Notes under the pieces: model-generated
What the model saw: the letters and a program-made list of their open reading frames with translations, nothing else
Databases searched by the model: none
What the model was told of the DNA's origin: nothing
Position numbers and translations under genes: made by a program
Part shown: positions 1 through 64,000 of the stretch, in pieces
Position numbering within the stretch: position 1 is the stretch's first letter
How the letters are laid out: each line of letters opens with the position of its first letter
Assembly (NCBI RefSeq): GCF_032854445.1
Contig: NC_088301.1
Coordinates: 25,838,402 to 25,902,401 of the forward strand
Direction: 5' to 3'
Origin: Liolophura sinensis
Taxonomy: Eukaryota; Mollusca; Polyplacophora; Chitonida; Chitonidae
Length of the DNA stretch: 64,000 nucleotides

Positions 1-217
1 TGTTGGACCAACTGCAGCACCAATGGTTACGAAGAGCGCTTTATCCAGTATTTGATTTTTTTTTTTTTTTTACTTTTGTTTTGTGACATACTCAAGAATT
101 TTATGGCCTGTATATTACAGACGAAGTAAATCTCAGACCTTTGGCAAGTTTATACAATGGCAAACTTTTATAGAATATGAATATAATGAATAATGAATAT
201 TTTAATGAATTAATGAA

Positions 218-468
218 TTTATTTGATTGGTATTTTACGCCGTACTCAAGAATATTTCACTCATATGACAGCAGCCAGCATTATGGTGGGAGGAAACCAT
301 GCACAGCCTGGGGGAAAACAACGACCATCCTCTGCTGGGAGACCTCACGTACGGTCAAAGAGGAAACCAGCATGAGCTGGATTTGAACTCACAGCGACCG
401 CATTGGTGAGCTGCTTCTGGGTCATTACGCTGCGCTAGCTTGTTAACCAACTGAGCTACACAGGCCCC
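218..468 (-). mobile_element. SINE family A, near full length
   Basis: On the minus strand a tRNA-like head (A box near TAGCTCAGTTGGTTAAC, B box near GAGTTCAAATCCAG) is followed by the conserved core and a short TAAA tail. The core includes GGTTTCCTCCCACCATAATG and GAATATTCTTGAGTACGGCG. This copy defines the family in the window. It resembles mollusc SINEs with a conserved central domain, but I cannot verify the named family. Confidence 0.8.
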
Positions 469-1047
469 TTTATGAATATTAAGGGTGGGTCATAGGTCAC
501 TAGTGAGCTTCTTGTAACACCACACAAAGATGCACCATTGGGATTGCTACCAGGGCACAAAAACAATGATAGCAGAGAAGGTCATTCTTGATCCAGTGTA
601 ATCATAACCCCATTGTGTTTAAAGCATCAGAACTTTAAATATATGTACTTTTGAAATAACAGGTATAGTTTTATAATAGGCATTTCAAGAGTAGAAGGTT
701 TTTCGCTTGTGAACTAAAACAGAGAAGAAAAAATACACCAAATTCCACTTTGATTAATAGACAGTTTACTGAATTCTTCACATCTCTTACACTTTCATCA
801 TTCTCTCACACACTCACAGATTAATGATAACAGTACCCTACACCACTGTTACACACTCGTCTCAGGTTTGATTAATGGCCCAATGAACAATGCATTACTG
901 TTTGGGCCCTCTTGCTTTACAAAAGGAAACCCCTCATAAGCAGAAAATGTACTTTCTAAATTGTCCATCTTTTCACACAAAACAGCAGAACAAAATAACT
1001 CTCCTGCAGAGTAACACAGAACTGGGCCATTATGGAATAGATGCAAT

Positions 1048-1217
1048 ATTTATTTATTCATTTATTTATTTGATTGGCGTTTTACGCCGTACTCAAGAAT
1101 ATTTCACTTATACGACGGTGGCCAATATTATGGCGGGTGGAAACCGGGCAGAGCTCGGGGGGGACACCCACAACCATCTGCACGTTGCTGTCAGACCTTC
1201 CCACGTACGGCCGGAGA
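1048..1217 (-). mobile_element. SINE family A, 5'-truncated
   Basis: The conserved core and (TAAA)n tail are present. The tRNA-like head is missing beyond the CGTACGGCCGGAG junction. Confidence 0.75.
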
Positions 1218-1694
1218 AATAGACGCAATATGATGAACAAATGATTATTGTACAAATGCTTGGGACATTTAAACAAAATACTCTCTTTCTCTTTTTCTTT
1301 TTGAGACCATACTTCATGAATGGACATGGACACCAACATACAGCAGCAAATTACTTTCCTCAGCTTTAATGTAATTCCATGAACTAAGGACGTTCAACTC
1401 TCAATTATGATACACCAGATACTCAGCTTTGGGAAAAGACATCTATGTAAAGCACGATGTGAGGTAGTGCCTGACATTTTTTTTCGATAAGTACACAAGA
1501 AACAACTGATACACGATAGGGGAGTTGGGTTGCATCCACAATTCAATGACTGTGGACGTAAGTCTCACAAAACCTCTTATTATCTTACATTACCTGGCAT
1601 CCAGCTGACTGTCCTGTACCACAGCTTCCACAATCTGCTTAATTCTCACTGTTTCACCCACCTTACAGAACCACTTACGATTTTTTCATAACGT

Positions 1695-1700
1695 TTTATT
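1695..1700 (-). terminator. Polyadenylation signal of the KCNE-like gene
   Basis: A canonical AATAAA on the minus strand lies about 40 nt after the stop codon of the KCNE-like frame. This fits a very short 3' UTR and supports the reading of this frame as the terminal exon. Confidence 0.45.
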
Positions 1701-1739
1701 AATTTCTTTTCAGAAAAAAAAAATTTGAAATGTTCATAT

Positions 1740-2159
1740 TTAAACAATAGCAAGTGTCATTTCCACAGACGAATGCCTTGTTTCGCTGTCCTCATCGTCA
1801 AACACCGAGCCTTTCTCGTCTTCTTTGTGCTCACCCAGGTGTCGCACGCAGCGATCTGAAAACAACTTCTGCATTAAGAGTTTGTTCTGAAACTGAGGTG
1901 TATGGAAAGCGTCTCTCTTGATGAACTCGTTGAAGAAATTCCTCTGATCAGCTTCTTCTTGTTCGCGTCTCACATACTTGACCATCAGCACTACGATGCT
2001 AAAAGCATAGAACATGATGACGCAGACAATGTAGAGGAGAGCATTGGTGTGGTCAGAGACATTGGTCTGTAAGGGGATTGCCGTGATATTGGCTTGGCCT
2101 GACACGGTCAAGCTGTTATTGCACATGGTCGGCATGCTGACGCAGTCCATTGTAAGCAT
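1740..2159 (-). CDS. KCNE-like single-pass membrane protein (putative potassium-channel beta subunit)
   Basis: The open reading frame encodes 139 residues, or 136 if translation starts at the second ATG, which has the better context (A at -3, G at +4). An in-frame stop lies upstream, so a single coding exon is sufficient. The N-terminal ~40 residues carry three N-glycosylation sequons (NNS/NSL region, NIT, NVS). One hydrophobic span follows (about residues 42-62, LLYIVCVIMFYAFSIVVLMV), then a basic edge KYVRRE and a charged cytoplasmic tail. This layout, the length and the segment after the membrane (a short RRE-type basic patch, then an F/YxxFI-like stretch and a DAF motif) resemble vertebrate KCNE1/KCNE2, whose coding region is also one exon. 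KCNE proteins modulate voltage-gated potassium channels. The assignment rests on remembered family features, not on a search; another small type I membrane protein remains possible. Confidence 0.6.
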   Translation of the reverse strand: MLTMDCVSMPTMCNNSLTVSGQANITAIPLQTNVSDHTNALLYIVCVIMFYAFSIVVLMVKYVRREQEEADQRNFFNEFIKRDAFHTPQFQNKLLMQKLFSDRCVRHLGEHKEDEKGSVFDDEDSETRHSSVEMTLAIV

Positions 2160-2211
2160 TACAAAACTGCTCCTAAACCTTAATGATTACTTAATTGCAT
2201 TCATTAATGGC

Positions 2212-2550
2212 CACCTTAATGATTGTTACCGCTACTTTAATGATTGCTACAGTACTATCTCCTGAGTAGATCTGTTTACCATTCACTGGTATGGCTACCT
2301 TAATGATTGTAATGCTACTATTTGCAGAGTAGATTTGTAGCACTCGCTGATTCACCACCTTAATGATTGTAATGCTACTATTTGCAGAGTAGATTTGTAG
2401 CACTCGCTGATTCACCACCTTAATGACTGTAATGCTACTATTTGCAGAGTAGATTTGTAGCACTCGCTGATTCACCACCTTAATGATTGTAATGCTACTA
2501 TTTGCAGAGTAGATTTGTAGCACTCGCTGATTCACCACCTTAATGACTGT
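2212..2550. repeat. 60-bp tandem repeat upstream of the KCNE-like gene
   Basis: Four almost identical 60-bp units (2302-2541, each with GTAATGCTACTATTTGCAGA) plus degenerate half-units toward the gene. The array ends about 55 bp from the KCNE-like ATG. Confidence 0.9.
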
Positions 2551-2559
2551 TACAATACT

Positions 2560-3689
2560 ATAATAATGATGGTTTCATTACCACTACTGCGTCAAGCCTG
2601 AAAACCCAAACCTGAACAATTACACATGTAGCACTCCTGCTGCTATAGGTATTGGTTCATACTGTTTTTCAAGTTGTCATTCAAAATACATATTGTCAAA
2701 TGCTGCAATATTTACAGTTTTGACTTTTCATACATTTGTACCCTCTAGTTCGTCTTTACACTCCCTTGCCACAACTGCCACATTACACGGTCTTTATCGA
2801 TCACTTATGGATCATCTGCCAGTTTCTGCCTTTCTCACAGTGTGTAGCTAACTGGAATCACAAAATTCTCCTAAATTTGCGACTTGCGACAACAATCCGC
2901 GTACATCTTACAGTTTGTTAAGATCTGGTTCCCCTCTGTCCACAGCCAAACACGTTCTGCTGAGAGACCTAAAGGTGACAAGTGAGGAGAAAGTCAACCC
3001 TTGCACGTCATCTGGAGCTTAATCTGGTGATTCCGTCTCCTGGGGGATCCCTCTGTCACCTGGAGGATCCCTCAGAGCACAATGAAGATCCCAATAACAC
3101 CTGACGGATCCCAGCGCCACCTGATTCTTCACTGTCTTCTCCAAGGAGGCAGCAAGAAATGTGGTCCAAATTCTAAAACAGAAGGCAAGATTTAAAGGTT
3201 AAAGTGATATTTAAAAGAGTCTTCAACAGAGCTAAATAAAAGAATTTTTTTTGGGGGGGGGGAGGGGGGAGAGGGTAAACTGATATAGGGTTTGAATTTC
3301 AATGGTTACATGTGACCACTGAATGCCCTGGTTTTAGCCTCTATTCTTTCATATTATTTTATTTTACTTATTTGGTCTGATATCTGAAGACTATGCCGTA
3401 CACATTTACACATGCAGAAATGGGGAGATGTAAATCAATACATGCAACTCTCCATCCCCAACGAGCTTCCCATGGTGGCAAAACAAATGTGACAATGATG
3501 ACGTGTTCCCAAGGTGACACAACAAATGTGACAATAATGACGTGTTTAACACCTCCAGTCTTGCACCTGCCTGTGCATCCGAGAGGTGATGTCAGCAAGT
3601 AGTACAAAATAGAGCATGTAAGCGTATACCTATACACAATACACCTTGGCAGAGTTTGTAATTTTGAGCTCTTGTCGTCAACACATACA
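2560..3689. other. Stretch without a supported gene
   Basis: About 2940-3175 is GC-richer, with repeated GGATCCCTC/ACCTG pieces. On the minus strand it starts after a TTTTAG, so a non-coding 5' exon of the KCNE-like gene is conceivable. A G-run sits at 3252-3275. Nothing else stands out. Confidence 0.3.
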
Positions 3690-3859
3690 TTTATTTATTT
3701 ATTTATTTGAGAGGTGTTTTAAGCCGTACTCAAGAATATTTCACTTATATGACTGCGGCCAGCATCATGGTGGGAGGAAACCAGACAGAACCCGACGAAA
3801 ACCCATGACCGTTGCATGTTGCTGGCAGACCTTCCCATGTACGGTGGGAGAGGAAGCTA
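3690..3859 (-). mobile_element. SINE family A, 5'-truncated
   Basis: Core plus tail, ending at the GTACGGTGGGAGAGGAAGC segment; the head is lost. Confidence 0.75.
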
Positions 3860-5754
3860 GACAACACATGTGTCTATATCCTTCCAGAACTGGGAATGCA
3901 CAGTGTTATGACCAAAACATACACAAATCTAGTCTAGCAATTTACAAACTTTGCCACCAAAACGCATATTCCTGTTTTTAGCCTTCACAAAAGATATACC
4001 TCTGCAGAGCTTAATACAATAATTTTGCAACCAAAGCATGAAGGGCCTCAGTTGTAAACAGTTTTCCAATCAAAATATATATATATATATCAGGCAAACA
4101 CTGTACTTAGCATAAAAATTTACCTAAAGAAGTGCATAAATAAATAAACATAGATATCCTACCTTTTAAAAAAAACCCACCTTTCTTAAATAAACAGAAG
4201 TCTTAGTCAAAATCATAAACTTGGTCATGGACAAAATACAGCATCTTCCCTTACTGAGCTTGAAACACGGTACCCTATTGCCTTGTCCAGCAGAACATAC
4301 CCATAGTGTCAATGCTCTACATATCCTTTTACTACCATGTTCATTGCCTTCAAACTCTAATCTAACATCTCTTATCTCCGAAACCTTTCTCACAATGTTG
4401 ACAGTGCTGGAATGGAGGAAGTATCGGAGTACACAACAGATAGAGAACGGTGATTCGCCACAAATGTCCAATAAAAACAAAGGTGACCAAACCATTATGG
4501 GCTTGCTGGCCCATGGGCACTTCTGTGGGGATTGTCCTTTACTAAGATGAAGCCATCAGGAAGTGTTGCTTCCATTGGACAGCCCCTGGCCAAACCATTT
4601 TATTAGTAAGGCTCTCTCTAAAGCTGTAAAGGTCAGCTGCAGCTAGCGACTGGTATTCCACCTTTACTAATGTCACTCTAACCAATTCGCCAGTCAAAAT
4701 ACTAATTGAAGGCAAACCTTTTGCAAACACTGAGTTTTCCTGAAGAATTAACTGCTTTGCAACAAGTGACTGCATTAAACCCAGATCTGGGGTTAAACAA
4801 AGCAATTTATCCTGACATACACACACACACACACACACACTTTCCCCATCATAATTAATAGAGACCAAAAAAAAAATCACCTGTTCACCGCCAGAATTTC
4901 AGCATCAATCACTTGCCTTGTTCTTCTTTCGTTATGACCTACAGTCTCACAAAACACTCTCCGTCCTTCATCCCCGTTTGCCAGGCACTACTACTCTTGC
5001 AAATTTTTAAGCTTATTGATCAACCCCTCTACATGTTATCACACCGTCAAGCCGTCATGAATATCTTGCACCTCCGGTTCCCTCCCGCAAATTTATTCAT
5101 AGAAGCCGTTCTTAAGTCACAATAACTAGTCTGCTTATTCCTGACTGAACTGCCAATGTTTGTCAGGTCATAAAACGAAAATCAATGTCAAAGTGAGTCA
5201 TGAGGAGTGTCATTTCCTGCTGGTATAAAAATTGTCCCCATCAGTGGACATATGAGCCAGAGAATGGTACAAAAAACAAAAAGCCATGTGATTAGCTAAT
5301 TAGTTTGAAGACAGGATTACCTATTTCTTCTCATTCATAGAAAATCTCTTTCTCCATTTCAAACATCAAAAGGAATGTAGCATTAATTAAGAACGAAGAG
5401 AAAGTTAATGAAAATTAATTAATCAGAAGACAGGAGTCTACCTGGACTATACTGAGGCAAAGGCTGAAATAGAACCATGAAATCATGTAGGTACCAACCG
5501 TGAACTGAATGTTCATGTAGCTGATTTCCTTTCAATATCTCACTTGTGTCAAATCTCACTGTGATTTTTGTACTTTTATTTTTTTTTAAAGCCCTACTTT
5601 TACTGAAATGGACCAGACCGAAAGCAATGACGACGTGTGTTTCCTATACATGATGTCAAGGTGTGCTTTCAAAAGTCTGAAAAAACTTCGACGACAATGT
5701 GTAGCTGGAGCTATTTCGAAGGAGTTAATTTGGGGCCCATGTATTTTTTAATAC
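3860..5754. other. Stretch without a supported gene
   Basis: AT-rich unique sequence with a (CA)n at 4817-4840. Open frames up to about 110 codons overlap on both strands without splice borders or recognisable motifs. Confidence 0.4.
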
Positions 5755-6865
5755 ATTATTCACCTGGTAGCTGCTACTGTACTGTATCCGTGACACACAG
5801 TTATCCCCATGCAGTATGCCTGTTGTTAGCTAGCAGCATGTCACTGAACACTATTCACCTGGTAAATACTACTGTACTGTATCTGTGGCACACAGTAATC
5901 CCCACGCAGTATGCCTGTTGTTAGCTAGCAGCATGTCACTGAACACTATTCACCTGGTAGATACTACTGTACTGTATCTGTGGCACACAGTAATCTCCAT
6001 GCAGTATGCCTGTTGTTAGCTAGCAGCATGTCACTAAACACTATTCACCTGGTAGCTACTACTGTACTGTATCCGTGACACACAGTAATCCCCATGCAGT
6101 ATGCCTGTTGTTAGCTAGCAGCATGTCACTAAACACTATTCACCTGGTAGCTACTACTGTACTGTATCCGTGACACACAGTAATCCCCATGCAGTATGCC
6201 TGTTGTTAGCTAGCAGCATGTCACTGAACACTATTCACCTGGTAGGTACTACTGTACTGTATCCGTGACACACAGTAATCCCCATGCAGTATGCCTGTTC
6301 TTAGCTAGCAGCATGTTACTAAACACTATTCACCTAGTAGCTACTACTGTACTGTATCCGTGACACACAGTAATCCCCACGCAGTATGCCTGATGTTAGC
6401 TAGCAGCATGTCACTGAACACTATTCACCTGGTAGGTACTACTGTACTGTATCCGTGACACACAGTAATCCCCATGCAGTATGCCTGTTCTTAGCTAGCA
6501 GCATGTTACTAAACACTATTCACCTAGTAGCTACTACTGTACTGTATCCGTGACACACAGCAATCCCCATGCAGTATGCCTGTTGTTAGCTAGCAGCATG
6601 TCACTAAACACTATTCACCTGGTAGCTACTACTGTACTGTATCCGTGACACACAGTAATGCCCATGCAGTATGCCTGTTGTTAGCTAGCAGCATGTTACT
6701 AAACACTATTCACCTGGTAGCTACTACTGTACTGTATCCGTGGCACACAGTAATCCCCATGCAGTATGCCTGTTGTTAGCTAGCAGCATGTTACTAAACA
6801 CTATTCACCTGGTAGCTACTACTGTACTGTATCCGTGGCACACAGTAATCCCCATGCAGAGAACA
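5755..6865. repeat. 95-bp tandem repeat, about 12 units
   Basis: Unit marked by CTATTCACCTGGTAGCTACT and TTAGCTAGCAGCATGTCACT; spacing 95 bp. A few alternating variants (GTTACT/CTAGTAG) suggest duplication of two-unit blocks. Confidence 0.92.
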
Positions 6866-7159
6866 GCAGGCATTGTACAGCTAAGCAAAGGGACACAGGA
6901 AGATATTTACAGCTATCTACTCCTCCGCTATCTTTTTACATCAATCTTCATTGTCATCAATATATGTCAACAGGGAAGTTTTTCAAATGCCCAGAAAAAA
7001 AAATTCCATACAATCCACCTGAATGAAGATAATCAGCTTTGTCCATGCTAGAAACATACATATTTCCTACAAACAAACCTACATGGGGACATACATTATT
7101 ACAAGTAGGTGCCGGCAGCCTGAACAAATAAAAAGAAAATATTTAGTACAGGTTTTCCC

Positions 7160-7246
7160 GCCAAATGATTATAATAATAAATGATTATAACAATAAATGA
7201 TTATAATAATAAATGATTATAATAATAAATGATTATAATAATAATC
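7160..7246. repeat. Short AT-rich tandem repeat (about 16-17 bp)
   Basis: Five units of AAATGATTATAATAATA. Confidence 0.85.
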
Positions 7247-7249
7247 ATC

Positions 7250-9150
7250 TTTGTCTACACAATCATTAACTTATATCCCACAACTCATACCTGGGGCTTT
7301 TTGATGATAACCGAAGATGAGTGGTTGCTTTCAGCTACAACCATCGATTAATAAGAGGACATAAACTGGTGGTTTGCACCCTCAACCATTAACAAGTTAC
7401 TATTCAACATACATATCCACATAATAGCCTTTATACCAATGTCCAGCTTATGATGATCAAATTATTTAACTTTCACTTTTTAAGTTAGAAATGTATTGCA
7501 TTAGTTTCACCTAAAGATCAGCTTTTCTGAAGTGAAACAGTTTTCTTGATTCTGATTTTGATTCATCCACATTATAAAGAACCGCTTAAGATTTGTGAAG
7601 TATGATTAATTTCTTATGATAAAAACAACTTAGTGTTGGCATCAAAAGTATCATTTTAAGACCCTCGCGTGATTCTGAAGGTGCATATTTACAGGCTTAA
7701 ACTTAAGGTGAAATAAAGTATGTACTGTAAATCTTCTAATTTTCAGGAGAGATATCAGGCGTGATGAAAGCAAAAAATTGCCTTTTTGTCCAAAAAAACA
7801 GTAAAGCTATGCATATGTTGTTCATTAGATTGTCTGATCATGTGAGAAAAGAAAAGCTGTGTATTCCTGTTGCAATTACCCTAAATGACATAAAAATCTG
7901 ACCACAAAAGAGCAAATAAATGAAGATATTATTTCTGGAGCTAAAATTTACATTTTCCCAGTAGGATATCATCCTACCTTCCAAACACCCCTCAAAGAAC
8001 CTTTCTAAATTCAACAGAACTCCCAGAATCTGGAAAAAGGAGCAACTTAGTCATGGACAAATTTTTAGGTTATTTAGGTAGGTAGATATTATTCATTAGA
8101 TGGCCTAACCATATGAAAAAAGAGAACAATTACATACATACTGGCTAAAACAAGCAGACCAAACATCCTAAAAATTAGAAGAATTACAGTACTCCAGCTA
8201 CAACCCACATCACTGGGGCTTGATAGGTCTTGTGGTTTCTTCCCAGCAGCATCTGGTGTCTGTCCAACATCAGACTTATGGAAATATCAACCAAGTCTAT
8301 TAGCCTTATCAAGGACACTTCAGTCTAGTTATCAGCCTCCTTTAGACGGCATGGTCAGCTGCCATGTGATTAAGTCTGCATGCATATCCATACTCAAGTG
8401 GCTGGGCGCAAGATAATTAGTCCAGTCAGCATCTGATGCATGTATGCAGAAATGGTGCGGACAAGCTTACATACTACGGCAATTCTTCAACCTTTTCGCA
8501 TGTTGGCAAGGTGTTTATTCAAACGGATCCCGAAGGCATTATTCTGTGTTTACAAAATAAAATTGTACTTATTGTGAAGCCATGGATCTGGCCAATCCAA
8601 AAACTGATGTAATCTTGTTTCCAAAATCAAACTAAAAATGTGCATAAATTGCACGAAAAGATGCTCTGTCATATTTAAAAAGGAATTAGGGAAGCTCGGT
8701 AACCTGATCACAAACTGGTGATGGGAGGTGCAAGAAAGATGTCAAACAATACAAAATGGTCAATGTTCAGCGTGACTTTAAAAAAGCTAAAAAGGGCGCC
8801 ATCAATGACAAATCCGTTTGCCTTTTTTAATGGAATACATTGTCCACTATGTGTTCATGCACATCAACATGAACACGCTGCATTCAGATAAATATTTGCC
8901 CGATAGCGCCATTTGGCGGGAATTCCTTCTTCTTCTATGACACCTCACATTTCCTGTATAACTCAGTGGATTCCAGGTCATACACATTTGCGGATATCAT
9001 GGAGCTGAATTTAGCAGAATGACAGTGTATTCCCGCAGCTGCTGACACACCAAATAGCCACACATACAGAATCAAATCAAATGTCTCAATTCACATATGT
9101 ATGTGGATTGAATGCAAAATGAATGGAAGCAAATCGTTCACAGAAACTTA
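7250..9150. other. Stretch without a supported gene
   Basis: AT-rich sequence with no long open frame. I see no repeat family member apart from the SINE fragment at its right edge. Confidence 0.4.
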
Positions 9151-9151
9151 T

Positions 9152-9283
9152 GCCAGCAACATGCGGATTGTCATGGGTTTTGTCCAGGCTCTGCCCGGTT
9201 TCCTCCCACCATAATGCTGGCTGCCATCATATAAATGATATATTCCTCAGTACACTAATCAAATCAAATAAATAAATAAATAA
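9152..9283 (+). mobile_element. SINE family A, 3' fragment
   Basis: Plus-strand copy with core from GCCAGCAAC to the AAATAAATAAATAAATAA tail; diverged. Confidence 0.7.
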
Positions 9284-9778
9284 CAGAAAGTGGTGTGTCT
9301 ACAGCTGTAATAAATGGGAATGGATACGCATTTTGTATCAATATATCAATGCGTGGTCTCTTTAATTCCCGCAAGCTATACTGGAATGTGAGACTCAAGG
9401 ACGATTAACACAGGTGGTCCAAATGACAGTAGAACACATCATTTTCGTCTTCTCCATTGTGAAATATTGTGTTGTCATTAGGAAGGAATTCCCACTGAAG
9501 AGCGGCTACTGGAATTATAACACTATACTTTAACGAGAAACAGTGACTCCACAAGCATACAGATCGGAATGTCCTTTAATAATTTTCACTTCACCGAGTT
9601 GATTCTGTGGTCTGAGGAAATCTGAATATAAATACAGTGCGTCCAAACCAGTCTGCAGTGATGTGCATTGGAAAGCACAGAAAGTGAATACCTATAATAT
9701 GCTTCTGTCAGTACATACCACTCTTTCACTTTCTCGCTTACCTTTCCAGGAATAGCTGTGATTAATGGCAAGGTACAG

Positions 9779-12700
9779 CTACAGACAGGGATTAATACAA
9801 CATAGTCCCAGGTATAGATGAGCACACTGCATGAAACAAAGTGTTAATTACTGTCAGTTCTTTCTACCATATCGATTCCGTCACTATCTCTCCCTCATTT
9901 ACCTCTCAAGTAATCAATATAGTAAATGACAATTTAACAGCACATGAAAACACTGCATAAAAAAAGTGTTAATTACTTTCAGTTCTTTCTACCATATCGA
10001 TTCCGTCACTATCTCTCCCTCATTTACCTCTCAAGTAATCAATATAGTAAATGACAATTTAACAGTACATGAGAACACTGCATAAAAAAAGTGTTAATTA
10101 CTGTCAGTTCTTTCTACCTTATCATTGCCATCACTACCTCTCCTTCATTTACCTCTCAAGTAATCATTACAGTAAATGACAATTTAACAGTACATGAGAA
10201 CACTGCATAAAAAAAGTGTTAATTACTTTCAGTTCTTTCTACCATATCGATGCCATCACTACCTCTCCTTCATTTACCTTTCAAGTAATCATTACAGTAA
10301 ATGACAATTTAACAGTACATGAGAACAACAAATGAGAAAAAGTGTTAATTACTGTCAGAACTGTCTACCATATCCATGCCATCACTACCTCTCCTTCATT
10401 TACCTCTCAAGTAATCATTACAGTAAATGACAATTTACCAGTGCATGAGAACACTGCATATAAAAAGTGTTAATTACTTTCAGTTCTTTCTACCATATCC
10501 ATGCCATCACTACCTCTCCTTCATTTACCTCTCAAGTAATCATTACAGTAAATGACAATTTACCAGTGCATGAGAACACTGCATAAAAAAAGTGTTAATT
10601 ACTTTCAGTTCTTTCTACCATATCCATGCCATCACTACCTCTCCTTCATTTACCTCTCAAGTAATCATTACAGTAAATGACAATTTACCAGTGCACGAGA
10701 ACACTGCATATAAAAAGCACTAATTACTTTCAGTTCTTTCTACCATATCCATGCCATCACTACCTCTCCTTCATTTACCTTTCAAGTAATCATTACAGTA
10801 AATGACAATTTACCAGTGCATGAGAACACTGCATAAAAAAAGTGTTAATTACTTTCAGTACTGTCTACCATATCGATGCCATCACTACCTCTCGCTCATT
10901 TACCTTTCAAGTAATCATTATAGTAAATGACAATTTAACAGTACATGAGAACAACAAATGAGAAAAAGTGTTAATTACTTTCAGTTCTTTCTACCATATC
11001 GATGCCATCACTACCTCTCGCTCATTTACCTCTCAAGTAATCATTACAGTAAATGACAATTTACCAGTGCATGAGAACACTGCATAAAAAAAGTGTTAAT
11101 TACTTTCAGTACTGTCTACCATATCGATGCCATCACTACCTCTCGCTCATTTACCTCTCAAGTAATCATTATAGTAAATGACAATTTAACAGTACATGAG
11201 AACAACAAATGAGAAAAAGTGTTAATTACTTTCAGTTCTTTCTACCATATCGATGCCATCACTACCTCTCGCTCATTTACCTCTCAAGTAATCATTACAG
11301 TAAATGACAATTTACCAGTGCATGAGAACACTGCATAAAAAAAGTGTTAATTACTTTCAGTACTGTCTACCATATCGATGCCATCACTACCTCTCGCTCA
11401 TTTACCTTTCAAGTAATCATTATAGTAAATGACAATTTAACAGTACATGAGAACAACAAATGAGAAAAAGTGTTAATTACTGTCAGTACTGTCTACCATA
11501 TCGATGCCATCACTACCTCTCCCTCATTTACCTCTCAAGTAATCATTACAGTAAATGACAATTTAACAGTACATGAGAACACTGCATAAAAAAAGGGTTA
11601 ATTACTGTCAGTAATGTCTACCATATCCATGCCATCACTATCTCTCCTTCATTTACCTCTCAAGTAATCATTACAGTAAATGACAATTTACCAGTGCACG
11701 AGAACACTGCATATAAAAAGCGCTAATTACTTTCAGTTCTTTCTACCATATCCATGCCATCACTACCTCTCCTTCATTTACCTTTCAAGTAATCATTACA
11801 GTAAATGACAATTTACCAGTGCATGAGAACACTGCATATAAAAAGTGTTAATTACTGTCAGTTCTTTCTACCATATCGATGCCATCACTACCTCTCCCTC
11901 ATTTACCTCTCAAGTAATCATTACAGTAAATGACAATTTAACAGTACATGAGGACACCAAATGAGCAAAAGTGTTAATTACTGTTGGCACTTTCTACCAT
12001 ATTGATGCCATCACTACCTCACCCCCATTTACCTCTCAACTAATCATGACAGTTAATGATAATATAACGTTAGATGGTGTCACTGCATGAGACAAAACAT
12101 TACGTAATGCTAGAGCATTAAATCGTATCGATTCCATCTACCCAGTTACCTCTTCTGCAATCAATGCAATGGCAAAGGTACCTGTGGATTCCTGGTTGAT
12201 GTTTGATGAGCAGTAAGTGCTAATGTCAGTAAATGGTCGTCCTTGACACCTACATGTACACTAATAATTACCTGGCAGGCCTACATTTAATTAACTGCTC
12301 TTCATCCAGGCGACTTACCGCTGACATCAAACAATAAACAACCTGACAGATGCTCTGGATGTAGACAATCAGCTGTGCAGCTGGAGACAATCCATCTGTT
12401 TGGAATGACTGCGCTTTACCATCGCTTTTCACTGTATTAATAAGTCTCCTTGTAGCCACAATGCCAATGTCCATGTACTTAAAGCGCTGCCTCACTGGAA
12501 TGCCAAGCTGGAGACACCAGATAGGACATCGTACCATGTCACAACATACTGTTCCATATTTCTACTTGCTGTATTTCATCTACAGTTTAGTCTTTTTCAG
12601 GTGAAACATTTCGCTTGAACATGACTTATTCATCCACCTTATATGGTCACACTTTTTTTTAAAGATTCATTCATTTCACTAATTTTTTAGTGTTGACATC

Positions 12701-14218
12701 AGAGGTATCATTTTAAAGCCTTTCTGTGCTTCTTACTGTTGCTTCTGAAAAATTCTCTGAGAAAGTGCATTTTTTTACAAACTCAACTCACAGACCATAA
12801 ATTAAGCTTTATTTTAGCCAAATATGGGTCAAAAACTGATCCGCATGTCTGAAAACACTTTTCACATCTTCAAGTCATTTATGCGTATGGGAAATAAGCA
12901 GAAATAACAGGTACTTGCACATGTCTCATGGTGAGTTCCAAGCAAGCAAAATGCACAGATAGCTAAAGTCTTATAGGCATATGACCTGGTTTTGAACTAC
13001 CTCTAATGACACGAGGGACAAAAAGGGAATACTGAGTACATGTTCAGTGGGTGGTTGATTAAGATGCTCCGTACAGTATGCAAGAGCTACCTAATAATGT
13101 GCTTTTCATCTAACCATTTACCTTTTGCATAAAAGAACGACGAATACATGTTGATGCATATGTATGTACATTCAGCCTGACAAAATCAATAATGTACAGA
13201 ATGTACTTAGTGAGATGTCTACTGACTGGCAGAGTGGTATAATGGGTTGTACCAGTGAAAGACCAGCCCTTGACCATAGAGGTTGTGGACTCAAATAAAA
13301 ATAAATATAGATAATGAAGAAAATATGTTAAGTTTTAATTGCTTAATGGCAGAGTGGTATAATGGGATCTACCTGTGGTCAGCCCTTGACCATTACGGTT
13401 ATGCACTCAGATCACAGACACATGTAATATGCTTAGTGAATTGCTGTCTGGTAGAGTGGGTAATGGATTTTACCAAAGGACAACCAGCTCATGACCCCTT
13501 GTAAAGGTTGTGCACTCAAATCCAGAAATGAGACCGAATACGTGCTTCCAGCTTGTCAATCATTTCAAAGCCGACAGCAAATCGCTTATGCATTCCCAAA
13601 AAACACTATATTTTCAAACACATTTGGATCACGCACACAAGCTATATTTATGTCATTTTGGAATATGAACCTGTGTTTAGATGGTTTCAAAGGCCTGTCA
13701 TTGATATTTGTTCAAATTGTGCACGTGACATATTTCCTGGTTTTCACGTATTCCCACGATGAATTGGCAGAAAACTTGCTAATGTGGAAATAAATCATTC
13801 ATTCATTCATTTACTCACTCAAAGTGAATAATTCTCAAAAGCTACATAAAAAAGTAAATAAATAAATAGATTCTTACCTGAGTTCTTGGTAAAACAGGAC
13901 CAGGCAACATTCAAACCATATGACCCTGTGTAGCTTCTGATGGCTAAGCTATTTGCCTGATCCTCGGACATCAAAGCATGCCACACACATGTATAACAAC
14001 AAACAGGTCAGACTGCTAATTGGCTTTAGCCAGGTGAGCTGACTCTGTGGCTACTACCCTGTCCTATCACTACCACATCCGATGGGTCAGACAAAGCCTG
14101 GCAATGCAAGCTTGCTCACCCCACTGCACAATCGCATTATTGATCACCACTTGATCGGCGGACACACCTGTTCATGTATGTCCCTGTTTACCTGGGCTGA
14201 GTTCATCAATGTCGCCAT
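9779..14218 (-). CDS. Low-confidence three-exon gene model (14218-14192, 12507-12319, 9826-9779)
   Basis: The middle exon is the best supported. It has a CTCCAG acceptor, 63 open codons (LGIPVRQRFKYMDIGIVATR then RLINTVKSDG... LSPAAQLIVYIQSICQ) and a consensus GCG|GTAAGT donor. Upstream, a short ATG exon (MATLMNSAQ) ends in phase 0 at CAG|GTAAAC. Downstream, TTTCATGCAG opens a frame that ends after 15 codons. All junctions are phase 0, giving 87 aa. Alternatively the last exon is internal, ending at 9742 before GTAAGC in another frame (reading VLIYTWDYVVLIPV). The segment RFKYMDIGIV vaguely recalls the FKYKLIGII part of FANCD2, but no flanking FANCD2 exons were found. It may be a gene fragment or a small unknown gene. 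Confidence 0.25.
9827..12060. repeat. 125-bp tandem repeat, about 18 units
   Basis: Unit marked by GTGTTAATTACTTTCAGTTC and ATTTACCTCTCAAGTAATCA, period 125. Two variants of the unit end (ACACTGCATAAAAAAAG and ACAACAAATGAGAAAAAG) alternate in the middle, showing higher-order duplication. The array starts at the acceptor of the putative exon at 9826. Confidence 0.92.
13228..13522. repeat. Three degenerate ~100-110-bp units with tRNA A-box-like sequence
   Basis: CTGGCAGAGTGGTATAATGG recurs at 13226 and 13347, and a shorter CTGGTAGAGTGG near 13448. Each is followed by CAGCCCTTGACCAT-like and GTGCACTCAAAT-like pieces. Confidence 0.6.
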
Positions 14219-14471
14219 AAAGACGGATTTGCCCTTCATTAGCAAACCCAACAGGTAATGTCCACGAAGGGTGCACCTGTCAAGTGCCGTTCCCAGACAC
14301 GCAGCAGCCGACAGCTGACAGATTCAGGAGTCATTTGATGCAAATCATATACAGCCTGCCATTTAGCCAATTTCCCATCAAGCCAATTCTGATGATACAG
14401 CTCCAGATGTTAGCTAATGGTACAAACCAATTCAGCTTATTAAAAGACTATAACCATTCACTACGAAATGA

Positions 14472-14736
14472 TATTTATTTATTTATTTATTTATTTGACT
14501 GGTGTTTTACGCCATACTCAAGAATATTTCACTTATATGATAAGGGCCAGCATTATAGTGGGAGGAATCCGGGCAGAGCCCGGTGGAAACCCACAAGCAT
14601 CCACAGGTTGCTGTCAGATCTTCTCACGTATGGCCGGAGAGGAGCTGGACTTGAACTCACAGCGATCGCATTGGTGAGAGGCTCCTGGGTCATTACGCTG
14701 TGCTAGTGCGCCAACCACCTGAACCACGGATGCCCC
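14472..14736 (-). mobile_element. SINE family A, near full length
   Basis: Head, core and tail are all recognisable, with the tRNA-like end at GGGGCATCCGTGGTTCAG on the minus strand. Confidence 0.8.
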
Positions 14737-16034
14737 ACAAAATGATAACCATGCATAAAAGCACTAGGCAATTTATTTCACATAAACTTTCACAAGCACA
14801 TATAGGCCATAAAATGACAGGCTACTTCTGATGCCAATTAACACTTCAGTTTTTCTGATAGGAAATTAATCAAACGTCACAAAAAACTCTTATGTGGGAA
14901 AATCAATCAGAATCGAGCAAAATGTGTTGTTTGGCCAAAAAGCTAAACTTTAGGTGAAATATAGTAATTATTGATCAAATTAAAATTTCTGTCAAATGTT
15001 AACACAGACATGCAAAAAGATATACAGCAGGTGTGCCCTGTATCACATATGACTGCCCCCTGATCCCTCACCCCCACCAGGCCCTCAAAAAAGGTGTTAA
15101 GCTATAAACAGAACTTAGGAATTCCAGCTTAAAAAGTGTATACATATATGAATATTAAAAAGAAATTACACACTTTTAAATAATATAAGGTATGAGGATA
15201 TTAAGCTGTAATGAAACCGTATGAAACTCAACCCACAAATCTACAAATTATACCCCGGACTAATTTTAGTTCATAAAAGCACTTTCTGTATTTTAATATA
15301 AAAAAAAAATATGGCTGGTTTACAACTTGCTGCATTCTGAAAAATACTATGTACTGCCTTTAGATTGAAGATTCACATGTCTATAGCTATTTCCAATATG
15401 GGATATGGAAATTAAAATCAGCTTAGCTGAATTTAAACACTCTGTACCTGTTATGCAAACTTCATTTATCGGGTACATGTAAATACACAACTACAAGCAG
15501 TGGACTGCAAATGTACCAGTCTGTAACAGATGTTCTCTTTGTGTGCCTGCATTGAGCTTTGTTCTTCACAGCCACAGGTGCCCAGACATGATATTGGCCT
15601 CATGACAAACTGTCACACTGGTAATGCAGGCAAGCTCACTCTCTTCTCATTTACTGTTGTACTGTATTACATATAATGGCCTGTATGCTGTTTTAATACA
15701 GAGCTGCAAATTTTATATCCACCGGCAGATGCAAAGAACTATTACAGCAAAACAATACTCCAATATTTGTTTGCATGTGTGAGGCTTCTTTCAAGGAGCG
15801 GTCGTAAATCGTCATGGCAATAAAAAGTGAAGAATTATGTCACCATGGTAAATGCGTTTGATGTAACATTGCAACAGCCTTGTTAAAATGATTGTGTTGG
15901 AAATACAGATAATTCTAACCATTTAAATACAGGTCGCTTAGACACAGTTTTTCAAAAAAATGTGCGTAAACGTGCAATCGCTTTGCACTTTTTGCAGAAG
16001 TTTAAACACTTCTGACTTTAAATATGCGGCATTA
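14737..16034. other. Stretch without a supported gene
   Basis: AT-rich, no coding signal seen. Confidence 0.4.
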
Positions 16035-16900
16035 TTTATGTATCTCATGATAAACCTTATTAATGAATTTGATGATAAACTACATTAATGTACATGTATC
16101 TCATGATAAACTACAATAATGTATTTCGTGATAAACTCCATTAATGTATCTCATGATAAATTCCATTAATGTATCTCATGATAAACTACATTAATGTATC
16201 TCATGATAAACTCCATTAATGTATCTCATGATAAATTCCATTCATGTATCTCATGATAAACTACATTAATATATCTCATGATAAACTCCATTAAGGTATC
16301 ACATGATAAATTCCATTAATGTATCTCATGATAAACTCCATTAAAGTATCTCATGATAAATTCCATTAAGGTATCTCATGATAAACTACATTAATGTATC
16401 TTGTGATAAACTCCATTAATTTGTCTCATGGCAAACTTCATTCATGTATCTTATGGCAAATCTCTTCAATTTATCTCATGACAAACCAGATTAATCTATC
16501 TCATGATAAACTTCATTAATGTATCTCATGATAAATGCCATTAATGTATCTCATGATAAACTCCATCAATGTATCTCATGATAAACTTCATTTATCTATC
16601 TCATGACAAACCTCATGTATATCTCATGATAAAACCCATTAAATGAAATGTACAATGTACGATAAACAGCACAAATGTCTCTCATAATATATCCAACTAA
16701 TGTATCTCATGTCAAACCTCATTAATACATTCCATGATAAACCTTGATGATTAATTTTAATGAACCTTATTACTGTTTCTCATGATAGACCTCATTAATG
16801 TATCTCATGGCAAAACTCACTAGGTACAGTGTATCTCATGATAAAACTCACTAGGGTCCAATGTATCTCATGATAAAACTCACTAGAGTACAATGTATGT
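16035..16900. repeat. 25-bp tandem repeat, about 30 units
   Basis: Unit TGTATCTCATGATAAACTCC plus ATTAA; degenerate at both ends, with occasional insertions. Confidence 0.9.
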
Positions 16901-16965
16901 CAGGATAAAACTCAAATCCAAGACATTTTTCGTGTAAATTTCTAGATACATGTACAGTTATTTTT

Positions 16966-17122
16966 ATCCATTTATTTGACAGGTGTTTTAAGCAATACTC
17001 AAACAATATTTCACTTAAACAACGGCAGCCAGCATATTGGTGGGAGAAAACTGGGCAGACCCCAGTGGGAAAACATGACCATCTGCAGGCTGCTGGCATA
17101 GCTTCCCACGTACAGCCAGAGG
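16966..17122 (-). mobile_element. SINE family A, truncated and diverged
   Basis: Core with several substitutions (AGCAATACTCAAACAATATT) next to the 25-bp array; no tRNA-like head. Confidence 0.7.
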
Positions 17123-17429
17123 ACATATTTATTTACTGCAAGCAAAATGTTGCGACACTAGAACGAGAAGCCAGACTTACTTTAGTACTTGATATTTTGA
17201 ACAGAGTACGGTGTATGCCTGTCAAATAGCCAGATGACAGCCAAGACAATATTGTGCATTTCCTCTATTTAGAAATAAAAATTTGGGGTGCAAATTAATT
17301 TGGATACACTAAACACTAAAAATCAGATTTACATATGGGCTGGATATCACTAAGGCTTCATGGGAAAGTAGTTGTTCACAAAAATGACAAAAAATACTGT
17401 TTAGTTTCACACGACAATATTTAATATAT

Positions 17430-17562
17430 ATATATCTTTTTTTTTTTCCTTTTTATTTTATTGAAGAGAAGAATGTCACGCTTTCTTATGCATTTTATTT
17501 GTTTGCATTAGCCATATAACGATATATATATATATATAAATATCGTTATATGGCTAATGCAA

Positions 17563-17640
<78 letters not shown>

Positions 17641-17815
17641 TTATATGGCTAATGCAAACAAATAAAATGACATATCGTTATATGGCTAATGCAAACAAAT
17701 AAGATGTAGATATATATCGTTATATAGCTAATGCAAACAAATAAAATGTATAACAAAGTGTGACGTTCTTCTCTGCAATAAAGCAAAAAGGAAAAAAAAG
17801 AAGAAGCACTTAGAC
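17430..17815. mobile_element. Foldback element with ~92-bp inverted arms around (TA)n
   Basis: The left arm at about 17436-17540 (TTATTGAAGAGAAGAATGTC ... GCATTAGCCATATAACGATA) is the near-perfect reverse complement of 17706-17812. Between them lie a (TA)n tract of about 80 bp and three extra copies of the inner arm (CGTTATATGGCTAATGCAAA). This looks like a non-autonomous DNA transposon or a large palindrome. Confidence 0.65.
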
Positions 17816-19239
17816 ATCAAATGTACTGTCAGACCCAGGCCACTTAGGCAACCATACAAAGGCTTTAGGAAACAAAATGCTCATAAAAATCCCTGTATGG
17901 AGGGGATGATGAAAACAGGGTTAAGTTTCCATGGAAACATCTCTATAAAACTCTTTGAGATGCAAGCATCATCAAGAACTGAGCAAAATATATCTGTTGC
18001 CATGGCTACTAACTAGGTATACAAACTGGCAGACGTCTGTTTCGTGAAAATAAAAATGTTTATTCATATTACATAGGTATGGAAAAGATAATATTTAGAC
18101 AACAAAAAGATGTACAGCTATTTGAAATTAACCTAATATATCACTAATCGATCATTTATTTATATCTGAACCCCTCAGAAGCTAAGCTGCAGTTAACTGA
18201 GCACAGATCTGCAGGGCTGAAGAAGGCCAGCTTGGGAACCATCTCCATTCAGTTCACCATTTTCTAGCTGCTTTCTTTTACATGTCGATCAGTAGATCTA
18301 ACATCTGATTCGCCCACAGGTATCACAAACTTACACCCATTACCTCAGGAATTAGTATGCATCTCAGCCAGCAATTGTGGTTTTGCATTTTTATTTGGAA
18401 AAAAAGGTGGACTGAACTCAGCTGTTTGAATTTAGGCCACCAAAATTGGTGGTCCAGAAAAAGCCATCCTAAATGGAGCCAGCTTAGTTTAGGTCACCTT
18501 TCTTCACTAGTGTGAGCATCCAAGCTGGCCTCAATCTACCCATTCTTCCTTCTGTAACAGTGACTTTAGACTCCATTTCATGAGTATACCAAGCCTGTAA
18601 GTCTCTATCTTTTTTTAGCTTTTTCATCTCAAGCTAAAAGATGATGTGGACAAAGAACTGCGATGCTGTTGTTCTCATCATCTATAATTTAGATCTATCC
18701 TACAAATTTAAACCTTATCTTTCCTAGGGCACAGAAAAGCATTTTCTTCTTCACCTATAAACTATATATAATACCCCCAACCTCTTTACTTATGAAAAAG
18801 CAACTTTCAGTGTGATTTCTGTACCTGTTTACCATTTTGGTGACAAAATTGCTTCAAGTACGGTTGGCCAAGTTCAGGATTTCACAAAAAGTTGAATTTC
18901 ATCTGTCTACATAGAATATCGCCCTCAGAATGAATGACTGAATGATTTCGGCTAAAAAAAAAAAAACCTCAGCAAATATTTCAGCCATTTCGAGGCAAAA
19001 TATTGCCCTCAGAATATTCTTGAATAGACATCTTACAAACATATGAAAAGGCTGAAGAACTGCAGTGCTTGTATTTATTTCAACAGTATCATTTTGCAGA
19101 AAACAGGCCAAGATACATGCCACAGGAAGCCTTTTAAGAATGTCAACCATGTCTTCCGGCATTCCATAAAAAAGAGTATACATACAACACACTCAGTCCA
19201 TGTCTGTTAAATTAGTCAGGCTGGAAACGTACATGTATC
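17816..19239. other. Stretch without a supported gene
   Basis: No convincing coding segment. A 97-codon minus-strand frame at 18899-19192 has unusual composition and no splice context. Confidence 0.4.
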
Positions 19240-19512
19240 TTTATTTATTTCTTTATTTATTTATTTATTTGATTCGTATTTTTCACCCGTACTCAAGACT
19301 ATTTTACTTATATGACGGCGGTCAGCATTATGGTGGGAGGAAACCGGGCACAGCCCCGGAGAAACCCACGACCATCCACAGGTTGCTGGCAGACCGTCCC
19401 ACGTACGGCCAGAGAGGAAGACAGCATGAGATGGACTTGAACTCACAGCGACAGCAATGGTGAGAGGTCATTACGCTGTGCTAGCGCGCTAACTAACTGA
19501 GGCATGGAGGCA
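19240..19512 (-). mobile_element. SINE family A, near full length
   Basis: Long tail, core and tRNA-like head (GTTAGTTAGCGCGCTAGCAC on the minus strand), with a small deletion in the head. Confidence 0.8.
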
Positions 19513-19799
19513 GGGAATTTTGGCATAAAAAAAGAAAAAAATATTTGTATATTTCAAGAGATTTTTACTGATTTCATAAGTTTCCAAACCTGATTTTCAC
19601 ACTGTGAGATTCAATTATCGAGACCGCAGACAGTCTGGTACATGTTGCTTTACACCTGCCTACAAGTTTACTTTCGCAGGCATGGAAATGAAAGTGTTGT
19701 CTAATTAACACTGAAGTTGTTACAAAACTCCGCTCTATGAGGACTGAACTTTGTCCATGTTCACAATCTATGAGCGCTCTGCAGATTGTCCTGTTGATT

Positions 19800-19900
19800 A
19801 ACATATTATAATTTTCAGTTATCATGAGGCATAATTTTCAGTTATCATCAGGCATAATTTTCAGTTATCATCAGGCATAATTTTCAGTTATCGCCAGAAA
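19800..19900. repeat. 23-bp tandem repeat, four units
   Basis: Unit ATAATTTTCAGTTATCATCA plus GGC. Confidence 0.85.
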
Positions 19901-20416
19901 TAATTCAAAATCGTCTATTGGTATTCATTTCTGTAGTCAGACTGAATTTTGATACATCTGACAACAATAAACCTGTATCCTTCTGCTGTTCTTCTTTACT
20001 TTGTGTCAAATAATGCCATTTCTGCTGTCAATCGAAATAATCTCAGCAATTGCCAGTCATATTACTACATCAGCTAATTAGAATACTTGATAGTGTTGCC
20101 ATTTCACATAAGAACTAAACCTAAATCTTTGAATCGGAACATGTTTGCTGAATGTGGTTCTTACTCATTTGGCAATCAGTGGAGTATTTTGAATAAATGA
20201 TATATGCCAAAGTACGCTGCTTTTACTGCAAGGGAATTTTCCACAATGATTGAAAAACCACTCATATCTAAGGCATACCAGCAAACTACAATTCAATGTT
20301 AACATAGGTAAAAAATACTTTGAGAGATATTACACAAGATTTATTTATTTTTTTATTTGATTGGAGTGCACTTTAGTTAAAATGGAGGCTAGTTAAAATA
20401 CACTCCATGAGGGAGT

Positions 20417-20540
20417 GATTACTTGGAATTTAATGTCGTATTTAACAATTTTCCAGTCATATGATGACGAAGGAATCCTTAAAGTGTATGCAATATGACT
20501 CCTTGTCCCAGGACATATTTCCACCGCTCTTTATTCTCTC
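20417..20540 (-). mobile_element. SINE family B fragment
   Basis: Contains the diagnostic AGTCATATGATGACGAAGGA and TTCCACCGCTCTTTAT segments. Confidence 0.6.
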
Positions 20541-20899
20541 AGATGAAGAAACCCGCTTGATCTTTCTTCAAGGATTAGTGTCAAGATTAAGCTACTTGTC
20601 CTAAGTGTAAAGACTATAACCTGTTTAACAGTATTGTAACATGGTATGGGGCGGTAGGCCTGCTGTATTGATCAGTTGACGAAGTACACTCATCAGTGAT
20701 TTCATACATTAAGGTCGGCCGTCAGTGTTGCCACAGCCACTCTAATATGATATTAATAACCTAATCTAGGCTTGGTATGGCTTAATTACGAATTGAGTGG
20801 ACTTTGGATATGACAGGGATGTCAACACGGCATTTAATTATGCCTCGAGTGTCTCTGATGGGATGGTCATTTCTTTTACTCGTACATTTCTTCGTCAAT

Positions 20900-21380
20900 C
20901 TCTTCTAATTTTGTTACAGTATGTTACCACAAGGGCCTCTGAGGAACGTCATTATGACTTTAAATCCACCAAAAACAATAGATTTACTGCCCTAGCCGAT
21001 CTTCAGCTGGCAGTTTGGTAAAGCTCAGCAGGTGACATCATAGATGGCCGACCCATGTCTGGCTGGCCTGTATGACCTTGGAATTCGTGTCAAAACGGTG
21101 TCAATTTGGAGTTGGATTCTAGCTACACAGAATCAAGCACAGAAGTGATTTTTGACACTGACAGCTCTGGTCAGATTTTAAGTTTCCAAGTTTTCAAACG
21201 TATAATTTGATCTTTGTCCAGGCATTTCCAACAATGGCAATACGGAAGGTAAGCTATGCCTTTATCCTGTGTAATACTGTAGGTCTACATTTCATGTTTA
21301 TACCAGATTTAATATTTGCTATTCTTTCCTTCTGTTCGCTTCACAATAAACATCATTCTATTGCCCAAGTGGATATGCTT
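20900..21380. repeat. Dispersed repeat D, copy 1
   Basis: Shares ATTTACTGCCCTAG, CAGCAGGTGACATCATAGAT, TTTGATCTTTGTCCA and CACAATAAACAT in order with copy 2 at 23.7 kb. The type is not recognised. Confidence 0.7.
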
Positions 21381-22296
21381 CAAAATTGGGTTCGCAGGAA
21401 TTAATTTTCATGCATTTAATCAAGGCAATACTGAAAACAAAATTCTTACAGATGTTTAAATGGCAAAGCTCTGACAGCTCGTAAAAGCTGGACTTGTATG
21501 ATGTGATTCGGGAAGAGTACAAAGTGTTGGCGGAAAAAACGCATAAACCCAGCCTCATTATCTAGTGATTTTAATGTCATTACTCAGAGTACTGTGCTTT
21601 TTTTCCAATATTTTTTTTTACACTCAATTTAACAATATATACAAGGGTAGCCAATTATGAATAAATAACCAATCTGGACACTAATCCTTTAACTGCCCAA
21701 TGAAAGTTTAAAATGAACATTGGGACATAGACAATACTTGATATAACAGCATTACCCTTCATGATCCACTAATACACCTGGCACAATGTACAAAGCATAG
21801 AGACTCTGCATATACTGAGAAGCTGTACAACTGACATTTAAATATTTCGACAAAGTTTTGTTTGCTACAGGTTAATTCATGTATTACTGTACTTTTCTTG
21901 TCTTCATAAGATGACATAGTATATATTTACTGAGATGTCAAATATTTGATCTATCTGTTGAATCCAAGTGTCTATGCTTTGGCATAAAGCTGAAAGAATG
22001 CTGCCTGCGAATACATCTCCCGTTTTTAATCAGGTAATAAAGCAAGGGACAGACACGAGGCCTTACAGTCATAGTCATGATTTTCTGTAACCTGGTTTCC
22101 ATAGAAACCACCTAATTATTCAACTGCACACATGCAGATCAGGTTGTTTTATGTAAAATTCATTATATTTGGCATACAAGTAATGTCAACAGCAGGGAAT
22201 AAAAAAAACTGACAATGTTAAAACACAAAAAAGCCTTGTTAGATGTAGATAACTGCAAAAAGACAGAGGCCTTACCTGTTACCTTGGCAACACAGT

Positions 22297-22407
22297 TCAC
22301 ACAACACAGTACTGCTGTAGTAACATTCTGGCATAATCATCTGATTTACTTGCCCGGTAAATCTGCGATAGGTTGTACGCGGCTTCACGTCGCAGATCAA
22401 AAATTCC
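22297..22407 (-). CDS. GTF3C3: GTF3C3 terminal exon and stop
   Basis: This exon encodes GIFDLRREAAYNLSQIYRAS, then a short C-terminus ending LLQQYCVV and TGA at 22299-22297. It matches the human C-terminus (DLRRDIAYNLSLIYQSS ... YTYCSI). The nearest poly(A)-like hexamer is ATTAAA at 22025-22030, about 270 nt downstream (weak). Confidence 0.92.
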   Translation of the reverse strand, partial: GIFDLRREAAYNLSQIYRASKSDDYARMLLQQYCVV

Positions 22408-25400
22408 CTGAAAGAAAAAAACAAAACAACTTACTTGAGGACAGGAAACAGGATACAGCATTGACTTACATTTTTTTTACTTTAGGAGAGAATGTACAAC
22501 TCACAAAACCAGATCAAATGCAAACTCATCAGAACAGGAGAATTCCCCACAACATTATAGCCCATGCTAAATACGCAAAACTTATGCCTGGAGTAAGCTG
22601 GTTTTGAAACTCAACCTGGAGCATCACAAACAAATCAGCACACAAGTCACATGAAAACATCAGCCAACTTTTGCAGTAGTTCATGCACAGGTACTGATGG
22701 TCAATAACAATCAGATAAATTATTAAATATACAAAATTTACGCCTGGATCGGGCTGTTTTTGAACATTATGTGAGGTACCACAAAGCAAACCTGCAGACA
22801 CATTTTTTTTTAAAGATACGGCAATATTTGGCACAGTTACTACACAGAGACCAAAACCAACGTGACAGACAAACAGACAGACACACTCAAATTAATACCC
22901 TCAGCATTTTCTGAAGTTGTTTATGCATGAATGCAACCATACATTATAAGGTACAGACTCACTGGCACTGCACTGAAATTAGCTACGATAACCACTGACA
23001 TCTGACTACCTAGAACATGCCACAGAACATGCCACAAAAAATATAAAAGACAACGAATAATTCAACAAAGAATGGAGTCAGTTGTATGCTGCACTGATAT
23101 GTTCAAACTTACCTCGTCATCCACAATAGCAGGGGGTGTGTTAAGTGCTTTCTTGTAGTAATACACAGCTGCGTACTTAAGATCTGTTAGGCATTTAAAA
23201 AAAAAAAACAAGTCTTTCAATATAACAAGAATAAATTTTTTGTATTTTCTGTTAAGAGAATGTCCCCAGATACACATTAAATCTAACGAAGACAGTATAA
23301 AAACAGTTTGATGTAGGACAACATTTGGTATTGGATTATCACCAAGTTTCTCTTGTCATTATGCATACAGGTGTAGCACAAAAGTACTCATGCTATCTGG
23401 ATCCCAAAACCCAGTCATTTCTGCTGAACTCTCATTAAATTCTAGGATTCTACGGAAATCCCTCCAACCTTCCATCCTCACCTAACTGATGCATGGCTCT
23501 TCCCAGGTTATAGTACGCCTCCTGACACTCTCCTCGCAGGTCCATGTACTTATGCAGAAAAGAACAACCCTGCCGAGGAGAGACGAAAGGGTCATTTTAC
23601 ATCACAGGTATATCAAAAACCTTTCAATCAGTCAATGCCTCAAAGAGCATAAATAAAAGATGTTAGTTTCCAGATTCAGCTACAGGCCCTAATTAAAACC
23701 TGTTTAACAGTATGTGACCGGGAGGGCTTCTGAGAAACTTAATAATGACTTTAATCCATCAAAAACAACAGATTTACTGCCCTAGACAATCTCCAGCTGG
23801 CCAGCCCGGTACGGCTCAGCAGGTGACGTCATAGATGGCCAACGCAAGTCCAGCTGGCCTAAATAACATGGGTATTTGTATCAAAATAATGTCATTTTTG
23901 GGATGCACAGAAGCAAATATACAGCTGTATCAGTTTGAACCCACAGCAGACCATGTTGAAATTCCCATCTATGACGCTGATATCTCTGGTCAGGCTTCAG
24001 ATTACCAGTTTTCAGATGTTCAATTTGATCTTTGTCCACGCATTTCCAGCCATACTGGCAATAATACAGATGGGTAAGCTATAGCCTTACCCGGTGATAC
24101 TCTGTACATTTCGTGTGTTTATTTTAAGATTTAATATTTATTAAATATTCCTTACCCCTGTCCGTTTCACAATAAACATTCTATTCCCCGAGGGATTCTA
24201 AATTCATACCTACATGAGATGACAACTGCCAGTACATGTTATTGCATTACAGATAAAGTGGTGTACAACATAAATACATGTAGGGTTTTTCAAATCAGTT
24301 TACAAAATTAAAACCTGTCATTCTTCAACTAAACTAGGTTGCTTTAACTTCAGAACTTGCTACTAGCTATTTTCAGGTCTCACCTAACCACAGCTTAAAT
24401 GTAGTTCTAAAAACGCATTGTTTAAATGGAAGAGTGATCTTAATGGAGATAATGCAGTACAGCCCTATTAAAACCAATGACAACATTTTCTACCTGTGTG
24501 AGAAGTGCATGCCTCTTGTCAGCAAACTTCTGGGCCGCCATGTGAACAAAGGTAAGACCAATACAAAGGTTAAGTAATGCGTTGTTTGGGTCGTGCCGTA
24601 ATGCACTGGTGTACTCCCCTAAAATATACAAGCATAAGAAAATCACATTTATTTGATTTATGCATTTCGCTAATGTTTTACACTATACTATTACAACAAT
24701 ACTTAGTTTGTATGCCCGCAGCCAGGTTTATGGGTAGAGATGGAAGCCAAAGGAAAACAGAAAGTGACAAGCAAAATGAATGGCATAGGAAAACAGAAAA
24801 AAGCAAAGAGGAACCTTCACTCAATTCCATGAGGCAGGAGTACTGTAGCTGGATTCTGATCCATAGCTAGTGGTCCATACCTTAATATGTGCACCTTCCA
24901 CCACATATACATGTATGTGTGCACAAATGTATTTATATGTATGTGGCGAAAGGCAAAAGATATCCCCACGAACTTCATGTAAGGCCACATGAAAGACTGT
25001 GTTTCCGTTCACTGCTTACTGCTTGATTGGCTTAAAGAACTGTAGAAACCTGGAAATCTCCTTAATTCTCTACTTTCAGCGTGTCGATCTGCTAAAGATG
25101 ACATGTATTGTGCCATTATCATTCCTACACTAAAAGGACGCTGGCATTGAAAAGGGTTGACATTAGAAAATCAAACACAAGGCTTTATCAAAAATGTCAA
25201 GATTACATTATCCAGTATTTTTATTTTATTATCAGAATGATTTATTTAGTTGAACCAACTGGATGCCACCTTACCTATTGAGTGTTTAAAGCTGCCTGAA
25301 ACCATGGAGATGTGACCATTAAGAATACCCAGCTGAAGATGGTCCGGATGCTGGGGGAGTCGAAAAAAAAACTTCATAATGTCACAGCAAGCATGGAAGA

Positions 25401-28400
25401 AAAAACGACGTTGTTTACAATGGCAAAGCAATAATGAATCTTACACATCCCTAAGGCAAGCAGACGGTAATTACACAATGGCTATGCCCTCGTACAGTGA
25501 TCTCTGCAAAACTGACATGCACCATTTTGTTTTGCCAATTATCACTATGGGGTAGCATCTGACAATAATTGGATACCGACGTGGGAAGTCCGAAGTGGGA
25601 CAAATTACATCATTTCAGTGATGCTGGACATTCCACTGCAGCGTCAACAGAGCGATGTCACAATGAGTAGACTAAATATGTCACACATGAAACCGCCAAA
25701 CGCAACACGTTTTGCATCAGGCAACAAAAGACTTGTGACATGCCAGTCCTTCGCCACACCAGCACCACCTGTTGTGAGAGGATACCCCATTGTAATTATA
25801 ATATATTTGCGGCCGTTAAGCAGCTATCAGGCTGCTGATTACTGACATCAGGGTGAATAAAAAGTAAAACATTCAAAGAAATCTGATTCTTGTAGCATTC
25901 ACATTTAAAAAGAACATTAGAGGATCAAAACAAAGCCAATGAACGAACCCTCATACTGAGTCTCAGACAGAAGCGGTTGTGACGGAGGTCTGCCGAGAAT
26001 AACATCACTTGACAGAACAGGTTCCACGCATTGACATTGTCAAACTCCTGAAAGAAGAAATGTGAGATATGTAATTCACATTATCAAACTTCTACAAACA
26101 GAAATAGGAGATGTGTAATTCACATTATCAAACTTCTACAAACAGAAATGGGAGATATGTAATTCACATTATCAAACTTCCACAAACAGAAATGGGAGAT
26201 ATGTAATTCACATTATCAAACTTCTAAAAACAGAAATGGGAGATATGTAATTCACGCTATCAAACTTCTACAAACAGAAATGGGAGATAGGTAATTCACG
26301 TTATCAAACTTCTAAAAACAGAAATGGGAGATATGTAATTCACATTATCAAACTTCCACAAACAGAAATGGGAGATATGTAATTCACATTATCAAACTTC
26401 TAAAAACAGAAATGGGAGATATGTAATTCACGCTATCAAACTTCTACAAACAGAAATGGGAGATATGTAATTCACATTATCAAACTTCTAAAAACAGAAA
26501 TGGGAGATATGTAATTCAAATTATCAAACTTCTAAAAACAGAAATGGGAAATATGTAATTCACATTATCAAACTTCTACAAACAGAAATGGGAGATATGT
26601 AATTCACATTATCAAACTTCCACAAACAGAAATGGGAGATATGTAATTCACATTATCAAACTTCTAAAAACAGAAATGGGAGATATGTAATTCACGCTAT
26701 CAAACTTCCACAAACAGAAATGGGAGATTTGTGATTCACATTATCAAACTTCTAAAAACAGAAATGGGAGATGTGTAATTCACGTTATCAAACTTCGGAA
26801 AACAGAAATGGGAGATAGGTAATTCAAATTATCAAACTTCTAAAAACAGAAATGGGAGATTTGTGATTCACATTATCAAACTTCTAAAAACAGAAATGGG
26901 AGATGTGTAATTCACGTTATCAAACTTCGGAAAACAGAAATGGGAGATATGTAATTCAAATTATCAAACTTCTAAAAACAGAAATGGGAGATTTGTGATT
27001 CACATTATCAAACTTCTAAAAACAGAAATGGGAGATATGTAATTCATGTTATCAAACTTCTGAAAACCAAAATGGGAGATATGTAATTCACATTAATTCA
27101 TAAAACTGAGATGTGGTTAAATATTCTGTCTGCATTGAATGTCAAGCATAGTTTTGCTAGGCAGAATAGCTTCAACACAGAAATAATGACCTTTACATAT
27201 TTTTAAACTAATGAAGAAAGAAATGCATGATTCATACTTTTTTTTCAAACAGTAAAAACTAAAAATGGAAACCACCCCACTTTCATCAAATACCTGGAAA
27301 ATCTGACTTGTTGATAGTAAATGTCATCTCTGCTAGGCAGAATAACTTCATCACAGAAATAATGACCTTTGCATATTTTTAAACTAATGAAGAAAGAAAT
27401 GCATGACTCATACTTTATTTTCATACAGTAAAAACTAAAAATGGAAACCAACCCACTTTCATCAAATACCTGGAAAATCTGACCTGGTGATAGTAAATGT
27501 CATCTTTGTCAGACATTTTCATGAAAAAAGTTAAATAAACAGTATTATCATTAATAGGGATTACACTTTCTGAATATAGCATAGATTCTAGTGCTGAAAT
27601 TTGGCTGAGACCACTGCAGGTTTCGAACCAGCGACCTCAGAGTAAGGCAACAAATCGCCAGCAATATATGTCAACCGTCTAGACCACTCGACCAACAGGC
27701 CTTCCACAAAAATAGAAGGTAGCTGACCAGTAGACTTTACAGCAAACATGCATTACCCCTCTGATGATCACAAATGACGTCACTCCCTTAGGTGAATATA
27801 AAATTCAGGCCAGTCACTGCAACCTGTACATCATAACACAACCCGGAATTTTACCGAAGATTTCTTACCCTCAAACAGATTTCCTTGACAAATCTGTAGG
27901 CAAACTGTCCGTTCTTGTTCATCATAAATGCCAATACACACATATCTTCAGTTTCCTGCAGAATCAGAAAGAGATTAGAAAGATCATTTCTTTCATTTAT
28001 TTTCCTGGTGTTTACACCAAACTTAAGCTATTTTTTTGCTGCATACATGAAGAGACAGAATTATCAACAATGGGTGGAGGAAACAGATCAATGCCTGGAG
28101 AAACCAGAACACGATAAATTATTTGTATCTAAATGTTAATCTTCTTATAAATTTATTTATTTATTTATTTGATTGGTGTGTTACGCCGTACTTAAGAATA
28201 TTTCACTAATATGACGGCGGCCAGCATTATGGTGGGTGAAAACCGAGCAGAGCCCACGACCATCTGCAGGTTACTGGAAGACGGCTGGAGAGGAAGCCAG
28301 TATGAGTTGTACTTAAACTCACAGCGACTACATTGGTGAGAGACTCCTGGGCCATTACGCTGCGCTAGCGCGTTAACCAACTGAGCCAAGGAGGCCCCTC

Positions 28401-31400
28401 TTCATATAAAGACTTGTAACCAAGCCAAAGGGAACTGAATTCTATCAAGAAGCCTAAACCATTCAGGTATTAGTGTACTGAAGCAAGCTGTGAATAAAGG
28501 AGGAAAAAAAACAGAAAAACAATGCCAATGTCACATGAAAGAGCATAAAAACTATAGTCTTTAATATTTTTTTCTTTCAGGAGAAAGGGGTATTTGAAAC
28601 TCTTGGTATATATTGTCTTCGAATAATAATGTTTTAAATAAGAATGTGATGCATGTCTAATAAATTTATTTGAATGTAAATTAATTGTTTATATTCAAAC
28701 ATATGCATTTAATCTGAATGATGATAATATTTATGAATATCTTGAGAACATAAATATCAAAAAACGGAAAAAAAATATTGAAGAGCTGTTTTACAATTAA
28801 CTTTTTGTGCTCTTTTATGAGAACTTTATTTAACTATTGTGTGAACCTTATTTAACTTTCATGTGAACTTTAACTTTTATGTGAACTTTATTTAACTTTC
28901 ATGTGAACTTTATTTAACTTTCATGTGACCTTTATTTAACTTTTATGTGACCTTTATTTAACTTTTATGTGAACTTTATTTAACTTTTATGTGACCTTTA
29001 TTTAACTTTTATGTGAACTTTATTTAACTTTTATGTGAACTTTAATTTTCATGTAATTTCCACCCTTAATGATGGAGCCAATCAGCCGAGGCGAAGAGCG
29101 AAGTTTTAGCTCAAGATGAGCGGAAATGTTCAAAGCTTTCTTTTCTTTTGTAATGTTATTAACTGATTTATTTGTTTATTTATTTGATTGGTGTTTTACG
29201 CTATACTCAAGAATATTTAACTTATACGACGACGGCCAGCATTATGGTGCGTGGAAACCCGGGGGAAACCCATGACCATCTGCAGGTTGCTGGGAGACCT
29301 TCCCACATACGGCCAGAGAGGAAGCCAGCGTTATTAATTGAACATTAACGCAAGTCTCATTTTAAATTGTACACAATGTGGACTTGTTAAGACTGACTGA
29401 CCCTGGCCATGGTTTCATCAGAGGTAAAAAGAGGACAGGAGAGGCCCAGAACTGCCAGTTCCTCTAGCTCACTAAGTTTTCCTTCTTCTACCAGAACGTC
29501 AAACACCTGGGGGACAAGAAAACACAGACAATGCACAAAAAACAACAACAACAAAAAATGTAAATAAGTAAATAAAGCAGTGTTCTTCAAAGGTGATTCA
29601 GCTTATTTATAAGAATGTGTGTATCAAATTTGAACAATCTTACTGAAGTTTTAACATATATTGTTCACATGAGAACTCCACACAAAAATGCAAATGAACA
29701 AAAACAGTGACGCAATCGCACAATTAAGATTCCTGCACTGCATTTACAAGGGGGTATAACTCATGTTCCACAGGACATGTACACGTATATATAGTCTCAA
29801 CATCAAGGACCCAGGAAAGCATTGAGTAACAACTTTTATAAATTCTTTCATTACATCACATTGATTTTATTGATTTATTTCCTTGGTGCTTAAGCCATAT
29901 TCAACAACATTACACTTATATAAAGTCAGCTTTATGATTTATTTATTTATCTGATTGGTATTTTACGGCGTACTCAAGAATGTTTCACTTATACGATGGC
30001 GGCCAGCATTATGGTGGGAGGAAACCGGGCACTACTACAGCCACAGACAGGTTTATGTTTGTTGGAAATCAGAGTGCACAAAGAAACCTGGGAAACCTTC
30101 TAATTTAAAGCTGCAGTCTAAACAGTGAGAGCTGGATTTGAAACCTCCACCCACCCTGGTCAATACCCGATGTAGAATTTTTCTAGTACTTTTAGTCCAA
30201 AAAAACCAAACTAACCATGTTGGTTGCAAAATGAACATTATGTTGTTGAAATCTAGCACTGTATATCCACCATTTCATTAGATTTATTTATTTAGTTAGC
30301 TCGCTGATGTTTAACGCCGTACTCAAGAATATTTCATTTATATGACAGCACCCAGCATTATGGCGAGAGAAAATCGTGCAGAACCAAGGGGAAACCAAAG
30401 AGTATCCGCAGGCGCTGAAGACATTCCATGTACAGCCGGACACCACTTCATTAGAGAAAACCTACAGAATCTGCAGAAAAATTATTATGGCTCGAACTGA
30501 AACGACTGAATGATTGCAACTAAACGCCACATCTGCAGCACAGATATTTCAACAATATTGTAGTGATTTATATTAATGGTGTTTTACACCGTAGTCGAGA
30601 ATATTTCACTTATACGACGGCAACCAGCGTTATAGTGGGAGGAAACCAGGCAGAGCCCGAGGGAAACAGATACCATCGGCAGGTTGCTGGCAGACTTTCC
30701 CACGTTCAGCTGGCTAAGATTTGACACTGTTTTACACTGTACTCAAGAATATTTCAGCCGGAGAGGAAGCCAGCATGTGCTGGACTTGAACTCAGAGCGA
30801 CCTCAATGGTGAGAGGTTCCTGGATCATTACGCTAATCTAGTGCGCTAACCAACTGAGCTACGAAAGCCCCTCAATATTGTAGTGAGAGGCTCAGTTGAA
30901 AAGATTACAGTCAATAACATACCTTCACAAATATATCCCACAATTCATCTTTGGACAAACCTTTTCCAGCTGTAGAGGGATCTGAAATGAAACAAGCAAA
31001 TGTACATGTAAGACTGAAATGTTGAGAATGAAAATGTGACAGAAGTGGACAAAGGGACACAGGAGTTTGAGCTGGCTAGCTGATTGGTTGCAGCATTCAC
31101 ATGCCCACAGTTTAATGCTGAATTATCTTATCTTATCTAAAGGACACCTGAAAAGGAACTATAAAACAATGATGATGATTTTAGGGCAATCAAGTTTTTT
31201 TAAAAATTTCATTTTTGAGGTATATTTATTTATTTATTTGATTGGTGTTTTATGCCGCACTCAAGAATACTGTATTTATACGACGGCGGCCAGCATTATG
31301 GTGGGAGGAAACCGGGTAGCGCCCAGGGGAAACCGTCGACCATCTGCAGGTTGCTGGAAAACCTTTTGAGATATACATATATTTTATATCTCTTTATAAT

Positions 31401-34400
31401 TAATCACTCATTTTTTAAATCTTTTCTGCAAATGAGCAGAAATTTCATCATTGATGAGCTTTCCAGAAACTCTGGGCCAGCTTGGCTCACACCCCTATCC
31501 TTCAACATCGTTGTCTTGATCTACTTTTCCAATATAATGATATCACAATCCTCTTGAAGATTTATCTGCTCTTCACACCTTTCATTTTCATTTCATTTTT
31601 TGTTCACCATAAACCTTAAATTAAATACATAGGTATACATGTGTGATACATTTGGCAGGAATAAAAAAGCTCGCAAGAGTTTGTTCTATCCCATGAAAAG
31701 TAGAATGTTATATAATGGAGTTTATACATGGAATAATGGTAATGATATTACAGTGTGACATATATAATGGAGTATATACATGGAATAATGGTAATGATAT
31801 TACAGTGTGACATATATAATAGAGTATATACATGGAATAATGGTAATGATATTACAGTGTGACATATACAAGCATACATGGTAACAAACTAATGTTCAAA
31901 ATCAGGAATCATAAAAGATGTTGGAAACTTTAGCAACAGGAACTTTAGGGAACTTTTTTTTTTCCTTTTTTTTTTTTCGTCATTAACCTACATAAGCAAC
32001 CAAAGTGCGTCTTAATGAAACTGCTCAATTGCACCTTGCACAGTGTATAACACCAAGAAACCAGCAAAGATTTCAGCACTGACATCAATAGGTTCTTCTA
32101 TTACTTTTACACGTCTCAGCTTGTGGTATACCACACCATTTGACTACAGTCAGAAATATGTTTTTTTTACACATACAAGAGGACTTACTTTTTGTTTTCA
32201 TCAGGTCTGGTTTGTTTTTAGCCAGCATTCTCAAGGCTTCTATTCTGTGCTTTGGTGTGTGATATGACAGAACAACTGCATGAACAGAGAAAAAGACTGA
32301 ACTAATCGCATGACAACTAGAATGCAGATGACCTTTTGGCTATAAGCATACGCAAGAAAAATCATCACTATGCTAAGAACCTGGGCCTGGTTGTTCCAAA
32401 CTGGTTTAAGACTGATTTTAACTTTAAGCCAAGTCTTCACTTTTGTACTTTGCTGAAAAAAAAATTGTGTAACAGTATTATAAAAATGAACTAAAGCCGT
32501 TATACTTTGACTTTGCAGAGCTGTGTAAACTGCCGAGTTTGGCTTAATTTTTGAATATAAAATATGGCTTAGTACCATTATTAGCTAATACACTTTCAAA
32601 CAACTGGACCCTGGGGTAACTGGTGTAAATAATGAAAGGATTTTTCAAGAAAATTTTGAAGGTGAGAAATGTCACGACAACCAGTGCAGTAAGTTCGGGG
32701 AGACCATGAAAATACTGATACAAACTGCATTTAAAACTTACATGTGCATAAGTTTTAATCATGGGGAAGAGATATCTAAAATTTTCATGGAAATCAGAGC
32801 AGAACTGGACAAAATCGTGTCTATAGCCAAACAGACTGATTTACTTACCCTTGAAGCACTCTGGATTGTATAGCTCCTGCATATGACTGATGATTAGTTT
32901 TTTACCATTGCTGATAAACTCGTCAAGTTTCTTGTGGGAGTAGAGCATCATACACTTGTGCAACAACAACCATCGCTCCTGGTCAGACAAAGAAACAGTT
33001 AATGTTAAGCAAAAGCACAAATGAAACTGTTCTCAAGACCATGAACAAACTGGTTATTTTTTGTTTCAGATCCACTTCAGATCTATTTAATGGGCCTTGA
33101 CACTCTGAAATTTCTTTGTGGACAGATATTAACAAAAACTCTGCTTTCAAAGTTTGGTTATTTGCTACCGGTTTTATTTTTTCTATGCTGTTGGCATTGT
33201 TAAACAGACTTTCTCGAAAACAACTGTGTTTATTGACAAAATTTCTTACTTCTTCCATGTTATTTACAACATCTTAATAGGAAGTGTGAAAAAACAGCCA
33301 CTTTTGCATCAACTCATTCAAACATTTGACCATCTCATTTTTTCATCTCAATCAAAATGTCATAGGGGGCTTTTTCTTCTTCCTCAATTCTTTTGATCGT
33401 TGTTCAGTGATGTTCTGAAGACTTTCTCATTTACCTGAAATGACCATAAATTTCAGCCAATTGGCCTGATTCTAAGAGTTCTATTGATTTTAGAAGGAGT
33501 TTTGAGGCTAGCTGGGGATATATTCTATACAATAGATATTCTACTGGAAAATCGTAAGCCTCAGCACCAAGATTATATTCCATGACATTCATTTGCCTAT
33601 CAAAATGCAATTTTGAGGTGAAATTTTAGGGTATATGACAGCAGCCAGTGTAAATGTAACATGGATGGAGAAAACCTGGAGCGCCTGGTGTAAACCACCG
33701 GTCTATGGTCTGTTACTCAAATACTCTCTCACTGATCTTCAACTAAAACCAAACTCTGTGAATGGTCACACAAGCCTCATTTATCCCTTACTGTCACCCA
33801 AGCAGATTTTAAATTTATTTATTTATTTGACTGGTGTTTTACGCCATAATATTTCACTTATGCGACGGCAGCCAGCATTATGGTTGGAGGAAACCAGGCA
33901 GAGAGCAGAGGAAACCCATGACCATCCGCAGGTTGCTGCAGGCCTTCCCCCTAGCAGATTTTCGGTATATATATATATATGTATCAAAAACCTAATCAGA
34001 TCATTTTAGTTTTCAAACCTAAATTTGATGCTAGAGATGTATTCTGTACATGTATTTTTATGACATTACAAGGATATGATACTTCACGTATAGGAATTCC
34101 AGATTGTCAACTAACCTCGTTAGTCAGTGGTGCTTGCTCTACCATCTCTGTAAAGACAGGAATGACAACAATACACATTTACACACATTGAGAGGTTTTC
34201 AACATACCTGTATATCTTACATTGTCAAATATGTATTCACATATTTATTTGATTACTGTTTTAGGCAGTGCTCAATAATTCACTTATATGACGGTGGCCA
34301 GCATTATGGCAAGAGGAAACCGAGCACAGCCTGGGGGAAACCCACAACCATCCACAGATTGCTGACAGACCTTCCTGTGTACCACAAATGTGTTATTTGT

Positions 34401-37400
34401 ACATTAGAACTTATTTATAACACACCAAAGACATTCAGTCCAATATCAACTTTCAATTAAAGACTATTTAATTACAATTGTGATGGTTCTGCTTAAAATC
34501 GGATAGCTATTGCACTTCTGGTAAAGTTATATCCCATTGTCTTCTTGTCTGATGTTATATTAGTCAAAAGCTGAAGAAAAAATTATTTCTGCATGACCTT
34601 GCAAAATTTTTACTGCAAATTTGTTTTCATACTTCAGAAATCCAAACTTTTATGAATACTATATCCCTTTTTTTTCTCAAAAGTAAAGGCTTCAGAACTG
34701 ATCAAATTCTTTACTTAAATTCAAGAAAATAATATGTAAAGATTGGAGGCTACAAAAATATCTGGGATGACACTGGGGGGATTTACCTGTGGTGAGGGTG
34801 CGTATTGCCTCATCAGCTCTACCCATCTGCTGCTGAAGGTTAGACAAGGCTACACGAGCCTCGGTGTGATTGGGGGCCAGCTCAACCACCTTAGCATAGG
34901 CCTCTTCTGACCGATCTACCTCGCCCAGGATGCTAAGACACTCCGCATAGCGCAGCCACACTGCAGCCTACCACAAAGCAGAGTAAAGGATATATGAAAA
35001 GGTATTATAAAATCAAGCCTCTAACGGCAACGAGGAAAGATATGTCAATAAAATTTGGAAAAAAATCTTCATTTTTGAGATATATTATATATTCTTTAAT
35101 AACCCTTCTATTTTATACACATTCTCCATCAAGGGTAGGATATATTTGCAAATGATGTCACAGAGTAACATACTAAGAATTGCACCCCCATTCAGGCTTT
35201 CCTCCCAACAAAAATGTTTTGACAGCTATCACAGAAGGTCACTTAATTTCCGGCATCATCGCTGGGGCCAACCACTGGGGAAACTGTTGTTCAAAGCCAT
35301 TTCCATGCCCCATGAAGAAAGCCAAGAAACTGTTGTGTATTTGTATAGGTTAGGCCACTTCATACACTCCCTATTCAAAAATATCAAACTAAGCTTTTCA
35401 TGTATACTTTAATAGAAACAATAATTTTAATTGAAAACAACTGCTACAGCCTCATTTATTTATTTTATTTGATTGGTGTTTTAAGCAGTACTCAAGAATA
35501 TTTCACTTATACAATGGCGGCCAGCATTATGGTGGGAGGCAACCGGGGGAAACCCATGGCCATCCATAGGTTGCTGGTAAACCTTCCCACATACGGAGAG
35601 GAAGCCAGCATGTGCTGGACCTTGCTGAACTCACACCGACCGCATTGGTGAGAGGCTCCAGGGTCACTGTGTTAACCATCTCAGTCTGGAAGAGATGGCT
35701 TTAGGTCAGGAGATCTGTCAGGTACCTTAGTGGCACATCTCCCAGTGGTTTCCTCCACTATCGATTGCTATCAACAATTTCAGCCATCTGATAAATAATG
35801 CTCACTTCCTGACAAAGCCCACAAATTTTTACATGAAATTTCAAGACTTTAATTACAACCCCCTCCCCCTCCCTTCCCCTTGTAAGCTCCTCCCCAGCCA
35901 TCACAGACTCGAAGAGCCTTGTAAAGTTGTCTGTCATCTCCGCTGGATGCAGTTTTGTGATACAGTGCTTACCAGGGAGTAGTTCTTGGTTTTGACAAGC
36001 ATCTCCAGGATGGGCCTGGCGTCTTTGTATCGACCCAGGTGCATGTAAGCCTCAGCTACATCCAGATACAGGTCACCACTAGACTCGGCAGATTCCTCCT
36101 GGAGGGGCGAGCGCACATACTGCAAAATACACACACTGGTACAGTAAAATACACACACAGTATCCCAGTATCAGCTAGTACAAAAATACGCACAATATTA
36201 CTGTAAGATGTACTGCAAATTGCACACGCAGAATTATGGTACAGTAACAGGTATTGCCAAATACTGTGAAACTTCATTTTTCAACCACCAATGCACTTTT
36301 TTAAGTGGAAATTTATGCGTACAATTATTATGTAAATTATGCCCAAACTGATTTCTGTGTGTCGTTAAAGGTGTTAGCTTCTTAAAACTGTGCAAAGTAT
36401 TTGCTCCACACTCTCTCAGAATGTTTCTAAATATTGGTTGCAGAGGCGGTTGAAAAGATTGAAGAATTAGGGTACACATACAATATCTTGGTAACAGGTA
36501 CTGCCGGATACACATACAATATCTTGGTAACAGGTACTGCCGGATACACATACAATATCTACACATACAATATCTTGGTAACAGGTACTGCCGGATACAC
36601 ATACAATATCTTGGTAACAGGTACTGCCGGATACACATACAATATCTACACATACAATATCTTGGTAACAGGTACTGCCGGATACACATACAATATCTTG
36701 GTAACAGGTATTGCCGGATACACATACAATATCTTGGTAACAGGTACTGCCGGATACACATACAATATCTTGGTAACAGGTACTGCCGGATACACATACA
36801 ATATCTTGGTAACAGGTGCTGCCGGATACACATACAATATCTTGGTAACAGGTACTGCCGGATACACATCCAATATCTTGGTAACAGGTACTGCCGGATA
36901 CACATACAATATCTTGGTAACAGGTGCTGCCGGATACACATACAATATCGTGGTAACAGGTACTGCCAAATACGCACACACATAGTATCACCCTAACAGG
37001 TGCTGCAAAATACATGCCAAATTCTGCCAAACACTATCACTGCACAAGGTACCATAATATACACACTGAGTTTTTCTACAGGCTGTGCACTGATAATTAC
37101 ATTTATGTATGATTTCTTACTTTCAGACATTTTTCATTCGCTCCGCATGTGTTTTACACAATTCTGGGGGACAATCTAGCATACCTATGTATTTATGTAC
37201 ATCCATTCTCAAAAGAAATATCCAACCAGTAATAGCAAACACAACTGAATAGTTGTATGTCCATGTAAACATTACAAAATTTGTCTAACTCCCACAGCTC
37301 AAGGTGTATCACACAGGCCACCTAGCTTCACCCCCAAGGCTATAGGTAACCACCAGCTTTACCCTCAAGTCTATTGGTTACCATTAACTTCCACACCAGT

Positions 37401-40400
37401 GTTACAAACCTTGGCTAACTCATATAGCTCTAGGTGTATCAGACACACCACCAGCTTCACCCTCAGGTCTATAGGTAACCATTAACTTCCACACCAGTGT
37501 TACAAACCTTGGCTAACTCATATAGCTCTAGGTGTATCAGACACACCACCAGCTTCACCCTCAGGTCTATAGGTAACCATTCAGACACAGTACACCTGTC
37601 GAATGGAAACACAATATTAATGGTATACAATTCCTCATATTTGACATGAATGCAAATTAACAAATTTTCTCTCTTTTTCTTCATTCAAGACCATAATGAG
37701 AAGAATGCAAGCACTTACCAGAAGTTGAATGGGAAAGGTCTAAAGTACGTGTATATCAAATTTTGTTTACATACACATCTATGTATTTAAAAATGTCACA
37801 ACAATGCAGTTTTTTTTTTTAGCTTAAACTGACAAACTGCTAGGCACGTAAATCATAAGCCCTTCTCAGTATATATATGATGAAATAGGCATCAAGAAAA
37901 AAAAAGATATAGGTCAGGCCCTGTATTTATCAAGTAACATAAGACATAAATCATAAATTGCAATCCTTAATAATCAGAAGAGGTAAGAACTCAAATTGTG
38001 GCTGGTACCTTGTTCTGCAGTCAAAAAGCAAATGTACAAATTTGAAACTTCCTAGAGCAACTTGAAAAGACGTTGGAAAAATATGGGCCCAGACATAAGC
38101 ATATATCTGAGCTGTCATAACAATAAAATACTTCTACTTTGGACATACAAGTATTCAGACAGAACATAATTTTTTCTCACAACATATTGGATTAAGATCA
38201 AGTTAGAAATCATTGGAGAAATTTGGAAATTACTTTCAATTCAATACATGGTTCTGCTTTAGCACTGTTTGCTAGCAGACAGCAGCCATTGTGATTAACG
38301 TACAACTATTACTTATAATTTGTCATTCTTCTCCATTATTCTGGGATTAACTTCTGTGGAATGGATTTTTCTACCTTGTCAGTTTTTCTGTGTCTAGAGC
38401 ACCAGTCTCGTCTGTGCCCAGCCATTTTGTATCATCAGCCAAGTAAAACACAACCCCACAGTGCTTCATTAAGATCTGTAAACATGACAACAATTCCAAT
38501 GTTAGTTAGATATAGGTATATGTCACAGCAGAGCATTACAGGAGGCTGTGAGTGAGTGAGTGAGTGAGTGCTTGGGGTTTAACGTCGTACTCAACAATTT
38601 TTCAGTCATATGATGACAAATCAATCCTTAGGGTGCATGTACGTGTAATGTGCCTCCTTGTTGCAGGACAGATTTCCACCGCTCTTTTATTTAGTGCTGC
38701 TTCACTGAGACGACCTACTGAAGGCAAGTAAGCAGCCCCGCCCAAGCCATTATACTGATGCGGGTCAACCAGTCGTTGCACTATCCCCTTCATGCTGAAC
38801 GCCAAGCAAGGAAGTTATAACTTCCTCTTTTAAAGTCTTAGGTGTGACTCGATCAAGGATTGATCCCGGATCTACCGGTCCTGAAGCGGACGCTCTAACA
38901 ACTGTGCTATCTGGGCCAGTCAAGAGGCTGTGAAGGTGCTTGTTAACAGAAGAAGTTATCAAATCTAAATCTCACAGCTTAGGAGAATGGAAACAGGTTT
39001 CTCACTATACATTTGATTTGACACATTCATGAGCTTCCACTTCACTGTCAAAAGAATAAGCTTGACAGGATTTTGGTTATATTTTCACATGCTCGCCCCC
39101 TCCGTACAAGACCTGAAATGCTAGCACGAACTGTTGATTTAAATTAGGCCCTAGTACTCATGAAAATGTTTGACAAATGTTTACCTGTTAATTTTATTGT
39201 AAAGATCTAAGAATATTTATTTTGAGAATTGCCTTACATATTGGGTGATATAATTTAGTGCTGTGTTCTTATCAATGCACATGAAGTTTAATTATGATCA
39301 ATCATTTGAAAAGCATTCTACCACTGTTCCTCCCTTCTGCAGAAAAAAAAAAAAGAAAACAACTTACCTACCCTCATTTGTTCTAAAGGGCTTGTAACAT
39401 CAAACAAACAATGTTTTAATTTTGGCACTAGTGATCATGCGAACTTCATGTACGACCACATGAGACAGCACTGTCCAACGTGTGTTGCCACCAAAGCCCC
39501 AACAACAATACAAACAGGGGATTCAAAAAAATTCTTTATCTGAGAAACCATTTCCATGATCTAGCAAAATTGCCAAGACTCAAGTCTTAGGAATAATTCA
39601 ACCCCGACCAAGACCCACAAATTCACAGAAAACGAAAGATGTATCAACAGGTATTAAGATTGGCTGTATTAGTAATTGTAAACTACTTTTTATCAATGAA
39701 TGAAGAGCATATCACCTCTAACGACACCTTATACATCTTTTGGGACATCAAAAGTTCCAGCAGTAAGTTGACATCTGAAATGGATGGATGAAGTAATATA
39801 GTGACTTTGAAATCAAACTTACTACAACTTGAAAGAGGATCTGAAACAGTCCTTTTGGCTAAAATACAATGTTATTTATTTATTTATGTGATTGGTGTTT
39901 TATGCCATACTCAAGAATATTTCACTTATGCACTGGCGGCTAGCATTATGGTGGGAGGAAACCAGGCAGAGCCCAGGGGAAACCCACAGCTATTCGCAGG
40001 TTGCTGAGAAACCTTCCCACACACGGCCAGAGAGGAAGCCAGCATGAGCTGGACTTGAACTCACAGCGACCGCATTGGTGAGACAATGTGTGTACATCAA
40101 ATGCCTCAATTTGCCTAACACTGCATTCACTTCCCCATGGAATCGATGTATGCTCTATAATGATTAATTTATTTGAGAGAGCAGTAACATTTAGGACACA
40201 TGCCCAGGACATTTAGGACATTGCCCAGCCCTTGTGACTCTTTCCTCTAAATCCTGTAACATAATCTTAGACATGTCATAGACAAAACAACTTCACTGGA
40301 TTCAAATGGATTGTACATTTAAAATAAAAAAAAGTTTTAGGCCAAAGTAGTTTTTTTAGCTAAAAAAAATGAATATTAAAAATGACAGGTGATAACCTAA

Positions 40401-43400
40401 ATGTATACAGGAAACAGCCATTTCAAACAACTATTTCAAATACATCTGAAGGTTTACAAATACAGTTCTGTAAATAAGAAAAATTTTTTTTTCATTTAAA
40501 TTTTAAAACCTTTCAGAATTTTCAGAATCGTATCTACGTTACATTCATGACCAACATAAGAACTGACCCTCTGAGGTTATCTTGTTGGGATGCTCCTTAA
40601 ATGCCTCTCTCAGGGTTTGTATCGCCTTCTCTGCCTCACTGCTCTCATGATACACCTGTAATGTGAGAGATTAACACATGAACACACTTCAGGACAAAAC
40701 TGCTTTATGTTTCAAGCATCCGCAAGAAGATCTAGGATCAAAGTTAAATTCAAGTCCAGCTCATGCTGGCTTCCGCTCCGGAGGTACGTGGGAAGATCTT
40801 CCAGCAACCTGTGGATGGCCGTGGGTTTCCCCCTGGCTCTGCCCAGTTTCCTCTCACCGTAATGCTGGCCACCGTAGTATAAGAGAAATATTCTTGAGTA
40901 CAGTGTAAAACACCAATCCAATAAATAAATAAATAAATAAATCTAGGATCAAAGCCAGGTCAAGTCATACTAAGATGTTAAAAATGGTGTTAGTTGCTGG
41001 ATCACTTGGGACAAGCAAGGTTAGAGCAAGGAAGCAGGACTAGTTGGCCTGGTGTCAGTATAATGTGACTAGGTTGCGCGTTATGTCTGGTGTCTCTGGC
41101 AGAAGCACTTTGGTGGCTTGGACTCGCCTTGCCACAAAAAGACACAGTACACATGTACATACACACACTGAAGGACTCCTTGTAGTTATATGACCGAAAA
41201 TTTCTTTGACATAAAACCCCAAGCATAAATACATGCATACAATATAGTACTATAGCATTTACACTAATAGAAACAGGAACAGTAATTGAATAAGCGAGTG
41301 AGTGAGCGCTTGGGGTTTAACACCGTACTTAACAATATTTCAGTCACATGACAATGAAGGAATCCTTAGAGTGCAAGTGATGTGCCTCCTTGTTGCAAAG
41401 ACAGATTTCCACTGCTCTTTTATCTAGTGCTGCTTCACTGAGACCGAAGGCAAGTAAGCTGCCCCGCCCCAGCCATTATGCTGAAACGGGTCAACCAGTC
41501 TATCCCCTTCATGACAAACGCCAAGCTACGCAGATACAACTTCCTCTTTTAAGGCCTTACGTGTATCCCGGCCCAGGATTGTCCCTGGATCTACCACCTT
41601 CCGGAGCAGACGCTCTACCAAATGTGCTATCGGAGTAAGTGGGCAATGTGATAACATTCTAAAAACAGGGACATAAGCAGTACAAAATGTTGCCTGTAGA
41701 ATCTCAAAAGGGTCAAAATACTGAGCACAAACCTTGGCCATGTCCCTGGCAATCTGTAAGTACTTGTCCCCCTCGGTTTTGGGCAAAATTTTCAGGATGT
41801 AGTGAAAGCCCTCCAGCACTTTCTTGGGCTCCTTCAGTTGTTCTAACAGTGCACACCTTTCTGTGGCATACGCTATGTTTGTAGGGTCGTATTTCAGAGC
41901 TGCACAACATAGAAAATATCAGTAAATATACACATGAATACTGCTTTTGGTAAATAAACAAACAGAAAATTAATCCCTATATTTTATTCACTTGGTGCTG
42001 AAACTCTCAGGAATGCTTCAATTCTACCACGATCAGGATTATGGATGGTGGAGTCTGGAGAATTTGGATTAAACCTTTGGAGGCCTTTCTCACAAAGAGG
42101 CCTTTCTCACAAAAAACAATGAGAAGTATTACAGTCTAGAAATTTCCCTGTCCAAGAATGGGACTGAACGCAGGTTTTCCTGTGACTCAGCTAATGAAAG
42201 GCAAGCATATTAACCACTCAGCCAGAGCTGCTCTCTCAAATGGAACATATTATTCGTTCCATGGTTATTCTGTGAAAAGATGAGAAAATATATAGAGTCA
42301 GTGATCCTCATATTCAGCTCAGCTTCGATCCACCAATTTTTCCTACAGTAACCACGAGGAATAACGAATTTAGGCAAGTTGCTTCAGAGACGTTATTGTT
42401 TTCGAAGCCAAACAAAAGTCGATAACTTACTCAACTGGCGCATATGGCACAGTCTGCAGGATACGGGAATATACACATTCCCCACATGACTCTTGCTGTC
42501 CAGTGAAAACTGGAATATTTTGTCTGATCACCTACTCAACTGGTGCATATGGCACAGTCTGCAGGATACGGGAATATACACATTTCCCACATGACTCTTG
42601 CTGTCCAGTGAAAACTGGAGTATTTTGTCTGATCACCTACTCAACTGGTGCATATGGCACAGTCTGCAGGATACGGGAATATACACATTTCCCACATGAC
42701 TCTTGCTGTCCAGTGAAAACTGGAGTATTTTGTCTGATGTGGAACAAAAAAACAAATATGCTTACTGTAAATCTTCAACCTCTTCAACCACTAAAGTACT
42801 TTTTTGGGGTTGAATTTATGCATACAGTCATTACGAAAATAACATTAAAAATGATTTGTTTGCGTCATCAAAGATGCAAGCTTCATAAAATCGTGCAAAT
42901 TATTTCTCTACACCTGATAGTTCTATCAGACTGTTTCAAAATATTGCTTGCAGAGGTGATGGAAAAGGTTGAAAAACTAGGGTTTATTCCACATACCGAA
43001 ACAGTGTTGAGCGCTTGGATCTGAGCTTGTTTGGTTTAGTCTCACATATTTCGATGGTTATAGTTGAGAGTCAAACTTTCTAACTTTAGACAGTTTCATG
43101 CAGGAAAATACCTTTGGTGAAGCAGGTGACTGCTTGTTTAAGTTCCCCCATCTCAACAGAAATCTCTGCCAGCCTCCCCCACTCCTCTGAGTCCTGGGGC
43201 CTCAGATGTGCAGCAATCAAAGAAAACTACAAGAACAATAAAGATAAAAGGCTCTTTTACACACACAGCACTTTACAAATGACTGCAACTTTTACAAGAC
43301 CAGATATACATGTCTAGTTACATTTAGATTTTTTGGCATCAAGGCCCTAGTTTGTTTTTCAAGGATTTCAAGGGCCTTATATTTTTTCCTCTAATTTTCC

Positions 43401-46400
43401 AAGACTTTCTAATAGTGCATTTTCACACCCAATGAGAACCATACAGGAGACAGAACCACTGCACTTCAGGGACTACATGTAACAAACTTTAGTAACTTTA
43501 GTTGTATTCTAACTAAATACTTACACGTTACAAGTTAGAACACAAGCTTTAACAAAAAAAAACCATCTCTGTCTGTCAACAGTTTGCATTTCTTTTGAGC
43601 AGGAGAGGGGTTGTAGCAAATGCCCTCATCTTAAAAAGAAAAGGCTGCGAAAGTATTACCTGATTCATTTCAACACATGTGAAAAATGGCCCAGAGGGTT
43701 CCATACCTGCATGGATTTCTGCATGTCCCCAAGTTCTTCGTACAGTAGACCCAGGGTTTGGAAAGGCTCAGCTGCCATCGGGGCTGAAAACATCAAATTA
43801 TTTAGTACAATTAATGACATTAATTTGACTATTTAAAAAAAAATAAAATACAATTTGTGTAAAAAAAAAAAATGTACTTATTTTAGGTCTTTTGAATTTC
43901 ATGAATTTGGCACACAGTTAACATACCTTTCAATCCCTCTTGTCTCAATAATTATGAGACATAAATGCATCAATCAGAAATTAAGGAAGTAGTGTACTAC
44001 AACAGCCTCTCACCAGGTGGATCTGAACTCACACCCTCACTGATCAACAGCTACATGTTCATGCCGCATTTATGATGGAACACACAACATTGTTAACTGC
44101 TGTTTGTTACATTACCTTTTGTCATTACATTTGTAACATGACCTTTGAACCAGGTTGTATGCAGTTCTCTCTGCAAAATGTGAGGTCATCCGCGACTGGA
44201 ACCAACACCGCGACTACAACCAGCTGAGTTGACCTGGGTCAAACCTTAACCTCATGTGTATGCCAAGCTTAAAACTGTTACACCTTATGGATTGGAATTG
44301 GTAAATCAAATTGAGTTTTCAAATGCTCACCTAGTCTGATGACCTCCATGCACATCTTCACTGCTTCCTCGTGCTCTCCTCGGGCAAACTTAAGATGAGC
44401 TTCTCCCATCAGGCCCTGCAGGTGTTTGGGAAGGTCTCCACCTTTCCTCTTCTAAAATTCAACAGGGACAAAAATTGAAAGAATAAATGAATGGTGTATT
44501 TCAGCCATGTCGTGGTGAGGACGTGTCAGCGCCAGAAAACAGTAATGGCTTTTGACATGAGAATGGACACATCCCAAAATATTTTTTAAATTTTAAAACC
44601 AACATTGAACACAAAACAAATTATAAATCAAAATATTTATTTGCTGGCATGTTGACTTAGATGCTTATATCATCCTTACCTTTTTCTTATATTTTTGTTT
44701 TTTCATAGAAGATAAAGGAGATGTTAGCATTGCCTTCTTCTGCCTAGGGGAGAGGATCTTAACCTTCACAATGTTCTTTTTCTTCTTTGCTTTTTCTGTT
44801 GATAAGAAATAATGTTGATGTAACAAATTGCATTGTAAATCCTGTCTTGCATCATCTCTCCATTGTTCACAGTTCATATCAAACTGTTTCACACATAACT
44901 TTACTTTGAATTATTTATTTATGAATTGCATCTGAAAAGCTCTGTACATCTACAGGCTCTTGAGAGTACAGAACAAAACAAAAGAAATACACACAACCTT
45001 TTCACTTTCACATAAACATATATTAAATTTGCATATTCTACATATTCAGGTCTGTGCTGTAGCATTAAAGCCCCAATCTCACTTGGTGATTTGCTGGCTT
45101 TGTTTGGGGTCCATTCTTCATCATCGTCATTAACGGGGATATCTTCATCATCTTCTTCATCATCATCATCTTCTTCTTCCTCGTCCTCCACAGAGGGTGT
45201 GTCAGATTTGTCACCTTCCTCATCTCCCTGCTCCTCTTCTTCAGTCAGCACATCTGGCAAATATATGGTAAATACAGAAGTGAAAAGCACAGTGTACAAA
45301 TATACACTACACAGAGCACAGGGGTCAAAATATTTGGTCATTCAGTCATTTTCTCAGATTTAGCCCAGCTCATCAGAAAGATGACCGTGCATGATGTACA
45401 TATTAGGAATTTCGGACAGTGCAAAAATACACTGTACAGAGAGCAGTTACAAGCAAAGTGCTCAAACACACATCCCAGACAAACAAAGTACACAAATGTA
45501 CAACAAACAGAGCAGTGACAAAGTACACAACATGCACAGTAGTGACAAACACAGTACACAACCACACAAAACACCGAGCAGTAACAAACACAATACATAA
45601 ATACACAGAACAAAGAGCAGTAACAACCACAGAATAACCATACACTACATACACACCACAAACAAAGAACACAAATACAAAGCACACAGACCAGTAACAA
45701 ACACAAAAGTCACTTTAATTTTCTGCCTGATTTAGTGAACAAAATCACACGTACCTTGATTATTGTCATTAAGTGAAACCTCTCCCTGTTCTCCAGATAA
45801 CAGCTGCTCCCTAGCTTGACCAAACTGCTCCATCATTTCACTGAACACGCTGAACTCAATTTCTCCTGAAAAAGAAAGTGAAAGTTTACACATGTTTTGA
45901 CCACAAAACCCTAAATATAGCATACATCCACAACCAAACCAGAAAACTAAGACGATTTAGCTGACTTGGTTAAGATCATATTCATAAATTGTCCACCTAT
46001 ACCATGTATATAATGGCAGTGAGTTTAAAGGTCAAGGAAACTGGAGTGCCAGGGGCGTAAACCACTGACCGTTTGCAAGTTACTTCTAAACTTTCTCACG
46101 TGAGACGTAGAGATATGCACATAATAATAGTGGAAGACAAGTGATTCATCCAGGAACAGTGAGAGCAAGGGAATTAATGAAGTCCCTCCCCAAGGCCAGA
46201 GACTGAACCCTTCAACCTCTTGTAAAATTGAATGTAGATCCCATTAAACATGAACAGCCTTTAGTACAAACTGCAGTGTCATCAACACCATGCTAAAAGG
46301 CTAACACTGTCCGTATATATGTTGTTATAATATACACACACATGTACTTCAGTACATACAAATGTCAAGTTTGTATACAATTTGTCAGGGTTACAGGTAC

Positions 46401-49290
46401 AACCTGTATTACTGGTAACTATTGCTAAATCATATTTATATCAAAGATTTAAAAGATTCATGAAATATAATATTTCTTGTACTCTATATTGAGCTTTGTT
46501 AAACAACAAGAAACACCCAAATTATTATATTGTCACAACTATGACTATTCATTGTATGATTTAAAAGATTCATGAAATATAATATTTCTTGTACTCTATA
46601 TTGAGCTTTGTTAAACAACAAGAAACACAAGAAACACCCAAATTATTATATTGTCACAACTTTTGACTGTTTATTGTATGCATAAGGATTGAACAGCAGT
46701 CACATCATATGTTATGGAGTTGTATTAAAAAGCATAGTGGTGGTAAACGCACTGTAGGCAGTAAGTGCACAACTTTACCACATGCAAATCATGAACTGCA
46801 TTTGGAAATCCATGTACTATGGGAGGCAATGCAACCCTGTGAATAGCTGAGCAAAATGTTGAGCTAAGAGGTAAAAAGACTTCCTTGGTCTTTTATATGC
46901 AAATCGCTATCTGTGTATTATGCGTGGCCACTACAACCCTGTGATTGGCCAAAAACTTTAACCAAACTAGACACCGAAATCACCACTGACAGCATCTGAC
47001 ACCCCACTCCACAATACCTTGCGTTCAAAAATTCCAGCAAAAGCCCAATAAATACTTAAAAGAGTAGAACTCTATTTGGAGGGTCAGTTAGTGTATTTTC
47101 ACAGTGGCCTTAATAAGGCACAACTGCCCACCTGTGAAGTATTTTGTGGTGATAGTGTCCACATCCATAAGGCTCAGCTGTTTCATGTTACCCAACGAAA
47201 CGTCCTCCAGGTTTGACACTGAGACAGATGCTCTGGAGTCCACCTCCATGTCATCTTGGCTGGTGTCTAAGGCAGAAAAGCTCAACTCTTCCTCATCCCC
47301 AGATGATTCCAGTAAATCTCCTGCCTATAAAACATTGTAAACCAGGAAAATGAGTTTTGTAAGCTTCATGATCATAAAGTTTCATTGCAGCATTAATAAT
47401 TAATGCTGAACTGGCTCATATACTTGGGGAAATATCCAGGGACATTAAGGACTATGTTAAATTTTCCTGTTTTATACAGGTAGCAATTTCGGTGGAGGAT
47501 GGTAATTAGTGCAATTTTTCCTCTTAATTAATCAAGAATATGACCTATCACACAGTTCAGGATTCAAAGAAATTTGATTACCTCAAAAGGATTACTCTTT
47601 CTGAATATAGCATAGATTCTAGTGCTGAGATTTGGCTGAGGCCACTGCGGGTTTCGAACCAGTGACCTCAGAATCAGGCACCAAATCGCCAAGAATACTT
47701 GACAACCGTCTATACCACAAAAATAGATGATAGTTGACCGATAGGCTTTACAGCAAACATGCACTACCCTTGTGATGATCACAAATGACACCACTCTTTT
47801 AGGTGAATATATCAGACGGGTATAGATGTCTTTTTAGCAAGTGGATTAAGTAACAGTATTATCGTTACTAGGGATTACACTTTCTGAATATACCGGTCAA
47901 CTACCTGCTATTTTTGTGGAAGGCCTGTTGGTTGAGTGGTCTACACAACTGACATGTATTGCTGGCGATTTGGTGCCTGACTCTGAGGTCGCTGGTATGA
48001 AACGCACAGTGTTCTGAGCCAAATATCAGCACTAGAATCTGTGCTATATTCAGAAAGTGTAATCCCTATTAACGATAATACTGTTACTTAATCCAGTTTC
48101 TAAAATGACATCTACACCGGCCTGACAAGGATTCTGTTCTGCTAGCTTTGACATACAGTACTTCACATGACAACGGAGCGACTCGTCTGTAATACTGAAG
48201 AGCATAGGGTGTGAATGATGAGAAATCATGTTTCTATCTTGTTGAAAAAGGTGTATCCCAAGGTTTCATAAGAATTTCAGATTTACAGAGTTACCAAAAA
48301 TGTAAAAATGCCTGTAGATGCCCTTAAGGTCTGTATGGACCCTTCTTCTGAAATAACTTGGGTTATATTTTTTGTTGTCTTTTTTTTTCAGCCAAGTATG
48401 GTCCTAAACTAACATCTGAGTGCACTCCATTTAAAAACCTGATGCAGTTGCCTGCAATTGTCAAATATGTCAAGGTTGTCAGTACAGTGGGTAGCTTTGA
48501 GGATCACCCAGGAATCAATGGCCCACACGGACTAAGAAATAACTGATCAACATTGTGCTTGTGATAAATCGACAGATGAAAATGTGCTGCTGTTTTGGAA
48601 TAGATTTAAAAACCATCTTCATTCTGCAAAATGCCTTGTGGAATGGGCCTAACAGGTTTTTTAATGCAACGATTAAACGTTGAGGCACGTCAATATCAGA
48701 AATCGTTGAGAAAAGGCCTCAACATTTAATATAATTGAACTATCCTCTGAGAAGGAGCTCATAGACTAACAAAAGAATCTGCCGGCTTAGCCTCGAAAGA
48801 CTCCTTTTCTTATGTTGGCCAAGCATCGTTGGAGTCTCAACGCTAACAGTAATAATTTCGGGGCTACTGGTGGACATGCCTATCTATCGCGCACGTTGCA
48901 AAGGTCAAGCTAGTATAGTGTAAGCGGGGGTGTTAAAGCGAGCGTGGAACCAGTTATAGGGTACGATAACTAGTGTTGTTGTTGTTGTTACAAGCAGACG
49001 TCGTTACCGAAGTCAACATAAAAACAGTTAAACCAAAGACTTTAACAGTGCTCTACCTGTCTCCTTAGTTTTTTCCATTCCGCATACTGTTCCTTGGACA
49101 GACTTTCTCCAGTCATGCCCTTAAATAAATTAGTGTTCATCATGTTTTGCGTTAGTTTATCGTGGCTATCTACTTGCCCCTTTATCAATTTCTTCCTCCA
49201 ATTACAGGAGAGCTGCTCCTGCCCCCAAGGTGATTCTGACAGAACTTTACGGATATTTACGCTGTATTTATAACTAACTGTAGACGACAT
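22297..49290 (-). CDS. GTF3C3: General transcription factor 3C polypeptide 3 (TFIIIC102), 27 coding exons
   Basis: This encodes the TPR scaffold subunit of TFIIIC, which binds tRNA-gene promoters and recruits TFIIIB and Pol III in the nucleus. Exons (high-low): 49290-49057, 47324-47132, 45865-45755, 45253-45083, 44795-44680, 44451-44331, 43783-43707, 43226-43112, 41899-41733, 40655-40568, 39774-39716, 38475-38375, 37595-37508, 36119-35973, 34967-34787, 34147-34116, 32978-32849, 32275-32189, 30981-30923, 29506-29402, 27955-27869, 26047-25949, 25350-25275, 24618-24494, 23569-23482, 23183-23113, 22407-22297. All have AG/GT borders and matching phases, giving 3039 nt and 1012 aa (human protein 886). 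An acidic, then lysine-rich N-terminus precedes TPRs from about residue 276. Diagnostic matches to the human protein include GLMGEA, GDLYLDVAEA, VWLRYAECL, CIGLTFVHMAAQK, YNLGRAMHQL and the C-terminal DLRREAAYNLS. The identity is secure. The least certain exons are 12 and 18, where the human protein diverges. Confidence 0.95.
23700..24200. repeat. Dispersed repeat D, copy 2, GTF3C3 intron 24
   Basis: Same block order as the copy at 20.9 kb, with about 480 bp aligned by eye. Flanked by CTGTTTAACAGTAT on the left in both copies. Confidence 0.7.
25949..26047 (-). CDS. GTF3C3: GTF3C3 exon 22, next to a 44-bp minisatellite
   Basis: The exon encodes 33 residues from EFDNVNAWNLFCQV to RFCLRLSMR, equivalent to the human NKPQLWNIFNQV...RFCLRL segment. 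Its acceptor is the first unit of the 44-bp array that fills the preceding intron. Confidence 0.9.
26048..27095. repeat. 44-bp minisatellite in GTF3C3 intron 21, about 24 units
   Basis: Unit marked by GAAATGGGAGATATGTAATT and CATTATCAAACTTCTA. On the minus strand each unit contains a T-rich tract, TAG and AAGTTTGATAATG, a close copy of the exon 22 junction TTTCAG|GAGTTTGACAATG. Confidence 0.93.
27155..27507. repeat. Direct duplication, period 176 bp
   Basis: TGCTAGGCAGAATA... through ...CTGGAAAATCTGAC occurs twice with few differences. Confidence 0.85.
27530..27812 (-). mobile_element. Third copy of the tRNA-like foldback family, GTF3C3 intron 21
   Basis: On the minus strand GGCCTGTTGGTCGAGTGGTC opens a tRNA Ser/Leu-like head with an intact GGTTCGAAACC B box. 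GATTACACTTTCTGAATATA lies at the distal end. Confidence 0.55.
28150..28398 (-). mobile_element. SINE family A, near full length, GTF3C3 intron 20
   Basis: The minus-strand head GGGGCCTCCTTGGCTCAGTT has a good A box. A deletion removes part of the core around the GCAGGTTGCTG segment. Confidence 0.8.
28805..29055. repeat. 22-bp tandem repeat, about 10 units
   Basis: Unit GTGAACTTTATTTAACTTTT plus AT, with GTGACC variants. Confidence 0.88.
29167..29330 (-). mobile_element. SINE family A, truncated, GTF3C3 intron 20
   Basis: Core plus tail, cut off within GAGAGGAAGCCAGCG just before exon 20 sequence. Confidence 0.75.
29872..30032 (-). mobile_element. Two adjacent SINE family A fragments
   Basis: A diverged 3' end (29872-29915, GGTGCTTAAGCCATATTCAA) is followed by a better copy (29938-30032) that stops after the GAAACCGGGCA segment. 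Confidence 0.65.
30282..30440 (-). mobile_element. SINE family A, truncated
   Basis: Core and tail with moderate divergence, ending at GTACAGCCGG. Confidence 0.7.
30565..30871 (-). mobile_element. SINE family A with an internal duplicated piece
   Basis: The copy has a head and core. At 30728-30757 a second fragment of the 3' core (TTTTACACTGTACTCAAGAA) is inserted inside the element. Confidence 0.7.
31223..31366 (-). mobile_element. SINE family A, truncated
   Basis: Well-conserved core (GACGGCGGCCAGCATTATGG) and tail; no head. Confidence 0.75.
31710..31870. repeat. About 50-bp tandem repeat, three units
   Basis: TACATGGAATAATGGTAATG and ATATTACAGTGTGACATA recur three times. Confidence 0.85.
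33812..33950 (-). mobile_element. SINE family A, truncated
   Basis: Core with a short deletion after TTTTACGCC, plus tail. Confidence 0.7.
34116..34147 (-). CDS. GTF3C3: GTF3C3 exon 16, 32-nt micro-exon
   Basis: This 32-nt exon encodes EMVEQAPLTNE. It is flanked by a TTTACAG acceptor and a GTTAGT donor and joins exon 15 (phase 1) to exon 17 (phase 0). It is needed to keep the frame and fills the gap where the human protein has its linker before QELKLLLHR. Confidence 0.8.
34241..34381 (-). mobile_element. SINE family A, truncated
   Basis: Diverged core (GCAGTGCTCAATAATTCAC) ending near CTTCCTGTGTACC. Confidence 0.65.
35454..35685 (-). mobile_element. SINE family A, most of head, core and tail
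   Basis: Core and the GAACTCACACCGACCGCATT segment are present; the head is shortened. Confidence 0.75.
36250..36465. repeat. Dispersed repeat E, copy 1, GTF3C3 intron 13
   Basis: Contains TTCAACCACCAATGCAC, AAAACTGTGCAAAGTATTTG and TTGCAGAGGCGGTTGAAAAG, shared with copies at 42.8 and 58.5 kb. The 36-bp array begins exactly at its right end. Confidence 0.65.
36466..36975. repeat. 36-bp minisatellite in GTF3C3 intron 13, about 14 units
   Basis: Unit GGTAACAGGTACTGCCGGAT and ACACATACAATATCTT. The period is a multiple of three, so several long open frames on both strands are artefacts. Degenerate copies extend to exon 14 on one side and to about 37020 on the other. Confidence 0.92.
37261..37507 (-). 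repeat. Tandem partial copies of GTF3C3 exon 13 and its donor
   Basis: After exon 13 the minus strand repeats the second half of the exon (TTACCTATAGACCTGAGGGT ... GAGTTAGCCAAG) and the donor GTTTGTAA. One copy is near-identical (about 37395-37490); an older, mutated copy lies at about 37270-37350. They lack the exon's 5' start. Confidence 0.8.
37508..37595 (-). CDS. GTF3C3: GTF3C3 exon 13, with partial tandem copies downstream in the intron
   Basis: The exon encodes RCTVSEWLPIDLRVKLVVCL followed by IHLELYELAK, matching the human PIDITVKLMVCLVHL region. The phases fit exon 12 (AG plus G) and exon 14. The 3' half of this exon and its donor are repeated in the following intron at about 37261-37507. 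Confidence 0.9.
38549..38922 (-). mobile_element. SINE family B, near full length
   Basis: On the minus strand the tRNA-like head GGCCCAGATAGCACAGTTGT (A box) and GGGATCAATCC (B box) lead into a core ending CATATGACTGAAAAATTGTT. A (CACT)n edge follows (GAGTGAGTG on plus). Confidence 0.75.
39872..40083 (-). mobile_element. SINE family A, partial head
   Basis: Core and tail plus the GACTTGAACTCACAGCGACC segment; it ends at GGTGAGA. Confidence 0.75.
40749..40942 (+). mobile_element. SINE family A, plus orientation
   Basis: Begins TTCAAGTCCAGCTCATGCTG and ends in a run of AAAT. It is the only family A copy I see antisense to GTF3C3 within that gene. Confidence 0.8.
41293..41635 (-). mobile_element. 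SINE family B, near full length
   Basis: Same layout as the 38.5-kb copy with small deletions. It lies immediately downstream of GTF3C3 exon 9 in intron 9. Confidence 0.75.
42000..42235 (-). mobile_element. SINE-like element C
   Basis: The right end reads on the minus strand as GGCTGAGTGGTTAATATGCT followed by CAGTCCCATTC, a tRNA-like head. Similar segments (TTCCCTGTCCAAG) recur near 49920 and 59430. Confidence 0.45.
42424..42745. repeat. 105-bp tandem repeat, three units, GTF3C3 intron 8
   Basis: GCATATGGCACAGTCTGCAG and CTTGCTGTCCAGTGAAAACT recur at 105-bp spacing with very few differences. Confidence 0.92.
42762..43000. repeat. Dispersed repeat E, copy 2, GTF3C3 intron 8
   Basis: TACTGTAAATCTTCAACC ... 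GATGCAAGCTTCATAAAATC ... GCTTGCAGAGGTGATGG. Confidence 0.7.
44680..44795 (-). CDS. GTF3C3: GTF3C3 exon 5, lysine-rich linker
   Basis: This exon encodes about 38 residues including AKKKKNIVKVK and KKQKYKKK, directly after the acidic exon and before the first TPR. Two basic clusters make it a plausible nuclear localisation signal (inference). It enters in phase 1 and leaves in phase 0 through a strong GTAAGG donor. Confidence 0.85.
45083..45253 (-). CDS. GTF3C3: GTF3C3 exon 4, acidic low-complexity segment
   Basis: This exon encodes roughly residues 180-236 and is dominated by Asp and Glu (for example DEEEEDDDDEEDDEDIPV), ending in WTPNKASKSPS. Acidic N-terminal stretches are usual in this TFIIIC subunit and its yeast counterpart. 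On the opposite strand the same bases read as poly-serine, which is only a shadow. The donor is AA then GTGAG, phase 1. Confidence 0.85.
45411..45705. repeat. Degenerate AC-rich repeat, GTF3C3 intron 3
   Basis: Irregular 30-60-bp units around GAGCAGTAACAAACACA and ACACAGTACACAA. Confidence 0.7.
46440..46682. repeat. Direct duplication of about 115 bp, GTF3C3 intron 2
   Basis: GATTTAAAAGATTCATGAAA through ATTATATTGTCACAAC occurs twice. The second copy has an extra ACAAGAAAC. Confidence 0.9.
47580..47811 (-). mobile_element. Second copy of the tRNA-like foldback family, inverted
   Basis: Shares TTTCTGAATATAGCATAGAT, GGTTTCGAACCAGTGACCTC and the distal GATGATCACAAATGAC sequence with the copy at 27.5 kb. 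It abuts the 47812-48129 copy head to head and lacks part of the tRNA-like 5' end. Confidence 0.55.
47812..48129. mobile_element. Foldback (MITE-like) element carrying a tRNA-like segment
   Basis: The ends are inverted repeats of about 80 bp containing TAAGTAACAGTATTATCGTT. The interior on the plus strand reads GGCCTGTTGGTTGAGTGGTC, then a tRNA Leu/Ser-like body with a long variable region, then GGTCGCTGGTATGAAAC. Confidence 0.6.
48383..48546 (+). CDS. Exon-like open segment in GTF3C3 intron 1, opposite strand
   Basis: A long T-rich tract ending TTTTTTTTCAG is followed by about 50 open codons (AKYGPKLTSECTPFKNLMQL ... ITGP-like end GPHGLRNN) and a TGA. This looks like a terminal exon, or a fragment of one carried in by a mobile element. 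No upstream exon was found on the plus strand and I do not recognise the product. Confidence 0.2.
49057..49290 (-). CDS. GTF3C3: GTF3C3 exon 1 with start codon
   Basis: This exon encodes 78 residues beginning MSSTVSYKYSV and ending KKLRRQ, with a phase-0 donor (CAG then GTAGAG). The ATG at 49290 is the first in frame, lies 464 bp from the divergent gene, and is preceded by a purine-rich leader. The conserved core of the family starts only later, so this N-terminus is likely lineage-specific. It contains the segment YAEWKKLRRQ. Confidence 0.75.
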
Positions 49291-49754
49291 CTCTCTGTAG
49301 ATCTTCCATTCTCATCTTGCTGGGTTTTGTTTTGTTTTGAATTCGGGTATTGCACAGCGATGTTTGATCACTACACTGTAAATGACCAAGTTAGTAAACT
49401 TTGACCCGAAAAGAGCATTTTTATGAGGAAACTAAATGATGCAAAAATAATACTTTGGGGGCTGAAATTTAGATCCTTTCAATAGTAGCCTATATCACAA
49501 TACCTTGAAAACAAACCTCAAAACACTTTCCTAAGTTCGTCTGAATTAGGGAGTTTGTGTCGTGGGCGAATTTTAGGTGATTTCATTACAGTATACCGAT
49601 ACTTTTTGTTCTTTTTGAAAGGGACACCGATTCAAGCTTCATGCCTCGTGGGTTATCTCTCCGAACCTTTCGTTAAACACCACTCAAATTAAGAAACAAA
49701 TACTCCGTGAATTATGTTTTCACAGGTGCATTGATTTTAGGTGTTGCAGTTAAG
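49291..49754. promoter_or_regulatory. Head-to-head intergenic region, candidate bidirectional promoter
   Basis: Only 464 bp separate the GTF3C3 ATG (minus) from the hotdog gene ATG (plus). Both 5' leaders and core promoters must fall here unless an upstream non-coding exon exists. I see no convincing TATA box placed for either gene, as is usual for divergent housekeeping promoters. The transcription start sites cannot be fixed from sequence. Confidence 0.5.
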
Positions 49755-52444
49755 ATGGAAGTGCCTGTAGAATTTGTGAGCCATGACCAGACAAAGACAG
49801 AGATTCAGATGCTTGGTTACAGCTACTCGCATCTGGACAAGAATGGTAATGATACATTGTATACTGGTAACATATATAAATAATTTTAATTATCGACTGA
49901 TGCCGGATGGTATCTAGAAAATTCCCTGTCCAAGGCCAGGGTTAGACCAGCATCTTGCATCCTAGCAATTGAAAGGCGATCACAAATAGCCAAATCCCAG
50001 TACCCTTGGTGGAGTAAGAGTGAGTTAGTACTTGGGGGTTTAACGTTGCACTTAACTGTTATCAGTCATGATACGGGTCAGCCAGTCGTTGCACTATCAC
50101 CTTAATGCTAATTAAACACCAAGAAAGGAAGTTACAACTTTTAAGGTCTTAAGTGTGACCAGACCCAGGATAGTCCCTGGATCTACCGCCCCCGAAGCGG
50201 ACACTCTACCAACAGAGCCATCGGGGCCAGTCAGGTAGACTAAGAGAGGATTATGAGGAGATCAGTTGCACAAGCCTCTGACTGATACAGTCGTTGTGAG
50301 TTCAAGTCCAGGCCATGCTGACTTACTCTTCGGTCCTATGTGAGAAGGTCCACCAGCAACCGCAGATGACCGTGAATTTTCCTGGGCTGTGCCTGGTTTT
50401 CTCCCACTATAATGCTGGTCGACGTCAGATAAGGGAAATATTCTTGAGCGAAGCAAAAAACAGCAATCAAAACAATATATAAATCACTTGTTATTGAAAC
50501 AATGTTTTTAATTTGTACTAAGGCTTTTTTTTTCCAACAAAAAAAAAAGGTCATTGGAAAGGTTGAAAATACTGTATATGTTTTATAGATCTAGACAGAG
50601 CCAATATCAACCTCTAGATCTAACTTCATTAGTGAGTTTAAGAATCGACTGTCGATTTTTATAGTCGGTCGGGAAGCAAGATAAAAATAGCTCAATTACA
50701 TGTGGGTGTGGTATTTCACACATTAAACATGCAGCTGTCAAAAAGTGCAGGAGTTAAATGACATGAAGTTTTGTTGATGGAGTACCTTGAACATCCATGG
50801 TGGATTGGCTGCAGCTTTAAGACAGGAAGTTTGGTTGGTAACCGGCATTAGGGTTGGTTTTCTGGGCACTGAAGTTTCCATAAAACCAAATGTGGTTATA
50901 CGAGTGAATACAATGTTAAGACACAAATCAAATACATAAATGAATAAATAAATAATCATCGCTGACATTGTGTGAGCCTTGGTGACAATAAGCAGTTGAT
51001 GGCATTTGTGTAGCTTTTTTGCACAGTGTTTGTTCCACCATGAATATGGTGGGCAAGTCTTTACATCACGCATTGAAAAGATCTTTGTTTACTCGCAAAA
51101 TGTTGTTGGTTTATGCCAGACATACCACCCATATAACTGACAGCCATTGTACAGGTTAAAAATTTAATGGCAATTTAAAGGACACATGAATCACTTGGTT
51201 TTTATTGCATAAGCCAGAGTATACGATGTGGCCTAACATACAGCTGTACATAAAAGCCTCTCAGCTTTTTCTTGGAGCCTGAAAATGACTTTAAGATACA
51301 GTTTTCCTAACCCCCAGGAGACAGTCTGGAAATTAAATAGCTGTCAATGGTAATAGCTGTCAAATGACATCGCTGGGGTGAGAGCCCGAACTGGGGACAC
51401 TAAGCTGATCCAACATTCCCAGGATGTTCATGGAGAATGTTGTTTCCTATTGTTTCCAACCAATGATGGAAAAATGCATAAAATAGAGGGGTTATTAAGA
51501 AATATGAAATATGCCTCAAATATGAAATTTTGTTTTTAAATTTTTTTTGGCAGATCTTTCTTCATTTTCCTCAAAACCATGCTCCTTGTTTTGTAGTACT
51601 TTTTCATTTATCAATGAAATAAATGAGCAAAGAATATTCATTCAGGAATGGTAATTGTGCAGTGAAAGGGATTAGATTATACGTGCAGATAGCAGTAAAT
51701 TCTGTCTAATTTTTTGCAGGACGGCTTTCGGAGAAGAGAACCTGTTTTCTGACAATTCTTTACGCCAGTCCAGACTTCATTGACAACCGCAGACTGAGAC
51801 AGGACAGGCGGTTATATTTTAGCTACTTCCGTATTAAGCTAAATACCCCACTGATAGATCCAAGGAGTTTGTTATACAAGAAAATCTGGCTGGAGGAAGA
51901 ACTGGTGCATGTTGGAAACACGTCCTTCATCATAAACTCCTTATTAAAAAGCCCTGACCGACGAAACACATTGGCCATTGCTAAATCTTTGTCCGTCATA
52001 GTGGACAAGGAGACACACAAGAAAAGGCAGCTGCCCTCGTGGTTTAAAGAAAAGTTTGGCCACATTAAACAAGAGCCTGTAAAGTTTGAGATACCAGAAG
52101 TGCCGCGGCACTGGAACTGCAAGGTCAAGATTTCCCACAATGATATCGACCTGAATAAGCATGCTAACTTCTCAGCCTATATCAGCTACTGCCAGGATGC
52201 TGTGTATAAACATCAGGTACAGCAGTCGAATTTATCATGGTTTAACAGACTTGGTGTAGAAGAGGTTGAGCAGAGTTATCTGGGTGAGGCCATGGAGGGT
52301 GAGGAACTAAGCCTGTATGTACAGCAGACGTCTAGCCCAGGGGCCGTCTTCCTTGTTAGTGTGGAGAAAGACGGGGTGATTATTGTTAAGACCAGATTAG
52401 TATATACATCTGCTTTATCACCTGGTCTTACTTCACAGCTGTAA
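49755..52444 (+). CDS. Double-hotdog acyl-thioesterase-like protein, two exons (49755-49845, 51720-52444)
   Basis: Exon 1 encodes MEVPVEFVSHDQTKTEIQ and ends in phase 1 at AATG|GTAATG. Exon 2 follows a TTTTTTTGCAG acceptor and runs to TAA, giving 271 residues. The start ATG has a strong context (AAGATGG). The C-terminal half contains NDIDLNKHANFSAYISY (about residues 171-187). This is the D-x-D/N-x-N-x-H-x-N...Y signature seen in the hotdog domain of acyl-ACP and 4HBT thioesterases. The N-terminal half (residues 30-150) could be a second, diverged hotdog with a LxEEL segment. I know of no characterised animal orthologue; a role in hydrolysing fatty-acyl thioesters is inferred. There is no obvious signal peptide or membrane span. 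A possible AATAAA lies at 53757-53762, rather far downstream. Confidence 0.8.
50013..50232 (-). mobile_element. SINE family B with an internal deletion
   Basis: The head and both ends are present, but about 150 bp of the core between the CAGTCATGA and ATACGGGTCA segments is missing. Confidence 0.7.
50258..50477 (+). mobile_element. SINE family A, diverged, hotdog gene intron
   Basis: GTGAGTTCAAGTCCAGGCC (B-box region) is followed by the core with many changes and a degraded tail. Confidence 0.65.
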
Positions 52445-52509
52445 ACTCACATGTCCAAGAAAATATGTTTTTTTCGAAAAAATGGTAAATGACCTGAAAT
52501 GTGGTCAAT

Positions 52510-52700
52510 TTTATTTTATTTATTTATTTTCTTGATTCAAGTTTTACGCCAAACTCGAGAATATTTCACTTAAGTGACAATGGCCAGCATTATGGTGGGA
52601 TTCAACAGGGAAACCTACAATGATACGCAGGTTGCTGCAAGACCTTCCCATGTACGACCGGAGATGAAGCCAGGTAACATGAGCCGGACTTGAACTCGCA
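52510..52700 (-). mobile_element. SINE family A, downstream of the hotdog gene
   Basis: Tail and diverged core starting 65 bp after the hotdog stop codon, so probably within its 3' UTR, in antisense orientation. Confidence 0.65.
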
Positions 52701-53530
52701 CATCATAATATATGGCATTTATTTGCCTTGATACATTTTTTAGGAGGCTGGGGCAACATTTTGGGTTATTTACCTTTATTGTCTTTTCTTGAAATCCATC
52801 ATAACTCTGGAGTGAAATTTATGTAATGTAAAATTACAATTCTGAGTGTCTCCGATTTGCACCTTGTAAAACAAACTCATGTTCATGTCAGTCCGTATTA
52901 CTTTGAAGGATATCCATGTTGTGAAGCAGGGTTTGGCATTGCATGAACTGCCTCATACCTCATTGATGTACTCAGCGGAGCATAACAATTTGGAACATTG
53001 TCCCTATATCCAGTGGGTTACCTGGCAGCAGATTTATTGTGATTCGTCAGCAGGGATAGAAATATGGCGTTAGTACCAGTATAAGTGCACTAATACGAAT
53101 TATTAGCACATGGACAATGTGCAGAAAAAAAAAGATTGTTTTAATATTATAAAATTCATGCTCACCATAAACCTATGGAGAGTGCTGTGTTTTCTTCATT
53201 AGAGCATTGGTTTACATAGAGATTTCTTAATTTTCCTAGTATAGATATGCCCAAAGTCTGAGATGGTGTGTTTCTCAGTGCAGGGAGACTAGAGTCAAAT
53301 GTACTGTGTGAACGCAACTTTATTTCTTAAATTCATCCTTGATCGGAGAGTATTTAAAGGTTTATTGGATTTCTTTGTGGTAAAACCAAAGAGGATTACA
53401 TATACTAATGTAGATGTATATGAGAAGTCATGTTACCAATTTTGCCTTGTTATCCTAGAGAACTAAAATTTAAACTTGAAGAGATAGTTAAGGGTATTAA
53501 TATAGCACACCTATGTACAGGATACAATCT

Positions 53531-53674
53531 ATTTGTTTAATTGAGCAAAGTTTTATGCTGTACTCAGGAATATTTCACTTGTACAACAACAGCCAGGATT
53601 ATGGCGAGAGGAAACCTGTGACCATCTGCAGGTTGCTGATAGGCCAACCTGAGAGGAAGCTAGCTCGACTTGAA
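53531..53674 (-). mobile_element. SINE family A, degraded
   Basis: Core pieces GCTGTACTCAGGAATATTTC and CCATCTGCAGGTTGCTG are recognisable. Confidence 0.6.
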
Positions 53675-55221
53675 ATTTGATGGTACAATCTGTGGAAACT
53701 GTCTAGTATTAAAGTCTTTAGGATTTTTAAAGACATAATTTATGAAAGTCACATATAATAAAACCAAGAGAATATTTTAATCACATCCTGATCACATTTG
53801 CTTTGTAGGACAGTTTTGTTTTCTTACCAAATGTGGAGGCTTTATTTTTTGAAGGATTCGTCATTCTTTTCTCTCTGGATAGTGCCACAGACAGAATTGT
53901 CACGTATCTGTGAGGCATTGATCGGGTTGTACTACCAATGAGGGGACATCCAGTTGAGCAAATTGCAGCAATATTATAATTATCCAAGTGTTTGTTTTTG
54001 ATTTGTTATACCAGAGGGCGAAATGAAGGTCAAGGTGGGAAAACTCTAAACTACAGTTTTATCTGATTAACTTTATAGACTAGAAATTACCCGATATCCA
54101 GAAGTGAAATAGTGTAAATAGATGATGAAAGCAAGAGATTAAACGTGTTGATAATTTTACAATATAGTATCATTTAATGTATGTCATCATAGAGTGATTT
54201 ATTCATTTGGAGTTGCCTTATATGATGTCTGTTTGCTCAAATGTTTATATTTTATTTATATATAAATAATAATCAGAAATATAAATCTTTGTTTATATAA
54301 TTCTATCAGGGTTTTGTTGTGTTCTTTCAGAAATCAATGGTATTTTTTTTTCCTGGAGAAAAACACCTCTTATCCAGCTAAACATAAAGTTAGTCATATC
54401 CCAATGGCATCACATTTCATGAGCCCATTTTACAAAGCAGTCTAGAAATCACGCCTGGCAGCATATCCACGATGACATGTAGTGAAGATTTGCCCCCAAG
54501 GTAAGTGCTCTTGATGGTGCATTGAGACTGCTTTATAAAACATGCCCCAATGGGTCAATCCAAGTGCTGACCTGAGGTGAATGCTGCCTCACTGTAGTGC
54601 CATTTCAAACACACCAGATTTTATATGGTTCATACAGTCATAGTACAGACATCAAGCTTGAATTTAATCACTTGTTCTAACCACCAAGGAGGAAAGTGAT
54701 AAGACTACAAGCCCTCAAGACTTAGTCTCAGCCAATTCAGGACTGAGCGTATCACTTACTTTATGGCACGGCAGGAATCACCTGATTTCACTTATTGACT
54801 GAGGAGAGTAATGTGTCTGTGGAGTATTAAAACCCTGGGCAAGTAACTGACCAACTTTCCTAATTGTGACACACAGATTTTTGCCGTGTATGGATAGGCA
54901 AGTATCTCCAGTGAACTTCATGTAAGACCTGAATGACTATCAATGTCTGCAAGAAAGAAGGGTTATGGTAATTCTCAAATTCTTTGAAACTCAAAGGCGC
55001 CTGGATATTTAACAGCAGAATTTGTGATTGTCTACAGTGGATGGAGTGCCTGACCCTTGGCGAGTTACTACCAAAGGTTCCCACGTATGACTAAACAGAT
55101 GTCACTGCCTTATTGGTAGAAGACAAGTGGTCCTCACCGAACATACTTACTGACACCTAGGCTGCTGGGAAGTTCAAGAACAAGGGAAACTTCCCTCTCA
55201 AAGGGATTGAGCCCACACTTC

Positions 55222-55232
55222 ATATATATATG

Positions 55233-55278
<46 letters not shown>
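55222..55278. repeat. (TA)n microsatellite
   Basis: About 56 bp of alternating TA with a few interruptions. Other simple runs lie at 4817-4840 (CA) and 33967-33981 (TA). Confidence 0.9.
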
Positions 55279-55280
<2 letters not shown>

Positions 55281-55354
55281 TGATTGGGTTTTTCATAAAA
55301 CCCAACAATTGAGTCATAAGGTGTGTGTGCATATATATGTCTTATTGTGGCAGG

Positions 55355-55588
55355 GCGATTCCATGCCGCTAAAGTGCTGTTGCAACTGAAATATCATTCC
55401 CATGGTACTGGGCCATTCAGTCTTGCTTCCTTGCGTTAACCTCTCATTGCTCAGCGCCAAGAGAGGCAGCAACAAATACCGTCTTTGAAGTCTTTGGTAT
55501 GACCCGAACGAGGTTTGATCCCAGGTCTCCTGACTTCACCTTGTAGTTAGGTCATGCACCTTACTCACTGAGTTACATCCCACTCCTG
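55355..55588 (-). mobile_element. Third tRNA-derived SINE, related to family B
   Basis: The minus-strand head GGATGTAACTCAGTGAGTAA and the B-box-like GGGATCAAACCTC precede a core with TATGACCCGAACG-type sequence. Confidence 0.5.
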
Positions 55589-55861
55589 ATCCAGTCATAA
55601 ATGTAACCACATTCGCACACCCATTAAATTCATACAGATATCAAAATTTTCGCTGTTAAATTATAACACAAACCACAGAAATAACGTCTTCATTTGAACA
55701 AATTTATCTCCATGATAAATACAACATGAACACCTCTGATTCCACACAGCACAATCTTAACGTTAAAGATCACAACTCCTTAAATAAAAAAACAACCAAC
55801 TTTGTTGAGACAAACAGCAGGAAATGCTGGACAAGAGACTCGTATGAAGTGTAAAACGGTG

Positions 55862-58800
55862 CTATGATACGGCTGTGTCCTCCGCAACAATGTCAAAGTC
55901 TGTCTCATCTTTGATGTCAATTGCAATATCATCACTGGTAAATCTTTGGCCAAACATATCTCTGATGCAGCCGAGAAAACTTGAAATTCCGTCCGTCTCC
56001 AAGGGTAGATAACTCTGAAGTGACTGTAACATCTGAAATCAGAGATCAGTGGTGATTTTGATTAATGCATCTCAACATATCTCCAGGGCGTTCATGAGAA
56101 GTGGTTACCAGCAACAAGAAAGCTGCCAATTCTGTAGAAAATGGAGCAGGTAAGCCTTGATGCTAGTTTACTCTCTTTAATTCTCTCTTACGTGGCTATC
56201 TACTTTTTCAAGGTAACCTTCTCCTCAAAAAGATACTTCTGTTTCATCACTTAGTGGTATCAATATTTATTAATAAATTTATCAATATTGATAAATGCAA
56301 GGCAGCTGAACAGTTCACAGCACAATACTGAACAAGAACATAATGTACACATGGCAACGACTGCAGAAGTGTACAGTTAAGAAAATAATTTCTCAACCTT
56401 TTTCCACATGAAAAGAGCAACTTTCGATGTGATTTACACACCTTCTTAATTTGATTTTGAAGGCAAACCTAACTTGGTTGGGGTGGAAAATATCAGGACA
56501 TCACAGAAGTATAATTGTAGTCTGAGTAATGTCCTCATAATATATTTGAAACAATATAGCTTTACTAATCAATACAGGAGTTTCAATTTGAAACAAAACT
56601 GATACCAACAGGTCAAAATCTAAGACCTACACCTTACAGAGAAGGGTTTCAGATAACATTCATAAATGGACAGAGTTTATGTATTCATTTATTTATTTGA
56701 TTGGTGTTTTACGCTGTACTAAAGAATATTGCACTTATACAATGGCGGCTAGCATTATGGTGGTTGGAAAGCAGGCAGAGTCCGAGGGAAAGGACCAAGA
56801 TTAAAGAGAAACCTAGTTCCCCTCATGAACCGACATACCAAATATGAAATCATAATCTGCAATGGCTTGTCATGTATTGCGACTATGTCGTCCATACAGG
56901 AGAACGGACATCACGATGAAATAATCTTTGGCATAAAAACTCTCAAACATGCCATTTGCCATGGAAACCAGAAATTTAGGTGAAAAGAGGAACCTAGTTC
57001 ACCTAAACATGAACCTGTATACTAAAGAATAAATCTTAATATCTGCAGTGCTTTGTCTTTATATACTGCGATCTTGTCGTTTATAAAGAAAGACATAGTA
57101 CAAAATAATCTCTGGGATAAAAACACCCAAACTTCCCATTTCCATCCGGTTGCCATGGGAACTAGAAATTTAAATGAAACATCCATCATTTAAATAGCAT
57201 ACCAGATCACTTCAATGTGAACCTGATGGACATAGTGAAAAAATAATCTGTGGGATAAAAACGTACCTTGTCCAGGCAGATCAGGTTGTCGCTGGCTCGG
57301 TACATGCTGAGTAAGTCCACCCGATGAGGGTTATCACCATGTCTGCACACAACCTCCTCTGACGCAGACACAACCACATCAGCACTGAACTTGTGCTGAG
57401 CCACTTTAAAATCAAACTGATATGGCACGTCTGGAACGAGACAATCAAACTGATGTGAGGTGAGGAAACTTAAAAGAGGTAATAAAACGTAATATCAGAC
57501 ATTTGGAGTGGGAAAATCAAACTGATATGACACAGTTAAAGGAGAACAAAACTTAAAACAATGACACTATAGGCTGAAAAGAGCACATTTTTTTCTATCT
57601 GGTGGTGCCTACTGCATAATTTTGCGAGTTCTGATCGCCATACACATAAAGCCTTAAAATAGCAAAGCTGGCATAAATCGCTGAGTACATCGCGTCCTCC
57701 ATCTTTAACACCCTGTAATTTATGATGGAGGTGTGTTGCCACTCAGCCAATGAGAGTTGTTTAAACTGCTGGCGTGTTCGTGTAAACTCAGAACCTACAT
57801 CCAACATTCTGGTTTTCCGATCGTCAAGCGGAAAACGAACTGTACTGTTCCCTACTTTCTCGGACGAAGAGTTCTACCAGAAATGTACGAACTGCACTTC
57901 GGCGGTTTCCGAAGGCAATTCTCCTCCTAACACAGAAGACTTCAGGTCTAGTTCTTAGGCAACATGGAATCGCCCACAGCGGATTATGGCGCCGACATTA
58001 TTTATAATTTATCAACTTGAGGTACATATTGGAATTTTTTTTATGCTATGCACCTGCGAGGAAATGCATACTCTTTCCAATGGTATATGTTTGATATTTA
58101 AATTTTCTTCTCCTTTAAAAGGAAACAATCACACTGTCACTAAACTTGCTATGGGTTATGTTAAACCTAAAGAGTACAATTCATAAGCGAAATCTTCTTG
58201 AGTACAGCGTAAAACACCAATCAAATCACAAGTACATCTCCATATGTTTCAGTACTCCAACAGATGTGCATTTCGAGCTTAGATTAGTTAAGCAGCACAT
58301 GGGGCTGAAAGAAAAGGATTATAGGACTTGCAGACATACAATTATCAAAAAGACCAAACATCATGTCACTCCATGGATTCCTGTGTCTCGCAGAATATGA
58401 CTGCTGTTTTTAACAGCAATACATTATGGGTTCGTTTTTCTTTGTTTTGTGTAGTTTTTTACATACTGTAAATATCCAACCTTTTCAACCACTAAAGCAT
58501 TTCTTTCGGTGAAATTTGTGCATACAATTACTATGAAAATGATGCTAAAAATGATTGATTTGTTTCATTAAAGATGCAAGCTTCATAAAACTGTGCAAAT
58601 TATTTCTCTGTACCATCTGTAACATCTCTCAGCATGATTCAAAGAACTGGTTGCCAAGGCAACACAAAGGGTCGATGAATTAGGCTACTTGTGGAAGTCT
58701 TCAATGAAAAACCATAATTTAGCTCTCTACAAAAACATAGAAGTACTATTTCAGGGAATGCACTTTCTATTTAATATAACATTCCCCAAAGCCTGCACTA

Positions 58801-61800
58801 CACATCAATATCTACTGCTGACTTACTGCAGTGTCCATTCTGACTGGTCTCATCACTGACCATCAAACACCTAAACTCTGACTGAATGGCCGAGCCACAA
58901 CGCTTGTACGGATTCACGATCATTCCCACGAAGTTGGAGCCACCTTTTGCAAACCAATCCTGTAAACAAATTACAAGCTAATAAGAAAACTTATCCATAA
59001 TAAATAATCTTTGTTAACTTTCTCACATTTATTTCATAAGGAAAAAAATTTTAACAAAACTGACAATTTTCTTTTAAATTATAAATCTGAAGAAAGAGAA
59101 TAATTTACATCATTTTAACATCCCTGAACAAAATATTTTCCTTAGTGAAGAGCCATCCAATCATATGATAATATAACAGAAATATTAGTCAAAACTGGTC
59201 AAAAGAAGCTATCTTTAAATCTATCTTTATGCTTCCAAAGATATTGAAAAAGTGCTGGCTGAACTTCAATTTTTAAGAAAACTTGGGGAGAAAAGGAAAG
59301 TCATATGTTTTTCACTTCGCTGTACTGCTACTTTCACAATCAAAATGTCCACAAAACATGTTATTTATCTGGTTATTTCTCATCACCATGCTCAAGAATT
59401 TTTCACTTCAGAGCAGTGAAGTTCACAAATTCCTTGTCCAAGGTTGGGATTGAACTCTAAACTCATGAGTCCTTGTGACTGAAAGACAAGTTTCTTAATC
59501 GCTCAACCACCAACTCCTACAATTTCGATGCGAATCCGGGGAATCGATTCGCACAAAGACTCGCGCCATACTTGTCTATGAGAATCCACTTGGATTTGCA
59601 CAGAGAAAGTGTTTATTTATTTCTTCTGAAGAGTTCTACAAGGACCGCGATGAATTCAGTTTTAGCGTACATAGCTCGGAAAAGATTATCACCACTCGGC
59701 TTCAACTTCTGTTGATTGAACTTGTTCCAAACTCCCTGACTGGTTTGAAACGGGAAAGTTTGGCAATGGCAGTGTGCGATACAAGACAAAATCTCATAAC
59801 ACTTAAAGCCATGCGTAAGCTCAGCGGTAACAACCTCTGCCGCTGTGGTCGTGTTCACCAAGCACTTACAAGTACATGTAAACTAAAGTTACGCTTTCAG
59901 GAACAAAAATGGCTGAAAATTAATGATTTCGGTACAGATAACATTTGTCCAAGTATATAATTTTACTTACTTTTTTGACCTTTGAATTCTCGCAGTCTCT
60001 GACGTTGGAATCCTACCAGATTCTTGCAAGAAATTTAGAACTTCTAGGCCTGAATCTCAACCTAGGAAGCATCGTGTTCACAGTTAGATCCTGACTATTA
60101 CCTGGAATTTGAGCTGTGTCTCCAGATCCCTTACAGAAGGATTAGGGGCAAACGTTGGATGGGAGTGGTACCAGCCTACTATGTTCAGTCCCTGGCTGCC
60201 GATCTTCTCCCCTGCTACTGTCTGGGATACTGTGGGATAGCAAAAAAAATTGGTGTTCTAGTGTTACTTATTGTTTTGCTTGTTTGTTTGATTGGTGTTT
60301 AACGTCACATTCACCAATATTTGTGATACATGTATATCACCTTGTTCATGTAGCTGGCAAGACGGTATGGATAGTACATACGTAAAATGCTGCTTCACTA
60401 AAACACCATGACGAAGATACTGGATAGGGCGTAGTCACATTATGCTGACATAATACCAAACAGGGAAGTTGGCCTAACCAAGATACCAATTTTAAAGTTT
60501 TACATGCAGGTATGACTCAACTTGTGATTCAGCCCCGGATCAAACAATGGCAATTGTTTGTTTAATCATTATATGACAACCACTGCATGTTAAGTACTGG
60601 AAGTCAGTTGAAGAAAATCTTCCTGAATAATAAGAAATGAAATATATGTCATCTTTAAATTCAAATCAGAGCACATAGGGAAGTCAGTGTTCCCTTGAGA
60701 CAAACACTAAGCCTACATGTAAGAGCACTGTTTTGTTCAGAACAAAGTAGCCAGTATAAGGATGCATCTTGCTCCCACTACAGACCAGTCGAAATACTAA
60801 TTTCTCTGTAGTTCTTACAGACAGCTGGTAGGGCAGCTTACCTGGGTCCATCTCACACTGCATGCCTGTGCTGACACTGACACACGGGACAGCAGTAACG
60901 ATCTCTAACCTCCCCTCCTGGTACTGCCCTCCCAACAGACCAATCACCTCAGTCTTAGACACATGAGCATGGATGTCCACAATAGCTAGGGCCGTGCTGT
61001 GCATCTCCACAGCAAACGGTGGCTGGGAAAACCAAAATAGACTTCCATATGAACTGAGTCAGTACAACTTCACAACCGCTTTTATATTCAAAGAAACAGC
61101 ATTTTTAGAATTGTACCCATGTTATTTACACACATATACAAAAAGAGCATTTTTAACAAAAATACTTGGCTTGTGCTGTGAAAAAAAAAAAAAGTTTTAT
61201 GATGCCACTGTATGGAGAATTGCCAATATGACCCATAAAACTCACTGTAGAAATAAAATATCTGACTTCATTTTATAGAAGGATGAATATTCTCTGCGTT
61301 TAAATTTAACAGTTCCTTCTGAACTAGTTACAAGAGCACCAGTGCTGAGCTGATATCATCATGCTGGATAAATGAGTGATGAAGACAATCGTTACAAAAG
61401 TATCATGAAACCAATCAGAATAATTGCTACATGTACATATATGTTTAAGTCCACAATAGAACAAAAATGGTAATAATTTTGCAAAAAATTAATCAAAAGC
61501 TCAAAACTCAAACTTGACCCGTTATGGTGTCATGGTGGAGCCATTTAATTTAATAAGCCAGTTTCAATTTAATTACGATGAAATGCGTTGAAAAAAGTAC
61601 AGAAAACAGTCAATGTCCCAAAAAACATGCCAAAAAAAGGCTTTACTTCAGTTAAAAATGGATGAAGCTGCCTGAAACTCAAATCTGACCTATAAGTCAT
61701 TCTCGCGAGCCATGTGCCAAATTTCAATTCAATAAAATGACACTGGTCGTAAGTGGGAAGGTCTGCCAGCAACCTGCGGATGGTCGTGGGTTCCCCCCTG

Positions 61801-63913
61801 GCACTGGTGGTTTCCTCCCACCATAATGCTGGCCGCCGTCGTATAAGTGAAATATTCTTGAGTACGGCGTAAAACAGCAATCAAATAAATAAATAAAATG
61901 ACCTATTTGAAAAAAATAGGCCGGAAAACTAATTCATGACAAACCTAGAGATGAGGTGAAAATCTGCAGTCCCTTCTAGTGCCAGACTAATATTACCTAC
62001 ACTAATGTATTCGCTAGTGATGAATGCAAATTCATTTGCATATTTTTCTTACCTCTTTATCATCAAAGTTACAACAGGGGATCAGTTTGAACGGATCATA
62101 TCTATCCAGTCTTGAGGACTTTGATGATGACTGGGTTGACTGATCAAGGGCAGTGTGCTGCAAAGATAATACATTTATTTACTCGATACATGTAGTTGTT
62201 TACTGCTGCACTCAACATCTTCTCCTCATATGATTCAAGCCAGTTTTATGGGTGGAGGAAATCGCAGTGCCCAGTTCTGACCATTGCTGAGCTATCCCAA
62301 ATTATCCCACTGTCACTGCTGACAGGCAAGTGGTGTGAAATTAACTTCGTGCAAGGCCTCACAAATGAGCACTGTCAACCTCTTATTGCCACCAAGGTTA
62401 TGAGAAACTGCAGAACCCCCTGTATGAGCAACCAGGCCCAGAGCTCTGTATTTACTTCAACAAAAAAGACATTCATGAAAAGTTGGAAGATGTTATTACA
62501 CCTGACATTTCCAACCAGGACAAATTCTCTTTTCACTCTTCACCTAATCAGAGACGCTTGAATTAAGGGTGACCCCTCATGACCATACAACTGAAGTGCA
62601 TATTGTATATCGATCTGATGGTAGACAGACAGAATAAGAATTGAGGCATTTTCATTGATAATATTAAAGCATACAATCAAATGGAATACTAAGTTACACA
62701 TATAAAAGTAAGCAAGAGAAACTAAAATCAATAGCATTTAGAATGTGTCTAGAACTGGACCACTTCTCTACTTCGCTGTCTGGTATTACTTACATCTATT
62801 GTTTTTCCTTCAGCATCTTTCTCATCTACCCAAAAGCCAAATGGGTCTCGAATCTTCCGCTTTCTTGGACGCTGTAACAAACAGAGCCCCCAGAATGTAT
62901 GACTGTTAATACCCAAAAGTTAGCACGTATATTTTGTGGAAGTTTGAGAGCGCCTCACGAACTTGTTATAGCTATGAACTTCTTCATACAATTCAATTAA
63001 ATTCAGTTACAAGTATTTCTTCACAATCTGTCGGTGTGTCAAGGGCTAACTTGATATTTCCTCAACAAAGATGTGCTTGATTGATATTTTACGCTTAAAA
63101 ATTACCCGCTTCTAATTACTAATGAGCCAGCCAACCTCATTAGTCCAGGGCCTGATACATGTAGTCATTGCAAGTAAGCACTTTGACAACCTGGAGCCAA
63201 CCAACCTCATTAGTCAAGGGCCTGATACATGCAGTCAGCACAAGTCAGCACTTTAACCACCTGGAGCCAGCTAACCTCACTAGTCAAGGGCCTGATATAT
63301 GTGGTCATTGCAAGTCAGCACTTTGACCACCTGGGGCCAGCTAACCTCATTAGTCAAGCGCCTGATACATGCAGTCAGCACAAGTCAGCACTTTGACCAC
63401 CTGGAGCCAGCCAACCTCATTAGTCAAGGGCCTGATACATGCAGTCAGCACAAGTCAGCACTTTGACCACCTTGAGCCAACCAATCTCATTAGTCAAGGG
63501 CCTGATACATGCAGTCAGCACAAGTCAGCACTTTGACCACCTTGAGCCAACCAATCTCATTAGTCAAGGGCCTGATACATGTAGTCACCACAAGTCAGCA
63601 CTTTGGCCACCTTGAGCCAACCAATCTCATTAGTCAAGGGCCTGATACATGTAGTCACCACAAGTCAGCGCTTTGGCCACCTGGAGCCAACCAAGTCACA
63701 CACTGACATCAACACACATACACTGTGTGATCTCGATTGACATGATCAATTGTAGCCAACTGATAACATCATCTTACAGTTTAGTGACAAAACAAAAGAA
63801 TAAATTGTGCCATACCATGGCTTCCATCTTCTCCACACTCAAAGACAACTTGTCCTCCACAGACCTCTCTTTGGTAATACCCGACTTCAAAGGACGATTG
63901 TAGCAGGCCTGCT
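55862..63913 (-). CDS. MYSM1: Histone H2A deubiquitinase MYSM1, C-terminal eight exons (partial gene)
   Basis: Exons: 63913-63816, 62871-62794, 62157-62053, 61022-60842, 60229-60102, 58959-58827, 57430-57267, 56032-55862 (stop TAG 55864-55862). Phases are consistent and total 1058 nt, about 352 codons; the Myb/SANT and most of the SWIRM part lie beyond the window. The first exon gives EQACYNRP, matching the end of the SWIRM domain, and the second gives [15 protein letters not shown]. The MPN domain follows with TEVIGLLGG (catalytic Glu), then [17 protein letters not shown], the complete H-x-H-x7-S-x2-D JAMM zinc site. [13 protein letters not shown] and the C-terminal helices come next. MYSM1 removes ubiquitin from H2A K119 in chromatin. 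The CEQAxYNRP and QCEMDP motifs separate it from the related MPND. All key residues are present, so the enzyme looks functional. Confidence 0.92.
56687..56795 (-). mobile_element. SINE family A, 3' fragment in MYSM1 intron
   Basis: Tail and part of the core (TTTTACGCTGTACTAAAGAA), cut after CCGAGGGAAAGG. Confidence 0.65.
57560..57960 (-). other. Open-frame-rich island in MYSM1 intron, probable repeat relic
   Basis: The minus strand reads with one stop through [17 protein letters not shown] and on to [20 protein letters not shown], then [20 protein letters not shown]. It is more GC-rich than its surroundings and contains a CCAAT motif. It could be a degraded transposable-element gene; I do not recognise the family. 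Confidence 0.3.
58187..58228 (+). mobile_element. SINE family A, short 3' end
   Basis: Only CTTCTTGAGTACAGCGTAAA and CACCAATCAAATCAC remain. Confidence 0.5.
58466..58690. repeat. Dispersed repeat E, copy 3, MYSM1 intron
   Basis: TACTGTAAATATCCAACC ... GATGCAAGCTTCATAAAACT ... GGTTGCCAAGGCAACAC. Confidence 0.7.
59360..59518 (-). mobile_element. SINE-like element C, second copy
   Basis: The minus-strand head GGTTGAGCGATTAAGAAACT and B-box-like GAGTTCAATCCC match the 42-kb element, with TTCCTTGTCCAAGG in the core. Confidence 0.45.
59520..59900 (-). other. Second open-frame relic in MYSM1 intron
   Basis: The minus strand is open for about 82 codons, including [20 protein letters not shown] and [13 protein letters not shown]. 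No splice borders fit MYSM1. It may derive from a mobile element; the family was not recognised. Confidence 0.3.
60102..60229 (-). CDS. MYSM1: MYSM1 exon with the JAMM zinc-binding motif
   Basis: It encodes [20 protein letters not shown] and [19 protein letters not shown]. His-x-His, Ser and Asp are at the standard spacing. The acceptor is read as CCCACAG at 60230, because this keeps the conserved VSQT after MDP; a second AG eight bases on would break the frame. Confidence 0.9.
60286..60545 (-). mobile_element. Diverged SINE related to families A/B
   Basis: The 3' edge resembles family A (GATTGGTGTTTAACGTCAC). The interior (GCTGCTTCACTAAAAC, CAGGGAAGTTGG, GGTATGACTCAAC, CCCCGGATC) follows family B. 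It could be a chimera or an old relative. Confidence 0.45.
60842..61022 (-). CDS. MYSM1: MYSM1 exon with the N-terminal part of the MPN domain
   Basis: It encodes [20 protein letters not shown], then [14 protein letters not shown], then [17 protein letters not shown]. The Glu of TEVIG is the catalytic glutamate of JAMM proteases. The acceptor is TTTTCCCAG and the donor GTAAGC, phase 1. Confidence 0.9.
61751..61898 (+). mobile_element. SINE family A, 3' part in MYSM1 intron
   Basis: One of the best-conserved cores in the window (CATAATGCTGGCCGCCGTCG), with a TAAA tail. It is antisense to MYSM1. Confidence 0.75.
63123..63692. repeat. 70-bp tandem repeat in MYSM1 intron, about 8 units
   Basis: Unit CAAGGGCCTGATACATGCAG ... 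CAAGTCAGCACTTTGACCAC; period 70. It lies about 120 bp from the donor of the SWIRM exon. Confidence 0.92.
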
Positions 63914-64000
63914 CTGTTAACAAACATGAACAGGGATACAGGCATTTTAACATTTATAGTTCGCTACATTTGAGTGAAATACATGTTAGCTTGAGTACAG

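Follow-up and report, generated by a model that had tools for sequence, protein, structure and literature searches.

Minisatellites that span an exon-intron boundary, on either the donor or the acceptor side, have been described in amphioxus as 'mirage' minisatellites, and the available parts of two reports (PMC3087553; PMC3902484) place them in the globins BflGb6 and BflGb9 as well as in Adh3, TnC and PGBD5. Many of the amphioxus units, though not all, keep the AG or GT of the junction, splicing is reportedly undisturbed, and the copies at the edges of the globin clusters escape homogenisation; in BflGb6 the units are 150-160 bp long and present in 3 or 6 copies. In human CBS, according to the accessible sections of PMC2630376, a 31-bp VNTR (c.1444_1467+7) occurs in 16-21 copies with single-substitution differences between units, and the same gene has a duplication known as 844ins68. 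No chiton or mollusc mirage was found in the literature searched, which covers part of what has been published. The sections available of a study of C. elegans minisatellites near alternative exons (PMC4039745), and of one of gastropod haemocyanin introns (PMC7931591), contain no junction copies.

The array considered here lies at a 3' splice junction of GTF3C3 in the chiton Liolophura japonica and is a mirage minisatellite of the amphioxus type, a kind that is already known. As in amphioxus, the unit spans the boundary (25 intron and 19 exon nt, 36 of 44 positions matching the true junction), the array is minisatellite-sized with several copies, AG is kept at the homologous position in many units (17 of 23), and the junction copy is intact, with the edge copy outside homogenisation. 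In contrast to the amphioxus cases, it belongs to another phylum and has 23 full 44-bp units, with about 22 copies at two further chiton loci (L054 and L074, below); unlike in the amphioxus reports, the frequency of such arrays is estimated, and chiton splicing is predicted from sequence. The CBS VNTR is also comparable, in that its unit, by its name, crosses from the exon into the intron past the donor; however, it is a single polymorphic human locus on the donor side, whereas the GTF3C3 array is on the acceptor side, and 844ins68 is a single duplication. As far as the literature searched shows, the present analysis extends mirages to a second phylum, with large arrays on both the acceptor and the donor side, and supplies an approximate frequency together with a null model.

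The GTF3C3 array and its host intron

The window, by which we mean the whole 64-kb stretch of DNA analysed, corresponds to C7:25838402-25902401 of the 609-Mb chiton genome; the coordinates below are those of the window, and the gene and its array lie on the minus strand. The molluscan origin of the genome is supported by a haemocyanin gene: the mollusc haemocyanin domain PF14830, not known outside molluscs, has eight matches at one locus, and an open frame there matches haemocyanins in the PDB. An earlier note on this DNA had assigned the exon adjoining the array to GTF3C3, and the assignment is well founded: the joined exon pieces match PDB chain 8clk_D with a phmmer E-value of 1.9e-104, and two neighbouring exons by themselves reach 1.3e-15. 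The exon beside the array (25949..26047) is 99 nt long and in phase 0 (EFDNVNAWNLF...SMR). It is preceded by an intron of 1821 nt (26048..27868) and an upstream exon of 87 nt (27869..27955; ETEDMCVLAF...CLR), and followed by a downstream exon of 76 nt (25275..25350; HPDHLQLGIL...). The host intron reads GTAAGA...TTTCAG, with the acceptor that the note had named. Where the array meets the exon, the true junction is preserved (CAG|GAG, phase 0), and the joined translation aligns to the GTF3C3 chain with zero gaps across the border, indicating that the exon edge has not moved, that the exon is the older element and that the array is the copy.

A tandem repeat of period 44 and 24.2 copies was called by TRF at 26030-27095, the first 18 bases of this range (26030..26047) being inside the GTF3C3 exon. 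The array proper (26048..27095) occupies the 3' 58% of the intron and comprises 23 units of exactly 44 nt (27059..26048), with a partial distal unit at 27095..27060, and it ends at the true junction (26048|26047). A tandem array of decoys before the exon had been proposed and is present, but the proposed count of about 24 is better given as 23 decoy junctions and a partial unit. Each unit is a copy of the stretch at 26029..26072, which consists of the last 25 nt of the intron (26072..26048) and the first 19 nt of the exon (26047..26029). Phased on the acceptor, the unit consensus is acatatctcccatttctgtttttag|AAGTTTGATAATGTGAATT and the true junction is acatatctcacatttcttctttcag|GAGTTTGACAATGTCAATG; they agree at 21 of 25 intronic and 15 of 19 exonic positions. 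The homology ends sharply at +19, only 6 of the exon's next 25 bases matching, and the proposal that the array had grown from the intron-exon border is borne out.

The alignment of units to junction that the earlier note had called for yields an exon match above chance: 15/19 in any phase or on either strand was reached in one of 20,000 dinucleotide-shuffled exons, and 15/19 in phase in none of a second set of 20,000. Outside the array, one place in the window matches the exon-like part at 15 or more of 19 positions. A search of the chiton's own genome with the array, by a method that skips very common words and so leaves its rarity unproven, returned this place only. In addition, among the 13 anchored GTF3C3 exons in the window, the 14-mer rule (see below) detected copies at this acceptor only (13 copies) and none at the other 12.

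Mean identity among units is 92%, against 78% between the units and the true junction, which departs from the consensus at eight positions. This difference is expected if the exon copy stays outside homogenisation, as does the edge copy of a mirage. Pairs of identical units are spaced 3, 4, 6 or 7 units apart (3, 2, 2 and 1 pairs, respectively), which indicates block duplication. Collapse or artefact is unlikely, as the L. japonica assembly was made, according to the available part of its description (PMC11068029), from PacBio HiFi reads with a mean of 8.3 kb at 14x, longer than the 1.05-kb array. Just distal of the array, in the same intron, is a 176-bp tandem duplication (27155-27505) with two copies 94% alike. 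Other large minisatellites in the window, at 9818-12068, 5753-6859, 36473-36967 and 63124-63694 (units of 125, 95, 36/51 and 70 bp, respectively), mark the stretch as array-rich.

Decoy acceptors within the array

Acceptor strength was scored with a matrix derived from 82 acceptors of this chiton genome, their exon edges being placed by means of a splice-site consensus. Among these, the true GTF3C3 acceptor falls at the 61st percentile; 17 of the 23 decoys reach at least the 5th, and one outscores the true site. The pre-mRNA would, as the earlier note proposed, carry a ladder of acceptor-like sites. The six units without AG at the homologous site have GG (four) or CG (two), and with the AAG found three nucleotides after that site in 23 of 23 units and three further AGs within units, the array holds 43 AGs besides the true one. 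From every one of these 43, a premature stop would be reached in no more than 28 codons irrespective of frame, so the remark that 44 is not a multiple of 3, and that mis-splicing would therefore mostly shift the frame, is moot.

The loss of AG from some units is real at the homologous place, but all 23 retain the AAG three bases on. Selection behind this loss, as the earlier note had suggested, was considered and rejected: the A of AG is replaced in six of the 23 units, and several other positions vary as much or more (in 9, 7 and 6 units). Moreover, the units that have lost AG fall into two unit types, as expected if they descend from about two events.

The GTF3C3 exon beside the array has a weak donor (ATGAGG|GTTCGTTC, at 25949), which lies at the 2.5th percentile among 80 donors of this genome. 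For exon definition, such a donor next to a row of decoy acceptors makes an unusual setting.

A survey of other exon edges

Motor-protein exons, chosen without regard to repeats, were sampled as the best-scoring matches listed for three families (30 of 81 for the myosin head, 26 of 132 for kinesin and 28 of 86 for DHC_N2). The 84 exons provide 84 acceptor and 83 donor edges, or 167 in total, one of 168 being undefined. No locus was dropped, and for the six whose match contained at least three stops (L028, L040, L043, L046, L047 and L076) the longest stop-free piece was used. The figures that follow are limited by the setting of exon edges with a splice-site consensus, by overlap among some loci and by the restriction to three families.

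Arrays called by TRF span four of the 167 edges, or 2.4% (Wilson interval 0.9-6.0%), and a probable fifth raises this to 3.0% (1.3-6.8%). Two of the four are donors, L023 with a 66-bp unit and 16 exon nt, and L054, a kinesin locus (region of G000:C11:27412983-27413150) with 21.6 copies of a 73-bp unit that includes about 54 exon nt. The other two are acceptors: L041, also kinesin (region of G000:C8:682171-682380), with a 64-bp unit and 23 exon nt, and L074, with about 22 copies of a 66-bp unit and 36 exon nt. The L054 unit holds motor-domain coding sequence, and the first copy in its array differs little from the exon. The probable fifth, L031, is a donor with a 32-bp unit and about 8 exon nt, which rests on inspection and scoring and was missed by all four detection rules; these found edge arrays at three (14-mer), four (20-mer), three (12-mer) and four (TRF overlap) of the 167 edges. 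Arrays at L015, L020 and L029 proved on inspection to lie near edges and not to span them, and were excluded. The sample is small, but it suggests that tandem copies of splice junctions are frequent in this chiton.

Control positions in exon interiors gave 28 hits in 27,546 under the 14-mer rule (22 at L054, 5 at L074, 1 at L041), 18 in 26,550 under the 20-mer rule (all at L054) and 28 in 27,878 under the 12-mer rule (18 at L054, 6 at L074, 2 at L036 and one each at L031 and L069). Most interior hits fall in mirage loci because the unit there contains more of the exon, and three of the 12-mer hits lie elsewhere.

At these five edges, 45 of 67 copies keep GT or AG (6 at L023, 19 at L054, 6 at L031, 8 at L041 and 6 at L074), and all 45 reach a stop. 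Decoys equal or exceed the score of the true site in 8 of 11 cases at L041, where the eight score higher, in 6 of 6 at L023, 6 of 10 at L031, 3 of 20 at L054 and 0 of 20 at L074.

Array density and chance expectation

With arrays defined by a period of at least 12 and at least 2.5 copies, the 273 kb sampled contain 56 arrays with a mean period of 56, covering 11.3% of the sequence. Array density multiplied by period gives 0.0115 per edge, or 1.92 spanning arrays expected in 167 edges; hand estimates give 1.75, if the four mirages are removed from the array set, and 1.4, if the unit must straddle the edge with 8 nt in the exon and 8 nt in the intron. Against 1.92, the Poisson probability is 0.13 for four observed arrays and 0.046 for five; against the stricter 1.4, it is 0.054 and 0.014, respectively. 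Nothing indicates that junction-spanning arrays are depleted, and any excess over chance is mild, the expectation being rough; the null model nearly explains their frequency. Arrays thin out towards exon edges: they cover 3.0% of the sequence lying no more than 25 nt from an edge, a figure that drops to 0.6% if the five mirage edges are excluded, compared with about 12-14% at more than 400 nt from edges.

Origin and persistence of the array

It is very probable, in our judgement, that a 44-bp segment of the border was tandemly duplicated and expanded on the intron side, giving a neutral mirage that is tolerated because the copy at the exon end works. The segment from -25 to +19 would have become a minisatellite, possibly through slippage or unequal exchange; the copy touching the exon would have stayed functional and coding, leaving the protein unchanged, while the remaining copies became intron. 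Later growth may have proceeded by block duplication and homogenisation, with the exon copy left out. More generally, the array would be one instance of a recurrent outcome in this chiton. Minisatellites may be born frequently and at any position, and where the unit holds a junction the array could survive right up to the exon, since the copy nearest to it remains usable: an ordinary array at a splice site destroys the site, whereas one built of junctions supplies a working copy, so that survivorship is the simplest account. Neutrality and correct splicing are what we infer here. The exon-nearest site would be chosen through its proximity in exon definition and because it is the better site at this locus (CAG|G versus TAG|A in most decoys), and use of a decoy would lead to a premature stop and presumably to decay of the transcript.

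Acceptors share a consensus, so the intronic part of the match is by itself weak evidence, and a pyrimidine-rich minisatellite might resemble one by chance; the exonic match of 15/19 in phase with the border, and its near absence from the shuffles, leave this reading a negligible probability. Descent in the opposite direction, with an intronic minisatellite supplying the acceptor and the first codons of the exon, would draw on the fact that the unit has a usable acceptor and a stretch free of stops in the exon's frame. Such exonisation is nevertheless very improbable, as the protein alignment to the PDB GTF3C3 chain is gapless across the edge, the match is limited to 19 nt at the start of the 99-nt exon, and the copied part at L054 (54 exon nt) and L041 codes for the kinesin motor domain and must be older.

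A functional array, in which decoys compete with the true acceptor, tie GTF3C3 output to nonsense-mediated decay and let copy number tune expression, would fit the 17 decoys in the score range of genuine acceptors, the one that exceeds the true site and the premature stop reached from every decoy AG. In addition, the weak donor deprives the exon of a strong partner site for its definition and could make it sensitive, which gives such regulation some room. We regard it as improbable all the same, since stops are expected from intronic units anyway, are also reached from all 45 GT- or AG-keeping copies at the five edges of other genes, and arrays of this kind occur at close to the random expectation. 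Another reading is that splice junctions are preferred birthplaces of minisatellites, with R-loops or slippage in the polypyrimidine tract as conceivable causes. Five spanning arrays against 1.92 or 1.4 expected, and the repeated occurrence of the same kind in amphioxus, as far as the available parts of those reports go, argue for such a preference, and with five being above the random expectation junctions might be mild hotspots; however, the four arrays called by TRF are not a significant excess under either estimate, and the expectation is rough, so this too seems unlikely. The duplicated border with its neutral expansion remains the reading that we prefer.

Implications

On balance, we lean towards the view that tandemly amplified splice junctions form a common class of structure in this chiton's genome, at a few per cent of its exon edges, donors and acceptors alike. 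Their persistence at chance frequency or above it would reflect the reliability with which metazoan splicing selects the site closest to the exon from as many as about 20, several as strong as the true one. If so, every such gene would be a natural experiment setting proximity against site strength. Should the sample hold genome-wide, large numbers of genes in this chiton would carry ladders of equivalent splice sites, and mirages would be the expected result of frequent minisatellite birth and no peculiarity of amphioxus. With these ladders, long-read RNA sequencing could address the old question of how splicing finds the correct site in a row of almost identical ones, and the arrays also bear on intron gain and on the growth of intron length by duplication of boundaries.

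In the same assembly, the contig G000:C99 (108,685 bp) has COX1 matches every ~15.5 kb, and it is a tandem multimer of the mitochondrial genome, probably an artefact of assembly.
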